From assembly GCF_003288905.1 (NCBI RefSeq), contig NZ_NHYL01000001.1:186001-250000 (forward strand): a stretch of 64,000 nucleotides of DNA, written 5' to 3'. Below are positions 1-64,000 of this stretch, piece after piece. This DNA comes from Helicobacter sp. 11-8110. GTDB lineage: Bacteria; Campylobacterota; Campylobacteria; Campylobacterales; Helicobacteraceae. Made by a program: the position numbers and the translations under genes. Each line of letters begins with the position of its first letter. Within the stretch, counting starts at the first letter, position 1. The notes below the pieces were generated by a model. It had not been told where the DNA came from. It worked only from the letters and a program-made list of their open reading frames with translations, and did no database searches.

Positions 1-1
1 A

Positions 2-208
2 GCAAAATCCCTTACTGGAATCATCAATAAAATTCCCATTGTTAATTATATTACATTAGGAAAAGAGGGAAAAATATCAACTGGTTTTTCAATCACGGGT
101 GATCTTGAAAATCCAACTATTACAACCAAAACTGCTCAAGATATTCTCCTTTCTCCTTTTAATATTTTAAAACGAGTTATCACCTCTCCATTTGAAATTT
201 TCAATTAA
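2..208 (+). CDS. C-terminal fragment of an AsmA/DUF3971-like protein (partial)
   Basis: An open frame enters from the left edge and ends at TAA 206-208, giving about 68 residues that close with SPFEIFN. The fragment has the repetitive, beta-rich look of the end of an AsmA/DUF3971-type envelope protein (phrases such as GKISTGFSITGDLENPTI and ILLSPFNILKRV). Such proteins span the periplasm and are linked to lipid transport in other bacteria. It lies 12 nt before nth. I recall a large conserved hypothetical beside nth in H. pylori (HP0586/HP0585), which fits. The family call is inference from a short tail; the coding status is clear from the frame and spacing. Confidence 0.6.
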   Translation, partial: AKSLTGIINKIPIVNYITLGKEGKISTGFSITGDLENPTITTKTAQDILLSPFNILKRVITSPFEIFN

Positions 209-220
209 CAGGAATCTATT

Positions 221-877
221 ATGCAAGATAAAAAAGTAAAAAAAGCCACAAAAAAGGAGATTCAAGCCATTAAAGCTCTTTTTTTAGAACATTATAAAAA
301 TGCCAAAACAGAATTAGTTTATCGCAATGATTATGAATTACTCATTGCTGTGATGCTTTCAGCACAATGCACCGATAAGCGTGTTAATCTCATCACCCCT
401 GCTCTTTTTGAGCAATATCCAACTCCACAAGCTCTAAAAGATGCTTCTTTAGAGGATATTAAAAATCTAATCAAAAGCTGCTCATTTTTTAACAATAAAG
501 CCACCAATCTAAAAGCAATGGCAGAAGTGGTTTGTGAAAGTTTTAATGGAGAGATTCCCCTTGATAGAGAGGCACTCAAAAGCCTTCCGGGTGTGGGACA
601 AAAAACCGCCAATGTCGTTTTAATCGAATCTAAAGAAGCCAATTTTATTGCTGTTGATACGCATGTTTTTAGAGTTTCTCATCGATTAGGATTAAGTAAT
701 GCCAACACACCTTTAGGGACTGAGGAGGATTTAACAAAAATCTTTGTGGATAATCTTGCTACTTTACACCAAGCTATGGTGCTTTTTGGGAGATATATTT
801 GCAAAGCGCTCAATCCGCAGTGTCAAAACTGCTTCTTAAGCCACCTTTGCAAGAGCAAAAAGAGCTATAAATGTTAA
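221..877 (+). CDS. nth: Endonuclease III (base-excision DNA glycosylase/AP lyase)
   Basis: 218 aa, the usual family size. Endonuclease III removes oxidised pyrimidines from DNA and cuts the resulting abasic site in base excision repair. The helix-hairpin-helix LPGVGQKTA (about 122-130) contains the catalytic Lys (K128), and VDTHV carries the catalytic Asp (D146). The C-terminus has the 4Fe-4S loop C194-x6-C201-x2-C204-x5-C210, exactly the family spacing. It starts 12 nt after the preceding gene, so co-transcription is likely. It converges on the cjaA-like gene with only 2 nt between the two stops. All key residues are present. Confidence 0.97.
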   Translation: MQDKKVKKATKKEIQAIKALFLEHYKNAKTELVYRNDYELLIAVMLSAQCTDKRVNLITPALFEQYPTPQALKDASLEDIKNLIKSCSFFNNKATNLKAMAEVVCESFNGEIPLDREALKSLPGVGQKTANVVLIESKEANFIAVDTHVFRVSHRLGLSNANTPLGTEEDLTKIFVDNLATLHQAMVLFGRYICKALNPQCQNCFLSHLCKSKKSYKC

Positions 878-879
878 TA

Positions 880-1701
880 TTATTCTGCAAATATAACAGA
901 ACTAAGCTTGTCCTCACCATAAATAGGCGTTAAAGTCTCTTGATAAGCTTCTTTCATAAAGCCATTTTTATTTAGTGTTTCAATTTCTTTATTAAGCCAT
1001 TCTAGCAATTCTTTATCTCCTTTTTTAACCGCAGGAGCGATTACATCTTCATTGCCAAGCTTTGCAATCCCAACTTCAAATCCCGGATTTTCTTTTGCCC
1101 ATGCAAATACCAAAAGATTATCATGCGCCAAAGCGTCTCCTCTACCATCTTTTAAGGCTAAAAAAGCTTCTGTATTTTGATCATATTTTAAAAGCTCAAT
1201 TTCTGGGTGATTCTTACTAAAATAAAAATCAGCTGTTGTTCCTTTATTAACAACAAGTTTTTTACCCTTTAAGTCTTCAATGCTTTTAATAGCTCCATCT
1301 TTAGAAACTACACCCAATGCTACTTTCATATAAGGTGAAGCAAAATCTACCACCGCTTCTCTTTCAGGAGTTTTTGTGAAATTTGCCATAATCACATCAA
1401 CTTTTCCACTTTTTAAAAACTCAACACGACTAGCTGCTTCAACAAGCTCAAATTTTACCTTACTAGAATCACCTAATAAATCCTTAGCAATTTGTCTAGA
1501 AACTTTCACATCAAATCCGTCATTATCGCCCTCTTTATTAATAAAACCAAAAGGTGGTTTATCACTGAAAACTCCTATTGTAATAACGCCTTTTTGCTTA
1601 ATGGTCTCTAGTGAATTACTTGCATTTTGTTTAGTATCACTGCAACCTACCAATCCAAAGCCTAGAATTCCAAGCATTGCAATAAGAAATATTTTTTTCA
1701 T
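880..1701 (-). CDS. cjaA: Amino-acid ABC transporter substrate-binding lipoprotein, CjaA-like
   Basis: 273 aa SBP_bac_3-family solute-binding protein. The N-terminus MKKIFLIAML is followed by a lipobox LVGC with the lipidated Cys at 20, so it should be anchored to the inner-membrane outer face. The mature part (IGVFSDKPPFGF, VEAASRVEFLKSGKVDVI, NKGTTADFYF, VIAPAVKKGDKEL) closely follows C. jejuni CjaA (Cj0982) as I remember it, a cysteine-binding protein. No permease or ATPase gene is adjacent, so its transporter must be encoded elsewhere. A good Shine-Dalgarno (GGAAGGT) precedes the ATG. The roughly 120-nt leader towards trmA is extremely A/T rich. Cysteine as ligand is inferred from similarity. 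Confidence 0.85.
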   Translation of the reverse strand: MKKIFLIAMLGILGFGLVGCSDTKQNASNSLETIKQKGVITIGVFSDKPPFGFINKEGDNDGFDVKVSRQIAKDLLGDSSKVKFELVEAASRVEFLKSGKVDVIMANFTKTPEREAVVDFASPYMKVALGVVSKDGAIKSIEDLKGKKLVVNKGTTADFYFSKNHPEIELLKYDQNTEAFLALKDGRGDALAHDNLLVFAWAKENPGFEVGIAKLGNEDVIAPAVKKGDKELLEWLNKEIETLNKNGFMKEAYQETLTPIYGEDKLSSVIFAE

Positions 1702-1822
1702 TTTTACCTTCCATTTAATTTTTTTTTGGAAATGGTATTTTCTTTAAAAAATGCTTTAAATTTTATTAATAATTAATATTTTAATTTATTTTTAAAAATT
1801 AAGAGTAGCGATTCTTTAGTAT

Positions 1823-2944
1823 TTAATATATCTGCGAATCAATATCATTTTTTTGCAATAAAATCCCTGTCTCTAAATGTAGAGTATGTGGAAATTGATC
1901 AAAAAAAGCCACTTTGACAACCCTATGTGTCTGATTTAAAATCTCCAAATCCTTAGCCAAACTTAAAGGATTGCAAGAAATATAAAGTATAGATGGAAAA
2001 TCCTGCAAAAATTGACACACCTCTTCACCTAATCCCGCTCTTGGTGGATCAACCAAAACCATAGAAAAGCAATATGTCTCTAAGTTAATTTGCCTTAATC
2101 GTTCAAACTTCCTTAAACCCTTTATTGCTTCAATGCATTCTTGACCACTTAAACGAACAAAGGCAATATTATCACTTCCATTTTGCTCACATGCAAATTT
2201 TGCTGCCCGTATGGAAACTTTGGAAATTTCTGTGGCAAGAACTTTTTTAAATTTTTGAGAAAGTGGAATCGTGAAATTACCACAACCACAATACATTTCA
2301 AGCAAATCTCCACTGCTTGATGGAATGCTCTGTAATACCCATTCAATCATTTTTTCATTAATTTTGGGATTAGGCTGAGTAAAAACCCCCTCATCATAAC
2401 GATAAAAATACTTTTTATCAAAAATCTCTAATGTCTCAACAACATAATCTTTATCCACAATCAATTTCACACCCTTGCTACGCCCCATAATCTCCACTTG
2501 AAAATTTTGCAAAGATTTTTTTAAAGCCTTGGCTTTTTCTAGCCAAAACTCATCAAGCTTTCTATGATAAATAAGAGTGAGCAAAATTTCATTATTTTGT
2601 GTGCTAAGCACCTCAATAGCAAAGAGCTTCTGCCTAAAATCTCTGAAATTTTCTTGATTAAGCTTTTCTTTTAAAGTTGGCAAAAACTTCTGCAAAGTTT
2701 CTAATAAATTACAACAATTCTCAATGCAAACAAATTGCCTATCTTTGCGCATTACATAGCTTATGCTATCATCTTTGTGAAAGATTCCAAGCTCACAACG
2801 AGCTCTAAAAGAATCTTGTTTTAGACTAATAACATCACATTTATTGATTCCCAAAAGTTGCTTAGCATAAGCAACTTTGGCTTCTAAGCCACATTCCTCC
2901 AAAATACTGCAACCACCGCAAACTCCAAGATATTCACAGAACAC
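1823..2944 (-). CDS. trmA: TrmA/RlmC-D family RNA (uracil-5-)-methyltransferase
   Basis: 373 aa SAM-dependent m5U methyltransferase; in Campylobacterota it is usually annotated TrmA (tRNA U54). The nucleophile region reads ILYISCNPLSLAKDL, the SAM-site motif is EMYCGCGNFTIPL, and VDPPRAGLGEEV is the DPPR motif. The N-terminus has C3-x5-C9-x2-C12 (CEYLGVCGGC) with further Cys near 73-78, resembling the 4Fe-4S signature of RlmD/RumA rather than E. coli TrmA, so the substrate (tRNA or 23S rRNA) is not certain. No TRAM domain is seen. The start is GTG, overlapping the fliP stop by one base (TAGTG), which implies translational coupling. Confidence 0.85.
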   Translation of the reverse strand: MFCEYLGVCGGCSILEECGLEAKVAYAKQLLGINKCDVISLKQDSFRARCELGIFHKDDSISYVMRKDRQFVCIENCCNLLETLQKFLPTLKEKLNQENFRDFRQKLFAIEVLSTQNNEILLTLIYHRKLDEFWLEKAKALKKSLQNFQVEIMGRSKGVKLIVDKDYVVETLEIFDKKYFYRYDEGVFTQPNPKINEKMIEWVLQSIPSSSGDLLEMYCGCGNFTIPLSQKFKKVLATEISKVSIRAAKFACEQNGSDNIAFVRLSGQECIEAIKGLRKFERLRQINLETYCFSMVLVDPPRAGLGEEVCQFLQDFPSILYISCNPLSLAKDLEILNQTHRVVKVAFFDQFPHTLHLETGILLQKNDIDSQIY

Positions 2945-3696
2945 TAGCGAAAACTCTCCACCAGATTCATTGTAAGCAAATTAAAGCCATCAACCAAAAT
3001 AAAAATCAAAATCTTAAAAGGCAATGAAATCATTGTTGGAGGCAACATCATCATACCCATTGCCATAAGAATTGAACTAATTACCATATCAATTACTAAA
3101 AAAGGTAAATAAAGCAAAAAGCCAATTTGAAAGGCTGTCTTCATCTCACTGATAATAAAGGCTGGCAAAGCAATAGTAAAAGGCACATCCTGCGCAGTTT
3201 GTGGATTCTCCATTCCTCTAATTCGATAAAACAATGCCAAATCTTTAGGGCGCGTGTTGCGAATCATAAAATCCTTAAAAGGTTGAGAAGTTCGCACAAA
3301 AGCCTCTTGATAGGAAATCTCTTTTGCAACATAGGGCTTTACCCCCTGCTCATACCCTTCTTTAAATACTGGCTCCATAATAAACATAGTCAAAATCAAA
3401 GCAAAGGAAACAAGTAGTTGTGTAGGGGGAGATTGTTGTGTTCCTAATGCTGTGCGCAAAAATGAAAAAACAATCAGAAGTCTTGCAAAACTTGTTGCCA
3501 TCAAAATCAATGAAGGGGCTAAAACAAGTAGAGTTAAAACAATAACGATATTTAAAATAGCCACTAGATCTGCTGGTTCGTTAGGACCGCTAAGTGTTAA
3601 ATCAATTGTTGGAATAGTTGGACTTTGTGGCAATTCAGGTGGAGCTGAAAATGCGACCACTGCAAAAAACCCCAACCACAACAACACACGCAACAT
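2944..3696 (-). CDS. fliP: Flagellar type III export gate protein FliP
   Basis: About 250 aa. FliP forms the core of the flagellar export gate with FliQ and FliR in the inner membrane. A cleavable signal sequence (MLRVLLWLGFFAVVAFSAPP) is followed by characteristic segments: ALGTQQSPPTQLLVS, PFKDFMIRNTR, FQIGFLLYLPFLVIDMVISS, ILMAMGMMMLPP. I start it at the ATG at 3696, because TAAGGG (overlapping the motB stop) sits 7 nt before it and the length then matches H. pylori FliP. An upstream start at 3759 would overlap motB by 53 nt without a ribosome site. It is the third gene of motA-motB-fliP, coupled to the methyltransferase downstream. Confidence 0.95.
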   Translation of the reverse strand: MLRVLLWLGFFAVVAFSAPPELPQSPTIPTIDLTLSGPNEPADLVAILNIVIVLTLLVLAPSLILMATSFARLLIVFSFLRTALGTQQSPPTQLLVSFALILTMFIMEPVFKEGYEQGVKPYVAKEISYQEAFVRTSQPFKDFMIRNTRPKDLALFYRIRGMENPQTAQDVPFTIALPAFIISEMKTAFQIGFLLYLPFLVIDMVISSILMAMGMMMLPPTMISLPFKILIFILVDGFNLLTMNLVESFR

Positions 3697-3706
3697 CAAA
3701 AAACCC

Positions 3707-4537
3707 TTATTTTTCATTATTTTGCAATGTTGCTGGGATATTTTTTTGAGATTGCTCATAAAGCTTTTGTTCCCTTGTCTTATCTAGCACATTTTTTACG
3801 CGATGCAAATGTCTATCTTGTGGATAAAAATGAAACTCGACTCGGCGATTTTGCGCACGATTCTCTGCATTAATATTTGGTAATAAAAAATTTGTTGCGC
3901 CCCCACCTAGAGAAGTTATTTTTTGCGGATTAACTCCATTATCAATAAGAATCTTAGCAACACTTGAAGCCCTCAAGGCACTTAAACCCAAACTATCTCG
4001 GTATTTTAAATTAGCTTTTCCCTCTACATTATCAGCATATCCAATGATATCCAAATGAATCGCTTGAGGCATTTTTTGCAAAATTAAAGCCAGCCTTTTT
4101 AAAAATAAAATTTCATCAGCATTTTCAATTATTGTTTTTTCTTCATCAAAAAGCAAACGACCATTGAATCGCAAAATAAATCCATCTTTTCCATCATCAT
4201 CAATCACAGAAGGACCCAAAGATACTCTAGCATCTTCTTTAAATTCTAAAATTTCACTCTCCACTTTTATTATCTCTTCAGCTGTTTCTGGGTCAGTGGT
4301 AATGTCTGCTTGTTGTTGAATGCGATTTTTACTCTCTTCAGTTTTAATTCCCCCTGATAACACACTAAGACTACCGCGGATACTCCCCTCTGCTTCTGTA
4401 AGCTTTTTGGCATCAAAAGTAACCATTGTTAAAAGAAGAATGAAAAAAGTAAGGATTAATGTAACCATATCTCCATATGTCCCAAGCCACAAAGGCATTA
4501 CTTGAGGACAATCACAGGAAGGACAACGCTTTGCCAT
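3707..4537 (-). CDS. motB: Flagellar stator protein MotB
   Basis: 276 aa. MotB forms the ion-conducting stator with MotA and anchors it to peptidoglycan. The N-terminal transmembrane helix (GDMVTLILTFFILLLTMVTF) contains the essential proton-carrying Asp (D23 in TYGDM). The C-terminal OmpA-like domain has the peptidoglycan-binding pattern IIGYADNVEG, LSALRASSVAKIL and NRAQNRRVEFHF. The region between (about 60-130) is the plug/linker. It follows motA with a 17-nt gap. The Cys-rich start MAKRCPSCDCP is cytoplasmic. Confidence 0.96.
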   Translation of the reverse strand: MAKRCPSCDCPQVMPLWLGTYGDMVTLILTFFILLLTMVTFDAKKLTEAEGSIRGSLSVLSGGIKTEESKNRIQQQADITTDPETAEEIIKVESEILEFKEDARVSLGPSVIDDDGKDGFILRFNGRLLFDEEKTIIENADEILFLKRLALILQKMPQAIHLDIIGYADNVEGKANLKYRDSLGLSALRASSVAKILIDNGVNPQKITSLGGGATNFLLPNINAENRAQNRRVEFHFYPQDRHLHRVKNVLDKTREQKLYEQSQKNIPATLQNNEK

Positions 4538-4554
4538 ACAACAAATCCAAACAA

Positions 4555-5319
4555 TTATTCAAATTGACTAACGCGTTGATTTGGAGGTAAAAAAGTTAGC
4601 AACTTTGCTTCTAGGGATCGTGGATTATCTCCTGCTTGAATCGACATAATCCCTTCAATAATCATTAATTTTACTAAAGCTTCATCATTGGCTCGTACAT
4701 TCAAAATATTAGCTATGGGCGCACCAACAATATTACCCACCATCGAACCATAAAGAGTTGTAATCAAAGCAACTGCCATCGCAGGACCAATAGAGCTTGG
4801 ATCTGACATATTAAGCAACATTGCCACCAATCCAATTAAAGTCCCAAGCATCCCATAAGCCCCAGCATATGCTGCCCAAGTATCAAAAATCCCTGCATTT
4901 GCTTTATGTCTCTCCAAAGTTCGATCTAAATCTGTTTCCAATAAGCTTCGAATGCTATCGGGCTCTGCACCATCAATTGCCATATTTAAACCGCGCTTTA
5001 AAAAATCATTTTCTTCTTGATTAGATTGTTGCTCCAAAGACAAAATACCATCGCGCCTTGCTTGTGTAGAGTAATCAACCAACTTTTTAACCAATGCTGG
5101 AACATCAAAAGTCTGTGGCTTAAAAGCAACAAGAAAATAAGAGAAAATTTTTTTCATATTCTCCATCTTATAACCAATAAACAAACTCGTAATTGAACCT
5201 CCAATTGTAATTAGAGCCGATGGAATATCAATATAAGGACCAACCCCAACCCCAAGCATCATAGCCGTTCCAATCAAAATAAAAGACAAAGACATACCAA
5301 TAATAGTTGCTAAATCCAT
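4555..5319 (-). CDS. motA: Flagellar stator protein MotA
   Basis: 254 aa, four transmembrane segments. It forms the proton channel and torque-generating ring with MotB. Characteristic pieces are MLGVGVGPYIDIPSALITIGG (TM1-2 region), the cytoplasmic loop with RRDGILSLEQQ, and the TM3-4 region GAYGMLGTLIGLVAML and ALITTLYGSMVGN with its conserved Pro/Gly pattern (GPAMAVAL, GAPIANIL). It heads the motA-motB-fliP set and diverges from glmU across a 123-nt A/T-rich region. I recall fliP lying next to glmU in C. jejuni with motAB elsewhere; here all are together. Confidence 0.96.
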   Translation of the reverse strand: MDLATIIGMSLSFILIGTAMMLGVGVGPYIDIPSALITIGGSITSLFIGYKMENMKKIFSYFLVAFKPQTFDVPALVKKLVDYSTQARRDGILSLEQQSNQEENDFLKRGLNMAIDGAEPDSIRSLLETDLDRTLERHKANAGIFDTWAAYAGAYGMLGTLIGLVAMLLNMSDPSSIGPAMAVALITTLYGSMVGNIVGAPIANILNVRANDEALVKLMIIEGIMSIQAGDNPRSLEAKLLTFLPPNQRVSQFE

Positions 5320-5399
5320 AACTTTGTTGTTCCTTATTAAAAAGTTAAAGCTTTAATTTCAAGTTTTTCGAAAAATATTTTAAATTCTAAACTTTATTG

Positions 5400-5408
5400 T
5401 GTTAAAAT
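5400..5408 (+). promoter_or_regulatory. Extended -10 promoter for glmU
   Basis: TGTTAAAAT fits the Helicobacter extended -10 (TGnTAnAAT). It lies 34 nt before the glmU ATG in the A/T-rich divergent motA/glmU spacer. No -35 is needed in this group, and none is obvious. Inferred from sequence only. Confidence 0.5.
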
Positions 5409-5442
5409 TTTATTAAAATCTTCAAAATACACGGATATTTTT

Positions 5443-6750
5443 ATGGAAACCATTCAATTATCAATTGTTATTTTAGCTGCAGGCAAAGGAACGCGTATGA
5501 AGTCGCAGACTCCAAAGGTTTTACACCAAATCTGTGGCAAAGAAATGCTTTATTACACCATCAAAGAATCTTTAAAGCTCAGTAATGATGTAAGTGTTGT
5601 GCTAGGCTATGAGGCAGATAAAATTAAAAAATCGATGGAAAAATATTTTTTAGATAAAATCAACTTCATCTTTCAAGATACAGAAAATTATCCTGGCACT
5701 GGGGGGGCACTAAAAAACTATCATCCAAAACACCAAAAAATCCTTGTTTTGAATGGAGATATGCCGCTTATTCAATCAAGCGAATTACAACAATTTCTCA
5801 TTGCTAAAGGTGACATTATTATGAGTGTGATAGATCTGCCCAACACTAATGGTTATGGGCGCGTTGTAATACAAGACAATCAAGTCCAAGCCATCATTGA
5901 AGAAAAAGATGCTAATTCTGAAATCCTAGCCTTAAGCACTCTAAATGCTGGAGTTTATTGCTTTCAGAGTGAAATTTTACAAACTTACTTACCTAAGCTT
6001 AAAAACAATAATGCACAAAAAGAGTATTATCTCACCGATATTATCACTTTAGCTAAACAAGATTCTAAAAATATTATTCCTTTATTTGTAGAATTAGAAA
6101 ATTTTAAAGGCGTGAATGATAAGGCAGATTTGGCTGATGCTGAAGTAATTTTGGGCAATCGAATCAAAAAAATGCTAATGAAGCAAGGCGTAATTATGAA
6201 ACTACCCCACACAATTTATATTGAAGAGGGAGTTAAATTTAAAGGTGAATGCATTATTGAAAATGGAGTTAGTCTCTATGGGGATACAGAAATTATTAAT
6301 TCTCATATTAGATCCCATAGCGTTATTGAATCAAGCCATGTTGAAAACAGTGATATTGGACCTATGGCACATTTGCGCCCACAAAGCATTTTAAAAAACA
6401 CCCACATTGGCAATTTTGTTGAAGTAAAAAAATCCACACTTAATGGAATTAAAGCTGGACATTTGAGCTATCTTGGCGACTGCGAAGTAGATGAGGGGAC
6501 AAATATTGGGGCTGGCTTTATTACTTGCAACTACAATGGAAAAGCAAAATTTCAAACCAAAATTGGCAAAAATGTTTTTATTGGCAGCGATTCTCAAGCA
6601 ATCGCACCCATAACAATTGAAGATAATTGCATTATTGGCGCAGGAAGCACTATAAGGGAAAATATTAAACAGGGTGAATTATTTTTAACTCAAGGAGAAA
6701 AAATCAGAAAAGAAGGTTTCTTTTATAAATTTTTCAGCAAAAAAACATAA
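5443..6750 (+). CDS. glmU: Bifunctional GlcNAc-1-P uridyltransferase / GlcN-1-P acetyltransferase
   Basis: 435 aa. GlmU makes UDP-GlcNAc, the precursor of peptidoglycan and LPS. The N-terminal pyrophosphorylase domain has LAAGKGTRMKSQTPKVL (about 10-26), PGTGGALKNY and NGDMPLI. The C-terminal half is a left-handed beta-helix acetyltransferase with hexapeptide repeats (GPMAHLRPQS, GTNIGAGFITCNYNG, GSDSQAIAPITI, IIGAGSTI). A run of seven G (5701-5707) lies inside the conserved PGTGGA codons. It begins a + strand run through thiS, argC and the che genes. Confidence 0.97.
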   Translation: METIQLSIVILAAGKGTRMKSQTPKVLHQICGKEMLYYTIKESLKLSNDVSVVLGYEADKIKKSMEKYFLDKINFIFQDTENYPGTGGALKNYHPKHQKILVLNGDMPLIQSSELQQFLIAKGDIIMSVIDLPNTNGYGRVVIQDNQVQAIIEEKDANSEILALSTLNAGVYCFQSEILQTYLPKLKNNNAQKEYYLTDIITLAKQDSKNIIPLFVELENFKGVNDKADLADAEVILGNRIKKMLMKQGVIMKLPHTIYIEEGVKFKGECIIENGVSLYGDTEIINSHIRSHSVIESSHVENSDIGPMAHLRPQSILKNTHIGNFVEVKKSTLNGIKAGHLSYLGDCEVDEGTNIGAGFITCNYNGKAKFQTKIGKNVFIGSDSQAIAPITIEDNCIIGAGSTIRENIKQGELFLTQGEKIRKEGFFYKFFSKKT

Positions 6751-6791
6751 AAATTGCGTTACTTATTTTTAAAAATCTAAGGTTAAAATCA

Positions 6792-6989
6792 ATGGAATTA
6801 AAGCTTAATGGTCAATTCATTGCTACCCATTCTAAAAATCTTTTAGAATTATTAAAAGAATACAAAATTGAACAAAAAAGCGTTGCAATTGCAGTTAATC
6901 TTGAGGTTATCAAACAAGATCAATGGGAAAGTTATATGCTTAAAAATGGCGATGTTATTGAATGCTTCACATTTTTAGGTGGTGGCTGA
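6792..6989 (+). CDS. thiS: Sulfur carrier protein ThiS
   Basis: 65 aa ubiquitin-fold protein ending in LGGG, whose final Gly-Gly is adenylated and thiocarboxylated to donate sulfur for the thiazole of thiamine. The start MELKLNGQFI and the stretch GDVIECFTFLGGG are typical of ThiS. The small size and Gly-Gly end could also suit a MoaD, but the sequence is more ThiS-like. No other thiamine gene or TPP riboswitch is seen nearby. It lies 41 nt after glmU. Confidence 0.85.
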   Translation: MELKLNGQFIATHSKNLLELLKEYKIEQKSVAIAVNLEVIKQDQWESYMLKNGDVIECFTFLGGG

Positions 6990-7052
6990 TTCTTGCTAAA
7001 CTCTTTTTCTTGAATTCACAAAACAAATATATTTTATTACTGAGGGTTATCA

Positions 7053-8063
7053 ATGAAAATTAAAGTTGGAATAGTTGGCGTAAGTGGTTATACTGGTTTA
7101 GAACTCGTGAAAATATTGATTAATCATCCTATTTTTGAGCTTCATACACTCTGTGCTACAGAAAGTTACAGCGATATTGCCCTACTTCACCCCTCTTTAA
7201 AAAACACTCTTAGTATGCCAATTCAAGAAGCTAGAATCGAGCAAATTGCAAAAGAATGCGAGCTAGTTTTTCTAGCTCTCCCCCACCAAAAGGCAATGGA
7301 ATATGTCAAAGCACTCTCTGCTAAAAATATTAAAATCGTAGATTTATCCGCCGATTACCGCTTATCAGCTGAAAAATATGAAGAATCTTACTGCCCTCAT
7401 TTAGATAAGGAAAATCTTAAAAACGCTGTGTATGGGCTACCTGAATACAATCGACATTTAATTAAGAATACCAATCTTGTTGCAAATCCAGGCTGTTATC
7501 CAACTGCCTCATTGTTAGCTATTTTACCTTTTATGTCTTACTTAGATCCCTCTCAAACACTCTATATTGATGCTAAAAGCGGTGTAAGCGGTGCTGGAAA
7601 AAAACTTACTCAAACTTCTCATTTTGTTACTATCAATGAGAATCTTTTTGCTTATTCTCCTATCACACATCGCCATTGCCCTGAAATTAACGAACAAATC
7701 AAAAAAATTAGCAAAGTTGATTTTAAAACCCTTTTTGTCCCACATCTTGTTCCTATTACACGAGGAATGTTAGTTTCTGTTTATGCAAAACTCAAAGAAG
7801 AAATTAATCCATTAGAGATTCTTAATCAACACTATAAAGATGAATTCTTTGTCCGCATCACTAAAAATTGCGCACAAATTAAAAATGTTGCAGGAACACA
7901 TTTCTGCGATATTTATGCCAAAAATGATGGTAAAGATTTATTTATCAACTCCAGCATTGATAATCTCTTGCGTGGCGCTAGTTCTCAAGCTGTTGCAAAT
8001 GCAAACTTAATGTTTGGCTTGGATGAAAAATTAGGCTTACCCCAAATTGCTTATATCCCCTAA
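7053..8063 (+). CDS. argC: N-acetyl-gamma-glutamyl-phosphate reductase
   Basis: 336 aa. ArgC is the NADPH-dependent reductase of the third arginine step. The nucleotide-binding motif GVSGYTG (9-15) and the catalytic Cys in NPGCYPTAS (C148) are present, with SADYRL and GVSGAGKKL also conserved. The stop overlaps the next start by one base (TAATG at 8061-8065), so the phosphoesterase is translationally coupled. A second arginine gene, argF, lies 7.7 kb downstream. Confidence 0.97.
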   Translation: MKIKVGIVGVSGYTGLELVKILINHPIFELHTLCATESYSDIALLHPSLKNTLSMPIQEARIEQIAKECELVFLALPHQKAMEYVKALSAKNIKIVDLSADYRLSAEKYEESYCPHLDKENLKNAVYGLPEYNRHLIKNTNLVANPGCYPTASLLAILPFMSYLDPSQTLYIDAKSGVSGAGKKLTQTSHFVTINENLFAYSPITHRHCPEINEQIKKISKVDFKTLFVPHLVPITRGMLVSVYAKLKEEINPLEILNQHYKDEFFVRITKNCAQIKNVAGTHFCDIYAKNDGKDLFINSSIDNLLRGASSQAVANANLMFGLDEKLGLPQIAYIP

Positions 8064-8791
8064 TGCAACCTATTTCCATTCAGCAAGATGCCATTTTTAT
8101 AGCCGATTCCCATCACCATTCTCTTTATAATAATGTCTTAGATGATTTTTTGATCTCTCTATTAAAATCAAAAAAAAGACAAATTTTTTTTATGGGTGAT
8201 ATTTTTGATTTTTTAGTAGGGGAAGTATCTAGAAGCATCACCGATAATCAAAAAACACTAGAAATACTTAAAAAACTCTCTTTAAAGCATGAATTACATT
8301 ATTTTGAAGGTAATCACGATTTCTCTTTACAAAATCTACCTTTTTTTAAAAATATCCATTATTATCCACTTGCCAAACAACCTATTTGCTTTCTTTTTAA
8401 TCAACAAAAAGCATATCTTGCGCATGGGGATATTTTTTTAAATTGGCATTATCATTTTTATGCGCACTTAATTAGAAACCACTTTATTCTCACTTTTTTA
8501 AATTGTTTTAATTCCATTTTATATCCAAAAATTCTCTCTTATCTCCAAAATAAAAATAAAATAAAATTTAATTATCCTAAAGATTTTATCAACAATAGAA
8601 TCCGCAAATACCAAAAAAAACTTGGCATACATAGCGATTCTTATATTATAGAAGGACACTTTCATTTAGGGGAAATAGCAAAATTAGATTCAATTAACTA
8701 TATAGGATTGCCCCTTTTTACTTGTAAAAAAACATATTTTATTGTAGAATCCAACAATTATTCTTTATCCTTCAAAACAAAGGAGTTTTAG
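8063..8791 (+). CDS. lpxH: LpxH-like metallophosphoesterase (putative UDP-2,3-diacylglucosamine hydrolase)
   Basis: 242 aa calcineurin-like phosphoesterase. The metal ligands are all visible: IADSHHH (replacing the usual DxH), MGDIFD, EGNHDF, AHGDIF and GHFH. The family includes LpxH, which releases lipid X in lipid A synthesis. I recall a similar gene next to the cheV-cheA-cheW cluster in H. pylori (HP0394). Its start overlaps the argC stop (TAATG), and its stop overlaps the cheV GTG (TAGTG). The role in lipid A is inferred; a different phosphodiester substrate is possible. Confidence 0.7.
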   Translation: MQPISIQQDAIFIADSHHHSLYNNVLDDFLISLLKSKKRQIFFMGDIFDFLVGEVSRSITDNQKTLEILKKLSLKHELHYFEGNHDFSLQNLPFFKNIHYYPLAKQPICFLFNQQKAYLAHGDIFLNWHYHFYAHLIRNHFILTFLNCFNSILYPKILSYLQNKNKIKFNYPKDFINNRIRKYQKKLGIHSDSYIIEGHFHLGEIAKLDSINYIGLPLFTCKKTYFIVESNNYSLSFKTKEF

Positions 8792-9756
8792 TGTCAAATC
8801 TCGAAAAAACCGATACTTTAAAAATTGGCACCAATGAAATGGAATTAGTCGATTTTAGAATCTATAAAATCGAAAAAGGTAAGCTTTATGAAGGTGTTTA
8901 TGGAATCAATGTTGCTAAAGTCAATGAAATCATACGCCTACCTGAACTCACTGAACTTCCAGGGGTGCCAGAATACATTGAAGGTATTTTTGACCTGCGC
9001 GGAGTAGTCATACCTGTAATCAATCTTGCAAAATGGATGAATGTCGAAACTCCAAAAAATAAAAAAATCAAACCCCGAGTTATTATCGCAGAATTCAATA
9101 ACATTATGATTGGCTTTATCGTGCATGAAGCTAAGCGAATCCGTCGTATTAGCTGGAAAGATATTGAACCCGCGCATTTTAGCTCTTCTGCAAGTGAAAA
9201 TTTAGATAAAAGCAGAGTAACAGGAGTTACAAGGATTGAGGGCGATCAAGTTTTGTTGATTCTTGACTTAGAAAGCATTGTGCAGGATTTAGGTTTTTAC
9301 CACCCAGAAATTGGCTCTGATCACACTTATAATAAATTTGATGGATTAGCACTTATCTTAGATGATAGCTCCATTGCAAGAAAGATTATCAAGGATTTCT
9401 TGGAGAAAATGGGCTTTAATGTTGTGGAAGCAAATGATGGGGCAGCCGGATTGCAAAAACTAGAAAAATTATATGAAAACTACAGCGAAAATCTTGCTAA
9501 GCAGCTAAAAATTATCATATCCGATATTGAAATGCCACAAATGGATGGTTTTCACTTTGCTGCCAAAGTCAAAGAAGATCCGAGATTCTCAAAAATCCCT
9601 ATTATTTTCAGCTCTTCAATTAGCGATCAATTTAGTGAAAGTCGTGGCAAGGAAGCAGGTGCAGAATCGTATCTTGTTAAATTTGATGCCAACAAATTCC
9701 ATGAAGAAGTTTCGCGGATTGTTAGCAAATACAATCAAGAATTAAATAATGCTTAA
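8791..9756 (+). CDS. cheV: Chemotaxis coupling protein CheV (CheW plus receiver domain)
   Basis: 321 aa. An N-terminal CheW-like domain (about 20-170; LPGVPEYIEGIFDLRG) is followed by a CheY-type receiver (about 185-315) with the acidic pair D191/D192 and phospho-acceptor D245 in SDIEMPQMDG. CheV couples chemoreceptors to CheA and is tuned by phosphorylation. The start is GTG, overlapping the previous TAG by one base and preceded by AAAGGAG. It is the first gene of cheV-cheA-cheW, matching the HP0393-HP0391 order in H. pylori. Confidence 0.95.
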   Translation: MSNLEKTDTLKIGTNEMELVDFRIYKIEKGKLYEGVYGINVAKVNEIIRLPELTELPGVPEYIEGIFDLRGVVIPVINLAKWMNVETPKNKKIKPRVIIAEFNNIMIGFIVHEAKRIRRISWKDIEPAHFSSSASENLDKSRVTGVTRIEGDQVLLILDLESIVQDLGFYHPEIGSDHTYNKFDGLALILDDSSIARKIIKDFLEKMGFNVVEANDGAAGLQKLEKLYENYSENLAKQLKIIISDIEMPQMDGFHFAAKVKEDPRFSKIPIIFSSSISDQFSESRGKEAGAESYLVKFDANKFHEEVSRIVSKYNQELNNA

Positions 9757-9787
9757 AATTTCAAATCTATCAAAAAAGGAAAAATAA

Positions 9788-12172
9788 ATGGATGAAATGC
9801 AAGAAATATTAGAAGACTTTTTAATCGAAGCTTTTGAGATGATAGAGCAACTAGATCAAGATTTGGTGGAACTAGAAAACAGACCAGAGGATTTAGAATT
9901 GTTAAATCGTATCTTTAGAGTAGCACACACTATTAAAGGTTCGGGATCGTTCTTAAACTTCTCAGTCCTAACCCATTTAACACACCATATGGAAGATGTT
10001 TTAAACAAGGCAAGACATGGGGAGTTAGTCATTACTCCTGATATTATGGATGTTGTCTTAGAATCAATTGATTTTATGAAAAAATTGCTTAATGCAATTC
10101 GCGATGCAGGAACAGATGCTAACACTGGATTAGATTCAGATATTGCTAATGTTGTAGCGCGTCTTGATGCAATTTCTAAAGGAGAGTCTCCACAAGAAAC
10201 AGCACCAGTTGCACAAGAAGCTCCAAAAGCAGAAGAATCCGCACCGCAGACCGCACAAGAAGATGAAGAAGAATTAGATTATTCTAATATGTCCCCTGAA
10301 GAAATTGAAAGCGAGATTGAAAGGCTACTTAATAAGCGCCAAGAAGAAGATAAGAAAAAACGAGAAGAAAAAAAAGCTAAAGGTGAAGTTAGCGATGTTC
10401 AAGCTCCAAAAGAAATTACAGAAACTCCAGCGGTAGCCACACAAGCCCCAAAACCCTCTCCAAAACCTGCCGAACCAAAGCCGCAGGCAAAGTCAGCGCC
10501 ACGACAAGATGATAATAAAACACTTGCCACATCTGTAGAGCAAACTATCCGCGTTGATGTTAAGCGATTGGATAGCTTAATGAATCTAATTGGTGAATTA
10601 GTCTTAGGTAAAAATCGCTTAATTAAAATTTACAATGATGTTGAAGAGCGCTATGAGGGAGAAAAATTTTTAGAAGAGCTTAATCAAGTCGTTGCTTCCG
10701 TATCTATGGTAACAACAGATATTCAACTTGCGGTTATGAAAACAAGAATGTTACCTATTGGAAGGGTGTTTAACAAATTCCCTAGAATGGTGCGCGACCT
10801 TTCAAGAGAACTTGGAAAAAATATTGAATTAGTTATTAGTGGTGAAGAGACAGAACTTGACAAGTCTATTGTAGAAGAAATTGGGGATCCATTGGTGCAT
10901 CTAATCCGAAATGCTTGCGATCATGGAGTTGAATCCAAAGAAGAAAGAATTGCAGCTGGCAAAAAGGAACAAGGAACTGTTGAATTAAAAGCCTATAATG
11001 AAGGAAATCACATTGTCGTCGAAATCACTGATGATGGTAAGGGAATGGATCCAGTAATCCTTAAAGCCAAGGCTGTTGAAAAGGGGATAATTAGCGAAAG
11101 AGAAGCAGATAGTATGACTGATAAAGAAGCCTATTCTCTTATTTTTAAAGCCGGTTTTTCTACAGCAAAGGTTGTAACCAATGTTAGCGGACGCGGTGTA
11201 GGTATGGATGTTGTAAAAACAAACATTGAAAAACTTAATGGAATTATTGATGTTGATAGCACTTATGGAGAAGGAACTACCCTAAAGCTAAAAATTCCTT
11301 TAACACTTGCTATTATTCAATCCTTGCTTGTTGGAGTGCAAGAGGAATATTATGCTATTCCGCTTGCCTCTGTTATAGAGACCGTTAGAATCTCTCAAGA
11401 TGAAATCTACACTGTTGAAAATAAAAGTGTATTGCGCCTAAGAAATGAAGTGTTGCCTTTAGTGCGTTTAGCGGATATTTTTGGGGTTGATTCGGTATTT
11501 GACAATGCAGAACAAGCCTATGTTGTCGTTATAGGATTGGCAGAAAATAAAATTGGGGTGATTGTAGATTTCCTCATTGGTCAAGAAGAGGTTGTTATTA
11601 AGTCGCTTGGTTCTTATCTAAAAGGAACAGAAGGTATTGCAGGTGCTACAATCCGCGGAGATGGTAGAGTAACGCTTATTGTAGATATTGCTGCAATGAT
11701 GCAAATGGCAAAACAAGTTAAAGTTAGTATTAGCAAGCTTGCTCAAGAAAGTGAAACTAAAAAAGAAAAAAATTCACCTAGTGATTACCAAGTTTTAATT
11801 GTTGATGATTCAATGACAGATCGAGCGATTATGAAAAAATCTCTTAAACCATTAGGAATTAGTATCTCAGAAGCAACAAACGGCATGGAAGCTCTTGAGA
11901 TTGTTAAAAATGGTGATAAAACCTTTGATGCTATTTTGATTGATATTGAAATGCCAAAAATGGATGGATATACTCTAGCAGGAGAGATTAGAAAATATGC
12001 TAAATTCAAAAACCTTCCTCTCATTGCTGTTACAAGCAGGACAAGTAAAACCGATAGAATGCGCGGAGTTGAATCAGGAATGACAGAATACATCACTAAA
12101 CCTTATTCACCAGAATATTTAATGAATGTTGTTAAGAGAAATATTAATTTAACTATGGAGGTAACCGAATAA
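9788..12172 (+). CDS. cheA: Chemotaxis histidine kinase CheA with C-terminal receiver (CheAY)
   Basis: 794 aa. Domains in order: HPt with phosphorylated His in RVAHTIKGSGSF (H47); an acidic, Pro/Ala/Lys-rich linker (about 130-250); the dimerisation domain; the ATPase (HLIRNACDHGVE N-box, DDGKGMD, GRGVGMDVV G-boxes); a CheW-like regulatory domain; and a receiver with phospho-acceptor D719 in LIDIEMPKMDG. The fused receiver is the epsilonproteobacterial CheAY form and may act as a phosphate sink. The stop overlaps the cheW start (TAATG). Confidence 0.97.
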   Translation: MDEMQEILEDFLIEAFEMIEQLDQDLVELENRPEDLELLNRIFRVAHTIKGSGSFLNFSVLTHLTHHMEDVLNKARHGELVITPDIMDVVLESIDFMKKLLNAIRDAGTDANTGLDSDIANVVARLDAISKGESPQETAPVAQEAPKAEESAPQTAQEDEEELDYSNMSPEEIESEIERLLNKRQEEDKKKREEKKAKGEVSDVQAPKEITETPAVATQAPKPSPKPAEPKPQAKSAPRQDDNKTLATSVEQTIRVDVKRLDSLMNLIGELVLGKNRLIKIYNDVEERYEGEKFLEELNQVVASVSMVTTDIQLAVMKTRMLPIGRVFNKFPRMVRDLSRELGKNIELVISGEETELDKSIVEEIGDPLVHLIRNACDHGVESKEERIAAGKKEQGTVELKAYNEGNHIVVEITDDGKGMDPVILKAKAVEKGIISEREADSMTDKEAYSLIFKAGFSTAKVVTNVSGRGVGMDVVKTNIEKLNGIIDVDSTYGEGTTLKLKIPLTLAIIQSLLVGVQEEYYAIPLASVIETVRISQDEIYTVENKSVLRLRNEVLPLVRLADIFGVDSVFDNAEQAYVVVIGLAENKIGVIVDFLIGQEEVVIKSLGSYLKGTEGIAGATIRGDGRVTLIVDIAAMMQMAKQVKVSISKLAQESETKKEKNSPSDYQVLIVDDSMTDRAIMKKSLKPLGISISEATNGMEALEIVKNGDKTFDAILIDIEMPKMDGYTLAGEIRKYAKFKNLPLIAVTSRTSKTDRMRGVESGMTEYITKPYSPEYLMNVVKRNINLTMEVTE

Positions 12173-12663
12173 TGAGCAATCAATTACGCGATGTTCTACA
12201 AAAACAACAAGAGCAAAAAAAACCAGCATCTGAAGCTGAAAATATTATTCAGCTTGTTGCCTTTGTGGTTGGATCAGAAGAGTTTGCTGTGCCAATCCTA
12301 AGTATTCAAGAAATTATTAAACCATTAGAATACACAAGGGTTCCGGGGGTTCCAAACTATGTTTTGGGTGTCTTTAATATGCGTGGATGGGTTGTGCCAC
12401 TAATTAACTTGCGCTTGAAATTTGGACTACCTTATGAAAAACCAACTGAGGATACACGCTATATTGTTATACGCAATCAAGAAGAAAGAGCAGGTTTTGT
12501 AATAGATCGTCTCACAGAGGCAGTTAGAATTAAAGAATCTGACATTGATCCAACTCCAGAAACCATTAGTCAAGATGAAAATCTCATCTATGGAGTTGGA
12601 AAACGAGATGATAGACTCATTACAATTTTACGCCCAGAAGAACTCCTTAAGCGCACTTTTTAA
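12172..12663 (+). CDS. cheW: Chemotaxis coupling protein CheW
   Basis: 163 aa. It has a CheW beta-barrel fold with the conserved patch YTRVPGVPNYVLGVFNMRG. It bridges chemoreceptors and CheA. The start overlaps the cheA stop by one base. A 9-bp hairpin begins at the stop codon and probably ends this transcription unit, with murG converging from the other strand. Confidence 0.95.
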   Translation: MSNQLRDVLQKQQEQKKPASEAENIIQLVAFVVGSEEFAVPILSIQEIIKPLEYTRVPGVPNYVLGVFNMRGWVVPLINLRLKFGLPYEKPTEDTRYIVIRNQEERAGFVIDRLTEAVRIKESDIDPTPETISQDENLIYGVGKRDDRLITILRPEELLKRTF

Positions 12664-12688
12664 TGCAGAATCTCTTTTTTTCTGCATT
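12662..12688 (+). terminator. Hairpin after cheW
   Basis: Perfect 9-bp stem AATGCAGAA/TTCTGCATT with a 9-nt T-rich loop, starting inside the cheW stop codon. It is not followed by a clean U-run, so it may be a weak terminator or an mRNA 3'-end stabiliser. Confidence 0.5.
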
Positions 12689-12754
12689 ATCTGCCTTTAT
12701 AACTCACTCAATCACTTCTCATACTTACTTTTTATAGCTTCTTGTATGGAAGAA

Positions 12755-13831
12755 TTATCTCTTCAAAGTTTTCTCCACACAATCAACCATTTCTCTTACT
12801 GCATTGATACTACATTCATTTTGCAGGGATTGACTAATTTGCTTTATATTCTGTTGAGATTGTAATAAAATATCCCACAAAACTTCACAAGATAAATCTT
12901 TCTCTTCGCACAAAAATCCCAAATTCTTTTCTTTTAAAAAATTTGCATTAAAATATTGGTGATTTGCAGCTGCATAAGGGTAAGGAATAAAGAGTGTCAT
13001 CAAGCCATTAGCACACAATTCCCACAATGAGCTAGCCCCTGCCCTTGAAATTGCAAAATCACAAGCCCCAAAAATCTGTGGCATAAATTTACAAAAATCA
13101 AACACCGCCACATCAAAATCACCCTGTAGATCTTTTGTGTTAGTTATATGGACAACTTTTAGAGGCATTTTTTTATACCCATACAACACTCTTTGAAAAT
13201 CACTTTTTCCGCATTGATGATAGAGTTTAATGCCTCTTTTTTTTAGCTCTAGGGCAACTTCTAAAGCAAAATTATTAATCGCTTGTGCTCCTTGTGATCC
13301 ACCCATAAATAAGATATTTTGTATTTTATCTCTTACTCTAAAATATTTAAAAAAATCTTTTTGTACGGGATAAAATTTAATCAAAGAATCCTTTGAATAA
13401 GAAGAAAAAAAAAGCATCGCATAAGGCTTTAAAATTTTATTTAGGCGACCTATTTTAGCATTTTGCTCATGAATTACCAGTGGGATTCTTAAAAAAACTG
13501 CACCAAAAGCTGCAGGTGCTGCGGAATATCCCCCAACAGAAAAAACAAAATCAATCTTTTTGGATTTTAGAATCTTACTTGCTAATAAAAAAGCTTTAAA
13601 ATGCGAAAATAAAGCAAAGATTTTTTTAAATCCTTTTTGATTCACCACTCCACCTGTTTGCAAAAAAAACTTTTTGGCAAGCCTTTTATCCTCTTCAAAA
13701 TAAGCCCTATCTTGACCCCTAATAGATCCCATAAAAAAACAAGTGTAACCTCGCTGATGAAATTCATCCAAAAACGCTCTAGCAACACTTAAATGACCGC
13801 CTGTTCCACCGCCTGTAATCATAATATTCAT
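12755..13831 (-). CDS. murG: Undecaprenyl-PP-MurNAc-pentapeptide GlcNAc transferase MurG
   Basis: 358 aa. MurG is the membrane-associated glycosyltransferase that converts lipid I to lipid II in peptidoglycan synthesis. Motifs are the N-terminal GGGTGGH (7-13), MGGSQGAQAINNF for the UDP-GlcNAc side, and SRAGASSLWELCANG. It stands alone on the minus strand between cheW and the thioesterase. The call is firm. Confidence 0.96.
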   Translation of the reverse strand: MNIMITGGGTGGHLSVARAFLDEFHQRGYTCFFMGSIRGQDRAYFEEDKRLAKKFFLQTGGVVNQKGFKKIFALFSHFKAFLLASKILKSKKIDFVFSVGGYSAAPAAFGAVFLRIPLVIHEQNAKIGRLNKILKPYAMLFFSSYSKDSLIKFYPVQKDFFKYFRVRDKIQNILFMGGSQGAQAINNFALEVALELKKRGIKLYHQCGKSDFQRVLYGYKKMPLKVVHITNTKDLQGDFDVAVFDFCKFMPQIFGACDFAISRAGASSLWELCANGLMTLFIPYPYAAANHQYFNANFLKEKNLGFLCEEKDLSCEVLWDILLQSQQNIKQISQSLQNECSINAVREMVDCVEKTLKR

Positions 13832-13969
13832 AATAATAACCTAATACTTTTTTGTAATTCTAACACAGCTCAAATTAAAGATTTTATAGTAATAGTGTAT
13901 CATTTTATTTGATTTTTTCTAGAAAGTTTAAAAAATTTAATACTTTATGGTAATAATTCTCTTAAAAAA

Positions 13970-13978
13970 TGATATGAT
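13970..13978 (+). promoter_or_regulatory. Extended -10 promoter for the thioesterase gene
   Basis: TGATATGAT matches TGnTATaAT with one change, 28 nt before the ATG at 14007, in a 175-nt A/T-rich divergent spacer with murG. That spacer holds nothing else I can identify. Confidence 0.5.
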
Positions 13979-14006
13979 AGGGTATTTTAATTTTAAGGAA
14001 TAAAGA

Positions 14007-14483
14007 ATGGATAATTTAGAAAATGTCTTTGATATAAAATCTCTTACTATGTCTGTCTTAATGACTCCTACTATGGCAAACTTCAAAGGAAGAGTGCATG
14101 GTGGTGATTTACTAAAATTGCTTGATCAAGTTGCCTATGCTTGTGCATCAAGATATTGTGGTGAATATGTGGTTACACTTTCTGTTGATAGTGTTACCTT
14201 TAAATATCCCATTGAAGTGGGAAATCTTGTTACTTTTCTTGCTTCAGTTAATTACACTGGCACTAGTTCTCTTGAGGTGGGAATTAAAGTCATTGCAGAA
14301 GATATTCACAAAAGAATCGTAACACACACTAATAGCGCCTATTTCACAATGGTTTGTGTCGATAAGAATGGCAAACCAATTGCTGCTCCAAAACTAGAAC
14401 CCAAGACACCAGCTGAAATTCGTCGCTACAATAACGCAAAGAAACGCAAACAAGCAAGAATTGAGCTCTCCAAAAAAAATTAA
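14007..14483 (+). CDS. Hotdog-fold acyl-CoA thioesterase (YciA/BACH type)
   Basis: 158 aa. The single hotdog domain has the family signature FKGRVHGGDLLKLLDQVAY near residues 28-46, including the catalytic Asp in LLDQ, followed by SVDSVTFKYPIEVG and TSSLEVGIKV. These enzymes hydrolyse acyl-CoA in the cytosol. C. jejuni Cj0915 is the likely counterpart from memory. It has its own promoter and a TTTTAAGGAA ribosome site. Confidence 0.88.
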   Translation: MDNLENVFDIKSLTMSVLMTPTMANFKGRVHGGDLLKLLDQVAYACASRYCGEYVVTLSVDSVTFKYPIEVGNLVTFLASVNYTGTSSLEVGIKVIAEDIHKRIVTHTNSAYFTMVCVDKNGKPIAAPKLEPKTPAEIRRYNNAKKRKQARIELSKKN

Positions 14484-14486
14484 ATA

Positions 14487-14495
14487 TGCTATAAT
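14487..14495 (+). promoter_or_regulatory. Consensus extended -10 promoter for the 95-aa gene
   Basis: TGCTATAAT is an exact match to TGnTATAAT and begins 4 nt after the thioesterase stop. A start site about 7 nt downstream would leave a leader of only about 14 nt before the ATG at 14516. Confidence 0.65.
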
Positions 14496-14510
14496 TCCCC
14501 TTTTAGGGGA
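14496..14510 (+). promoter_or_regulatory. Small hairpin over the Shine-Dalgarno of the 95-aa gene
   Basis: TCCCC-TTTTA-GGGGA forms a 5-bp stem whose right arm contains the AGGGGA ribosome site for the ATG at 14516. It can only form in read-through transcripts from the thioesterase gene, because transcripts from the adjacent promoter would start inside it. Confidence 0.4.
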
Positions 14511-14515
14511 GATTA

Positions 14516-14803
14516 ATGCCAAAAAAACAGCAAATCAATGATATTCGGATCAATATTATTAAATATCAATTTAGCAATTTTTGTAAACATAATCCTAAAG
14601 CATTAGCACTGATCTTTAAAGCACTCATTAAGAGCGAAAGTGTCGCGCAAGACAATAAAAAATCAAAACCCCAAAACAAATCAACAAATTTAGCAGAATC
14701 TAAAATAGTTAATCAAAAGACCAATCAAGAATCAACCATTCATCTTGATGATCTAGAGTTAGATATACCCCTACCAAAACCACCTTTAAATATAGAGGGC
14801 TAA
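14516..14803 (+). CDS. Small hypothetical protein, unrecognised
   Basis: 95 aa, strongly basic, with no signal peptide or membrane segment. The first 45 residues look helical (FSNFCKHNPKALALIFKALIK). The middle is rich in Lys, Asn and Gln and probably disordered. The end is acidic then Pro-rich (DDLELDIPLPKPPLNIEG). I do not recognise a family. Support for coding is the consensus extended -10 and AGGGGA site directly upstream and the tight fit between the thioesterase and trmL, the latter 22 nt downstream. The ordered/disordered layout suggests an adaptor or binding protein, but no function can be assigned. Confidence 0.7.
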   Translation: MPKKQQINDIRINIIKYQFSNFCKHNPKALALIFKALIKSESVAQDNKKSKPQNKSTNLAESKIVNQKTNQESTIHLDDLELDIPLPKPPLNIEG

Positions 14804-14825
14804 TTTTATACACCAAGGAAATAAA

Positions 14826-15299
14826 ATGCAGTTTCATATTGTTTTACACCAACCAAGGATTCCACAAAATACCGGAAATATTGGGAGACTATGTTTTGCT
14901 AGCAATAGTATTTTGCATTTGATTCATCCACTGGGCTTTAGCATCACACAAAAAGAACTTAAACGCGCTGGAATGGATTATTGGGATCATCTTAAGGTTT
15001 ATGAATGGGAGAATCTCTCAAGCTTTGTAGAATCAAACCTTTTAGAAATTCCACATTTCTATCTTACTACCAAAAGTCAAATACCCTATTACAATGCCCC
15101 TTTAAAAAGAGGCGCTTATTTGCATTTTGGGCGTGAAGATGCAGGATTAGATTCTGCTTTGCTTTCACGCTATCAAGATTATTGTTACACCATACCTATG
15201 CAAAATAACGCAAGAAGTCTAAATCTAGCAACAAGCGTTGGAATCGTGCTTTATGAAGGGATTCGCCAAAGAGATTTTATTCCATCACCAATCGCTTAA
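14826..15299 (+). CDS. trmL: tRNA (cytidine/uridine-2'-O-)-methyltransferase TrmL
   Basis: 157 aa SPOUT-family enzyme that methylates the wobble ribose of tRNA-Leu in E. coli. Motifs are PRIPQNTGNIGRLCFAS (motif 1), HFGREDAGLD (motif 2) and IPMQNNARSLNLATSV (motif 3, the trefoil-knot SAM site). All are intact. Its 3' end overlaps the 3' end of convergent hypA by 23 nt. Confidence 0.94.
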   Translation: MQFHIVLHQPRIPQNTGNIGRLCFASNSILHLIHPLGFSITQKELKRAGMDYWDHLKVYEWENLSSFVESNLLEIPHFYLTTKSQIPYYNAPLKRGAYLHFGREDAGLDSALLSRYQDYCYTIPMQNNARSLNLATSVGIVLYEGIRQRDFIPSPIA

Positions 15300-15621
15300 T
15301 AAGCATTTCAGTTCCTTTTACAATTTTTACTCCCTCATTTTGACATAGCGGACATTTGGTGTAGCAAATCTCTACAACTTGACTTTGCTTTTTGCAAAAC
15401 TCGCAAAATACTTCCACTTCTACTTCCTCTACCAAAAGCTTTGCTCTCTCACACACGCTTCCAATCTTAAACTCCTCAAATGCCCTCTGCAACAACACCG
15501 CATTAACCCCACTGCGCCGCCCAATCTCCAAATAAACTTCCACAACTAACTTAGCATCATTTTCTTTGGCAATTCTTTCACAATTTTCAATCAACGAAGA
15601 CACAATAGAAAACTCGTGCAT
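15277..15621 (-). CDS. hypA: Hydrogenase/urease nickel incorporation protein HypA
   Basis: 114 aa. The N-terminal MHEFSIV supplies the nickel ligand His2 and its partner Glu3. The zinc site is two CxxC pairs, CEFC and CPLC, separated by the KKQSQVVEICYTK loop. HypA delivers nickel to [NiFe]-hydrogenase and, in H. pylori, also to urease. No other hyp or ure gene is in the window. It is a lone minus-strand gene that diverges from argF. Confidence 0.95.
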   Translation of the reverse strand: MHEFSIVSSLIENCERIAKENDAKLVVEVYLEIGRRSGVNAVLLQRAFEEFKIGSVCERAKLLVEEVEVEVFCEFCKKQSQVVEICYTKCPLCQNEGVKIVKGTEMLIKRLVME

Positions 15622-15677
15622 AAAGATTCCCTAATATTTTTATTTCATTTTAAAAATAAATTTTAGCTTCTTAAGTG

Positions 15678-15683
15678 TAAAAT
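15678..15683 (+). promoter_or_regulatory. Candidate -10 for argF
   Basis: TAAAAT preceded directly by GTG, 42 nt before the argF ATG, in the divergent hypA/argF spacer. It is plausible but A/T-rich background makes chance matches likely. Confidence 0.35.
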
Positions 15684-15725
15684 ATCGCTTTTATTTTTCA
15701 AAAAACACTCCAAAGAGGGTAATAT

Positions 15726-16646
15726 ATGAGACATTTTTTAACTTTGGCAGATTTCAGCAAACAAGAAATTTTAGAAATCTTAGACATAGCAAAATCTCTT
15801 AAAAAAGACTTAAAGGCAGGAAAATATAGCAATTTATTAGAGAGAAAAACGCTTGGTATGATTTTTGAAAAAAACTCCACAAGAACTCGCGTTAGTTTTG
15901 AAACTGGAATCTATCAATTAGGCGGACAAGGGATTTTTCTCTCCAGCAATGAAACACAACTAGGAAGAGGAGAGCCCATTAAAGATACTGCTAGAGTGCT
16001 TTCATCTATGGTGGATTTGATTATGATGCGAACACACGAACACGCAAGATTAGAAGAGTTTGCTCATTACTCTAGCATCCCTGTAATTAATGGTTTAAGT
16101 GATAGTTTTCACCCTATGCAACTTTTGGCAGATTATCTAACTATGCAAGAATGCCAAAAAGATAAAGACCCTATCGTAACTTATGTAGGAGATGGAAATA
16201 ATATGGCACATTCTTGGCTTATGCTTGCAGCAAAAATGGGATTTGAGTTAAGAATTGCTTCTCCTAAAAATTATGAAGTATGTCCAAATATTTACCAAAA
16301 GGCTCAAGAATTTGCTAAAATTTCAGGCGCAAAATTAATTTTAACCAATAACCCGCAAGAAGCACTTGAAAATGCTGATGTTATCACTACTGATACTTGG
16401 GCTTCTATGGGGCAAGAAAGCGAAAAAGAGGCGAGAAAAAAAGCTTTTGAGGGCTATTGCATTACCAAAGATTCAATGCAATTAGCAAAGCCTGATTGCA
16501 TTTTCTTGCATTGTTTGCCTGCATATCGCGGACAAGAAGTTAGTGAAGAAGTCCTAGAATCTTCACAAAGTAAGATTTTCTTAGAAGCAGAAAATCGCTT
16601 ACACGCACAAAAAGGAGTTATGGTTTGGCTACACCAAAACCGCTAA
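15726..16646 (+). CDS. argF: Ornithine carbamoyltransferase
   Basis: 306 aa. It makes citrulline from ornithine and carbamoyl phosphate in arginine synthesis. The carbamoyl-phosphate site NSTRTRVSF, the [11 protein letters not shown] motif and the ornithine-side [10 protein letters not shown] are all present. AGAGGGTAAT precedes the ATG. The next gene starts inside its last 22 nt. The order argF, small gene, hemN matches Cj0994-Cj0992 as I recall. Confidence 0.96.
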
Positions 16647-17053
16647 CAAAGCACAAAAAGGCTAATGGCTATCAAGAATTAAAGCAAGTATTAATGGAAG
16701 CAAAAGAGAATATCTTACCCCTTCCACAAACGCTAGAACTTTCTAGAGAAAAAGATTTTGTAGCTTGTTGCTTTAGGGATTCTAATAACAAAAAATACTA
16801 TCTTCTTTCTGATTCTTGCATCAATTCTCTTATAGAATCAGCCAAAGAGCTTGAGAAAAACAAATATCTTTTTAAACTAGAGCAAGAAATATACAAAAAT
16901 ATGCCTATTGATTTTGAAGATGTATGGTGCATTGCCCTAAAAGAATTGGCAGGGAATTTTAATAAAAATCCCAAAAATCTTATTAAAAATATCCGAAAAC
17001 GCTACCCTTATTTGTTTATGGATTTTAATCTATCATTAAACCAAACTTATTGA
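16625..17053 (+). CDS. Conserved small protein between argF and hemN (Cj0993-like)
   Basis: 142 aa soluble protein. The start is TTG at 16625, chosen because AAAGGAG lies 7 nt upstream inside argF; the next in-frame ATG (16694) has no ribosome site. It overlaps argF by 22 nt. The conserved-looking centre is [18 protein letters not shown] suspect the Campylobacterota-restricted DUF2603/UPF0763 family from position and this segment, but did not verify it. No catalytic motif is visible and the function is unknown. Coupling to argF and hemN suggests shared expression only. Confidence 0.8.
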
Positions 17054-17064
17054 AGGTTAAAAAT

Positions 17065-18435
17065 TTGAAAGAAACTATTGATTTTAAAAAATTTGCTAAA
17101 TTTTCCAAACCAGGTCCTCGCTACACAAGCTATCCTACTGCCGTAGAATTCAATCAAGACTACACCTATGATTCTTACATACAAGATTTACAAAAAGATA
17201 CAAATCCCCTTTCGCTTTATGTGCATTTGCCTTTTTGTCGCAGTGCTTGTTATTTTTGTGGTTGCAATGTGATTTACACAAGTAAAGAAGAAAACAAAAC
17301 ACTCTATTTAGAAATTCTAAAAAAAGAACTACAAATCCTAAAGAATACATTGGATTGCACCAAGGAAGTTTGTCAACTACATTTTGGAGGAGGAACACCT
17401 ACTTTTTTTCATGCTAAAGAGCTTGAAGTTTTAATACAAATGTTAAAAGAGACTTTTCCAAACTTCCATAACGATGCAGAAATCGCCTGTGAAATCGATC
17501 CAAGATTCTTCAACAAAGAACAAATGCAAGTGCTTAAAAATGGAGGCTTTAACAGACTTAGCTTTGGGATTCAAGATTTTAATCCCAAAGTGCAAGAAGC
17601 AATCCACCGAATCCAGCCTTTCTCGTTAGTTCAAGATGCCATTAGCATTGCTAGAGATTTTGGCATTAGCTCAATTAATTTTGATCTTATTTATGGATTG
17701 CCTTATCAAACACTTGAAACTTTTCAAGAAACTTTGTCCCAATGCCTTAAGCTTAATCCAGATCGCTTTGCGATTTTTAATTATGCTCATGTGCCTTGGA
17801 TTAAAAAAACAATGAGAAAAATAGATGAGACCACACTTCCAATACCCGAAGAAAAGCTTAATATCCTAAAAAGCACCATACAACATTTACAAGAAAATGG
17901 TTATAAAATGATTGGTATGGATCATTTTGCAAAACCTGATGATGAGCTTTTTAAATCCATTCAAAAAGGACAATTGCGGCGCAACTTCCAAGGCTACAGT
18001 ACCAAAGGAGGGACCCAAACTATTGGGATTGGCTTAACTTCTATTGGAGAGGGCATGGATTATTATGCTCAAAACCACAAAGATCTCCCCTCTTACAAAA
18101 AAGCCATTGATTTAGGTATTTTGCCATTCTCCAAAGGAATCAAGCTAAGCCTTGATGATAGGATTAGAAAGTCCGTTATTATGCAGCTTATGAGTAATTT
18201 CAAATTAGATTTCTCAGCCATTGAAAAGCAATTTGATATTAACTTTAAAGAATATTTTAGTGAATCTTTAAAGGAATTAGAGATTTTTGCAGTAGAAAAT
18301 TTAATTACAATTCACAACAATGGTATTGAAGTAAGCCCAACTGGCACTTTGCTTATCCGAAATATTGTAATGGCTTTTGATGCCTATATTAAAAAGTTTA
18401 GCCCCAATCAAAAAATCTTTAGCAAAACAATCTAA
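17065..18435 (+). CDS. hemN: Oxygen-independent coproporphyrinogen III dehydrogenase HemN
   Basis: About 456 aa radical-SAM enzyme that oxidatively decarboxylates coproporphyrinogen III in haem synthesis without oxygen. The cluster motif is C-RSA-C-YF-C-G-C (RSACYFCGC), within the typical context YVHLPFCRSACYFCGCN; GPRYTSYPTA near the N-terminus is a HemN hallmark. There is no ATG start. A TTG at 17065 has GAAGG 8 nt upstream and is preferred; a second in-frame TTG at 17050 overlaps the previous stop and has no ribosome site. Confidence 0.95.
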   Translation: MKETIDFKKFAKFSKPGPRYTSYPTAVEFNQDYTYDSYIQDLQKDTNPLSLYVHLPFCRSACYFCGCNVIYTSKEENKTLYLEILKKELQILKNTLDCTKEVCQLHFGGGTPTFFHAKELEVLIQMLKETFPNFHNDAEIACEIDPRFFNKEQMQVLKNGGFNRLSFGIQDFNPKVQEAIHRIQPFSLVQDAISIARDFGISSINFDLIYGLPYQTLETFQETLSQCLKLNPDRFAIFNYAHVPWIKKTMRKIDETTLPIPEEKLNILKSTIQHLQENGYKMIGMDHFAKPDDELFKSIQKGQLRRNFQGYSTKGGTQTIGIGLTSIGEGMDYYAQNHKDLPSYKKAIDLGILPFSKGIKLSLDDRIRKSVIMQLMSNFKLDFSAIEKQFDINFKEYFSESLKELEIFAVENLITIHNNGIEVSPTGTLLIRNIVMAFDAYIKKFSPNQKIFSKTI

Positions 18436-18443
18436 GGCGTAAA

Positions 18444-19733
18444 ATGAAACATTTTAAGGATTATAATTATTTAAAAACAAGTGATGCCTGCGTTAAATGT
18501 GGCAAATGCCTTCCAGATTGCACAATCTTTAATATCAATGGCGATGAAGCTACTTCTCCAAGAGGTTTTATTGATTTATTGGGTGCTTATCAAAGAAAAG
18601 AGATTCCGCTTGATAAAAATGCTAAGAATATTTTTGAGACCTGTTTTTTGTGCACCACTTGTGTTAGTGTATGTCCAAATTCTCTCCCAACAGACACACT
18701 TATTGAGAATATTCGCTATGAAATTGCCCAAAAATACGGAATTACTTGGTTTAAGAGAATATTTTTCTACCTTTTAAAGCATCGTAAAATAATGGATTTT
18801 AGTATGAAATTAGGTGCATTTTTTACACCCTTGCTTTTCCAAAAAACAAGCGATAATCATTCTATAAAACCACGTTTTAAACTCCCCTTTATCTCTAATA
18901 GAATCTTTGGAGCCATTCAGACTAAAAGTTTTTTAAATTCCCACAAAGAAAATCTCATTTATAACAAAGACAACCCCAAAAAAGTTGCCATATTCATTGG
19001 CTGTTTGGGAAATTATAATTATAAAAGCGTGGGAGAATCGCTTGTATTTATACTCCAAAAGCTAGGGATTAACACAATGATTCCAAAAAAACAAAAATGT
19101 TGTGGTGCTCCTGCTTATTTTACAGGTGATTTTGAAAGTGTCAATCAACTCATCATAGAAAATGTCGCCTACTTTGAAAGCTTCATTAATGAAGTAGAGG
19201 CGATTTTGATTCCTGAAGCTACTTGTGCGGCAATGATTTTGGAAGATTGGGAAAGGTTTATGGAGAAAAACCCAAACTACAAACAAAGAATCCAAAAATT
19301 ACTACCTAAAATCCATATGGCAACCCATTGGCTTATGCACAATACAAATCTCAAAGAGTATCTCTCCACTCTTCCAAAGTTACAAGAAACATTCACTTAT
19401 CACGATCCATGCCATGCCAGAAAAGTGCTTGGTATCTGGAAAGAGCCACGCGAATTACTTTGTCAAAATTACAACTTAATTGAAATGGAAGATTCTAATG
19501 CTTGCTGTGGTTTTGGTGGTGTCACAATGCAAACAGAAAAATTCAATCTAGCAAGTAAAGTGGGAAATAAAAAGGCTCAAATGATTAACAAAACACAAGC
19601 TAAATATGTTGTAGCAGAATGTAGTGCATGTCGTATGCAACTCAATAATGCTCTCCATCAAGAAAAAGTCAAAACGCTTTTTGCACATCCTTTAGAGCTA
19701 ATTCAAAAGATTATTAAAGCCTCTGCGATTTAA
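18444..19733 (+). CDS. glpC: GlpC/GlcF-like Fe-S oxidoreductase subunit
   Basis: 429 aa. Two 4Fe-4S ferredoxin motifs open the protein (CVKCGKCLPDC and CFLCTTCVSVC), followed by two CCG domains (GCLGNY...QKCCGAPAY and HDPCHA...NACCGFGG). This is the layout of anaerobic glycerol-3-phosphate dehydrogenase subunit C and glycolate/lactate oxidase Fe-S subunits, which pass electrons to the quinone pool. It follows hemN by 8 nt, as HP0665-HP0666 do in H. pylori. No partner flavoprotein is adjacent, so the substrate is not settled. Confidence 0.85.
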   Translation: MKHFKDYNYLKTSDACVKCGKCLPDCTIFNINGDEATSPRGFIDLLGAYQRKEIPLDKNAKNIFETCFLCTTCVSVCPNSLPTDTLIENIRYEIAQKYGITWFKRIFFYLLKHRKIMDFSMKLGAFFTPLLFQKTSDNHSIKPRFKLPFISNRIFGAIQTKSFLNSHKENLIYNKDNPKKVAIFIGCLGNYNYKSVGESLVFILQKLGINTMIPKKQKCCGAPAYFTGDFESVNQLIIENVAYFESFINEVEAILIPEATCAAMILEDWERFMEKNPNYKQRIQKLLPKIHMATHWLMHNTNLKEYLSTLPKLQETFTYHDPCHARKVLGIWKEPRELLCQNYNLIEMEDSNACCGFGGVTMQTEKFNLASKVGNKKAQMINKTQAKYVVAECSACRMQLNNALHQEKVKTLFAHPLELIQKIIKASAI

Positions 19734-19788
19734 TTTTTTTTAAATTATTTTATATTAGAATTTTGCACTTTATATAAAGGAGTTATTT

Positions 19789-21432
19789 ATGATAGGAAAA
19801 AATTTATCCCTTAAGGGTCAGCTTTTCATTGGCTTTGGTATCATTTTGGCTTTTATTATTATCATTGCAGCTACAGGTTATATAAAAATCAAATTTGTAG
19901 ATAATACACTCACAAAAATCAGTGATGATAATGCGGTTAAACAACGCTATGCAATTAACTTTAGAGGGAGTGTGCATGATCGAGCAATCGCTGTTAGAGA
20001 TGTTGTTTTATTAGAAGATACAGTTGAGCTTGAAGCAACACTTAATCAAATCAAGAAGCTAGAAAGCTTCTACCGCGATTCAAGTGAAAAAATGGATCAA
20101 ATCTTTCAAAATCCTGTTATGGTTGATGACAAAGATAAAGAGATCTTAAGTCGTATTAAAAAAGTAGAAAGCATTACGATGCCTTTAATTCGCAATATTA
20201 TCGAACTTAAAGCAAATGGGGATCTAACAGCTGCACACAATATACTTCTTTCCCAAGCAAGGGGTGCTTTTGTTCAATGGTTAGCAGTTATAAATGAATT
20301 TATTGATTACCAAGAATCAAAAAATCAAGCTCTTACTATCAGTGCTAGAGAGGAAATAGGAAACTATCTTAGCCTTGTTTTATGGTTGGCTGGAATCTCT
20401 TTTGTAATTGCAATTTTAATCGCTATTTATATTACAAAGCTTATTATTTCATCATTAGGTGGTGAACCAAAAGAAGCAGTTAAGGTAGTTTTAAGTATTG
20501 CTAATGGAAATTTAAATACTCCTATTCATACCAATTATCAAGAAAGCATGTTGGCTTCTGTCGAACAAATGCAAAGGAAGCTTAAAGAAATTGTTTCAGA
20601 GGTTATGAATTCTTCAAGAGAGCTTAATGAGCGAGCTAGTGAAGTAGCCAATAGTTCTGAAGAAGCAAAAGCTTCCTCTTATAGACAACTCAATAGCTCT
20701 GAAGATTCGGTTCAAAAAATTGAAGAAGTTGTTGATGCAGTAGCTTATGTCTCACAAATAGCAAAACAAACAGAAGAAAACTCCGGAATCACTACAAGCC
20801 TTTCTAATAAAGGTATTGAAGCAATGAAAACAACTATTAACGAAATTGAGAAAATTACCCAAACCGTTTCCTCATCTTCAGAACATATTCGAATGTTAGA
20901 AAAACACTCTCAAGAAATTAGCGGTAGTGCTGAACTAATCAAAGAAATCACCGATCAAACTAATCTCCTTGCACTTAACGCAGCTATTGAAGCTGCAAGA
21001 GCTGGTGAGGCTGGAAGAGGATTTGCAGTTGTTGCTGATGAAATAAGAAAACTCGCTGAACGCACAGGTGTTGCCACCTCTGAAATTGCACGCATGATAG
21101 AAGTAATTCAAAATGAAACACAAACCGCAGTTGAAGCTATCCAAACTGCTGTTCCACAAGTTGAGAAAGGAATGCAGTTGGCTAATGAAGCAAGTGAGAT
21201 ACTAGATCAAATTAACTCCCAAGCAACCGATTCACTCAACAAGGCAAGAGAGGTAACTAGTGCTGCAGAAAAACAGACTGTAAATATGGAAAATCTTGCC
21301 AATGATTTAAAAGAAATTTCTGAAACTTCAAGAAATACGGCTAATTCTATGGAAAATAACACAAAATCTGCCCAAACACTAAAAGAAATTTCATCGATCT
21401 TAAAAAATCATATCAATCACTTTAAACTATAA
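19789..21432 (+). CDS. Methyl-accepting chemotaxis receptor
   Basis: 547 aa. It has an N-terminal helix ([21 protein letters not shown]), a roughly 170-residue periplasmic domain of four-helix-bundle type ([20 protein letters not shown] is typical of 4HB_MCP), a second helix (about 192-216) and a HAMP-like segment. The cytoplasmic coiled coil has the CheA-contact hairpin tip [20 protein letters not shown]. No C-terminal pentapeptide for CheR/CheB tethering is seen. The ligand cannot be read from the sequence. A strong AAAGGAG site precedes the ATG. Confidence 0.93.
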
Positions 21433-21440
21433 ACTTTTTT

Positions 21441-21458
21441 CTCCCATATTTATGGGAG
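21441..21458 (+). terminator. Hairpin after the chemoreceptor gene
   Basis: Perfect 8-bp stem CTCCCATA/TATGGGAG, 8 nt after the stop codon, followed by a moderately T-rich stretch. It lies ahead of the ispDF promoter, so it probably ends the receptor transcript. Confidence 0.55.
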
Positions 21459-21474
21459 ATTTATAAAATTTCAC

Positions 21475-21480
21475 TATAAT
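21475..21480 (+). promoter_or_regulatory. -10 element for the ispDF operon
   Basis: Exact TATAAT, 35 nt before the TTG start of ispDF and just after the receptor terminator hairpin. No TG extension and no clear -35. Confidence 0.5.
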
Positions 21481-21515
21481 TTCATTTTTTAAATCATAAA
21501 CAAGAAAGGCTAAAT

Positions 21516-22664
21516 TTGCGTAATGTCGCTTTGATACTCTTGGGCGCTGGTGATAGCAGTCGTTTTAAGTCTCAAAAAAGCCCCAAAAAACAATGGTTGC
21601 GCATTGATGAGATTCCGCTTTGGCTCAAAGTTGCCAAAGAAGTTACTAGCTATTATCCTTTTAGCAAGTGCATCTTAAGCATTAAAGAAGAAGAAAAAAG
21701 ATACACACAGAAATATCTTGATTCTTATAATTTGGATTTTATTCTCACCAAAGGTGGAAAAACGCGACAAGAATCATTACAAAATGCTCTTTTAAAAGTG
21801 GAAGAGGAATGGGTTTTGGTAAGTGATATTGCTCGATGCAATATGCCAAAAAGTATTTTCACTAAAATACTCTCCTCTACTAACCAATCTGATTGTGTTG
21901 TGCCCTATTTAAGTATTCCAGATACCATTGCTTATGATGATAAGACTTTACAATACCTAAAAAGAGAAAAGCTTAAAATCATACAAACTCCACAGCTTAG
22001 CAAAACCAAAATCTTAAAAAAAGCCTTACTTAAAGGGGATTTTACTGATGAAAGTAGTGCCATTTCTTCTTATGGCGGCTTGATTACTTTTGTAGAAGGC
22101 TCCAAAGAGGGCAATAAGCTTACATACCTTGAAGATTTAAATTCCCTTCCACTTCCCTCACCAAGCCCTAAAAACATTATAGGGTTAGGAAGCGATATAC
22201 ACGCTATGAAATCAGGAAATGGTATTGTCTTAGGCGGAGTTATGATTCCTTGCGAATATCAACTCATAGCTCACAGCGATGGTGATGTTTGCTTACACGC
22301 CTTAAGCGATGCCATTTTGGGCGGGATTGGAGCGGGAGATATTGGCGAATGGTTTCCTGATACCGATGATGCCTATAAAAATGCTGATTCTGCACAACTA
22401 CTACAAAAAATCGCTGATTTCGCTCTAGATGTAGGATATAGCATTAAGCAAGTCGATCTCACTATCTTTGCACAAAAGCCAAAAATTTCACCCTACAAAC
22501 AAGCTATAGAAAAGCGCATTGCAGAGATTTTGGGTATTCCGCTTTTTTGTGTTAATGTTAAAGCCACTACAACAGAAAAACTTGGTTTTGTTGGTAGAGA
22601 AGAAGGTATTATGGTTCAAGCTAATGTTGCTTTAGAATACTTTAATTGGAAAAAATTATTATAA
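21516..22664 (+). CDS. ispDF: Bifunctional IspD/IspF isoprenoid enzyme
   Basis: 382 aa fusion. The N-terminal IspD (about 1-210; LLGAGDSSRFKSQKSPKKQW) couples MEP to CTP. The C-terminal IspF (about 222-382; GLGSDIHAM with metal-binding Asp and His, and AHSDGDVCLHALSDA) forms the cyclodiphosphate in the MEP pathway. The fusion is usual in Campylobacterota. The start is TTG with AAAGG upstream. It leads an operon with the orphan regulator, the ATP-sulfurylase-like gene and pgpA, the same order I recall for Cj1607-Cj1610. Confidence 0.96.
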   Translation: MRNVALILLGAGDSSRFKSQKSPKKQWLRIDEIPLWLKVAKEVTSYYPFSKCILSIKEEEKRYTQKYLDSYNLDFILTKGGKTRQESLQNALLKVEEEWVLVSDIARCNMPKSIFTKILSSTNQSDCVVPYLSIPDTIAYDDKTLQYLKREKLKIIQTPQLSKTKILKKALLKGDFTDESSAISSYGGLITFVEGSKEGNKLTYLEDLNSLPLPSPSPKNIIGLGSDIHAMKSGNGIVLGGVMIPCEYQLIAHSDGDVCLHALSDAILGGIGAGDIGEWFPDTDDAYKNADSAQLLQKIADFALDVGYSIKQVDLTIFAQKPKISPYKQAIEKRIAEILGIPLFCVNVKATTTEKLGFVGREEGIMVQANVALEYFNWKKLL

Positions 22665-22674
22665 TGAGGTTGTT

Positions 22675-23565
22675 ATGGAAATTTTAATTGTAGAAAACGA
22701 AGTCTATTTAGCACAAAGCATTGCTTCAAAATTAAGTCACTTGGGCTTTAATTGCGAAATTACTTCAAGTATACAAGAAGCATTAGATCGAGATAAAGCC
22801 GATATTGTTTTGTTATCCACAAGTATTTCTGGGCAAAATTTTTATCCCCTTATTGAAAAATTTTGCAATTCAATTATCATCTTAATGATACCTTATATTA
22901 ATGATGAAACTGTAACACGACCATTGCAAGCTGGAGCAAACGATTATATTGTAAAGCCTTTTATGATTGATGAATTAGTAAGAAAAATTGAACAGCACAA
23001 TAGCTTTAAGCACTCTCAAAAAGAAATTGCCTTTTATCGCGATTATCTTTGCAATTCTTTATTGACTTCCTCCTATGCTATTAATTCTAAAATTTCATTT
23101 CCCCTTATTATTAAGAGCACTTCTCAAAAAACTATTGATATGTGTGTGGCTAATTACGCTATCCACAAAAAACTTCCCATTAATTTTCTTTCATTTTATG
23201 AAATTCCTGACTATAACAAATTAATCAAGGCAATTTCCAAGCAGAAGTTAAACTATGTTATTGGCTTTGAAACTCTTTCTAGGGAAAACAAAGAAAATTG
23301 CATTAGACTCTTAAAAAATATTCCAATTATTTTCTCATCTCTCAATGGGGATATGTCAGATTTTGCCAATGTTTATGAAATTGAAACCAAAGATATTTCT
23401 CAAGGATTCCATGAAGAGATTTTAAGTGTTGATGAGTATGTTAAAGCAATGATTTTAAACTTTGAAGACAAATACCCTGATACAGAATTAAGCAAAAAGC
23501 TAGGAATGTCAAGAAAAAGTCTATGGGAAAAAAGAAAAAAATATGGAATCACCAAGAAAAAATAA
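22675..23565 (+). CDS. Atypical orphan response regulator, HP1021/Cj1608-like
   Basis: 296 aa. The N-terminal receiver-like domain (about 1-115) lacks the phosphorylation site: the position after VLL is Ser (IVLLSTSISG) and the acidic pair is replaced by EN (IVENEVY), while the Lys in IVKPF remains. A middle region (about 120-250) has no recognised domain. The C-terminus is a Fis/NtrC-type helix-turn-helix (LSKKLGMSRKSLWEKRKKYGI). HP1021 in H. pylori binds oriC and responds to redox rather than phosphorylation; the same is inferred here. The downstream gene starts inside its last 23 nt. Confidence 0.9.
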   Translation: MEILIVENEVYLAQSIASKLSHLGFNCEITSSIQEALDRDKADIVLLSTSISGQNFYPLIEKFCNSIIILMIPYINDETVTRPLQAGANDYIVKPFMIDELVRKIEQHNSFKHSQKEIAFYRDYLCNSLLTSSYAINSKISFPLIIKSTSQKTIDMCVANYAIHKKLPINFLSFYEIPDYNKLIKAISKQKLNYVIGFETLSRENKENCIRLLKNIPIIFSSLNGDMSDFANVYEIETKDISQGFHEEILSVDEYVKAMILNFEDKYPDTELSKKLGMSRKSLWEKRKKYGITKKK

Positions 23566-24727
23566 ATCTCTCTTTATAGATAAGGAAGCTTTGTTTGCGC
23601 TGTATTTATGCAAAGAAGGACTTTTAGCGCCCATTAATCATCTTATGAATGAAAATGAAATGCAACAGAGCGAAAAGAATCAAATTCTTCCTCTTTCTTT
23701 TATTTTAGCTCCCGCTGGAAAACGCAATCAAGAAATTCTACAAAATGTTTCCAAAGGAGAAACTTTAAGTCTCATTTGTGATCATCAAGTGTGTGGTGAA
23801 CTTGTTGTTGATTCTACTTTTTGTATTGACAAAAAACAAAGACTTATGCAAATCACAGGTGGCGATATTTACTCTAAAAAAGCACAAGATATTTATAAAA
23901 GGCTTGGAGATTTTGCAGTTTGTGGAGACTATGAGCTTTATCCTCAAATCACATACCCTATAAACAAAGGTATAAAAGAAACCATTTTGCAAATTAAAAA
24001 AAATATCCAAGCTTCTAGTATTACTGCTATGATGCTTGATGTCTCTCCTATTACTCGAATCCATGAGAGAATTTTTCGACTTATTTTAGACGAAAATGAA
24101 CTTTTAGTTTTATTTTTATTTAAAAAGCAAAAAGAAGACTTACTAAGCTTCCAAATCCGAAAACAATGCTTAGAGTATGTCATAGAAAATTATCTCCCAA
24201 AAAATCGTATTATTATTTTCCCCCTTAATGATATTTATCTCTTTGAAGGAACACACGGAATCTTGCTTAATGCAATTATTTCTCAAAACTTAGGTTGCGA
24301 TAAAATGGTTATCGGCGAAACTCACCCCAATCTCGCCTTTTATTATGAAAAGCAAAAAATATATTCTGTTTTTGATACCACCAAAGAAATCAAAATAAGA
24401 ATTAAATTTTTAAGTGAATTTGTTTATTGTCAGCAATGCAAAACTATCGTAAGCGTCAAAACTTGTCCCCATGGCAAACACCATCACATTAACTATCACA
24501 CAAGATTCATTCAAGGTATCTTGCAATCCGGACTTATTCCGCCAACTATTCTTGTGCGCAAAGAAGTTTCAGCAAAAATTCTTGCTTACCTTTTCCCAAA
24601 TCGTTTTAGCAATCTCATTAAGCAATTTGGAACAATGTTTGCAGACAATGGAATCATCACTGAACAAAACGAGGAAGATTTCTATATCAAGCTCTCTTTA
24701 CTCTATCAAACTCATTCTCTCAATTAG
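23543..24727 (+). CDS. ATP-sulfurylase-like protein, probably degenerate (Cj1609-like)
   Basis: 394 aa. Its C-terminal part resembles sulfate adenylyltransferase (CKTIVSVKTCPHGKHHH, then GLIPPTILVRKEV). The nucleotide-binding QxRNPxHxxH motif of true enzymes is not intact; the equivalent region reads SPITRIHERIF, with the first His missing. Four Cys/His-rich positions (CQQC and CPHGKHHH) could bind a metal. I doubt classical sulfate activation, since this group lacks the rest of the pathway nearby. It overlaps the regulator gene by 23 nt and sits directly ahead of pgpA. Confidence 0.7.
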   Translation: MESPRKNKSLFIDKEALFALYLCKEGLLAPINHLMNENEMQQSEKNQILPLSFILAPAGKRNQEILQNVSKGETLSLICDHQVCGELVVDSTFCIDKKQRLMQITGGDIYSKKAQDIYKRLGDFAVCGDYELYPQITYPINKGIKETILQIKKNIQASSITAMMLDVSPITRIHERIFRLILDENELLVLFLFKKQKEDLLSFQIRKQCLEYVIENYLPKNRIIIFPLNDIYLFEGTHGILLNAIISQNLGCDKMVIGETHPNLAFYYEKQKIYSVFDTTKEIKIRIKFLSEFVYCQQCKTIVSVKTCPHGKHHHINYHTRFIQGILQSGLIPPTILVRKEVSAKILAYLFPNRFSNLIKQFGTMFADNGIITEQNEEDFYIKLSLLYQTHSLN

Positions 24728-24736
24728 GACTTTTTC

Positions 24737-25270
24737 ATGCAAGATAAGAATTTCTTTTTACAATTCCAAAATACCAAAGATTTTTTATGTAAAATGTATC
24801 TCACCCTTTTTTTTAGCGGTTTAAGCAAAAAAGCTCCCGGCACTCTTGGGACACTAGTAGCACTTCCTTTTGGCTGGGCTATTGCTTATTTTATTGCACC
24901 CAGCACTTTATTTTTACTTGCCTTACTTGTAAGCGTGATTGCTATTAAAATAATTGATAACTATGAAAATCAAGGCTTAAATCACGATAGGCAAGAAATA
25001 GTGATTGATGAGCTAGCTGGGGTTTGGATTAGTATTGCTATGATAGGACACACTTATTTTGCCCTTATGCTTGCATTTATTCTCTTTCGCATTTTTGATA
25101 TTTGGAAGCCCTCAATCATTGGTAGAATTGATAAAAATACTAAAGGCGGTCTAGGGGTTATGGGGGATGATTTATTAGCAGGTTTTTTTGCAGGATTATT
25201 AGGATTAATTCTTATTAAACTTCTCTCTCAATTCCAAACTTTTGAAAACCTGCTAAAGCTTAGCTTTTAG
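24737..25270 (+). CDS. pgpA: Phosphatidylglycerophosphatase A
   Basis: 177 aa. PgpA removes phosphate from phosphatidylglycerophosphate to make phosphatidylglycerol in the inner membrane. Typical motifs are SKKAPGTLGTLVALP, IDELAGVWIS and the terminal membrane segment GDDLLAGFFAGLLGLI. It is the last gene of the ispDF operon and overlaps the convergent sensor gene by 11 nt. Confidence 0.93.
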   Translation: MQDKNFFLQFQNTKDFLCKMYLTLFFSGLSKKAPGTLGTLVALPFGWAIAYFIAPSTLFLLALLVSVIAIKIIDNYENQGLNHDRQEIVIDELAGVWISIAMIGHTYFALMLAFILFRIFDIWKPSIIGRIDKNTKGGLGVMGDDLLAGFFAGLLGLILIKLLSQFQTFENLLKLSF

Positions 25271-25952
25271 ATTTTTTAAATAATAAAAAAATCTCCAAAA
25301 CAATAAACAAAAAGATTCCATACAAAAAGTAGCTAATCTTTTTTTCCGAATCTTTTAATATATTTTGTGCATAAAATTGCTGACTTAAGGTGGCTAATTC
25401 CAAACTTGTCAATAATCCATTATCCCCTTCTAATGCCACCAAAAGCTTTTGATTATTTTCTAAAAATGCTTCAACATTACGCAAAATAAAAGTTTGATTA
25501 GCATCATTTAAAAAACTCTCCATTTTTACCACAAGATTTCCACTTCCAAAATAAATATCATCAAGCGTTGAATTATCTTTATTTTGCACTACCATAGAAA
25601 CAGCAAAGTCTCTCAAAACATTATGGATTGTTAAAAGCTGATTAATACAAAATCTAAGCTCCATAAAATTTTCGTAATTATTTCGTTTTAAGACATAATT
25701 TGTTGCAGCAACTTGCGATAAAAATACTATGCGTTGTGCTAAGAATCTTTGTTTTCCACTAATATTAATATAATACAGCAAAGTATCTTGTTTTTGTGAA
25801 ATTTCTTTTATATAAAAATAACAATAAACTGCACTGCCACACAAACAACACAAAAGCGCCAAATGCGCTAATAAATTTTTCTTACAATTACCCAAAAATA
25901 CCCTTTTTATTTCAATCTTAGGAATTGTATCAATCTTAAAAATAATTATCAA
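25260..25952 (-). CDS. Membrane protein with PilJ/NarX-type sensor domain, no output domain
   Basis: 230 aa. There is a TM helix near 30-48 (LLAHLALLCCLCGSAVYCYF), a helical extracytoplasmic domain with the PilJ-type signature INISGKQRFLAQRI, and a second TM helix at the very end (FLYGIFLFIVLEIFLLF) followed by KKSKS. It looks like the sensing half of a chemoreceptor or kinase that stops after the second membrane helix. The frame ends at a normal stop, with no downstream continuation since pgpA converges. It may work by pairing with another signalling protein. Function unknown. Confidence 0.75.
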   Translation of the reverse strand: MIIIFKIDTIPKIEIKRVFLGNCKKNLLAHLALLCCLCGSAVYCYFYIKEISQKQDTLLYYINISGKQRFLAQRIVFLSQVAATNYVLKRNNYENFMELRFCINQLLTIHNVLRDFAVSMVVQNKDNSTLDDIYFGSGNLVVKMESFLNDANQTFILRNVEAFLENNQKLLVALEGDNGLLTSLELATLSQQFYAQNILKDSEKKISYFLYGIFLFIVLEIFLLFKKSKS

Positions 25953-25965
25953 TAAAATATGATAA
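25946..25965. repeat. Inverted repeat in the divergent sensor/lipoprotein promoter
   Basis: TTATCA-N8-TGATAA. The right arm overlaps the extended -10 of the lipoprotein gene, a position suited to a repressor. Short arms in A/T-rich DNA could be chance. Confidence 0.3.
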
Positions 25966-25968
25966 AAT
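25960..25968 (+). promoter_or_regulatory. Extended -10 promoter for the lipoprotein gene
   Basis: TGATAAAAT fits TGnTAnAAT, 35 nt before the ATG at 26003 in the 50-nt divergent spacer. AAAGG lies before the start codon. Confidence 0.5.
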
Positions 25969-26002
25969 TAACTTTACATTTATATTTATTAAAGGAAAAA
26001 CC

Positions 26003-26545
26003 ATGTTTAAACATTGTTTTATGGCTACTCTTATTGGACTTTTATTAGTTGCTTGCGCTCAAAAACAAAACACAATTCAACCAGTTACACTTCAAAAATC
26101 TTGTCAAACTCCCATTATTGCTTATCAATTAGAAAATATTAAAATAGGGGAATTTAACGATTTGCAAATTCCAAAAAAGCAAGTTCTCTCTTTAATAGAA
26201 AATGCCTTACAAAACAGCGGATGCTTTATAAAAGCCAAGCAAAACACACCAAATATTTATATTCTAGAATCTATTTATGGAAGTATCAATCAACAAGCAA
26301 AACAAGGAGGATTTTGGAAATCCACTTCGCATAATACTGCAATCATTGAAGTTTTACTCGCTTTTAGCAATGATAAGGAAACAAGATATTATAAAAGCAA
26401 GGCATCTTTTAAAAATACCACCGATAAATTTCTAGGAATCGGAAATGATTCAAATCTAAATCCACCCCATATACAACTAGCCTTAAATAATGCTATTTAC
26501 TCTGCAATCAATCAAGCAACACAAGATTTTATAAAGCAAAAATAA
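26003..26545 (+). CDS. Putative lipoprotein (YajG-like appearance)
   Basis: 180 aa. A lipoprotein signal ends in LLVAC with the acylated Cys at 18. The mature part alternates strands and helices (YQLENIKIGEFNDLQIPKKQ, LIENALQNSGCF, NAIYSAINQATQDFI), like small outer-membrane lipoproteins of the YajG kind, but I cannot place it in a family. Two further Cys (about 34 and 75) could form a disulfide. It is monocistronic, with its own promoter and a terminator-like hairpin. Confidence 0.8.
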   Translation: MFKHCFMATLIGLLLVACAQKQNTIQPVTLQKSCQTPIIAYQLENIKIGEFNDLQIPKKQVLSLIENALQNSGCFIKAKQNTPNIYILESIYGSINQQAKQGGFWKSTSHNTAIIEVLLAFSNDKETRYYKSKASFKNTTDKFLGIGNDSNLNPPHIQLALNNAIYSAINQATQDFIKQK

Positions 26546-26557
26546 TCCTCACAAATG

Positions 26558-26590
26558 TCTAGTTTATTGACCTTATATCAATGAGCTAGA
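26558..26590 (+). terminator. Two-part hairpin with T-rich tail after the lipoprotein gene
   Basis: Outer stem TCTAG/CTAGA and inner stem ATTG/CAAT around a TTT/GAG internal loop, followed by TTCTTTGTTTTT. It lies between two convergent genes and fits an intrinsic terminator for the + strand. Confidence 0.5.
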
Positions 26591-26600
26591 TTCTTTGTTT

Positions 26601-28460
26601 TTAAGTTTTTGTTGCATAAGATTTATCGATGTGAAACTTGCGATAAAATTCCTCCAACTCTTTATCACCAAAATCCTCTAATAAACCTTTTTGTTTTAAT
26701 GATTCTAAAATCTTTATATCACAATCTGTTTCTTTTGGCCACTCACGCCTATAACCATCTGCAATATTTTTATCCGTTGCATCGATGATAATAATATTCC
26801 CAAAAATACGAATATCTCGTTTTGAATCAATATTATTAACCACGCGCCACAAAATCATATAAAGATTTTCAAGATCGTTTTTCTCCCAATCAAGCAACAC
26901 AAGAATCCTCATATGCTTTTGCAAAGCTTGAAACAAAGTTTCATTTAAATACTTTTGCAAACACTCGTCTGCTTTCTTTCTAACCCCAAGCAAAGTAATT
27001 GGATTTTTTGTTTCTTTAAAATATTGTCTTAAAATTTCAGCCTTAGGGAAAATCTCCTTTATTTGTTTTAGCAATATTTCATTTTCTAAAATCTCTAATT
27101 GAAGATTTTCAATTTCTTTGCCTGTGCAATCAACTCCTAGCTTACCACCCTCTGCAAAATTAGGGGAAGCATGATCAAGCGCATCACAAACCCCCTCGCT
27201 AAAAAGGCAATTTTTCACATTAAAACGATTTAAAATATAAGGCACAATCTCTTTTGATTCTAAGCTTGGTGCATCCTCTCCTACAAAAATAGCATGCTTA
27301 ACAAAACTCATCTGCCCTACTCCCCAAAAAGAGTGCATACTCTGTTTAGCGGCACTTGGGAATCGTGCTTCAATTTTGGCTAAAATTAAATTATGAAACA
27401 CACCATTTTCTGGCATAAAATAATCTATTAAACTTGGAGTGGTCGTCTGCAAAAGTGGTAAAAAAATCCGCTCTGTTGGATAGCCCAAATATTTATCTTC
27501 CAAAGGAGGCTTGCCTACAACTGAAGCAAGATAAATAGGATTTTTCTTGTGCGTAATTGCACTCACTTCAAGCACTGGATAAGGCTCAATAGGCGTATAA
27601 AACCCTGTGTGATCTCCAAATCTCCCCTCATCTCTTAGTTCATCAGTATCCACAAAACCCTCAATCACAATATCACTATCATAAGGCACACAAAGTTCAT
27701 TACTTACGCATTTTACAAGTCTTGCTTTTTGCTTTTTAATAAAGCCATAAAGCATTAATTCAAATATGCCATAAGGCAAAGGTGCAGTTGCACACCAAGT
27801 ATAGAGCGGATTCCCCCCTATTGCAATACTAACTGGCATTTTTTGATTTGCTTTTTTGTATTCTTCAAAGATTCCAACTGAATCCTTATGAATCTGCCAA
27901 TGCAATCCTAAATGATTTTTATCATAGACTTGCAAACGATACATTCCAAGATTCCGCACGCTACCATCAAGACTTTGTGTATAACATTGCCCCATTGTGA
28001 TAAAAGCACCCCCATCTTCACTCCAAGTTTTTAAAATAGGCAAAGATTGCAAATCTACTTCATTGCCAGTCTTAATCACTTCTTGACATAAACTACCACT
28101 CTTAATAGCTTTTGGAGACAAATAGCGTAAATTTAAAAGCTTAGGGAGTGTTTGCATTATTTCTTTGAAATTTTTAGGAGGTTTTAATTTTAGCAAAAAT
28201 GCAAGATCATTTGCAATTTGTCGCGTATCGCCAATTAACAACTCCACACGACTAAAACTTCCAAACAGATTCATCAAAACTGGAATTTCAAAGTTAATCC
28301 CGCGTTGTTTATCAATAGGGTTAGTAAAAAGCAATGCCTTAGAATTAGACTTTTTAACTTCCAAATACGCAAGATGGGGAATCTCCAAATTAATATCCAA
28401 AGGCTCAGAGATGATTTTAACTTCATTATGTGCTTTTAATAAATCTAAAGTTTGTCGCAT
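26601..28460 (-). CDS. UbiD-family decarboxylase, probably menaquinone pathway (MqnL-like)
   Basis: 619 aa prenylated-FMN-dependent decarboxylase. UbiD features include RNLGMYRLQVYDK, GNPLYTWCATAPLPYG, FGDHTGFYTP and SVVGKPPLEDKYLG. Helicobacter makes menaquinone by the futalosine route, in which a UbiD homologue is believed to remove the naphthoate carboxyl group; that role is inferred for this gene (HP0396/Cj0546 type). It is the last gene of the long minus-strand run, 26 nt after the phosphoesterase. Confidence 0.88.
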   Translation of the reverse strand: MRQTLDLLKAHNEVKIISEPLDINLEIPHLAYLEVKKSNSKALLFTNPIDKQRGINFEIPVLMNLFGSFSRVELLIGDTRQIANDLAFLLKLKPPKNFKEIMQTLPKLLNLRYLSPKAIKSGSLCQEVIKTGNEVDLQSLPILKTWSEDGGAFITMGQCYTQSLDGSVRNLGMYRLQVYDKNHLGLHWQIHKDSVGIFEEYKKANQKMPVSIAIGGNPLYTWCATAPLPYGIFELMLYGFIKKQKARLVKCVSNELCVPYDSDIVIEGFVDTDELRDEGRFGDHTGFYTPIEPYPVLEVSAITHKKNPIYLASVVGKPPLEDKYLGYPTERIFLPLLQTTTPSLIDYFMPENGVFHNLILAKIEARFPSAAKQSMHSFWGVGQMSFVKHAIFVGEDAPSLESKEIVPYILNRFNVKNCLFSEGVCDALDHASPNFAEGGKLGVDCTGKEIENLQLEILENEILLKQIKEIFPKAEILRQYFKETKNPITLLGVRKKADECLQKYLNETLFQALQKHMRILVLLDWEKNDLENLYMILWRVVNNIDSKRDIRIFGNIIIIDATDKNIADGYRREWPKETDCDIKILESLKQKGLLEDFGDKELEEFYRKFHIDKSYATKT

Positions 28461-28486
28461 TTTTATCTCCTAATTTCACTTCTTAA

Positions 28487-29302
28487 TTAAAAAGCTATCA
28501 AGGTTTGTTTAATCTCACCATTATCCAATGCTTTGAGTTTAAAAGCTTCTTTGCAAAATCCATTTTCCAACTCAAAAACAACCATTTGAAAAATACTAGG
28601 AATCCCCTTGCCTTCAGGAATCCTAAGACGATTTGGCACACCTGTCAAAAACTTTTCAATAGGTTCTTGCATTTCCATTCCAATCACACTTTTTCTTGCT
28701 CCACTCATACCCACATCACTCACCCCAAAAGTCCCCTCAAAAATCTCCAAATCATCAGTCCCAACATGCGTATGTGTCCCAAGAATTGCGCTAATTTTTC
28801 CCTTTAGCATCATAAACATTGCGCGTTTTTCACTTGTTGCTTCAGCATGAAAATCAACAATAATATTCTTAATTCCCTCTTCTTGCAAAGATTCTACAAC
28901 TTCTTTAGCACAAACAAAAGCATTATCGCATTGCGGCATTCCAAAACTTCCCATAAGATTTAACACCGCAAACTTCTCTTCTTTTATTTCTCCTTTATAG
29001 ATTCCACTTCCCATTACACCTTTTGGATAATTATGCGGACGCAAAATCACTGAATCATCTTGAGATAAAAGTGGAAAAATATCTTTTTTATCCCAAATGT
29101 GATTCCCGCTTGTAAAAATATCCACTCCATAGCCTTGAAGTTCCAAAAAAGTTGAAACACTCAAGCCAAATCCATGACTAGCATTCTCTCCATTAGCTAT
29201 TACGCAATCAATTGCATATTTTTTTCGCACTTCACCCAAATAATCTCCAACCAATCTCCGACCAACTTTTCCTACAATATCTCCAATAAATCCAAAACGC
29301 AT
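28487..29302 (-). CDS. YmdB-family metallophosphoesterase (TIGR00282)
   Basis: 271 aa. Metal-ligand motifs in order are FIGDIVGKVGRR, GENASHGFG, SGNHIWDK, VDFHAEATSEK and GTHTHVGTDD. B. subtilis YmdB hydrolyses 2',3'-cyclic nucleotides and affects development; the substrate in Helicobacter is unknown. It follows mfd by 16 nt and precedes the UbiD gene by 26 nt, so it is probably co-transcribed with them. Confidence 0.9.
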   Translation of the reverse strand: MRFGFIGDIVGKVGRRLVGDYLGEVRKKYAIDCVIANGENASHGFGLSVSTFLELQGYGVDIFTSGNHIWDKKDIFPLLSQDDSVILRPHNYPKGVMGSGIYKGEIKEEKFAVLNLMGSFGMPQCDNAFVCAKEVVESLQEEGIKNIIVDFHAEATSEKRAMFMMLKGKISAILGTHTHVGTDDLEIFEGTFGVSDVGMSGARKSVIGMEMQEPIEKFLTGVPNRLRIPEGKGIPSIFQMVVFELENGFCKEAFKLKALDNGEIKQTLIAF

Positions 29303-29318
29303 TTATCTATCCCTTTAA

Positions 29319-32300
29319 CTACTTCAAATATTCCATAACCGCTTCTAAAATATCTTCTTCATCTTTGCTTTTTGCAACGATAGTTTTTTTCTCACCCTTT
29401 GAATCCATAAAAGTAATATTTTGCTGATAATTTAAAACACTCACAATATCACGCATTCTAGCTTTAATTTTAATAATAATTAAACCAATAAATTGTTTTG
29501 TGTAAATATCCAAACTTCCAAATCTCTCTTCAATCTCTGATTCTATACCATAAACTGCGCTTTCTTCCTCGCATCTTGATAATCTGCGATATATCTCTAA
29601 ACGCAATTTCTCTGAAGCAATCAACTCGGGATTTAAAAATGCTGTTACACTTAACTTCACATCAATATTAGTCTTTTCTTCTTTTACATTTCCGCTTAAC
29701 TGATAAATAGCTTCTTCTAGCATTCTTAGATATAAAGAGTAACCAATATTTTTTATATGCCCACTTTGAGCCTCACCAAGCAAATTACCCCCACCTCTTA
29801 TTTCCAAGTCATGATAAGCCAAAGCGCCACCACTTCCCAAATACGCATTTTTTTCTAGCGCCATTAAGCGTTTTTGTGCTTCTTGAGTGATTTTATTTGA
29901 ATCTTCAATCAAAAAATAACAAAATCCCTCTTTACTGCCTCGCCCTACACGCCCCCTTAGCTGATGCAAATCCGCAATCCCAAAACAATCACTTCTATCC
30001 ACCAAAATCGTATTTGCATTAGGAAGATGAATTCCTGATTCAACAATAGAAGTGCAAAGCAAGAGATTAAATTCTCCTTTTGCAAACTCCATAATAATAT
30101 CTTCAGATTCTTGAGCTGAAATTTGCGAATGTAAAATAGCAATCTTTAAATGCGGTATTACACTTAAAACTTCTTCTTTTCTTTGGTTAATAGAAGTGAT
30201 ATTATTATGAATATAAAACACTTGACCTCCGCGTCTTAATTCCCTTAAAACCACTTCCTTAAGCAATGAATCACTATAAGTTTTTACAAAAGTTCTTGTA
30301 GGCAATCTCTGACTTGGAGCTTCTTTTAATTCACTCAAACCCTTAATGTGTGAAAGTGCCATATTAAGTGTTCTTGGAATAGGAGTAGCAGACATTGAAA
30401 GCAAATGAATATTTTGACTTATTTCTTTAATTCTTTCTTTTTGCTTCACTCCAAATTTATGCTCTTCATCCACCACAATGAGAGCTAATTTTTTAAAAAC
30501 TACGCTTAAAAGCGCGTGAGTTCCAACAACAATATCCACACTCCCCTGCTTTAATCCCTCTAAAATAGACTTTTTCTCTTTGGCGCTAACATATCTATCT
30601 AGCCTTGCCATTTTCACACCAAAGTTTTCAAAACGAGCTTTTATTGTTGAGAAATGCTGATAGGCTAATAAAGTCGTTGGAGCAATAATAGCCGCTTGAT
30701 AGCCACTTAAAAAACAAGCCAACATTGCATTCATAGCTATTTCTGTTTTACCAAACCCAACATCCCCACTTAACAATCTATCCATCACTCTACCACTAGA
30801 GAGATCCTTAAAAATTTCTTGGATAGCTTGACTTTGATCTTTTGTATAAACAAATCCACTTTGCCCTTGAAAAACTAGAATCTCTTCTTTATTAGTATCA
30901 ATGATAATCCCATCAATCAATTCTCTTTTAGCTGCTAGAGCAATGATTCCATTAGCAATAACAAAAAGCTTTTCTTTGATTTTTTCTTTAAGCTTTACAA
31001 AAGAACCCTTGCCTAGCCTATCAAGTATCGGAATGCCACCATCTGCAATATACCGATCAACCCTATCTAAATTTTCAACAGGCAAAAGTAATTTATCTTC
31101 ACCCAAATATTTTAGCTCAATAAAATCCCGCGTTGCGCCAAAAATATTAGCTTGAATGATTCCATTAAAAACTGCCACTCCATAATCAATATGCACAACA
31201 TAATCCCCAGTCTTTAATTCATCAATTAAAATTTTATTAGGGCGCTTTTTAGTTTGTTTTTGTTGAACATTGAGTGAGAGTATTAATTCCTCTTTACCTA
31301 AAATCCAAACCCCATAATCTTTTCCCAACACAAATTCATAATCTTTATGCTCACTAGGCGTGATTCCAGCTTGTCGCACTAGCGCTTCAGTTTTGGCTAT
31401 TAGCGTGATTTTTTTGTGTTTATGAAATTCCAAAAAGCTCGGAATATTTCTAAAAGCGTATTCAAAATCCTCATAATTTTTACTAATTTCTAGACTTGAA
31501 TGCTCTAAGATCTGATGTAACAAACCTTGATTCTGCTCCTTAAATTCCAAAAGCTCATTAAGTAAATTTTCTAAATTGGGCGCTTTAATATAAGGATATT
31601 CTTCTAAGAGATTCTGTGTGCCTTCCACAAACCAAAGCCCATATGAAGCAATACTATTCCCCTCAAGCTGCAAAGCATTTTGCAAATGCGATTCTTCTAT
31701 TTTTTTAACAAGCTTTTCATAAGTTTCTTCATTGAGATTAAAGAAAGCAGGTAGAATCTCTATTTGTTCTAATTCTTCTTGTATGCAAAGTTGTGTTTGC
31801 ACATCAAAAAATCGCATACTCTCAATCTCATTATCAAAAAGAGAAATGCGAATGGGATTTTCAAAATTAGGCAAGAAAAGATCAATAATATCACCCCTTA
31901 TTGAAACTTCTCCTTTGACTTCAACAAGCTCCACAAACTCATAGCCAAAATATAATAACTTCTCTTGAAATGACTTAAGCTCTAAACATTCTCCAAATTC
32001 AACACTAAAACCCTCTAACAATTCTAGTTTTGGCATAGGATTAAGCAAAGTTTGCAAAGGCGTTAGCAAGATTTTTTGCTCTTTTGATTCATAAAACCTT
32101 TTAAGCGTTTTAAAAATCTCGCCAAGCTCATCTTGATAACTTCTTAAATCCTCTCCAAAAACTGCCCTAAAATCCTCTAATACATAAGAATCAAAGCCCA
32201 AAAAACTAGCAACATCCGCCATTCTTTGCGCTTCATTTTTATCCTTAGCTAAACCAATCAATCCCTTAGAATAAGTCTTAGCAAAACCATCTTTTTTGGC

Positions 32301-32333
32301 TTTTAAAAACTCATAAAAGCTACTTTGAACCAA
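29319..32333 (-). CDS. mfd: Transcription-repair coupling factor Mfd
   Basis: 1004 aa, shorter than E. coli Mfd (1148) as usual for this group. Domains: UvrB-homology region (1-300), the RNA polymerase-interacting CarD-like domain (about 355-430; DELKTGDYVVHIDYGVAVF), a RecG-like helicase (Walker A GDVGFGKTE, DEEH box VVDEEHKFG, motif VI QLRGRVGRG) and a C-terminal TRCF domain. It removes stalled polymerase and recruits UvrA. The start is TTG, read as VQSSFYEF, which aligns with C. jejuni Mfd; it overlaps ccmA by 14 nt. Confidence 0.95.
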   Translation of the reverse strand: MVQSSFYEFLKAKKDGFAKTYSKGLIGLAKDKNEAQRMADVASFLGFDSYVLEDFRAVFGEDLRSYQDELGEIFKTLKRFYESKEQKILLTPLQTLLNPMPKLELLEGFSVEFGECLELKSFQEKLLYFGYEFVELVEVKGEVSIRGDIIDLFLPNFENPIRISLFDNEIESMRFFDVQTQLCIQEELEQIEILPAFFNLNEETYEKLVKKIEESHLQNALQLEGNSIASYGLWFVEGTQNLLEEYPYIKAPNLENLLNELLEFKEQNQGLLHQILEHSSLEISKNYEDFEYAFRNIPSFLEFHKHKKITLIAKTEALVRQAGITPSEHKDYEFVLGKDYGVWILGKEELILSLNVQQKQTKKRPNKILIDELKTGDYVVHIDYGVAVFNGIIQANIFGATRDFIELKYLGEDKLLLPVENLDRVDRYIADGGIPILDRLGKGSFVKLKEKIKEKLFVIANGIIALAAKRELIDGIIIDTNKEEILVFQGQSGFVYTKDQSQAIQEIFKDLSSGRVMDRLLSGDVGFGKTEIAMNAMLACFLSGYQAAIIAPTTLLAYQHFSTIKARFENFGVKMARLDRYVSAKEKKSILEGLKQGSVDIVVGTHALLSVVFKKLALIVVDEEHKFGVKQKERIKEISQNIHLLSMSATPIPRTLNMALSHIKGLSELKEAPSQRLPTRTFVKTYSDSLLKEVVLRELRRGGQVFYIHNNITSINQRKEEVLSVIPHLKIAILHSQISAQESEDIIMEFAKGEFNLLLCTSIVESGIHLPNANTILVDRSDCFGIADLHQLRGRVGRGSKEGFCYFLIEDSNKITQEAQKRLMALEKNAYLGSGGALAYHDLEIRGGGNLLGEAQSGHIKNIGYSLYLRMLEEAIYQLSGNVKEEKTNIDVKLSVTAFLNPELIASEKLRLEIYRRLSRCEEESAVYGIESEIEERFGSLDIYTKQFIGLIIIKIKARMRDIVSVLNYQQNITFMDSKGEKKTIVAKSKDEEDILEAVMEYLK

Positions 32334-32760
32334 CTACATTCTCAACTTTTTTGGAAATATCATTGTGTGGCTTATTTTTTTCAAAAGCACTTCTAATTTC
32401 ATTATTTTTGTGTGTAATGCTATGCCCAACAAACTCACCTGTTTTTTCAATTATAAGTTCTTTAGCGTTGATTTCTCCATCAATTCTACCTTGAGGTAGA
32501 ATCTCAACAATACTGCACTCACAATTCCCCATTAACTTTCCGCTAACTACCAAATGTTCGGCATTAATAGTGCCATTTACATTCCCACTTTTGCCAATAA
32601 CGATATTGTTCTTAGTAATAATGCTACCTTCTAACTCACCATCAATATGCAAATTGCACTCACTAACAATATCTCCCTTTATTCTTGTGCCCTGCGCAAT
32701 AATACTGGTGTTTCCCGAATTTCCGATAGTTTGTTTATCATTGTTAGCAAAGATTGCCAT
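32320..32760 (-). CDS. ccmA: Bactofilin cell-shape protein CcmA
   Basis: 146 aa. Short disordered ends flank a beta-helical bactofilin core (about 20-110) with repeated hydrophobic/Gly strands (IIAQGTRIKGDIVSECNL, GELEGSIITKNNIVIG). Bactofilins polymerise under the inner membrane; CcmA with Csd proteins gives Helicobacter its helical form. The start MAIFANN matches H. pylori CcmA and has AAGGAG (32772-32777), although it lies inside the M23 peptidase gene, overlapping it by 82 nt. It also overlaps mfd by 14 nt. Confidence 0.95.
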   Translation of the reverse strand: MAIFANNDKQTIGNSGNTSIIAQGTRIKGDIVSECNLHIDGELEGSIITKNNIVIGKSGNVNGTINAEHLVVSGKLMGNCECSIVEILPQGRIDGEINAKELIIEKTGEFVGHSITHKNNEIRSAFEKNKPHNDISKKVENVVGSK

Positions 32761-33614
32761 TTTATGTTTTTCTCCTTTTCAAAAATTTGCGTATAATCAC
32801 GCATAGTCCATTCTATAAATGGTTTTGGATCTAAATCTCTCCCTAAATAGCGAATTTCATAATGCAAATGCGGACCGGTGCTTCTCCCAGTATTACCCGA
32901 ATAAGCAATCAACTGCCCTCGCCTTACAAACTCACCCCTTTTTACAACAATTTTACTCAAATGTGCATAAAAAGTCTTAAAACCAAAAGAATGTTCTAAT
33001 TTTACCATAATTCCATACCCACCATTATAACCTGTCCCCGTAAAATCAGCCACCCCATCAGCAGGTGCATAAATAGGTGTTCCAATTGGCATTCCAAAAT
33101 CAATACCCGTGTGAGAGTGAGAGCGCCTAAGAATTGGATGTAATCTTGTTCCCCAAGCAGCTGTGATGCGATAATCTCCCTTAAGTGGAACACCATTTGG
33201 GATAAGTTGCATTACAAACGCCTTTTGAGCACCTGTAATACTAGCCAAATCAACTCTTTCTATCAAACTCAAATCTCTTTGGCTAGTTTGCTCCCCTAGT
33301 CCAACAATTCCTTCTAAATCCTCAATCTTATCAGAAACTTTTACTAATTCTTCAGTTTTTTCATCAATTAAAGCTTGTAATTGCTCATTTTTTTCATTGA
33401 TTTTTAAAAATTCTTGCTGCATTAAGTCACGCTTATTTTTAATTTGTTTAACTTCGTTTAAAAGTAGCCTAATAGAAATAGCACTAAAGAAAAAAACAGC
33501 CACAATAAACAAAACAATATACAAGATAATCTGCTTAACATACTGATGAATATTGTACTGCTTAGAACCAGCAATATCTGTAATTGTTACTACAAAGCGA
33601 TTCTTTATTGCCAT
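32679..33614 (-). CDS. M23 peptidoglycan endopeptidase, Csd1/Csd2-type
   Basis: 311 aa. An N-terminal TM helix (ILYIVLFIVAVFFFSAISI), a coiled coil (about 55-115) and an M23 peptidase domain with SHTGIDFGMP and GPHLHYEI, so the zinc ligands H..D and HxH are complete. It trims peptide crosslinks to bend the cell. H. pylori has two such genes (csd1, csd2) between folC and ccmA; here there is one, with an intact active site. The start is ATG 33614, three bases after folC; a longer frame to 33662 would run into folC. The last 27 codons overlap ccmA. Confidence 0.92.
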   Translation of the reverse strand: MAIKNRFVVTITDIAGSKQYNIHQYVKQIILYIVLFIVAVFFFSAISIRLLLNEVKQIKNKRDLMQQEFLKINEKNEQLQALIDEKTEELVKVSDKIEDLEGIVGLGEQTSQRDLSLIERVDLASITGAQKAFVMQLIPNGVPLKGDYRITAAWGTRLHPILRRSHSHTGIDFGMPIGTPIYAPADGVADFTGTGYNGGYGIMVKLEHSFGFKTFYAHLSKIVVKRGEFVRRGQLIAYSGNTGRSTGPHLHYEIRYLGRDLDPKPFIEWTMRDYTQIFEKEKNIKWQSLLTMINKLSEIRETPVLLRRAQE

Positions 33615-33616
33615 TG

Positions 33617-34744
33617 CTATCTTCTTTTTAAAAACTCTGCGACCACACAAAAAGATCCACACACAAGGTATTTTTCATCTTTTTTAATGTTGCAAAAATC
33701 TGTAAATTCCAAATCTAATCCTCTTAAAATATCTTCTAGTTGCATTTTTGGAATCCTACGCGAACTTGAAATTTCAATAATCTCAACACGCTTAATAATA
33801 GGCTTTAAAATTTTTAAAATCTCTTTTGGATTCTTATCAAGATAGGAATTATAAACTAAAATATATTTTTCTTTACTAAAATTTTTCAAAATCGCCCTAG
33901 CACCATTTGGATTATGCAAAACATCAACCCAGATATTAGGTGCAATCTGCTGTGCCCTACCTTGCAAATCCAACGACTTAAGCTCTTTAAGATTCATATC
34001 AAACCCTAGGGCTTTAAATCCAGAGTATGCTAATGCTAGATTTTCTTCTTGGAATCTCGCATAATGATGTTTTTTGCAATATTCCTTAATAGATGGTGAA
34101 ATACTTTGAATATCTAAAATTTCTAATTCTATTTGTTTTTCTTGAGCAATTTTTTGTGCAATCTTAATTACTTCAAAATGACTTTGAATCCCCAAAATTG
34201 CTTTTTTTGCCATTGCATTAAGTTTAGTTTTTGCAATAGATTCCAAGCTCTCTCCTAAAAACTCTTGATGATCTATATCAATAGCACTAAAGAGTGTTAA
34301 ATCCCTTTTAACGCAAGTTGTTGTCGAATCAAACTCCCCGCCAAGTCCAGCTTCTAGCACCAAATAATCACACTCACCAAAAACTTTAAGGGCTAAAAAA
34401 GTTAAAATCTCAAAATAACTAGCCTCCTTTAAAAGTGTTAAATCAAATTCTAAAAATGCATTTTCTAAAGTTTCTAGTGTAATATTTTTTCCATTACGCC
34501 AAAAGCGCTCTTCAATACTAAATAAATGCGGAGAAGTAAAATGCCCCACATCAAGCCCTTGTTGATGAAGCATTAGTGCTAGAAACCTCCCTGTGCTACC
34601 CTTACCATTTGTGCCAACAATATGTATTACCTTAGGTTTTAAAAAAGGAATCTTAAGAGTTTCTAAAATCTTTGGAGCGCGTTTAGGATCAAAAGGAGCG
34701 TATTCAACACCCTTTTTTTCTAAAAATTTTTTTAACTCATTCAT
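33617..34744 (-). CDS. folC: Bifunctional dihydrofolate/folylpolyglutamate synthase
   Basis: About 375 aa. FolC makes dihydrofolate and adds glutamate tails. The ATP loop is VGTNGKGSTGRFLAL, followed by FTSPHLFSIEERF. ATG 34744 overlaps the previous stop as ATGAATGA (8 nt); GTG 34747 and TTG 34750 are possible but less likely. It heads the cell-shape part of the run. Confidence 0.93.
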   Translation of the reverse strand: MNELKKFLEKKGVEYAPFDPKRAPKILETLKIPFLKPKVIHIVGTNGKGSTGRFLALMLHQQGLDVGHFTSPHLFSIEERFWRNGKNITLETLENAFLEFDLTLLKEASYFEILTFLALKVFGECDYLVLEAGLGGEFDSTTTCVKRDLTLFSAIDIDHQEFLGESLESIAKTKLNAMAKKAILGIQSHFEVIKIAQKIAQEKQIELEILDIQSISPSIKEYCKKHHYARFQEENLALAYSGFKALGFDMNLKELKSLDLQGRAQQIAPNIWVDVLHNPNGARAILKNFSKEKYILVYNSYLDKNPKEILKILKPIIKRVEIIEISSSRRIPKMQLEDILRGLDLEFTDFCNIKKDEKYLVCGSFCVVAEFLKRR

Positions 34745-35912
34745 CACCAATCACACCTTGAGTGTTTTTGGATTCTTGAAAATCCGCTAAAAGTTTCATT
34801 AGCATATATTCCAAACTTGTCTGATTAGATCGTTGCAAAACTTGCGCACTAAGCTTAATTTTAAAGTGCATTTGCTGATATGCAAAAATGCTCTTTTTAA
34901 CTACCAAGTCCAAATTTTTAATAAATTCAATCGCATCATTCTTTTGACTATCCAACAAACAAGCTACAAACTCTTCCCTACCATAATATGAAATCCAATC
35001 ACTTGGACCGCTGTATTCTTTTAAAAGTCTTCCTAAAATGGATAGAATCTTTTTCCCAGCCTCACTGCCAAAATCCTCTACAATCTTATCATAGCCCACA
35101 ACCCCAAAAACTACTAATGCGTAGTTTTTATCTTGCCTGCAAAATGCTTCTTCTGCAAATCCCAAAACTTTTTGCATTCCCTCTTTGCTAACCAAAGTTG
35201 TCATCGAATCTATAGGCAAAGAACTTGCTTCTTGATATTTTATTCTTTCTTTTGGTGAGTTTTTAATTTCTTCTTGTTGCGAAATTTTTTGTATAACAAG
35301 CTCTTGGTTTAAAATTTTCTCCAAGTTTTTTAATAAATATTCTTCTTTGAAATTTTGTGGAAATTTTAGAAACTCTTTCACTTCTCCCTGCCATTCCTGA
35401 AAGGCTTGATTATTGATTTTAAAATCACTTAAAATCTCTAATACACTTTTATTTTTTTGGACTTCTAGACCTTTTTTTAATAATTCATTCCATTTTTCTT
35501 TCCAAGTCTGCATAATCTTAGGATTAGATTTGTCAAATTCCAAAAGCTGACTTTTAGCAAGTGAAGAGATAGACTTTTCAGGATAAGTCGCCAAAATACG
35601 CAAAAGAATTTTGATAATTTCCACATAAAGCGCAAAATTTTTCTTATAAAAATACATATGATTTAATGCCACAATCAAATGAATCGTTAATTCATCTTTA
35701 TTTCTAAATTCTTTATTAGCTAAATTGTCTCTAACTTCTGCATCAATTTTTTCTAACATATTTTTTAAGCTAATATAATCCCCATAGGATTTTAAACCCA
35801 TTTTTTTGGCTTGTCTGCAAAAATAATCAGTGTAAGCCTCTGGCGTAGGATCACTGCCCTCTTGCATCAATTCTTTCAAAGCTTCTTTAGCAATCTTTTG
35901 AATTATCTGCAT
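34737..35912 (-). CDS. Protein with degenerate GGDEF-like domain (Cj1089-like position)
   Basis: 391 aa soluble protein. The N-terminal 220 residues are helical with no recognised domain. The C-terminal part (about 235-380) looks like a diguanylate cyclase fold (DSMTTLVSKEGMQ, VVGYDKIVEDFGSEAGKKIL), but the signature is GREEF in place of GGEEF, so cyclase activity is unlikely. A gene in the same slot between lptE and folC exists in C. jejuni as I recall (Cj1089c). It is coupled to lptE (TAATG) and folC. Role unknown; a scaffold or nucleotide sensor is possible. Confidence 0.75.
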   Translation of the reverse strand: MQIIQKIAKEALKELMQEGSDPTPEAYTDYFCRQAKKMGLKSYGDYISLKNMLEKIDAEVRDNLANKEFRNKDELTIHLIVALNHMYFYKKNFALYVEIIKILLRILATYPEKSISSLAKSQLLEFDKSNPKIMQTWKEKWNELLKKGLEVQKNKSVLEILSDFKINNQAFQEWQGEVKEFLKFPQNFKEEYLLKNLEKILNQELVIQKISQQEEIKNSPKERIKYQEASSLPIDSMTTLVSKEGMQKVLGFAEEAFCRQDKNYALVVFGVVGYDKIVEDFGSEAGKKILSILGRLLKEYSGPSDWISYYGREEFVACLLDSQKNDAIEFIKNLDLVVKKSIFAYQQMHFKIKLSAQVLQRSNQTSLEYMLMKLLADFQESKNTQGVIGDE

Positions 35913-36412
35913 TAAAAAGTCTCAATTCCCACTTGCGAAATAAACCCATCAAGTGCTTGAATCACTGCCTCATTAATCGCTTCCATACGAATAGAATCGG
36001 TGATATTAGATGAGTTTCCAAGTGAAAAATTATAATAGCCCTTTTTGCTAAAAATTCTTGTGCTTTGTGTATAGCGATTAGTATATTTAAAGCGCACATT
36101 CACTTCACAGCGATAAAAGGTTGCAAATCCAGTTTTATTCTCTGCTAGAGTATGAAACAATACATTTTGCAATTCCACTTCCACCACCGAATCTGCTTCT
36201 TGCTTATCCACCACTCTACTATGAAAACGCTCAAAAATACTTCGCGAAACAGAATCTTTTAACTCCACACTATTTTGAGGATCTCTTAAGCTGATTTTAA
36301 CTTCTACAAATACTTTACCACCAAGCGCTTTATTGGCTTGGTGAGCGATAGGCTGATAACCGCACCCCGCCAAAAATACACAAACCACTAAGAACAAAAA
36401 AAGCTTTTTCAT
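35912..36412 (-). CDS. lptE: LPS-assembly lipoprotein LptE
   Basis: About 166 aa. The signal MKKLFLFLVVCVFLAGCGYQP has lipobox LAGC and the GYQP/GYxP start typical of LptE, which plugs LptD in the outer membrane for LPS export. The ATG at 36412 directly follows the leuS stop (TAAAATG); the frame extends to a TTG at 36427 that would spoil the signal peptide. The order leuS-lptE is conserved in the group (HP1547-HP1546). Confidence 0.88.
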   Translation of the reverse strand: MKKLFLFLVVCVFLAGCGYQPIAHQANKALGGKVFVEVKISLRDPQNSVELKDSVSRSIFERFHSRVVDKQEADSVVEVELQNVLFHTLAENKTGFATFYRCEVNVRFKYTNRYTQSTRIFSKKGYYNFSLGNSSNITDSIRMEAINEAVIQALDGFISQVGIETF

Positions 36413-36413
36413 T

Positions 36414-38852
36414 TTACTGCACGACAAAATTTACTAACTTATTTGGAACTACAATTTCTTTTATAAGTGTCTTACCCTCAAGCCATTTAGATACTTTTTC
36501 TCTAGCAAGCGCCAAAATCTCCTCTTTAGAAGTTTCCAAATCCACTTCAAGCTCATCGCGACGTTTTCCATTAATAGTGATTGCTAAAGTAATTGAATCT
36601 TCTTTTAAAGCTTCATTATCCACTACAATAGTTTGAAAATTTTTTAAACCAAAATACTGCTGACTTAACTCCCAACAAATATGTGGAATAATTGGCTCTA
36701 AGATATTCAACAAAATAAAATATCCCTCACTCCAAATTTCTCTATTTTCTTGCTCACTTAAAGCATTGATTGCTTCCATACAAGCAGCAATTAGGGTGTT
36801 AAAAGCATAGCCATTTTCATGCACAAAAGTTTCATTAGATTTTTTTAAGGCTTCATAGACTTTTTTTCTAGCATATTTTTCTGCTTTAGAGAGCTTAGCA
36901 GTATCAATCTTTGGAAGCCCTTGCACAGAATCAATGTTCTCCACTTTTGCACACAACCGCTTAATAAATCTAAAAGATCCCTCCAAAGCAGAATCATTCC
37001 ATTCTAGCTCTCTTACAGGCGGTGCTGCAAAAAGAATAAAAAGTCTAGCCGTATCTGCTCCATAAGTATCAATAATCTCTTGAGGATCAACTACATTGCC
37101 TTTAGATTTACTCATTTTAGCACCATCTTTAGTTACCATTCCTTGCGTTAGCAAATGCGAAAAAGGCTCACTAATATGCGTATATCCCAAATCCCTTAAA
37201 ACTTTAGTAAAAAATCGCGAATACAGCAAATGCAAAATTGCGTGTTCAATACCCCCAACATATTCATCTACACTCATCCAATATTTTTCATCTTCCAAAC
37301 TAATAGGCGTTTTATCGCGCAATTGCTGTGGAGTGGTATAGCGCAAAAAATACCAGCTTGATTCCACGAAAGTATCCAGAGTGTCTGTCTCTCTTAGAGC
37401 CTTTTGACCACATTTAGGACAAACACAATACTTCCAAGTAGAATGTTTATCAAGCGGATTTCCTTCTCCATCGATAATAACATCTTCTGGCAATGCTACA
37501 GGAAGTTTGTCCTTGCTCTCTGGTAAAATACCGCAAGCCTCACAATGGACAAGTGGAATAGGAGTTCCCCAATATCTTTGCCTAGAAACTCCCCAATCAC
37601 GCAATTTAAAATTCACCACAGCCTTGCCTAGATTCTGTGATTCAAAGCTTTTAATAATCGCCTCTTTAGCCTCATTGCTTTCCATTCCGCTATATTCTTT
37701 AGAATTTATTAATTCCCCACTCTCACAATAAGGCAAAGGTGCATTAGGATCTTTTTTATCTACAATCACTTGCTTAATAGGCAAATGATATTTTTGTGCA
37801 AAATCAAAATCTCTCTCATCGTGCGCAGGAACACTCATAACCGCACCACTTCCATAATCCATTAAAACAAAATTAGCCACCCATAATGGAATCTTCTCTC
37901 CACTTAAAGGATGAATGGCAAAAATCCCCAAAGGCACACCACATTTTTCTTGCTGTGATCGCTCTCTTGCAGAAGTATTTTGCATTTTAAGAATCTCATC
38001 TTTAGCTTCTTGACTCAATCCATCGCTCTCAAGCATTTTTTTAACCAAACTATGTTCAGGCGCCAAAGCACAATAGCTTACACCAAAGATTGTATCAGGT
38101 CGCGTTGTAAAAACTTCAAATTCCTTAATACCTTGACATTCTTGTTCTAATTGAAAACAAAAGCTCAATCCTTGAGATTTTCCAATCCAATTGCGCTGCA
38201 TTGTTAGCACTTGATTAGGCCATTTGCCATCCAAGCTCTCTAAATCTTGCAATAATTCTTCTGCATAATCTGTAATTTTAATGTAATATTGATACATTTC
38301 CTTTTGGATAACTTGCGTATCACAACGCCAACACTTACCCTCAATCACTTGCTCATTAGCCAAAACCGTTTGATCATTAGGACACCAATTTAAATAGCCT
38401 TTTTTACGATAAATCAATCCCTTTTCCCACATTTCTATAAAGAGCAATTGCTCCCATTTAGAATATTCTAAATCACAAGTCGCAAGCTCACGAGTCTTAG
38501 AAAATGAAAAACCCAGAGAATAAAGTTGCTTTTTCATATGTTCAATATTGCTATAAGTCCATTGTTTTGGGTGAGTTTTATTTTTAATCGCAGCATTTTC
38601 AGCAGGCATTCCAAAGGCATCCCAACCAATGGGGTGTAGCACATTATAGCCTTGTTTTCTTAGATTCCTAGCAATTGCATCACTAATACAATAATTTCTT
38701 ACATGCCCCATATGGATATTTCCACTTGGATAAGGAAACATACTTAAAATATATTTTTTAGGCAGACTTTTATCTTCTTTTGGTTCATACTCACCGCTAT
38801 TTTCCCAAAAATTTTGCCATTTTTTTTCAATCCCTTTTGCATAATATTCCAT
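36414..38852 (-). CDS. leuS: Leucyl-tRNA synthetase
   Basis: 812 aa class I synthetase. The HIGH motif is [11 protein letters not shown], the KMSKS loop is KMSKSKGN, and a CP1 editing domain lies between (about 220-410; [12 protein letters not shown], and [11 protein letters not shown]). A zinc-like CPKCGQ pair is present near 450. The C-terminal domain ends with [11 protein letters not shown]-type strands. No anomalies. Confidence 0.97.
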
Positions 38853-38861
38853 TGCTAACCC

Positions 38862-39203
38862 TTAATTAAAATCGTTGTAATTTCTTATGCTCTCAATAGC
38901 CACAAATACAATTGAAACAATATTAGCCACCAAAGCACCAAGAGCCAATGCTATAGCAACATTAATATTATTTAGCACTTGCATATAAATAAAAGCCGGA
39001 ATCAAATGCAAATCCGCTACAAGAGAGGCTGCCATAAGTTCAGCAGACATATAATTTCTTACCCCAACTTTCAAAATGGTAGAAATAATATTTACACCCC
39101 CAGCAATAAAAAGCATTATGATATTTTGCTCGCACAAAAATCCTATGGTAGAAGTCAAACTCATTAATATAAAAAAGACATAAATTACTTTTCCCCAGTC
39201 CAT
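38862..39203 (-). CDS. Small integral membrane protein, HP1548-like (DUF6394)
   Basis: 113 aa with about three hydrophobic helices (VIYVFFILMSLTSTIGF, NIIMLFIAGGVNIISTIL, INVAIALALGALVANIVSIVFVA). It sits 11 nt after secF and 9 nt before leuS, the same place as HP1548, a family confined to Campylobacterota as far as I recall. Proximity to secDF hints at an envelope or export role, but nothing in the sequence proves one. Confidence 0.85.
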   Translation of the reverse strand: MDWGKVIYVFFILMSLTSTIGFLCEQNIIMLFIAGGVNIISTILKVGVRNYMSAELMAASLVADLHLIPAFIYMQVLNNINVAIALALGALVANIVSIVFVAIESIRNYNDFN

Positions 39204-39214
39204 CTTGATACCTC

Positions 39215-40186
39215 CTAAACTCTTCCTCTTTCATACATTTCGCGCATTTTCTTTTTCTCTAATGCTTTGCGTTCTTGATCTACTAATTTTTTATGATATT
39301 TTCCCAAATCAAATCCCAAAATCATTACAAGCTTACTTGCAACAAAAATAGAGCTATAACTCCCCACAATCGAACCAACCAACATTGGCAAACTAAAGCC
39401 TTTGATAATCTCTCCACCAAATAAATAAAGTGTTAAAACAACAAAAAATACCGTAAGAGAAGTGAGCATTGTCCTAGATAGTGTTGCAGAAAGTGCTTCA
39501 TTAACTACTGCTTTTAAATTATTACTTGCTCTTATTCCAATTGTTTCGCGAATACGATCAAAAATAATAATAGTATCATTGATGGAATAACCAATCAGTG
39601 TTAAAAGCGCAGCAATCACCTCCAAACTCAAATCCACATCAAACAAAATCACCGCACCAGCAGCAATCACAATATCGTGAATCAAAGCCAAAATACTCGC
39701 TAAAGCAAAGCGCCACTCATAGCGATATGCCACATAAGCCATAATAGAAATAATTGCAAAACTTAAAGCCAAAATCCCTTTTTCTCTTAGTTCATCTCCA
39801 ACTTTTGGTCCTACAATATCCACACGCCTAATCTGAAAATCTCCAGTATCTTTCAAAAGATTCGTAACTTCCTCACCAATATCTTGATTAACACTAGAAG
39901 TTGCCGTAGCAAGTCTAATCAAAATCTCTTCAGGGCTTCCAAATTCACTTACTTGTGCGCCTTGAAACTCTTCAACACTTTCTAACCTTTGGCGTATTTC
40001 CGCTAAAGGTGCTTCTTTTGAATATTGTATTTGAATAATTGTTCCACCTGCAAAATCCACACCCAAAGTAAAACCAGGCTTAATAAACAAAACCAAAGAT
40101 CCAATAAATAAGATTAAAGAAAGCACAATCCCATAATTAGACATTTTAACAAAGTCATAAATTTTGTTGTGTTTAAAAAAATCCAT
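39215..40186 (-). CDS. secF: Protein translocase subunit SecF
   Basis: 323 aa, six TM helices. Motifs are GVDFAGGTIIQIQY after TM1 and GYSINDTIIIFDRIRE in TM4. With SecD it uses the proton gradient to pull proteins through SecYEG. Its ATG overlaps the secD stop (TAATG). The C-terminal tail is strongly basic. Confidence 0.96.
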   Translation of the reverse strand: MDFFKHNKIYDFVKMSNYGIVLSLILFIGSLVLFIKPGFTLGVDFAGGTIIQIQYSKEAPLAEIRQRLESVEEFQGAQVSEFGSPEEILIRLATATSSVNQDIGEEVTNLLKDTGDFQIRRVDIVGPKVGDELREKGILALSFAIISIMAYVAYRYEWRFALASILALIHDIVIAAGAVILFDVDLSLEVIAALLTLIGYSINDTIIIFDRIRETIGIRASNNLKAVVNEALSATLSRTMLTSLTVFFVVLTLYLFGGEIIKGFSLPMLVGSIVGSYSSIFVASKLVMILGFDLGKYHKKLVDQERKALEKKKMREMYERGRV

Positions 40187-41763
40187 TAAGCACCTCTTTT
40201 CTTATAACCAAACCAAAGAGAATAATTGCCTGATTTGATGATTCTATTTTGCAATAATCTAAAGATTCCGTGAGTCCCAACAATTGCTGTAATCACTGAA
40301 GCAATAATCCCAATACTCATTGTGATTGCAAAGCCCTTAATCGCGCCTGTTCCAAACATATAAAGTAAAACTGCAGCAATTAAAGAAGTTAAGTTTGAAT
40401 CAAAAATCGCCCTTGAAGCATTGGCATAACCATTTTCCATTGCCTTAATGAAATTTTCCCCTGCTCTAAAGCCCTCTCTAATCCGTTCATTAATAATCAC
40501 ATTAGCATCCACTGCCATACCCACGGTTAAAATAATTCCAGCCATTCCAGGTAAAGTCAATGTCGCGCCAAAAAGCGCCATTACCGCAATTACCAATAAA
40601 ATATTAATCACCATTGCAATATTAGCGATAATTCCTGCAATGCCATAATAAAAAATCATAAACACCACAACTAGCACCGCTCCACTAGCTAATGCAATCA
40701 TAGAAGCCTTAATGCTATCAGCACCTAGGCTTGGACCAACACTGCGTTTTTCTAGCAAAGTAATAGGTGCAGGCAAAGCTCCACTACGCAATGCAATAGC
40801 AATATCGCTTGCTTCTTGCACACTAAAGCCCCCACTAATTTGTCCGCTACCTCCTCCAATTCTCTCACGAATCACTGGCGCAGAATAAACTTTGCCATCT
40901 AGCACAACTGCCATACGATTCCCTACATTTTTTCCAGAAAAATCCCCAAAGATTTTCCCTCCCTGTGCATTCAAGGTAAAATTAATAATAGGTTGCCCAT
41001 TTTGATCATAAGCCGCCCTTGCATCAGTAAGCATTGCACCATCTAAAATCGGAATAGCTTTAAGCAAGATTTTTTGATTGGGATCGTTAATAAAGGGCAA
41101 TATCACATCACCATAAGATTCTGCTTCTAGCTCTGTTATAGTATGCACTCGTGCATTTCTTGATTCATCTACTGCCATCATCTGTAAATGTCCGCCCTTA
41201 GAAATCAAATCCAAAGCCCTTTGCTCATCTTCTTGAGTTTTGATTCCGGGCAATTGCACAAGAATTGAATCAGTTCCCTGCTTTGTTACGCTAGGCTCGG
41301 ATAATCCAAATTGATCCAAACGATTACGGATATTACCAATTGCTTGTTCAATTGCATAATTTTCAATATTGATAATTTCTGCTTCTGTGAGGGTAATAGT
41401 ATATTTTAAACCATTTTCTATGACATTTAAACCTTGAATCTCTTTAAGATAATTGTCAATTTTTTCTTTTTCATTAGAATCAAGCAACTCAAACACGACA
41501 CTTTCTAAATCTACTTTTAAGCCATCTAGTAAAATCTGCTCTTCTATGGCATAGTAGTTTATACCTGAAGCCAAAGAAGCATAGCGCGTCTTAACCGCTT
41601 CTTCAGTTTTAACGCCCAAAAGCAAATTCAAGCCTCCTTGCAAATCAAGCCCTAGTGTAATTTTAGGTCCTTGAGTTTGAAACAAAGAGGGAATTGATAA
41701 AATAATCCCAAATAATGCTGCTATGATAAAAGAAAATAATTTAGTATTAAAACTCTTTTTCAT
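40186..41763 (-). CDS. secD: Protein translocase subunit SecD
   Basis: 525 aa, six TM helices with a large periplasmic P1 domain. Motifs are [15 protein letters not shown] after TM1 and [17 protein letters not shown], which holds the proton-pathway Asp. It is coupled to secF and lies 6 nt after yajC. Confidence 0.96.
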
Positions 41764-41769
41764 TTTATT

Positions 41770-42039
41770 TTATTCGGCTTTTTTGGCAACATAATCTTTT
41801 GCTAATTTTACGATAGTATCTTCATTCAAACGCACCATAAAATAATCTTCCTCGCGTTTAACCACTTCTGCAATAAATCCGCCAGTTGTAACAATCTTAT
41901 CCCCTTTGCTCAAAGAAGCAATCATTTCTCTATGATTTTTGGCTTGTTTTTGTTGCGGACGAATAATCAAAAAATAAAAAATCGCAATTAAAACCACCAA
42001 AGGCAAAAGTTGTGTAAAGATATTTCCAGCATTTTCCAT
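41770..42039 (-). CDS. yajC: Sec translocase accessory protein YajC
   Basis: 89 aa. A single N-terminal helix (LLPLVVLIAIFYFLIIRPQQK) is followed by a cytoplasmic domain with the diagnostic LSKGDKIVTTGGFIAEV. It is the first gene of yajC-secD-secF and of the long minus-strand run, behind a TGGTAGAAT promoter and an AGAGAGG ribosome site. Confidence 0.95.
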   Translation of the reverse strand: MENAGNIFTQLLPLVVLIAIFYFLIIRPQQKQAKNHREMIASLSKGDKIVTTGGFIAEVVKREEDYFMVRLNEDTIVKLAKDYVAKKAE

Positions 42040-42074
42040 AAGTGCTAACCTCTCTTAAATAAAATTAAACGAAG

Positions 42075-42083
42075 ATTCTACCA
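42075..42083 (-). promoter_or_regulatory. Extended -10 promoter for yajC-secDF and the downstream run
   Basis: On the minus strand TGGTAGAAT matches TGnTATAAT with one change, 35 nt before the yajC ATG. It is the only plausible promoter in the 175-nt nhaA/yajC spacer and could drive up to thirteen genes. Confidence 0.5.
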
Positions 42084-42187
42084 TTTATTTACTAATGATT
42101 TGCTAATAAATACCATTGTTTTTATTTTTTAGATAACTTTTTGATTAAATTTTAACTCCAATCCAATAAAAAAATTATCTCTAAGCT

Positions 42188-42209
42188 AAGAATCCAAAAA
42201 AGGATTCTT
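42188..42209 (-). terminator. Terminator-like hairpin after nhaA
   Basis: Perfect 8-bp stem AAGAATCC/GGATTCTT around a six-base loop, 5 nt after the nhaA stop, with a T-run about 15-20 nt further along the minus strand. Confidence 0.6.
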
Positions 42210-42214
42210 TTTGC

Positions 42215-43540
42215 TTAATGGTGTGTTACTTTATCTCTAATAAAAAAGAAAATACTTCCTAAAATACCAGCTGTAAGAGAAGCAATCAAAATAGAAATTT
42301 TTGCCACATCCGTTGCTACAAGAGCGTGTTCGCCACTAAAGGCAAGGTTAGTTACAAACATTGACATAGTAAATCCAATTCCGCCTAAAGCCCCAGCACC
42401 AAAGATTTCTACCCAAGTAACACCTTTTGGACGCGCTGCGATTCCAAACTTTTCTGCCAAGAAAGTAAAAAGGAAAATACCCAATGGCTTCCCAATAACC
42501 AAACCACAAAAAATACCCAAAAACACATGATCCACACCAAAATCAATATTAGACCCAATACTAACCCCTGCATTTGCAAAAGCAAAAATAGGCATAATAA
42601 GATAATTAGAATAAGGTGCTAAAGCGTGTTCTAATCGCAAAAGTGGATTTTGCACTGCATTTTTGTGTTGGGCGATATGATGCAAGGCTTCAATTTGTTC
42701 GTTTTGCAATAAGATTCCATCTTTTTTCTTTTGCGCTTCTTGGAAATTACTAATCACTAATTTAATTTTATCCATAAAATCTAAAGTATCCATTTTGGGC
42801 GCAACAGGAATAGTAAAGGCTAAAACAACCGCTGCAATAGTCGCGTGAATACCACAATTATGAACAGCAAGCCACAGACCAACACCCAAAATCATATAAG
42901 GGGTTAGTGCTTTTACTCCCATTTTATTAAGCATAACCAAAACCGCGACAATCCCAGCAGCAACTGCCAACCAACCAAAACTAATCCCACTAGAATAGAA
43001 CAATGCAATCACAATAATCGCACCCAAATCATCAGCCACCGCTAAAGAAACTAAAAATACTTTAACAGAAATAGAAACTCTTTTGCCAAGCGCTGATAAA
43101 ACTCCCAAAGCAAAAGCAATATCTGTCGCCATTGGAATTCCAAATCCGTGTTCAGAAGCACTTCCAGCATTTAGAGCAAAATAAATAATCCCAGGACCAA
43201 TCATACCCCCTAAAGCAGCAATGACAGGCAAGGCTGCTCTTTTAAACCCTGCTAACTCACCAAACAACACTTCGCGTTTGATTTCTAAGCCCACAACCAA
43301 AAAGAAAAATGCCATTAATACATCATTAATCCAATGCTCCAAGCTCATTCCAATAAAAGTGCCATTAACATCAAATCCCACTTTACTTTTCCAAAGTGCC
43401 GCATAACCCTCTGCTAAAGGTGAGTTTGCAACAATCATTGCCAAAACAGCACAACAAAGCAACAAAACTCCCGCAAACGATTCACTTTGAGTGATTTTTT
43501 TTAGGCTAGACATAAAGCCATTTTGATTTTCTGCTTCCAT
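42215..43540 (-). CDS. nhaA: Na+/H+ antiporter NhaA
   Basis: 441 aa, about 50 longer than E. coli NhaA owing to a hydrophilic loop around 270-310 (QKKKDGILLQNEQ, HHIAQHKN), a known feature of Helicobacter NhaA. The ion-binding pair is in VADDLGAII, with the TM4 motif MATDIAFALGVLSALGK. It exports Na+ for protons. The start codon directly abuts the addA stop (TAAATG), so the two are coupled, as in HP1552-HP1553. Confidence 0.95.
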   Translation of the reverse strand: MEAENQNGFMSSLKKITQSESFAGVLLLCCAVLAMIVANSPLAEGYAALWKSKVGFDVNGTFIGMSLEHWINDVLMAFFFLVVGLEIKREVLFGELAGFKRAALPVIAALGGMIGPGIIYFALNAGSASEHGFGIPMATDIAFALGVLSALGKRVSISVKVFLVSLAVADDLGAIIVIALFYSSGISFGWLAVAAGIVAVLVMLNKMGVKALTPYMILGVGLWLAVHNCGIHATIAAVVLAFTIPVAPKMDTLDFMDKIKLVISNFQEAQKKKDGILLQNEQIEALHHIAQHKNAVQNPLLRLEHALAPYSNYLIMPIFAFANAGVSIGSNIDFGVDHVFLGIFCGLVIGKPLGIFLFTFLAEKFGIAARPKGVTWVEIFGAGALGGIGFTMSMFVTNLAFSGEHALVATDVAKISILIASLTAGILGSIFFFIRDKVTHH

Positions 43541-46306
43541 TTATTCCCCTATAACTTCAACTAATCTTCCTTCACCCTCTGTATAAAAGACAAAACCTCT
43601 CACAGGTTTTTGCAAAATTTCTCCCACACTTTGCATATACTCTAGCACTTGCGTCGCATAAGATTCCCTTTGCGCTCCGCTTTTATAGTCAATCACAAAC
43701 GCCTCGTTTTCTCCGATAATCAAGAGATCCAAGCGTTTTTGTCTGCCATTGGATAAAAAAGGAATTTCACATTTTACCTTTCCTTTAGCTAGAATTTCAA
43801 TAAAATGAGAATTTTTTAAGATTTTTTTACAATGTTTAATCACATTTTTTAAGCTTTCTCTCTCCATTAAAAAGCCCATTTTATTGCACAAAATCTCCAA
43901 AAGCACCGAATCATCTAAATTATTTTTTATTTTTTGCTCCATTACAAAATGCAACGCCACACCATAATAAATCCCTTGAATCTTACCTTCTTGCACTTCT
44001 TTTTGAATCACCTGCATTTTCTTTTGTGTGCCCAAAGACACCAAACTCTTTTTACAACTTGCTTCTTCAAAAAATACTTGTTCTTCTTTTTTGGGTAAAT
44101 TTGTAGCTTCTTTGACTTCTTGTAATGCTTTTTTTAAATCCCCTCTTTGTAAATTTTCTAATTCTAAAGAATCAAAGCGCCCTTTTTCACTCAAAAGCAT
44201 AATATGCATCGTATTTTTAGCGCGTGTCAAAGCCACATAAAGCTGATTTTTTAAATCCTTTTCTTTTAAAATCTCTTCCTTAAAAATCGCCTTTTGATAG
44301 GTTTTATCCAAGCTTTTTCTTAAATCATTGCTTTTTTGAAACACCCTTTGAATCTCCACGCCATTTTCTTTGAATTCAAAAAAGACATTATTATAACGAC
44401 TTCTAGCCTTATTATCATCAATCACCAAAACATGATTAAATTCCAAGCCTTTAGATTTATGGATTGTCATTAGCCTAATCCCTGAACACTCACTTGAAAC
44501 AATATCTGCTTGTAAGCTTTCAACTTTTTCTAGTAGCTCCCCCACACTTGCAAACCCCAAGGCATATTCCAAAAACTTCTTAGCACTCAAACTAGAAATC
44601 TTAAAACTTTGCATCACTTGTAGCAAAATCACTGCTGGTGGATTCTCCAAAATTTCAAAATGCCGATCCAATGATTCTTTTTCTAATCCCAATAGCATAA
44701 AAAATTCCTCACAAAACAAGGGATTTTTAGAATCTAAATATTTCAAAAACTCAATCAAAGCGCGCACTTCATTATGAAATACTAGCTTTGCACTCGTATC
44801 CATTACGACCTTAAAACCACTAGTTTCCAAGTATTCTGCTAACTCCACCACCCAATCATTATCAAAAAGCAAAATAGCAATCTCTTCTTCTTTAGCACCA
44901 AGCTCCAAAAGCTCCCTTAAGCATTTTGAAATCTCTTCTTTATCTGATTCATTTTTGACAACCCTCACAAAGCCCTCTTGATGGCTATTAGCTTCTTGAG
45001 AGACAAAGCCATCTATTTTGTTGCTAAAGACTTCATTGACAAACTCCACAAGATTCTTAGCACTCCGATAATTCTTTTGCAAACTCTCTTGCTTCATTCC
45101 ATCAGCAGCAATTTTAAAAAGATTTGGATTACCACCCCTAAAGCGATAAATAGACTGCTTAATATCTCCCACATAAAAGAAACTACGCAAAAACTCTTTA
45201 ACACCCTTACCGCTTTTGATTTCATCAATCATAGGCTTTAAAATCTCATATTGCAAAATACTTGTATCTTGAAATTCATCAATCAAAATGTGGCTAATGG
45301 TGCTATCAAGTCTAAAATACAAAAATTCCTTATCAAAGTTTTTTTGTAGCAAAAGCTCATAAACCTTTGAAGTTACCGCATTAAAACTCAAAGTATTGCT
45401 TTGTTTATAATACTTCTCTTTGGCTTCTAAATAAACTTGAAAAATTTCATACAGATTCCTAAGATATTGCGATTCTTCATCTAAATACACTCCCAAAAGC
45501 GCTTCTTTTAGACTTTCAAAATCTCTCTCATCAAAAGGAATCTTTCCAAATCCCCTAAAATCAGTTATTTTCTCTTTTGTAAGCCAAGTTTTACCCTTAT
45601 GCAACAAAGAATTAAAATCGCTAAAATCCATCGGATTAGAAGTCTTACTCTCACTCTCACTCTCACCCTTACTCTTTTTATATTCTCGCTGAAGTCTATA
45701 AGCATATTCCATTGCTTGTTCTTTATCGCCCTTTTGTGCTTCATAGACAAAAAATCCCTTTTTAAGCATTTCTTTAAAAGAATCAAGAAAAGAACAAAGC
45801 GACAAAACACTATCGATACTCTTTCTCCCTTGGGCGCAAAAAAGCACGATTCTCTCAAAGGCTTCATCACTCAAAAGTTCCAAAAAAATCTCTGTAATTG
45901 CTTCAAAATCCTCATTTTGAATTTCAAAATTATTTTCAACCCCCACATACCAGCAAAAGCTCTTTAAGATTCTCTGAAAAAACGAATCAATTGTCGTAAT
46001 TTTCAAATCTTCACGCAAAAAACTATAATAAATTTTTGTAATCTTTTGCTCAATTCCCTCCAAATCATTTATACTAATAAACTCAAGTTGTTTAATATAT
46101 TCTCTATCATTTTTTCTTTGATAGATTTCTTGAATGCTCTTAACAATGCGTTCTTCCATTTCCTTTGCTGCTTTTTTAGTAAAGGTCAAAGTCAAAATTT
46201 CTGAAGGCTTAGCACCCAAAAAAAGCAGTTCAAGATAACGCGAAACCAAACGATAAGTTTTCCCACTCCCCGCACTTGCATTCAAACACAATAAGGCACT
46301 TTCCAT
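43541..46306 (-). CDS. addA: AddA-type helicase/nuclease subunit (RecB-like)
   Basis: 921 aa UvrD-type helicase with a C-terminal nuclease. Walker A is ASAGSGKTYRL (about 9-19), Walker B IDEFQDTSILQ, a late helicase motif MTIHKSKGLEF and a nuclease signature FVIDYKSG near 890. AddAB processes double-strand breaks for recombination; H. pylori AddA is HP1553. The AddB partner is not in this window. A Ser-Glu repeat near residue 215 is encoded by a 6-nt repeat. Confidence 0.9.
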   Translation of the reverse strand: MESALLCLNASAGSGKTYRLVSRYLELLFLGAKPSEILTLTFTKKAAKEMEERIVKSIQEIYQRKNDREYIKQLEFISINDLEGIEQKITKIYYSFLREDLKITTIDSFFQRILKSFCWYVGVENNFEIQNEDFEAITEIFLELLSDEAFERIVLFCAQGRKSIDSVLSLCSFLDSFKEMLKKGFFVYEAQKGDKEQAMEYAYRLQREYKKSKGESESESKTSNPMDFSDFNSLLHKGKTWLTKEKITDFRGFGKIPFDERDFESLKEALLGVYLDEESQYLRNLYEIFQVYLEAKEKYYKQSNTLSFNAVTSKVYELLLQKNFDKEFLYFRLDSTISHILIDEFQDTSILQYEILKPMIDEIKSGKGVKEFLRSFFYVGDIKQSIYRFRGGNPNLFKIAADGMKQESLQKNYRSAKNLVEFVNEVFSNKIDGFVSQEANSHQEGFVRVVKNESDKEEISKCLRELLELGAKEEEIAILLFDNDWVVELAEYLETSGFKVVMDTSAKLVFHNEVRALIEFLKYLDSKNPLFCEEFFMLLGLEKESLDRHFEILENPPAVILLQVMQSFKISSLSAKKFLEYALGFASVGELLEKVESLQADIVSSECSGIRLMTIHKSKGLEFNHVLVIDDNKARSRYNNVFFEFKENGVEIQRVFQKSNDLRKSLDKTYQKAIFKEEILKEKDLKNQLYVALTRAKNTMHIMLLSEKGRFDSLELENLQRGDLKKALQEVKEATNLPKKEEQVFFEEASCKKSLVSLGTQKKMQVIQKEVQEGKIQGIYYGVALHFVMEQKIKNNLDDSVLLEILCNKMGFLMERESLKNVIKHCKKILKNSHFIEILAKGKVKCEIPFLSNGRQKRLDLLIIGENEAFVIDYKSGAQRESYATQVLEYMQSVGEILQKPVRGFVFYTEGEGRLVEVIGE
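45647..45676 (+). repeat. Hexanucleotide repeat inside addA
   Basis: Three perfect ACTCTC units (45647-45664) followed by two imperfect ones (ACCCTT, ACTCTT). On the coding strand it gives Glu-Ser repeats (GESESESK). A 6-nt unit changes length without shifting frame. Confidence 0.7.
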
Positions 46307-46354
46307 TGTATTTCCTTATAAAATTTGCATCATTATAACATTAATTTAAGAATC

Positions 46355-46407
46355 CTAAAAGTTGATTGACATATACTAAAGATTTGTTATATAATATGCT
46401 AAAAGTT
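46355..46407 (+). repeat. Direct repeats CTAAAAGTT flanking the cbpA promoter
   Basis: CTAAAAGTT occurs at 46355-46363, just upstream of -35, and at 46399-46407, around the expected start site; the two starts are 44 nt apart. The position is suited to a regulator, but the repeats are short and A/T-rich. Confidence 0.4.
46366..46395 (+). promoter_or_regulatory. Near-perfect sigma70 promoter for cbpA-hspR
   Basis: TTGACA (46366-46371), 18-nt spacer, TATAAT (46390-46395), 44 nt before the cbpA ATG. A full -35 consensus is uncommon in Helicobacter, whose housekeeping promoters usually lack one. Strong basal strength would suit a gene held down by a repressor. Confidence 0.75.
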
Positions 46408-46439
46408 TATAGAATTTATTATTTTTTAAGGAATGGCAA

Positions 46440-47321
46440 ATGTCAAAAAGTCTTTATGAAACACTTGAAGTCTCTTCAAATGCAACAAGCGAAGAAATAA
46501 AAAAGGCTTATCGTCGCTTAGCACGAAAATATCACCCAGACATCAATAAAGAAAAAGATGCCGAAGAAAAATTCAAAGAAATCAACGCAGCCTATGAAAT
46601 CTTAAGCGATGAGAAAAAACGCAAACAATACGATCAATTTGGCGATTCAATGTTTGGCGGACAAAATTTCCACGATTTTGCAAGAGGGCAAGGCAATGTG
46701 GATTTAGATGATATTTTAAGTCAAATCTTTGGCGGAGGCGGATTCTCTCAAGGCACAGGAAATTTTGGCGGTTTTGGTGGATTTAGTAATTTTGGCGGTT
46801 TTGGGGGATTTAATCAAAAAAGCCAACCCAATCTTGACATTACCGCACAAATCACTATCCCCTTTAGCACCGCGATTCTTGGAGGCAAACACAATGTAAG
46901 CCTACAAAACCAAAACTTTGATGTTAAAATCCCAGCAGGAATTAAAAATGGCGAAACCATAAGGCTAAGAGGAAGAGGCAATACAATGGGAAATCAAAGC
47001 GGTGATGTTTTGCTAAAAGTCTCTGTTGCTCCACACCCACAATACACCCAAGAAGGCGACAATCTCACCAAAAAGTTTGATTTACCTCTAAAAACCGCAC
47101 TTTTTGGTGGCAAAGTCGAGATAGAGACACTTTATAAGCCTATCACACTAAAAGTTCCTAAAAACACCAAAAACAACCAACGATTCCGCGTAAAAGAGCT
47201 TGGAGCTTATAATCGCAAAAGCAAAATCTATGGAGATTTATACCTAGAAGCTAATATTATTTTACCTGACATTGATTCACTCCCAAAAGAGCTTGTTGAA
47301 TCGCTTGAAAAATACCTATAA
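46440..47321 (+). CDS. cbpA: Co-chaperone CbpA/DnaJ-like, without zinc fingers
   Basis: 293 aa. A J domain (1-70) with YHPD (HPD motif), a Gly/Phe-rich linker (about 75-125; [16 protein letters not shown]) and two C-terminal substrate-binding domains. The Cys-rich zinc region of DnaJ is absent, so this is the CbpA type. It works with DnaK. It leads the cbpA-hspR pair, 9 nt before hspR, as in HP1024-HP1025. Confidence 0.95.
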
Positions 47322-47330
47322 GGAGCGCCA

Positions 47331-47696
47331 ATGTATAGCTATGATGAACCCGTTTATCTCATCAGTGTAGTAGCAAAGATTCTCTCAATCCACCCCCAAA
47401 CGCTACGACAATATGAGCGTGAGGGCTTAATAGAACCAGGCAGAACCGATGGCAAAATGCGCTTGTATTCCCAAAGAGATATTGACAAGATAAAAACGAT
47501 TCTAAGACTAACGCGCGATTTAGGCGTGAATCTAGCAGGAGTGGATATAATCTTGCGCCTTAAAGACAAGCTTGATGAGCAAGATAGAGAAATTGAAGAA
47601 TTGCAAATCCACCTAGAAAAACTCAAAAGCAATCAACCAAGTAGATCCGTTACCAAAAAGCAAAGTTCTTATGAAATCATCATTTTCAAAGAATAA
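47331..47696 (+). CDS. hspR: MerR-family heat-shock repressor HspR
   Basis: 121 aa. The N-terminal MerR helix-turn-helix (ISVVAKILSIHPQTLRQYER, then GLIEPGRTDGKMRLYS) is followed by a coiled coil (about 80-105). HspR represses the chaperone genes in H. pylori and C. jejuni, including its own operon. I see no clear HAIR-type inverted repeat upstream of cbpA here. The third gene of the H. pylori operon (HP1026) is missing. Confidence 0.93.
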   Translation: MYSYDEPVYLISVVAKILSIHPQTLRQYEREGLIEPGRTDGKMRLYSQRDIDKIKTILRLTRDLGVNLAGVDIILRLKDKLDEQDREIEELQIHLEKLKSNQPSRSVTKKQSSYEIIIFKE

Positions 47697-47717
47697 TGCC
47701 AAGCATTAAAGCAACAA

Positions 47718-47747
47718 CAAAGGCAAATACACCACACATTGCCTTTG
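47718..47747 (+). terminator. Strong hairpin after hspR
   Basis: Perfect 9-bp stem CAAAGGCAA/TTGCCTTTG with a 12-nt loop, 22 nt after the hspR stop. There is no U-run directly after it. Confidence 0.5.
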
Positions 47748-47955
47748 CAAATCTTACAATCACTCAAATTCCACTCTACAATAAATATTGCTTTTAATCT
47801 CACTCTACCGCTTTTTCACAAGAATCACTGCAAAACACCAAAAAGACGCACCAAGAAAAATAGATTGTTACAATAATTACTAGAAATTAAAAAATCTCCA
47901 TACAATTATATATGTTATGTTGCATCTCATTTTATTTAAGTGTAAGATAGATAGC
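47748..47955. other. Non-coding stretch between hspR and the MHS transporter
   Basis: The whole hspR-transporter gap is 304 nt. Between the hairpin and the palindrome I see no frame of note, no tRNA and no repeat. The right part becomes very A/T-rich, and TGTAAGAT at 47941-47948 is a possible -10 for the transporter. Confidence 0.5.
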
Positions 47956-47977
47956 ATAAATAATTTAAATTATTTAT
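47956..47977. repeat. Perfect 22-bp palindrome upstream of the MHS transporter
   Basis: ATAAATAATTTAAATTATTTAT is identical to its reverse complement, 23 nt before the transporter ATG and overlapping the region where the transcript would start. It could be an operator, or a hairpin in the leader. All bases are A or T. Confidence 0.5.
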
Positions 47978-48000
47978 CATCTTTGATTTAAGGATTAGAT

Positions 48001-49263
48001 ATGCAAGAAAATCTTACAAGATCACAAAGGATTCGATCTATCATCGCTGCAAGTAGCGGAAATTTGGTAGAATGGTATGATTTTTATATTTACGCATTTA
48101 GTGCAGTGTATTTTGCACACAAATTCTCTGGATCACAAGATCCAACAATACAGCAAATTTCAGCATTTGGGATTTTTGCCCTTGGATTTTTGATGCGACC
48201 CATTGGATCTTGGGTTTTTGGATCATTAGCAGACAAAATCGGTCGTAAATCTTCTATGGTTTTTTCTGTTATCCTTATGGCACTAGGATCTTTTATGATA
48301 GCCGCTATCCCCTCCAAAGAAACAATAGGTGATTTTGCTATTTTATTATTACTTGTCGCAAGATTAATCCAAGGCTTGAGTGTCGGAGGCGAATATGGCA
48401 TAGCCGCCACTTATCTAAGTGAGCTTGCAAGTAAGGGCAATAGAGGTTTTTATTCCTCTTTTCAATATGTAACTCTCATAGGCGGACAGCTTTTAGCGGT
48501 AGCTAGTATTTCTATTATGTTGCTATTTTTTACCAACGAGCAAATGAATGACTATGCGTGGAGAATCTTATTTGTAATTGGGGGCTTATTAGCACTTGGA
48601 TCGTTGTTTGTGCGATCTATTATGAATGAGAGTGCGACAAAACTACACCATCACGAAGACAGAGGGACGCTAAAAGCACTTTTTAAAACCTCTTGGAAAC
48701 AATTTTTATTTGTTGTAGGGATCACCGCAGGAGGTTCTTTAGCGTTTTATACAATCACAACTTATGTAAAAACCTTTATGATTAATAGTGCAGGAATCGA
48801 TGCAACCACTTCAAACCACATTATGCTTATTGCATTATTCCTTTTAATGGTTATGCAACCAGTTTTTGGGGCCTTGGGAGACAAAATAGGACACAAAAAC
48901 TTCTTAATGATTTTTGCAGTCCTTGCCTTATTCCTACTCTATCCTTTATTTTCAGCCTTAAAAGGCACACAAAATAGCATACTCATCTTTTTAGTTGTTA
49001 TAGCACTTTTTACAATCTTGAGCTTTTACACTTCAGTAGCAGGGATTTTCAAAGCCAAGCTTTTTCCAGAGCATGTCAGGGCTTTAGGAACAGGATTTGG
49101 TTATGCGATACCCAATGCGATTTTTGGAGGTTCTGCACCTTATGTGGCATTACAATTCAAAAACGCCGGTATTGAAAATGGATTTTTCATCTATCTAGCA
49201 GTGATGATGTTCTTTATCTTAGTCGTTTCTATCTTTATCCCAAAAGAAAGTGAGCTAGAATGA
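48001..49263 (+). CDS. MHS-family MFS transporter (KgtP/ProP type)
   Basis: 420 aa, twelve TM helices. Signatures of the metabolite:H+ symporter family are SGNLVEWYDFYIYAF at the N-terminus, GSLADKIGRKSSMV between TM2 and TM3, and RLIQGLSVGGEYG. It lacks the C-terminal coiled coil of E. coli ProP, so an organic-acid substrate such as 2-oxoglutarate (KgtP) seems likelier than betaine, but the substrate is not fixed. It is monocistronic, with a palindrome upstream and a hairpin after. Confidence 0.85.
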   Translation: MQENLTRSQRIRSIIAASSGNLVEWYDFYIYAFSAVYFAHKFSGSQDPTIQQISAFGIFALGFLMRPIGSWVFGSLADKIGRKSSMVFSVILMALGSFMIAAIPSKETIGDFAILLLLVARLIQGLSVGGEYGIAATYLSELASKGNRGFYSSFQYVTLIGGQLLAVASISIMLLFFTNEQMNDYAWRILFVIGGLLALGSLFVRSIMNESATKLHHHEDRGTLKALFKTSWKQFLFVVGITAGGSLAFYTITTYVKTFMINSAGIDATTSNHIMLIALFLLMVMQPVFGALGDKIGHKNFLMIFAVLALFLLYPLFSALKGTQNSILIFLVVIALFTILSFYTSVAGIFKAKLFPEHVRALGTGFGYAIPNAIFGGSAPYVALQFKNAGIENGFFIYLAVMMFFILVVSIFIPKESELE

Positions 49264-49271
49264 TTATACTT

Positions 49272-49289
49272 GAGGGTTTTTCAACCCTC
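49272..49289 (+). terminator. Hairpin after the MHS transporter
   Basis: 7-bp stem GAGGGTT/AACCCTC with a TTTC loop, 8 nt after the stop. No clear U-run follows. It separates the transporter from the restriction-modification gene. Confidence 0.5.
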
Positions 49290-49363
49290 GCTAAACCATT
49301 AAACTTACTTCACACAAATATACGATATACTAAGCTACACATTACATACCACAAAGGAGGCGT

Positions 49364-52300
49364 ATGCACTACATTTCTAAGCCATTACAAGAATTTTTAC
49401 ACACATATACATTACCAAACCCCACGACACAATCCCTTAACACATTTAAAGAACACTTAGATCATTTTTTAGCCCAATGCCACAAACACACCGCGCAAGA
49501 TACAAGCGAGAGTGAGGAATTTCAAAAGAACCTTATTGCAGATTTTTTAAAACAAGCATTTAGCTACCCAAAAATCAACACAAAACATAAAATCGATCTT
49601 GCCATATACGAAGATGATGAAGTCAAGACATTTTTTGAAGTCAAATCCATAGCCAACAAAAGCGAATTCCCCAAAAGCACCCAATCCCTAGATTCCAAAG
49701 CCTTGTATGAAGCCCTGCTGTATTATATGAGAGAACAAAACGAGGGAAATAACAACCTCAAATGTATTCTCTTATGCAATGTAGAATCTTTTTATCTCAT
49801 CAGTGCCAAAGAGTTTGAGAAACTCTCCCAAAACAAAGAATTGCAAAAAGCCTACAAAAATGTCGACAAAAAGCAAGGCAACGACACAAGCACAAAAAAA
49901 TTCTATCAAAAAGCCCAAGAAATCCTAAGCACACTTGATATGGAGATGACTTTTACACATTTTGGGATTAAAGACACCGAGCCTGTCTTGCTATATCAAG
50001 TCTTTAGCCCACATCTGCTACTTGGCTACAAAACCCACATCGATAGCAATGTGCTAAACCAAAACTTCTATGAAGAGCTACTATATATCTTGGGATTAGA
50101 AGAAACAAAAGATGGCGCCAACAAACTCATCAAACTTAGCGACACGCCAAACACCCTAAGCTACGCGATAAGAGAAAATTTAGGGCTAGATTGCGTGCGA
50201 GATTTTGAGAGCATATTTGAGCTTATCATCACATGGAATAACCGCCTTTTATTCTTGCGTTTGTTAGAATCTATGCTGCTAAGCTTCAAACATATCCCAA
50301 AGCCCTTTTTGGATTCAAGCGTGATAGAAAGCTTTGCCAAGCTAAACACACTCTTTTTTGAGATTCTCGCACTTAGAGAAAATGTCCGCAAAAGCATACC
50401 AAAAGAGCTAGATTCTATCCCTTACCTGAACTCAAGCCTATTTGACAAAACCGAGCTTGAAAAGCAAGGCAAAGAAATCAAGCTTTTAGATTCAAAGCCA
50501 TTAGCACTTTATAAAAAATCAATCCTCAAAGACACCAAAAAGCCCCTGCCACTTTTAGAATATCTCTTTGACTTCCTAAACGCTTATGACTTCACCACCA
50601 CCCCAAAAGACATACAAGACAATGTCAAAATAAACCACGACAAACTTATCAACGCCGCCGTATTGGGGCTAGTCTTTGAAAAGCTAAATGGCTATAAAGA
50701 AGGCAGTTTCTACACGCCAAGCTTTATCACAAACTATATGTGTAAGCAATCCCTGCAGCAAGTCGTGATACAGAAGTTTAACACCGCCAAAAATTGGGAT
50801 TGCAAAGATTTACAATCCCTAAAACTAAGGCTAGATAAACTCACAGATTCACCTGATGGCTACAAAGAAGCAAATGAGATATTTGATTCCATAAAAGTAT
50901 GCGATCCAAGCGTAGGAAGCGGACATTTCCTCGTTTCTATGCTAAACAATATGATAGAGCTAAAATTCCACCTAAAAATCCTTTGTGATGAAAACTTTGA
51001 ACGCCTAAAAGACATACAACTACGCCTAGAAAACGATGAGATTGTGCTACAAGATTCTACAGGCAACCCACACATCTACCAAATCCCAAGCCACCAAAAC
51101 ATAGAATCCCACAAACTCCAAAAAGCCATATTCCACAACAAACGCACACTTATAGAATCTTGTCTTTTTGGCGTGGATATAAACCACAATTCTTGCGAAA
51201 TCACAAAGCTAAGACTTTGGATAGAGCTACTGAAATATAGCTACTATATCTTTGAAAATGGCAAAAACACAAACACCCTCCAAACCCTCCCAAACATAGA
51301 CATCAACATAAAATGTGGTAATAGCCTTGTAAGTAATATAGCCCTAGATATGACAAAAGAAAGCCTAGAAAAAGATTTAAAAAATAGACTAAATAGTAAT
51401 GCCACTCTAGAATTTGCAAATGAGATTTTATCCACAATCAATGATATACAAAATAAGCTCCCAAACACCATACAATCTTATAAAGATGCCGTAAATGCTT
51501 ACAAAAATGAGACAAATGCTGAACTAAAATCACTCCATAAGCAACAAATCCAAGATACACAAAAGTTTATCATCTCTATATTTCACAAAACAAGTAAGGC
51601 TTACCAAGATTTCAAAAATACCTTATCTAGTTACCTGCAATGCTATGGCTACAATGGTATTGATAATGCTACTTTACAAGGTAAAAGCTTAGATTCTGCC
51701 TTGAAAACAACTCTAAATGAATATATAATCGCCTTTAATTTCCATAAGAGCCTAGACATACCCAAAGAACCAAAAGGTTTTGTAGAAAAAGAGCTTATAA
51801 CCCTTATAGATTCTATGCAAGAATATGAAAATCTCACGCACGATACAAACACCTTTGAATGGCGCTTTGCATTCCCAGAAGTGCTAGATAACAATGGCGA
51901 TTTTTTGGGCTTTGATTTAGTCATCGGCAACCCACCTTATATCCGCCAAGAAGAGATAAAGCACCTAAAGCCACATCTAAAAAAAGCCTTTAGTATCTAC
52001 AAAGGCACGAGCGATATTTACACCTACTTTTTTGAGCAAGGCTACAAGATTCTAAAGCCAAAGGCACTCCTATCTTTTATCACGAGCAACAAATACACGC
52101 GTGCAGGCTATGGCGAACCTTTGAGGGCATTTATCCTAGCAAACACACAGATTCTACACTACATTGACCTAAATGGCTTAAAAATCTTTGATTCTGCCAC
52201 CGTGGATACAAGTATCATCACTTTTGCAAAGACACCGCCAAGCCAAGATAGCTTTGACTACCTAGCACCTACACAGCCTAGCCTAGATACAGATGAGCTA

Positions 52301-53230
52301 CACGCACAGCCTTTGCACCAAAGTAGCCTAAGCAAAGATTCTTTTATATTCCAAGACCAAGCAAACCAAGCCCTAAAGGCAAAGATAGAAAGCCTTGGCA
52401 CACCGCTAAAAGAATGGGACATTTCTATAAACTATGGAATCAAAACAGGCTACAATGAAGCCTTTATCATAGATAGCGCAAAAAGAGAGGAGATTCTAAA
52501 CAACTGCAAGGATAAAAGCGAGAAGACACGCACAAGCAAACTCATCAAAAAAATGCTACGAGGTAGAGACATCAAACGCTATGGCTATGAATGGGCGGGA
52601 TTGTGGCTTATAAATACGCACAATGGCTACCAAGATTCCAAAGGCAATAAGATTCCGCCTATTGATATAAAGGATTATCCAACGCTAAAAGCTTATTTTG
52701 ATGAGATAGGAAAGAATCACAAAGGAAAAGGCAAGGGGCTTTTTGATAGAGAGGATCAAGGTATCACGCCTTATAATCTTAGAAATTGTGCATATTTAGA
52801 GGAATTTGAAAAAGAAAAGATTGTATGGGCAGAAATGACAAATGCACCATCTTTTATATACGATAATAATAGTTTCTTTATTAATCAAACTTGTTATTTT
52901 TTGATTCACGAACACAATAAATATTTATTAGGAATCTTAAATAGTAACCTGATTCATAATTATATGAAAAGCATATCATCAAATTTAGGCGATGGTGCTT
53001 TTAGATGGATTAAACAATATATAGAAAAACTTCCTATTCCCAAAATAGATTCTACAAACAAAGCCCTAAGCGATGAGATAATAAGCCTAGTAGAGCAAAT
53101 TTTAGATTCCAAAGCCAAAGACCCTACAAAAGACACCAAAGAGCTAGAATCTCACATAGATTCTCTAGTCTATAAACTCTACAATCTAAATGAAAAAGAA
53201 ATAAAATTATTGAAAGGGATAAATGATTAA
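49364..53230 (+). CDS. Type IIG restriction-modification enzyme (Eco57I-like)
   Basis: 1288 aa single-chain enzyme. The N-terminal nuclease is of PD-(D/E)xK type, with D78 in KIDLA and E92-x-K94 in FFEVKS. The adenine methyltransferase core has motif I in DPSVGSGHFLVSM (about 514) and motif IV NPPYIRQEE (about 858), separated by an unusually long insert of about 340 aa containing a coiled, Lys/Asn-rich part. The C-terminal 380 residues would be the target-recognition domain. The ATG follows AAAGGAGG. The frame is intact with no long homopolymer. Codon use (many CTA, AGC, ATA, ACC) differs from neighbours, suggesting transfer. The last 8 nt overlap the RelA/SpoT gene. The recognition site is unknown. 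Confidence 0.9.
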   Translation: MHYISKPLQEFLHTYTLPNPTTQSLNTFKEHLDHFLAQCHKHTAQDTSESEEFQKNLIADFLKQAFSYPKINTKHKIDLAIYEDDEVKTFFEVKSIANKSEFPKSTQSLDSKALYEALLYYMREQNEGNNNLKCILLCNVESFYLISAKEFEKLSQNKELQKAYKNVDKKQGNDTSTKKFYQKAQEILSTLDMEMTFTHFGIKDTEPVLLYQVFSPHLLLGYKTHIDSNVLNQNFYEELLYILGLEETKDGANKLIKLSDTPNTLSYAIRENLGLDCVRDFESIFELIITWNNRLLFLRLLESMLLSFKHIPKPFLDSSVIESFAKLNTLFFEILALRENVRKSIPKELDSIPYLNSSLFDKTELEKQGKEIKLLDSKPLALYKKSILKDTKKPLPLLEYLFDFLNAYDFTTTPKDIQDNVKINHDKLINAAVLGLVFEKLNGYKEGSFYTPSFITNYMCKQSLQQVVIQKFNTAKNWDCKDLQSLKLRLDKLTDSPDGYKEANEIFDSIKVCDPSVGSGHFLVSMLNNMIELKFHLKILCDENFERLKDIQLRLENDEIVLQDSTGNPHIYQIPSHQNIESHKLQKAIFHNKRTLIESCLFGVDINHNSCEITKLRLWIELLKYSYYIFENGKNTNTLQTLPNIDINIKCGNSLVSNIALDMTKESLEKDLKNRLNSNATLEFANEILSTINDIQNKLPNTIQSYKDAVNAYKNETNAELKSLHKQQIQDTQKFIISIFHKTSKAYQDFKNTLSSYLQCYGYNGIDNATLQGKSLDSALKTTLNEYIIAFNFHKSLDIPKEPKGFVEKELITLIDSMQEYENLTHDTNTFEWRFAFPEVLDNNGDFLGFDLVIGNPPYIRQEEIKHLKPHLKKAFSIYKGTSDIYTYFFEQGYKILKPKALLSFITSNKYTRAGYGEPLRAFILANTQILHYIDLNGLKIFDSATVDTSIITFAKTPPSQDSFDYLAPTQPSLDTDELHAQPLHQSSLSKDSFIFQDQANQALKAKIESLGTPLKEWDISINYGIKTGYNEAFIIDSAKREEILNNCKDKSEKTRTSKLIKKMLRGRDIKRYGYEWAGLWLINTHNGYQDSKGNKIPPIDIKDYPTLKAYFDEIGKNHKGKGKGLFDREDQGITPYNLRNCAYLEEFEKEKIVWAEMTNAPSFIYDNNSFFINQTCYFLIHEHNKYLLGILNSNLIHNYMKSISSNLGDGAFRWIKQYIEKLPIPKIDSTNKALSDEIISLVEQILDSKAKDPTKDTKELESHIDSLVYKLYNLNEKEIKLLKGIND

Positions 53231-54332
53231 TATAAGCGAGGATAAACTTAAAACTATAAGTGGGAATAAACTTAAGACTATTGGGAGAAAAATAAAGAAT
53301 AACGAAGAACTGACAAATGAGGAACAAGATTGTTTGTCTTATTGGTTAAATTTACATTTTAAAGTTATGAAAAAGATGAACAATCATTTATCGATTAAGT
53401 TAAAAAAACTAAAGATAAGAAATTACATTATAGCTAAAAGAACCAAAAGATTAGAATCTATTTCCTTTAAATTGCAAAGATATCCAAATTTGGCTCTTGA
53501 TAGAATACAAGATATAGCTGGAATGAGAATTATATGTGATAGTATAGAAGATGTTAATTTAATAAGAGATGAACTAAAAAAACATTATCAAAAAAATACT
53601 AATGTTTTTAAATATAATAGCATGAGTGATGATATAAATAAACCCAAAGATGATGGTTACAGATCATGCCATTTGATATTTACAAATATTGAAACGAAAT
53701 GCAAAGTAGAAATTCAGATTAGAACAAAATTACAACATTCATGGGCAACAGCTGTTGAAATTATAGATATGGGAAATAATTCTAAAATTAAACAAGGTAA
53801 TGGAGGGGCTGTCTATAAAGATTTTTTTAGGTTAAGCAGTGTTTTATTCTCATATCTAGAAAAAACAAATGTTATGGAGCAATATAAAAGTTACGATTTA
53901 AAAAAAACATATTATTTTTTAAAAAAATTATATACAAAACACAATATATTAGAATTTCTCTCCGCATTAGTGATTTCAAATGAGCATATTATTAGAAATG
54001 CTAGTAAAAAATTTTATTTTGTAATTAGTTTGAATTATAGTGAAAAAAAAATTCATATTGATGGCTTTTCAAAAGATAACTTAGATAGCGCGAGAAAACA
54101 TTATAACGATCTAGAAAAAAATAACAATATTGATGCAGTATTGGTTTCTTTGGATAATCAAAAAAAAATTAAACAAGCCTATCCTAATTATTATCTTGAT
54201 AGTAGTGTTTTTATAGAAAATATTACAAAAAATGAAGATACTATAAAATATTCCTTTTACGAGAAGTTGTGCTACCATGTCTCGTATATTTATAAATATA
54301 TTAAAACTCCAAATATAAAGCAAATCTTATAA
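53223..54332 (+). CDS. RelA/SpoT-domain protein, probable accessory alarmone synthetase
   Basis: 369 aa. The synthetase domain (about 60-180) has the expected residues: R73, K75, S79 and K83 in AKRTKRLESISFKLQR; D97 in IQDIAGMRII; GYRS 145-148 with the nucleotide-stacking Tyr; E163 in EIQIRT; and H172/W174. There is no HD hydrolase, TGS or ACT domain, so it should make but not degrade (p)ppGpp or a related product. Residues about 200-369 match nothing I know. The gene is far richer in A/T than the restriction gene. Its ATG lies 8 nt inside that gene, with AAAGGG 5 nt upstream. A toxin-type synthetase (toxSAS/CapRel-like) is one reading; no antitoxin gene follows. Confidence 0.8.
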   Translation: MINISEDKLKTISGNKLKTIGRKIKNNEELTNEEQDCLSYWLNLHFKVMKKMNNHLSIKLKKLKIRNYIIAKRTKRLESISFKLQRYPNLALDRIQDIAGMRIICDSIEDVNLIRDELKKHYQKNTNVFKYNSMSDDINKPKDDGYRSCHLIFTNIETKCKVEIQIRTKLQHSWATAVEIIDMGNNSKIKQGNGGAVYKDFFRLSSVLFSYLEKTNVMEQYKSYDLKKTYYFLKKLYTKHNILEFLSALVISNEHIIRNASKKFYFVISLNYSEKKIHIDGFSKDNLDSARKHYNDLEKNNNIDAVLVSLDNQKKIKQAYPNYYLDSSVFIENITKNEDTIKYSFYEKLCYHVSYIYKYIKTPNIKQIL

Positions 54333-54425
54333 AAGAAGTAAAATTGGTTATCAAAAAGCTAAAAGTTTATATTATGAAAATAAACTACACAAGAAAACCG
54401 CACAAAAAAACTCCATAGTGCCAAA

Positions 54426-54440
54426 CTAGCCTTTGGCTAG
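54426..54440 (-). terminator. Small hairpin between the RelA/SpoT gene and the GlcG/HbpS-like gene
   Basis: CTAGCC-TTT-GGCTAG, a 6-bp stem that on the minus strand follows the GlcG-like stop by 15 nt and is then followed by TTT. Weak terminator for either converging gene. The rest of the 123-nt spacer holds no frame or repeat I can support. Confidence 0.4.
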
Positions 54441-54455
54441 ACAAACAAGCAAAAG

Positions 54456-54929
54456 CTATTTGCTAAGAAACTCCAGCCTAGCCTTTGCCACAGCCACATC
54501 CTCAGAGCCATGCGCACCACCGACACCGATACCACCGACCACGACACCATTAACAACGATAGGCACACCCCCATCTAAAAACGAAAAATTTTCATCCAAA
54601 AACTTCAAATCCTCAGGAATCTTGCCCTCTCTAATGCCCTTTGCAATATCAGCGGTTTCTTTCTTTTGAGAATTCGCAGTGTAAGCCTTTTTGTAGCTAG
54701 ATCGCAGAGTATGCACACCAGCATTATAATCCCTAAAAACAGCCAAAACTTGACCCGACCTATCCACGATTGTTATGCTTACTGCGTGATTATGTTGCAC
54801 CGCAAACGCACTTGCTTTTTGCAAGATTCCCTGCACCGCCTCATTAGACAATACAGGCACTTGGACAAAAGAATCTGCAGATATTTACGAGGCACACAAA
54901 CCTGCAATCAACAAAAGTTTTTTAAACAT
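54456..54929 (-). pseudogene. GlcG/HbpS-like haem-binding-family gene with a stop in the signal peptide
   Basis: From ATG 54929-54927, behind TAAAGGAG, the frame reads MFKKLLLIAGLCAS, then TAA (54887-54885), then continues in the same frame as [18 protein letters not shown] through a complete GlcG/HbpS domain ([38 protein letters not shown]) to the stop at 54456. The stop therefore cuts an exported protein inside its secretion signal. The rest shows no other damage, so the change is recent, a sequencing error, or bypassed. GTG 54860 could restart translation, giving a 134-aa cytoplasmic form without good ribosome site. The family binds haem or small molecules. Confidence 0.8.
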
Positions 54930-55161
54930 TTTATCTCCTTTAAACTCTAAATTAATAAAAAGTTTCGCATATCAACTAAAATATAAATTTCCTATGCCAA
55001 ACTCCACATTTATGGCATCATACAAGATTCTTATGGATTTTCACAAGCATTGCAAACGCCCTTACCCCTAGCACCAAGATTCTACACAAAGCACCAATAT
55101 TTATTGCGCTTTGCTTTATGGGTTTATGAGAGATTTTTTACACTCTTTTTAGCATTCCAAA
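54930..55161. other. Non-coding gap between the GlcG-like gene and moaC
   Basis: 232 nt. It carries the TAAAGGAG ribosome site of the GlcG-like gene at its left edge and presumably its promoter. I see no gene, tRNA or convincing terminator for moaC. Confidence 0.5.
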
Positions 55162-55635
55162 TCACTCACGCACAAAATGTCCGCTTTTGCCCCCCTCTTT
55201 TTCAAGCAAATACACTTCACTAATCACCATTGCTTTATCAATAGCCTTAACCATATCATAAATTGTCAAAAGCCCTATATTCACACCCATTAGCGCTTCC
55301 ATTTCCACTCCAGTTTGCCCATAGCTTTTTGCCCTTACCTCTAGCACAAAGGCATTTTCACTTTCTATTTCTTTAATCTCACATTTGACAGAACTAAGAA
55401 AAATCATATGGCACATTGGAATCAACTCTGAAGTTTTCTTTGCCCCCATAATCGCCGCTGTAATCGCAGTTTGAATCACCGCTCCCTTTTTACCACTTTC
55501 ATTAATCACAGCCAAAAAGGCTTCCCTAGACATCGTTATCTTACCTCTAGCCACAGCCACTCTATTAGTCAAATCCTTACTTGAAACATCTACCATTTTA
55601 GGATTTCTTTTTTCATCTAAATGGGTAAATTCCAT
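55162..55635 (-). CDS. moaC: Cyclic pyranopterin monophosphate synthase MoaC
   Basis: 157 aa. MoaC forms cPMP, the first stable molybdopterin precursor. Motifs are [10 protein letters not shown] (active-site CH), [11 protein letters not shown] and [13 protein letters not shown] (catalytic Lys). No other molybdopterin gene is adjacent. It follows pglB by 10 nt, so the two are probably co-transcribed though functionally unrelated. Confidence 0.96.
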
Positions 55636-55645
55636 ATCTTTTCCT

Positions 55646-57634
55646 TTATTGCTTTAGTTTGTAAATCGCTATTTTCTCATTTTTTGCCACTTTTTGGAAT
55701 AAATTTTCATCTAAATTATCAAAAAACATTCCCCTAAAATAAAAAGAATCCAAATAAGCCCTATCACACAAAACATACGCTTCATTACCCAAATCAAGCA
55801 AAACAACAGGACTTTGAGAGTTAAATGTAACACCTCTAGCAGAATCTTTTAAAACCAAAATTTCTGCAATATCCATAGCAAACTCTTCCCCCAAAATCCC
55901 TATTTTACCCTTATTTTTATCCACATAAACCCTAGAATCAAAAAAGATTCTATTCCCTATTTTCTTTTGAGAAAGCATTAAAACCTTATCCAAAAAAGCC
56001 TCCCCACTCTCTAAATCCCGATTGCTAAAACGCACAATAGCCGAAAAAATAGAAAGCATTCTATAAGGCAAAATAAAATACAAATCTTGATTCTTAGGCT
56101 CTAAGTCCAAATCGCCCTTTAGCACTTCTAAAGCTTCTTGAAAAGACAAATTTCTAGCCTTAGCAAACTCTTCAAAGCTAAGATTATTTAAGAGCAATTT
56201 TGCTATATTATAGCTTTGTTTTTGATTGGTGCTACTTAGAATAAAACTAATAGGAAAGTTATCCCTCCCACTATGCTTCCCCCCATCAATAAATACATTA
56301 AGTTTCGCAAAATAGCCTATCCAATACCCATAATCCCACCAAGCTAACGCATAATCCCCACTCTTAGCAGGAATCTCACTCAAACTCTCTACTTCTTGCT
56401 TTTCTAAAATTGGCAAAGGCAGATAACTCTTAATATGCGCCAAATGAGGAAATAATGATGCCACACAATAAACCCCAATTAATCCATAAGCCAATGCTTT
56501 CTTAGGCTTAAAAATCTCTAAAACCACAAAGAGCAAATAACCCACACCTAAAGCATAAATTGGCACAGCATAAAAGGTGAATCGCAATCCCTTAAAATAA
56601 CCAAAAAATCCAATAACCAAGAAAGGTAGAAAAATTAAAAATCGCTTATCTTTTATAAACAAAAGCAAGATTCCAAAACTTCCCAAAATAAACCACGCAA
56701 GATTCCCGCTAATGCGATACACAAACTCTAAAAACCCTAAACTTGAAACCTCAGCAATACTCTTCATAACATCTAAATAATGAAAATCTACATTGCTAAC
56801 ATTCCCAACAACATAAACACTTCCAAAAATTTCAGGTAAAATCTTTATTGCTAACACCACGCTAAAAGCCACCAAAAGCGCATAATAAATTCTCCCAAAA
56901 AACTTAAATAAAGAATCATTAAACAACAAAACCAAAGCCACACAAACAATAATCCATAAAATCAAGGATTGAGGAAACAAACTAACACCCAAAAGCACAC
57001 ACAATAAGATTCCATTAACAACCCTAGCCCTACTCCCAAAAAATCCAAAAAGCACCAAAACGCCACTATACCCTATCAACACATAACGCAAAGAAGGATA
57101 ATAAACCAAAGCCACTCCACTACAAACTAACAAACAAATCCCTTGAATCTTGCTAGTTTTCTCTAGCATATCAAAAATAACAACCCCCACTAACAATCCC
57201 AAAACCACCACAAGCATATCGGTATCATAATATCCAAACATCGTGCGATTATAATAACTTACCCCAATACCACTAAGCACACCACACAAAAAGCTTATAA
57301 TTCCACCAAAATGCCTAGTAAGATACACGATCAAAAACACAATAACACACCCAAAAAATCCCGACATATAAAAAATAATCTGCTCCAAAGACAAAGGAAG
57401 AATCCAAGCCAAAAAGGCAGTAATTTGAGAAAGCATTTCATTAATAGGCGAATGCAATGTAGATTTTACTCCCAACAAAAGATCCCTTGCACCTTGTGCA
57501 TAAAAATAACCATCATTAGTATTAAGCAACCAACCCTTATAATAATACAAATCTCCAAGCAAAAAAGGATAATAAAAACGCAATAAAAGCGACACAATAT
57601 AAGCCAAAACAGCCCACCAAAACCACTTTTTCAA
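55646..57634 (-). CDS. pglB: PglB-type oligosaccharyltransferase (STT3 family)
   Basis: 662 aa: about thirteen TM helices (1-390), then a periplasmic domain. It transfers a lipid-linked glycan to Asn in D/E-x-N-x-S/T sites. Catalytic acidic residues are seen in [13 protein letters not shown] (D41) and [10 protein letters not shown]; the acceptor-binding motif is WWDYGYW, with Trp where C. jejuni has Pro after [19 protein letters not shown] follows. H. pylori lacks the gene, while some enterohepatic Helicobacter have two. No pgl glycosyltransferase is adjacent. The start is TTG with AAGG 9 nt upstream; no ATG is usable. Confidence 0.93.
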
Positions 57635-57743
57635 ACCACAAAACCTTTTTAAAATTTGACACTTTTAAAATTGTATCGAATTTCACAAAAACTTAACACT
57701 TTTATGTTAGCATTGCGCCTCAATATAAACTAGGGAGCTTTTA

Positions 57744-58772
57744 ATGAGCAGGATTTTGCTATTATTGTTTTTTCCATTTTTTTTATTTTCACAAATCCTT
57801 GTTACTTCACAACCAATACAAAGTGGATTCTTAAGTCAAAACCACACTTATGTGGGATCGCTTTATTTTAGCGAAAGGGCTTTACTAGCCTCTGAAGTTT
57901 CTGGAGTAATTGAAGAGCTTTTTGTTCAAGAGGGGCAAAAGATTACTGCAGGACAACCCCTAGCAAAACTCAATAGCGACTTGCTTATAAAAGAAATAAA
58001 AGCCAAAGAATCCCTGCTTAAGCAATCCACCGCACTTTTAAAAAAGAGCAAAAAAGACTTTGAACGCTACAAAAGCCTTTATGAGAGTGATTCTATTGCT
58101 TATAAAGAATACGAAGATGCTCTCTTTAATCTCCAAGCCCAAGAGGGAAACACAGAATCAATTGCCGCAGATTTAGAACACTTAAAAGCCCAAAAAGATA
58201 AAAAAATTCTCAAAGCCCCTTATGATGGCGTAATACTCCAAAGACTTCTTAAACAAGGCGAATGGGTAAGTGCTGGTGCAAGTATTTTTAATATTGCCAA
58301 ACTAAGCCCACTAGAAGCTAATATTGAAGTTCCCTTTAGCATTTTGCGCTCTTTAAAAATCGACGATTTAGTGCAAGTTAATATCGCTAATAAAACCTAT
58401 TCTGCTAAAATTATCGCCCTTATTCCATTGGGCGATTCCAAAGCAAGAACTTTTCCTATCAAACTCTCCATTGATGATAAAAAGGGCGAATTAATTGAGG
58501 GCTTAGAAGTGAGAGCAAATCTCAATATCACTAAATCCCAAGAAAGCCTTCTAGTGCCTAGAGATTCTATACTTCCTACTCAAAATGGAGATTGTATTTT
58601 TATTATTAAAGACAATAAGGCAAAACAAGTATTTATTAAAGTCAATGGCTATGAGGGCTTAAACGCTTCTATCACACCTGTTAATGCCACTCTCTCCACA
58701 AAAGACAGAGTAATCACTCAAGGCTTTGAGAGATTAAGAGATAATCAACCCATTAAAGAAAATAATAACTAG
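57744..58772 (+). CDS. RND efflux periplasmic adaptor protein
   Basis: 342 aa. Signal peptide (MSRILLLLFFPFFLFSQ), a biotinyl-lipoyl half (LLASEVSGVIEELFVQEGQ), an alpha-hairpin coiled coil (about 85-145) that contacts the TolC partner, and beta-barrel and membrane-proximal domains. It links the inner-membrane pump to the outer-membrane channel. First gene of a three-gene operon, 9 nt before the pump gene. No regulator gene is adjacent. Confidence 0.9.
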   Translation: MSRILLLLFFPFFLFSQILVTSQPIQSGFLSQNHTYVGSLYFSERALLASEVSGVIEELFVQEGQKITAGQPLAKLNSDLLIKEIKAKESLLKQSTALLKKSKKDFERYKSLYESDSIAYKEYEDALFNLQAQEGNTESIAADLEHLKAQKDKKILKAPYDGVILQRLLKQGEWVSAGASIFNIAKLSPLEANIEVPFSILRSLKIDDLVQVNIANKTYSAKIIALIPLGDSKARTFPIKLSIDDKKGELIEGLEVRANLNITKSQESLLVPRDSILPTQNGDCIFIIKDNKAKQVFIKVNGYEGLNASITPVNATLSTKDRVITQGFERLRDNQPIKENNN

Positions 58773-58781
58773 AGTAACCAA

Positions 58782-61700
58782 ATGGTAGAAAAAATTATTA
58801 ATCGCCCTGTTGTCGTTATTGTTGGAATGATTCTTGTTACACTCTTTGGTATTTTAAGCCTAAAAACAATGCCCTACCAACTCACCCCCAAAGTAACTCG
58901 CCCGATTATTTCAATCTCTACAACTTGGGATGGTGCAACGCCTTATGAAATTGAAAGAGAAATTATTGAAAGACAAGAACAAGTCTTAAAAGGAATTGAT
59001 AATCTTGTTTCCTTAGAATCACGCTCTAGAAATTCAAGAGCTAATATTACTTTAGAGTTTAATATTGGCACAAATCTCACAGAAGCCTTGCTTGATGTGA
59101 GTAATAAACTTGATGAAGTCAAAGGCTATCCTGACAATATAGATAGACCTATTATCCGCGCCACAGGTGATGATACCTCTCCAATTATTAGAATGTCTTT
59201 AGTAAGCGATTCTAAAAATGTTCGAGAATACCGAACTTTTTTTAATGAAAAGGTGATTCAGTATTTTGAACGCATTGATGGAGTGGCTGAAGTGTTTTTT
59301 CCAAGCGGTGATGATAGGCAAATGCATATTATTTTAGATTATCAAAAACTTGCTGCTTATGACTTGACTATCGATACACTTATTAATGCCCTAGAGAGAG
59401 AAAACATAAACATTTCCGCAGGCACAATGAACTATGGAAGAAAAGCCTATCGAATCCGAACTACTGCTGAATACAAAACACCAGAAATGATTGCAGAAAC
59501 AATCATTTGGAGCGATGGAGTTAAAAGAGTTAAAATCAGCGATGTTGCAAAAGTGCAAGAAGGCTTTAAAAACAAAGTGGCAGTTTCTTTTTATAATGGG
59601 CAAAATTCTCTTAATATCTTTATTAAACCAACTGCTGATGCAAATACACTTGAATTAACCAATAAAGTCGAAGAAGTTTTTAAAAATCTAAATGAAGACA
59701 TTCTTAAAAAAGAGGGTTTAAGACTAGAATGGGTTAGCGATCAAAGAAACTATATCACACAAGCTATTGATTTAGTAAAAGGCAATATTTTAGTGGGTGC
59801 ATTCCTAGCTTGTGGGATTCTCTTTGTCTTTTTGCGCTCCATTACTTCCACGCTTATTATTGCAATCTCAATGCCTCTTAGTGTATTTGGGACTTTTATT
59901 ATTATGGCAACCCTAGATAGAACACTAAATGTTGTTTCTCTAGCAGGGATTTCCTTTGCAGTGGGTATGTTAGTTGATTCGGCTATTGTGGTGCTAGAAA
60001 ATATTGATCGCCACAGAAAAATGGGAAAATCTCCTATTCAAGCTGTTAGCGATGGGACAACAGAAGTCGTTGGCGGACTAATTGCTTCGGTTTTAACCAC
60101 TGTGGCGATTTTTATTCCTATTATCAATGTTCAAGAAGAAGCCGGACAACTTTTTCGCGATATTGCCATTGCATCAAGTAGTGCTGTGGGACTTTCTCTT
60201 TTTGTCTCTGTGCTTGTTATTCCCACTCTAAGCTATCAAGTCAATAAACGCACCATTAGCTTAACTCCACCAAAATTCCTTCTGCTTTTAACGCAGAAAT
60301 TTGTAGAGTTTGGTAATTATTGTGTAAAATGGATTATGTTTTTTGTTAATAAGTCAATGCAAAATACAAAAAATAAAATTTTAACAATCACAAGCTTGAC
60401 TTTTATCTCCATTGCTTTTGCTTATTTTTTATTTCCCAAAATGGAATATTTACCCCAAGGAAATCAAAACTTCATCTTTGCCAAACTCAATCCCCCGCCG
60501 GGTTTATCCTATGAAGAACGCGTTAAAATTGGACAAACACTCTATCTTTGCCTTAAAGATTACTATGCCTCTAGCGGTTATCAAGGCAGTGCTACTTTAC
60601 CCCCTATTGCAAATATGTATTATTTTGCCAATGAAACAAATATACAATTTGGTATGCGTTCTGCTGAAGAAACAAGAGCAAGTGAGTTAATTCCTCTAGC
60701 AAAAACTTGTATGGCTCAAATCCCAGGCATCACAGGCAGTGCTTCCCAACAAGGTATTTTTGAAAGGCGTGGAGGGCAAGGCAGAAGCATTGATGTGGAT
60801 ATTAGTGGCACAGATTTAGACAAAATTATCATTACTGCTTTAGAGCTTCAACGCATTACCCTAGAAACCTTAGGCAAAGAAACCCAAACTTCACCACGCC
60901 CAAGCCTAGAAATGCTCTATCCTGAAATAAATCTTTACCCAAACAACGAAAGACTAAAAGCAGTAGGCTTAGATGCACGAAGTTTTGGAGTTACTATTGA
61001 TGTGTTAATGGATGGGAGAAAAATTTCTGAATACAAAGAAGAGGGGCGAGAAAAAATTGATCTCATACTCAAAACCCAGCAATCACAAATCACTTCCCCA
61101 GAAGAACTTTATAATGCCTCAATCTATACTCCAGAAGGTGGAATCTTGCCTATCTCCTCTCTAGCAATCCAAAAATTAGAATATGGGATTAATGAGATTC
61201 GACATTTAGAGAGAGATAGAACAATCACTCTACAAATCAATCCTCCCAAAAATATCACGATTCAAGAAACAATGGAAATCATACAAGGCGAAGTTTTAGA
61301 AAAGCTAAAAAATAGCGGTGCTTTAAATGACAATAAAATCACCCTAAGTGGAACTGCTAATCAACTCACTAAAATTAGAATAGCTTTGGAGGGAGGATTT
61401 ATTTTGGCTGTTTTTATTACCTATCTTTTAATGGCTGCTTTATATGAAGATTTTATTTATCCTTTGATTATTCTCTTTACAATCCCACTTGCCCTTGGAG
61501 GAGGAATTTTGGGATTATGGCTTACTAATCAATTCATTGCCGACCAACCCTTAGATGTCTTAACTATGCTTGGCTTTATTATTCTTGTAGGAACCGTGGT
61601 CAATAATGCAATCTTAATTGTTTATCAATCCTTACACAATATTAGACTTTATGGTATGGATTATCAAGAAGCTATTTTAAATGCAGTGCAAGTTAGGATT

Positions 61701-61901
61701 CGCCCTATTTATATGAGCACACTCACTTCACTTTTTGGTATGCTACCACTTGTCATCGCACCAGGCGCTGGTAGTGAAATCTATCGGGGACTTGGAGCGG
61801 TTATTTTAGGCGGATTAGGATTATCCACATTTCTTACTATTTTCCTAATCCCTTGCTTACTTTCATTTTTCATCAAAAAAGAGGTAAAAAATGTCGCTTA
61901 A
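58782..61901 (+). CDS. RND-family efflux pump (AcrB/HAE1-like)
   Basis: 1039 aa, twelve TM helices and two large periplasmic loops. The N-terminus INRPVVVIVGMILVTLFG and the porter region YQLTPKVTRPIISIST are typical. In TM4 the usual Asp-Asp of AcrB reads Asp-Ser (GMLVDSAIVVLEN), and in TM10 the Lys is replaced by Asn (GTVVNNAILIVYQ). So it belongs to the divergent subgroup of such pumps rather than the CmeB type. The substrate is unknown. Its last 11 nt overlap the TolC-like gene. Confidence 0.92.
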   Translation: MVEKIINRPVVVIVGMILVTLFGILSLKTMPYQLTPKVTRPIISISTTWDGATPYEIEREIIERQEQVLKGIDNLVSLESRSRNSRANITLEFNIGTNLTEALLDVSNKLDEVKGYPDNIDRPIIRATGDDTSPIIRMSLVSDSKNVREYRTFFNEKVIQYFERIDGVAEVFFPSGDDRQMHIILDYQKLAAYDLTIDTLINALERENINISAGTMNYGRKAYRIRTTAEYKTPEMIAETIIWSDGVKRVKISDVAKVQEGFKNKVAVSFYNGQNSLNIFIKPTADANTLELTNKVEEVFKNLNEDILKKEGLRLEWVSDQRNYITQAIDLVKGNILVGAFLACGILFVFLRSITSTLIIAISMPLSVFGTFIIMATLDRTLNVVSLAGISFAVGMLVDSAIVVLENIDRHRKMGKSPIQAVSDGTTEVVGGLIASVLTTVAIFIPIINVQEEAGQLFRDIAIASSSAVGLSLFVSVLVIPTLSYQVNKRTISLTPPKFLLLLTQKFVEFGNYCVKWIMFFVNKSMQNTKNKILTITSLTFISIAFAYFLFPKMEYLPQGNQNFIFAKLNPPPGLSYEERVKIGQTLYLCLKDYYASSGYQGSATLPPIANMYYFANETNIQFGMRSAEETRASELIPLAKTCMAQIPGITGSASQQGIFERRGGQGRSIDVDISGTDLDKIIITALELQRITLETLGKETQTSPRPSLEMLYPEINLYPNNERLKAVGLDARSFGVTIDVLMDGRKISEYKEEGREKIDLILKTQQSQITSPEELYNASIYTPEGGILPISSLAIQKLEYGINEIRHLERDRTITLQINPPKNITIQETMEIIQGEVLEKLKNSGALNDNKITLSGTANQLTKIRIALEGGFILAVFITYLLMAALYEDFIYPLIILFTIPLALGGGILGLWLTNQFIADQPLDVLTMLGFIILVGTVVNNAILIVYQSLHNIRLYGMDYQEAILNAVQVRIRPIYMSTLTSLFGMLPLVIAPGAGSEIYRGLGAVILGGLGLSTFLTIFLIPCLLSFFIKKEVKNVA

Positions 61902-63150
61902 AACACTATTTTCTTTATGCTTTTTTATAAGCTTTGGCTATTCTCTTACTTTGCAAGAAGCGATTGATTTAACACTCAAAGCAAATCATACTATCAAAGA
62001 GCAAGAATTTCTTTTGCAAGAAGCACAATACAATTACAAAACCTATCAAAGCCCATTTTACCCCTCTATTAATGCCACTTATTCAACTGATAGAACCAAC
62101 CGAATCTCAAGCCAACGCACTAGAAAAACTTCAGGGAATCTAGGTGCAAACATACAGCTAAATCTTTTTAATGGTTTGAGTGATTATTATAATCTTGCGA
62201 GTTACAAATCTCTCTCAAAAGCGCAAGAACACCAACTCCAAGCTACTAAAGAAGATATTATTTTGCTTGTTAAAACCGCATATATCAATGTCTTAAGACA
62301 AAAGCAAAATGTCATTGTTGCTGAACAATCCAAAGCACTCCTAGAAGAACAAAGGCGCGAAAGTGCAGAATTTTATAGAGTGGGCTTGATTCCCAAAAAT
62401 GATTTATTAGAAGTGGAAGTTGAGCTTAATAACTCTATTCAAACCCTACTAAGCACTAAAAGCAATCTAGCCTATTCTCTAAAAAATCTTGAACGCTACA
62501 CGCGCACTAAAATTAACCTAAAAGATTTAGTTGAACTTAGACTTCACCAACCTACTCTCATAGAATCAACACTCAAAAATTTAATGTATCAAAAACGCTC
62601 TGAATTACTTTTTTTAGATTCAGTAATCCAAAGCAAAGATTACTTGGTTAAAAGCGCTAAGGGGAATTTCCTACCTAATATCAATGTTATTGGAGATTAT
62701 ATGCGCTATGGAGAGGATTACAAGCTTACTAAAAGAACTAATAAATATAACGACGAAACAATGATTACTCTGCAAATTAATCTCAATCTTTTTAATGGAT
62801 TTAACGACAAATATACCTTAGAATCAACTAAAGTCAATAAACTTGCCTTTGAGAGCCAAAGAATCACTTTATTAGAAGATTTAGATTTGCAACTTTTCTC
62901 CGCCCTAGAAACCTACAATCTCTCACTAAATGCTTACAAAGTCGCTTTAAGCGCTCTTGCTCAAGCTGAAGAAAACTATCGTATTTCCCAAAATCGTTAC
63001 AAAGAGAGAATCCAAAGCACCAGCGACTTTTTAGATGCAGAATATTTATTAACTCAAGCAAGAACTAATGTGGTTTTAAATCGCTATGCGATTCTTCAAG
63101 CCTTGGCAGAAATCGAAAGAATCACACAAACTCCACAAGTTACTAATTGA
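61891..63150 (+). CDS. TolC-family outer-membrane efflux protein
   Basis: 419 aa. A signal peptide (KTLFSLCFFISFGYS) is followed by two repeats of the helical-barrel OEP domain (LQEAIDLTLKANHTIKEQE at the start; LNLFNGLSDYYNLAS and LNLFNGFNDKYTLES mark the two strands). It makes the outer-membrane exit duct for the pump. The order adaptor-pump-channel resembles cmeABC rather than hefABC. A tandem hairpin pair follows. Confidence 0.92.
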   Translation: MSLKTLFSLCFFISFGYSLTLQEAIDLTLKANHTIKEQEFLLQEAQYNYKTYQSPFYPSINATYSTDRTNRISSQRTRKTSGNLGANIQLNLFNGLSDYYNLASYKSLSKAQEHQLQATKEDIILLVKTAYINVLRQKQNVIVAEQSKALLEEQRRESAEFYRVGLIPKNDLLEVEVELNNSIQTLLSTKSNLAYSLKNLERYTRTKINLKDLVELRLHQPTLIESTLKNLMYQKRSELLFLDSVIQSKDYLVKSAKGNFLPNINVIGDYMRYGEDYKLTKRTNKYNDETMITLQINLNLFNGFNDKYTLESTKVNKLAFESQRITLLEDLDLQLFSALETYNLSLNAYKVALSALAQAEENYRISQNRYKERIQSTSDFLDAEYLLTQARTNVVLNRYAILQALAEIERITQTPQVTN

Positions 63151-63155
63151 TTTTT

Positions 63156-63188
63156 CCTTAATATTTTTTTAAGGTAGATAAAATCTAC
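63156..63188 (+). terminator. Tandem short hairpins after the efflux operon
   Basis: CCTTAA-N7-TTAAGG (63156-63174) is directly followed by GTAGAT-AAA-ATCTAC (63174-63188). Either could stall polymerase; no T-run follows. A promoter for the next gene probably lies in the remaining 60 nt, but no clear element is visible. Confidence 0.4.
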
Positions 63189-63247
63189 AAAAAGTTAAAA
63201 TTATAGTTTCTTAGACATTTTTTTAATTCACTTAGAGTGAGGGATAA

Positions 63248-64000
63248 ATGACAGGTTATTTGGTTGCCATTAATGCCAAAACAAAACGCGGAGCAATTGA
63301 ACAAGCCAACAATAAGCGCCGCTACGAATTTGATTTACATATTTGGAAAGGAAAATTAGATGAACTAACACCTAATAGAGAAGTTGAATTTGAAGTCTCT
63401 GATTCTAAAGAAGTTATCTTTGTTAAACCAAAATTCATTAAAGAAAATTTTGAAATCCACCAAACCAAAAGCATCAAAGATTGCATTTATGATTATTATG
63501 GGAGAGTTGAAGATATTATCAAACGCTACCAAAAAGATATTAAATCCAAAAAAGAATTAGATTTTTTACGCATTAAACGCTTTTTATTCACAGCTTATAA
63601 TGATCTCTTTGAACTAGATAGCACGATTCCAAACCTTGCTTTAAGCAATCTCAAATCCGAACTAACTGCTTTGGATAAAACCTATGAAATCTTTATAAAA
63701 AAAGCTTCTTATCCTCCCATATATTCTTATGAAAAAATTTTTTTAGCAAAGCAAATTGAATATGTTAAAACTGAAGAACTCATTCAAACCACACAATCTA
63801 TCATCAAAAGCGCCACAATACAACAAGTCTCTATGGGAGAGGCACTTAAAAGACTTGAAGAACAATTTGCCAAACGCAATGATCAAAACTCCGCAAACTA
63901 TATCCAAGCACAATCTTATCTTAAAAATTTTCGTAAAAAATATGTTGATTTACTCCATTATCTTTCCTTACAAAAGGAGAAATTAGCTAAAATCACTAAG
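63248..64000 (+). CDS. Hypothetical protein, N-terminal part, runs off the window
   Basis: Open from ATG 63248 for 251 codons to the window end with no stop. Residues 1-65 (TGYLVAINAKTKRGAIEQ, YEFDLHIWKGKLDELTPNREV) look like a cold-shock/OB-type beta-barrel. The rest is helical and highly charged (YYGRVEDIIKRYQKDIKSKK, LEEQFAKRNDQ), suggesting coiled coil. I do not recognise the family as a whole. GAGTGAGGG upstream is a weak ribosome site. The OB assignment is inference. Confidence 0.7.
   Translation, partial: MTGYLVAINAKTKRGAIEQANNKRRYEFDLHIWKGKLDELTPNREVEFEVSDSKEVIFVKPKFIKENFEIHQTKSIKDCIYDYYGRVEDIIKRYQKDIKSKKELDFLRIKRFLFTAYNDLFELDSTIPNLALSNLKSELTALDKTYEIFIKKASYPPIYSYEKIFLAKQIEYVKTEELIQTTQSIIKSATIQQVSMGEALKRLEEQFAKRNDQNSANYIQAQSYLKNFRKKYVDLLHYLSLQKEKLAKITK

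Follow-up and report, generated by a model that had tools for sequence, protein, structure and literature searches.

CapRel proteins are a known phage defence of the fused toxSAS toxin-antitoxin kind, with CapRelSJ46 and CapRelEbc as examples (PMC9712102, PMC11578894, PMC13423816), and the toxin-core and neutralising residues of the SJ46 protein were named by Zhang et al. 2022 (PMC9712102). Toxins are also found in type I and type III restriction-modification (R-M) loci, where they have been repeatedly replaced (Makarova et al. 2012, PMC3506569). In type IC R-M loci such as EcoprrI, the gene for the translation-stopping effector PrrC is tightly integrated with the R-M locus. Recombination at R-M genes changes modules in H. 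pylori, where TRD exchange has been termed 'domain movement' (PMC3077401, PMC3983042); there, specificity domains move within or between R-M genes. Table 2 of PMC8713573 lists, for strains CAMSA2002/2038, an AAA ATPase in one and a pentapeptide-repeat gene in the other beside the Cj0031-type R-M gene; the table lists this difference between neighbours without interpreting it, and describes neither a CapRel nor a slot.

The locus described here lies in a window of 64,000 nucleotides of Helicobacter DNA, the whole stretch that was analysed. It combines a type IIG R-M gene of the Eco57I kind, likened by enzyme kind to Cj0031 of C. jejuni (PMC4889913), with a gene whose product resembles CapRelSJ46 in full-length similarity (~29%), domain order, catalytic and neutralisation residues, and best structural matches. 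Unlike known CapRels, which are single genes (that of SJ46 is in a temperate phage), the window gene starts inside the R-M gene. Analogous to the PrrC loci, a putative translation-stopping effector gene is tightly integrated with an R-M locus; unlike them, the R-M system is a single type IIG gene, the effector is unrelated to PrrC and presumably self-inhibited, and the cargo is fixed at one junction by the 3' end of the R-M gene itself. Whereas specificity domains move in H. pylori, whole accessory genes behind the R-M gene appear to change in the R-M family of the window. We consider it probable, with good confidence, that a Cj0031-like type IIG R-M gene has a slot at its 3' end and that the CapRel-type toxin-antitoxin occupies it as exchangeable cargo. 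The features of the locus are as follows.

49364 to 53230, plus strand: type IIG R-M gene, Cj0031-like, 1288 aa (open reading frame, domain and PADLOC matches)
53003 to 53230, plus strand: R-M tail, the last 75 codons and the stop (tail HMM), a conserved module at the end of which the cargo gene starts
53212 to 53218, plus strand: Shine-Dalgarno-like GAAAGGG for the cargo, within the R-M open reading frame and 4 nt before the cargo ATG
53223 to 53230, plus strand: overlap ATGATTAA, 8 nt, containing the cargo start codon and the R-M stop codon
53223 to 54332, plus strand: predicted CapRel-type fused toxin-antitoxin gene, 369 aa (PADLOC PDC-S33, 302 bits; sequence and fold matches)
53436 to 53750, plus strand: RelA_SpoT (toxSYNTH) core, with R73, R102 and Y146 corresponding to SJ46 R79, R116 and Y155
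54180 to 54191, plus strand: YPNY neutralisation motif, residues 320-323, corresponding to SJ46 Y352-Y355 (motif function from PMC9712102)
54391 to 54429, plus strand: putative scar, KKTAQKNSIVPN and stop, the last codons of a pentapeptide-membrane cargo, 61 nt behind CapRel (the intact gene of G004 ends in KTARKNSIVPN and stop)

The R-M protein contains DUF7149 in its N-terminal part, DUF7814, an Eco57I methyltransferase (MTase) domain with NPPY and a TaqI_C specificity domain, and the PADLOC type IIG profile matches it over its full length with 1369 bits. MTase and specificity domains and an endonuclease end are found in one chain, as is usual for type IIG enzymes. A phase-variable poly-G tract is a feature of C. 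jejuni Cj0031 and is not required of a type IIG enzyme; the window gene contains no run of five or more G/C and hence no such tract. No second copy of the R-M tail was found in the window's own genome, which rules out a cassette store of that form there.

The ORF coordinates confirm what the first-pass annotation had noticed, namely that the R-M gene ends inside the start of the RelA/SpoT gene with 8 nt shared, and the ribosome site that it had placed within the R-M gene is present there as GAAAGGG. Its claim that the two genes are coupled is in keeping with the junction, which predicts coupled translation: ribosomes that finish the R-M frame would be expected to re-initiate on CapRel in the same message, because both the junction and the ribosome site come from the R-M tail. 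Promoter and terminator consensus scans of the window locus gave signals at or near the shuffled level, and the CapRel gene may have a separate promoter. The overlap taken alone was rejected as evidence, because neighbouring genes on the same strand overlap or abut in 29% of cases in related loci, which is the background rate. The ATGATTAA junction also precedes a TIR cargo (G009) and an AAA_13 cargo (G166), and in another genus (G276) a CapRel gene overlaps an R-M tail by 8 nt, ATGATTAG, in which the stop codon is TAG.

A domain search of the 369-aa protein returned one RelA_SpoT synthetase domain and no hydrolase domain, as in fused CapRels. The best solved relatives in phmmer were 7ztb/9erv, the CapRel of Salmonella phage SJ46, matched over residues 13-341, and the identity to this tested CapRel is about 29%. 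The adenine-coordinating R79 and R116 and the G-loop Y155 of SJ46 are all conserved, as are K151 and G154. In the C-terminal antitoxin part of the same ORF, the YXXY motif is present as YPNY (Y352 and Y355 kept), V338, L339 and A351 are retained, and A341 is replaced by serine, likewise in most relatives. The AlphaFold model of the protein (pLDDT 87, pTM 0.84) has a CapRelSJ46-like fold. In a Foldseek search of the PDB, CapRel 7ztb/9erv ranked first (TM 0.61-0.66), with an rmsd of 9-11 Å over the full length that may reflect either a domain placement unlike the open crystal form or an unsure placement in the model. The best solved relatives, the kept residues and the Foldseek ranking identify the protein as a fused CapRel by sequence. 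Given the conserved catalytic residues, the YPNY motif and the full-length CapRel match, the protein is read most plausibly as a fused toxin-antitoxin, which would pyrophosphorylate tRNA once a phage protein opens it; we infer its toxicity, tRNA target and trigger by analogy with CapRelSJ46. The intact synthetase core, the lack of a hydrolase and the kinship to CapRel had all been recognised in the first-pass annotation, but the stand-alone alarmone synthetase that it described is better called a fused CapRel-type toxin-antitoxin.

The CapRel gene has 23-28% G+C and its flanks mostly 36-42%. Viral origin from close relatives was considered and rejected: a close-relative scan of IMG/VR found none encoded there, and the phage matches to the window CapRel were distant CapRels (SJ46) and other synthetases. 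Plasmid matches were all <60%.

To survey the R-M 3' end, an HMM of the last 75 R-M residues was applied to 60 stretches around R-M ends and a few earlier loci, and a gene was called coupled when it started within -35 to +3 of the tail stop. The R-M family of the window is present in 143 of 397 Campylobacterota genomes (E 1e-60 or better). Of 72 long R-M-type ends, 39 were followed by a coupled gene, as were 8 of 16 short detached copies of the tail, 47 in total; with one more at +25, the 48 cargos form 14 clusters without detectable mutual similarity. The larger clusters are pentapeptide-repeat (22), kinase-like (6) and MmcB-like/cll (3) cargos; a 396-aa family, OLD/AAA, KAP NTPase, TIR, AAA_13 and CapRel have two members each, and five cargos are singletons. 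Junctions of the TAATG/ATGATTAA type occur in the slots of the window's R-M family. A ribosome-binding site (RBS) lies in the tail at 44 of the 47 coupled junctions, compared with 6 of 33 uncoupled R-M ends and 7% of random 12-mers, counts that took the nearest ATG as start and may slightly favour RBS presence. The cargo changes 19 times on the R-M tree, compared with 19.3 for shuffled labels, and 18 times on an MTase-only tree (18.4 shuffled), where the R-M tree includes long branches and the loci, coming from related genomes, are not independent. The five members of the window's own R-M clade have five different cargos. As judged from sequence, the conserved feature is the slot at the 3' end of the R-M gene, not the R-M/CapRel pair.

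PADLOC matches (1e-3) were obtained in 8 of the 14 cargo clusters; 2 of 8 neighbouring window genes, used as a control, also match, so that the hits support a defence role of the cargos and do not prove it. None of three tested pentapeptide-membrane cargos, the commonest kind, had a PADLOC match, and that all cargos are defence genes is therefore not established. The slot cargos across Campylobacter and Helicobacter relatives are many and different; they often appear defence-like and would be freely swapped.

The pentapeptide cargos (L056:11878-13320 and 21 more) have a hydrophobic, membrane-like end, as read by eye, and the C-terminus KT(A/I)RKNSI(V/I)P is kept in most. The kinase-domain cargos are a family of ~390 aa from several genera (L095, L103, L104, L112, L119, L122), with a Pkinase match of 1.1e-26 in L119. 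At L124:4400-6844, behind an AAA_13 cargo, a detached R-M tail leads into a second cargo, a TIR-domain protein of 815 aa.

A comparison with G004, placed in the same species by the software-assigned kinship labels used for all G genomes, bears on the history of the window locus. The same R-M gene is found at the same site, with flanks 98-99% identical, and the place of CapRel is taken by a 480-aa pentapeptide-repeat gene that starts at the R-M stop codon. This cargo, together with the scar behind CapRel, indicates that the slot in the window most likely held a pentapeptide cargo before CapRel took its place. In other genomes, short R-M tail copies lie ahead of second and third cargos, and over 64-180 bp these detached tails have 73-96% DNA identity to another tail of their own locus. 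They resemble both traces left by homologous recombination and sites on which it could act, and from such patterns we infer that cargos are exchanged by recombination.

In the G004 copy of the R-M gene (L056:8161-11878), the coding sequence falls into two frames that overlap near 10136-10284, so that the gene may be non-functional or switched off, with the cargo still intact. G011, G016, G007, G014 and G018 have several incomplete copies of the C-terminal R-M part (specificity and tail) close together, which suggests that not only cargo but also recognition domains are exchanged.

To what extent the R-M/CapRel pair recurs is evident from the distribution of CapRel. A CapRel relative is present in 19 of the 397 Campylobacterota genomes; in the 18 other loci, an R-M gene of the window's family lies within about 8 kb in two (G132 and G276) and the R-M tail directly upstream in one (G276). 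Of the 80 top-ranking CapRel loci in the GTDB genomes, drawn from many phyla, only that of H. pametensis has the window's R-M or tail nearby, and no CapRel was found in 18 other genomes searched of the window's genus. With one further overlapping case (G276) among 18 Campylobacterota loci, the pair does not recur as a unit, and a dedicated R-M/CapRel two-gene system is rejected by this distribution. Since CapRel loci elsewhere almost always lack the window's R-M, CapRel does not need it; its own antitoxin and sensor domain would likewise make the R-M enzyme unnecessary for its control. The first-pass annotation had asked whether the overlap is confined to one genome, which the 8-nt overlap of CapRel and R-M tail in G276 answers in the negative, and whether the RelA/SpoT gene usually occurs without the R-M gene, which it does in the 18 Campylobacterota loci and the 80 best loci. 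Of the two-layer system it proposed, the defence setting holds up; the specific scheme of cleavage followed by arrest is not supported, as the slot holds at least 14 families and the cargo is independent of the R-M tree. Two independent layers that are co-expressed explain the data better than a circuit dedicated to cleavage and then arrest.

A different relation between the two proteins is conceivable by analogy with PrrC/EcoprrI, in which the R-M enzyme would bind CapRel and keep it inactive until phage anti-restriction frees it. PrrC, a toxin that stops translation, is encoded within a type IC R-M locus and becomes active upon inhibition of restriction (PMC12707154; PMC3506569), co-production of R-M and CapRel would suit a complex, and AAA_13 (PDC-S06) genes are found in the same slot. 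However, CapRel has its own YPNY antitoxin domain and occurs nearly everywhere without the window's R-M, cargos dissimilar to it fill the same slot behind closely related R-Ms, and the locus pairs a CapRel with a type IIG enzyme, not a PrrC-family effector with a type I system. As CapRel is presumably self-inhibited, like its tested relative, and the slot accepts unrelated cargos, it is unlikely that the R-M enzyme holds CapRel inactive.

The locus could also have arisen by chance, through a mobile CapRel gene landing behind the R-M gene, with the overlap a matter of operon packing only. Overlaps are common (29%), the gene is A+T-rich and foreign-looking, and the 18 other genus members searched lack it, all of which would agree with such an event. 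What disfavours chance insertion is the recurrence of the junction: the same R-M tail is followed by a coupled cargo in 47 places, with the RBS in the tail, TIR and AAA_13 cargos are again preceded by ATGATTAA, and the TAG variant of this overlap stands before CapRel in another genus. We give chance insertion a low probability. A housekeeping-type small alarmone synthetase, tuning (p)ppGpp in stress and not serving defence, would account for the RelA_SpoT synthetase fold and for a weak NCBIfam YjbM match (47 bits against a cut-off of 320). Against it, it is CapRel, and not RelP/RelQ, that the protein matches best and over its full length, the YPNY antitoxin region is kept, and the genome already has another RelA/SpoT homologue, the only other RelA_SpoT match, in a 716-aa open frame; this reading is very improbable.

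The evidence brought together here is comparative throughout. In the preferred reading, with CapRel as an exchangeable cargo of the slot, R-M and CapRel would be made from one message, CapRel starting at the predicted ribosome site in the R-M tail. The R-M enzyme would cut unmodified phage DNA. By analogy with CapRelSJ46 (PMC9712102), the C-terminal domain with YPNY would block the ATP site of CapRel until a phage protein binds, and the opened CapRel would then pyrophosphorylate tRNA 3' ends, halt translation and abort the infection. The two proteins, made from a shared message, would probably form independent layers. Homologous recombination could swap the cargo, using the conserved R-M tail as one arm and, as the other, the end of the pentapeptide cargo or another flank. 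A broader proposal is offered tentatively, as possible and somewhat short of probable: the R-M 3' end would be a phylum-wide plug-in slot, formed by the tail with its RBS and junction and by stacked, detached tail-cargo cassettes that tail-to-tail recombination moves to first place. Such a slot would keep a changing stock of defence genes whose expression is tied to that of the R-M gene, and its cargos of no known role, above all the pentapeptide-membrane proteins, would be new phage-defence genes.

CapRel defence and toxins in type I and III R-M loci are known; for a cargo slot at a type IIG R-M tail we found no description in a literature search outside which most subscription papers and bioRxiv preprints lay. 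If the slot is real, the junction behind a common Campylobacter and Helicobacter R-M gene would be an address at which phage-defence genes can be found, and would also expose families of no known function. It would explain how effectors come to be tied to the expression of the R-M gene and, if that gene carries a poly-G tract, to its phase variation, and would offer a directly testable case of modular layered immunity, in which strains of one species combine the same R-M with second layers that differ. Long poly-G runs are found right at the R-M stop at L084 near 2019 (G263) and at L133 near 1944 (G367), where slippage could alter the R-M end or the coupling to the next gene.
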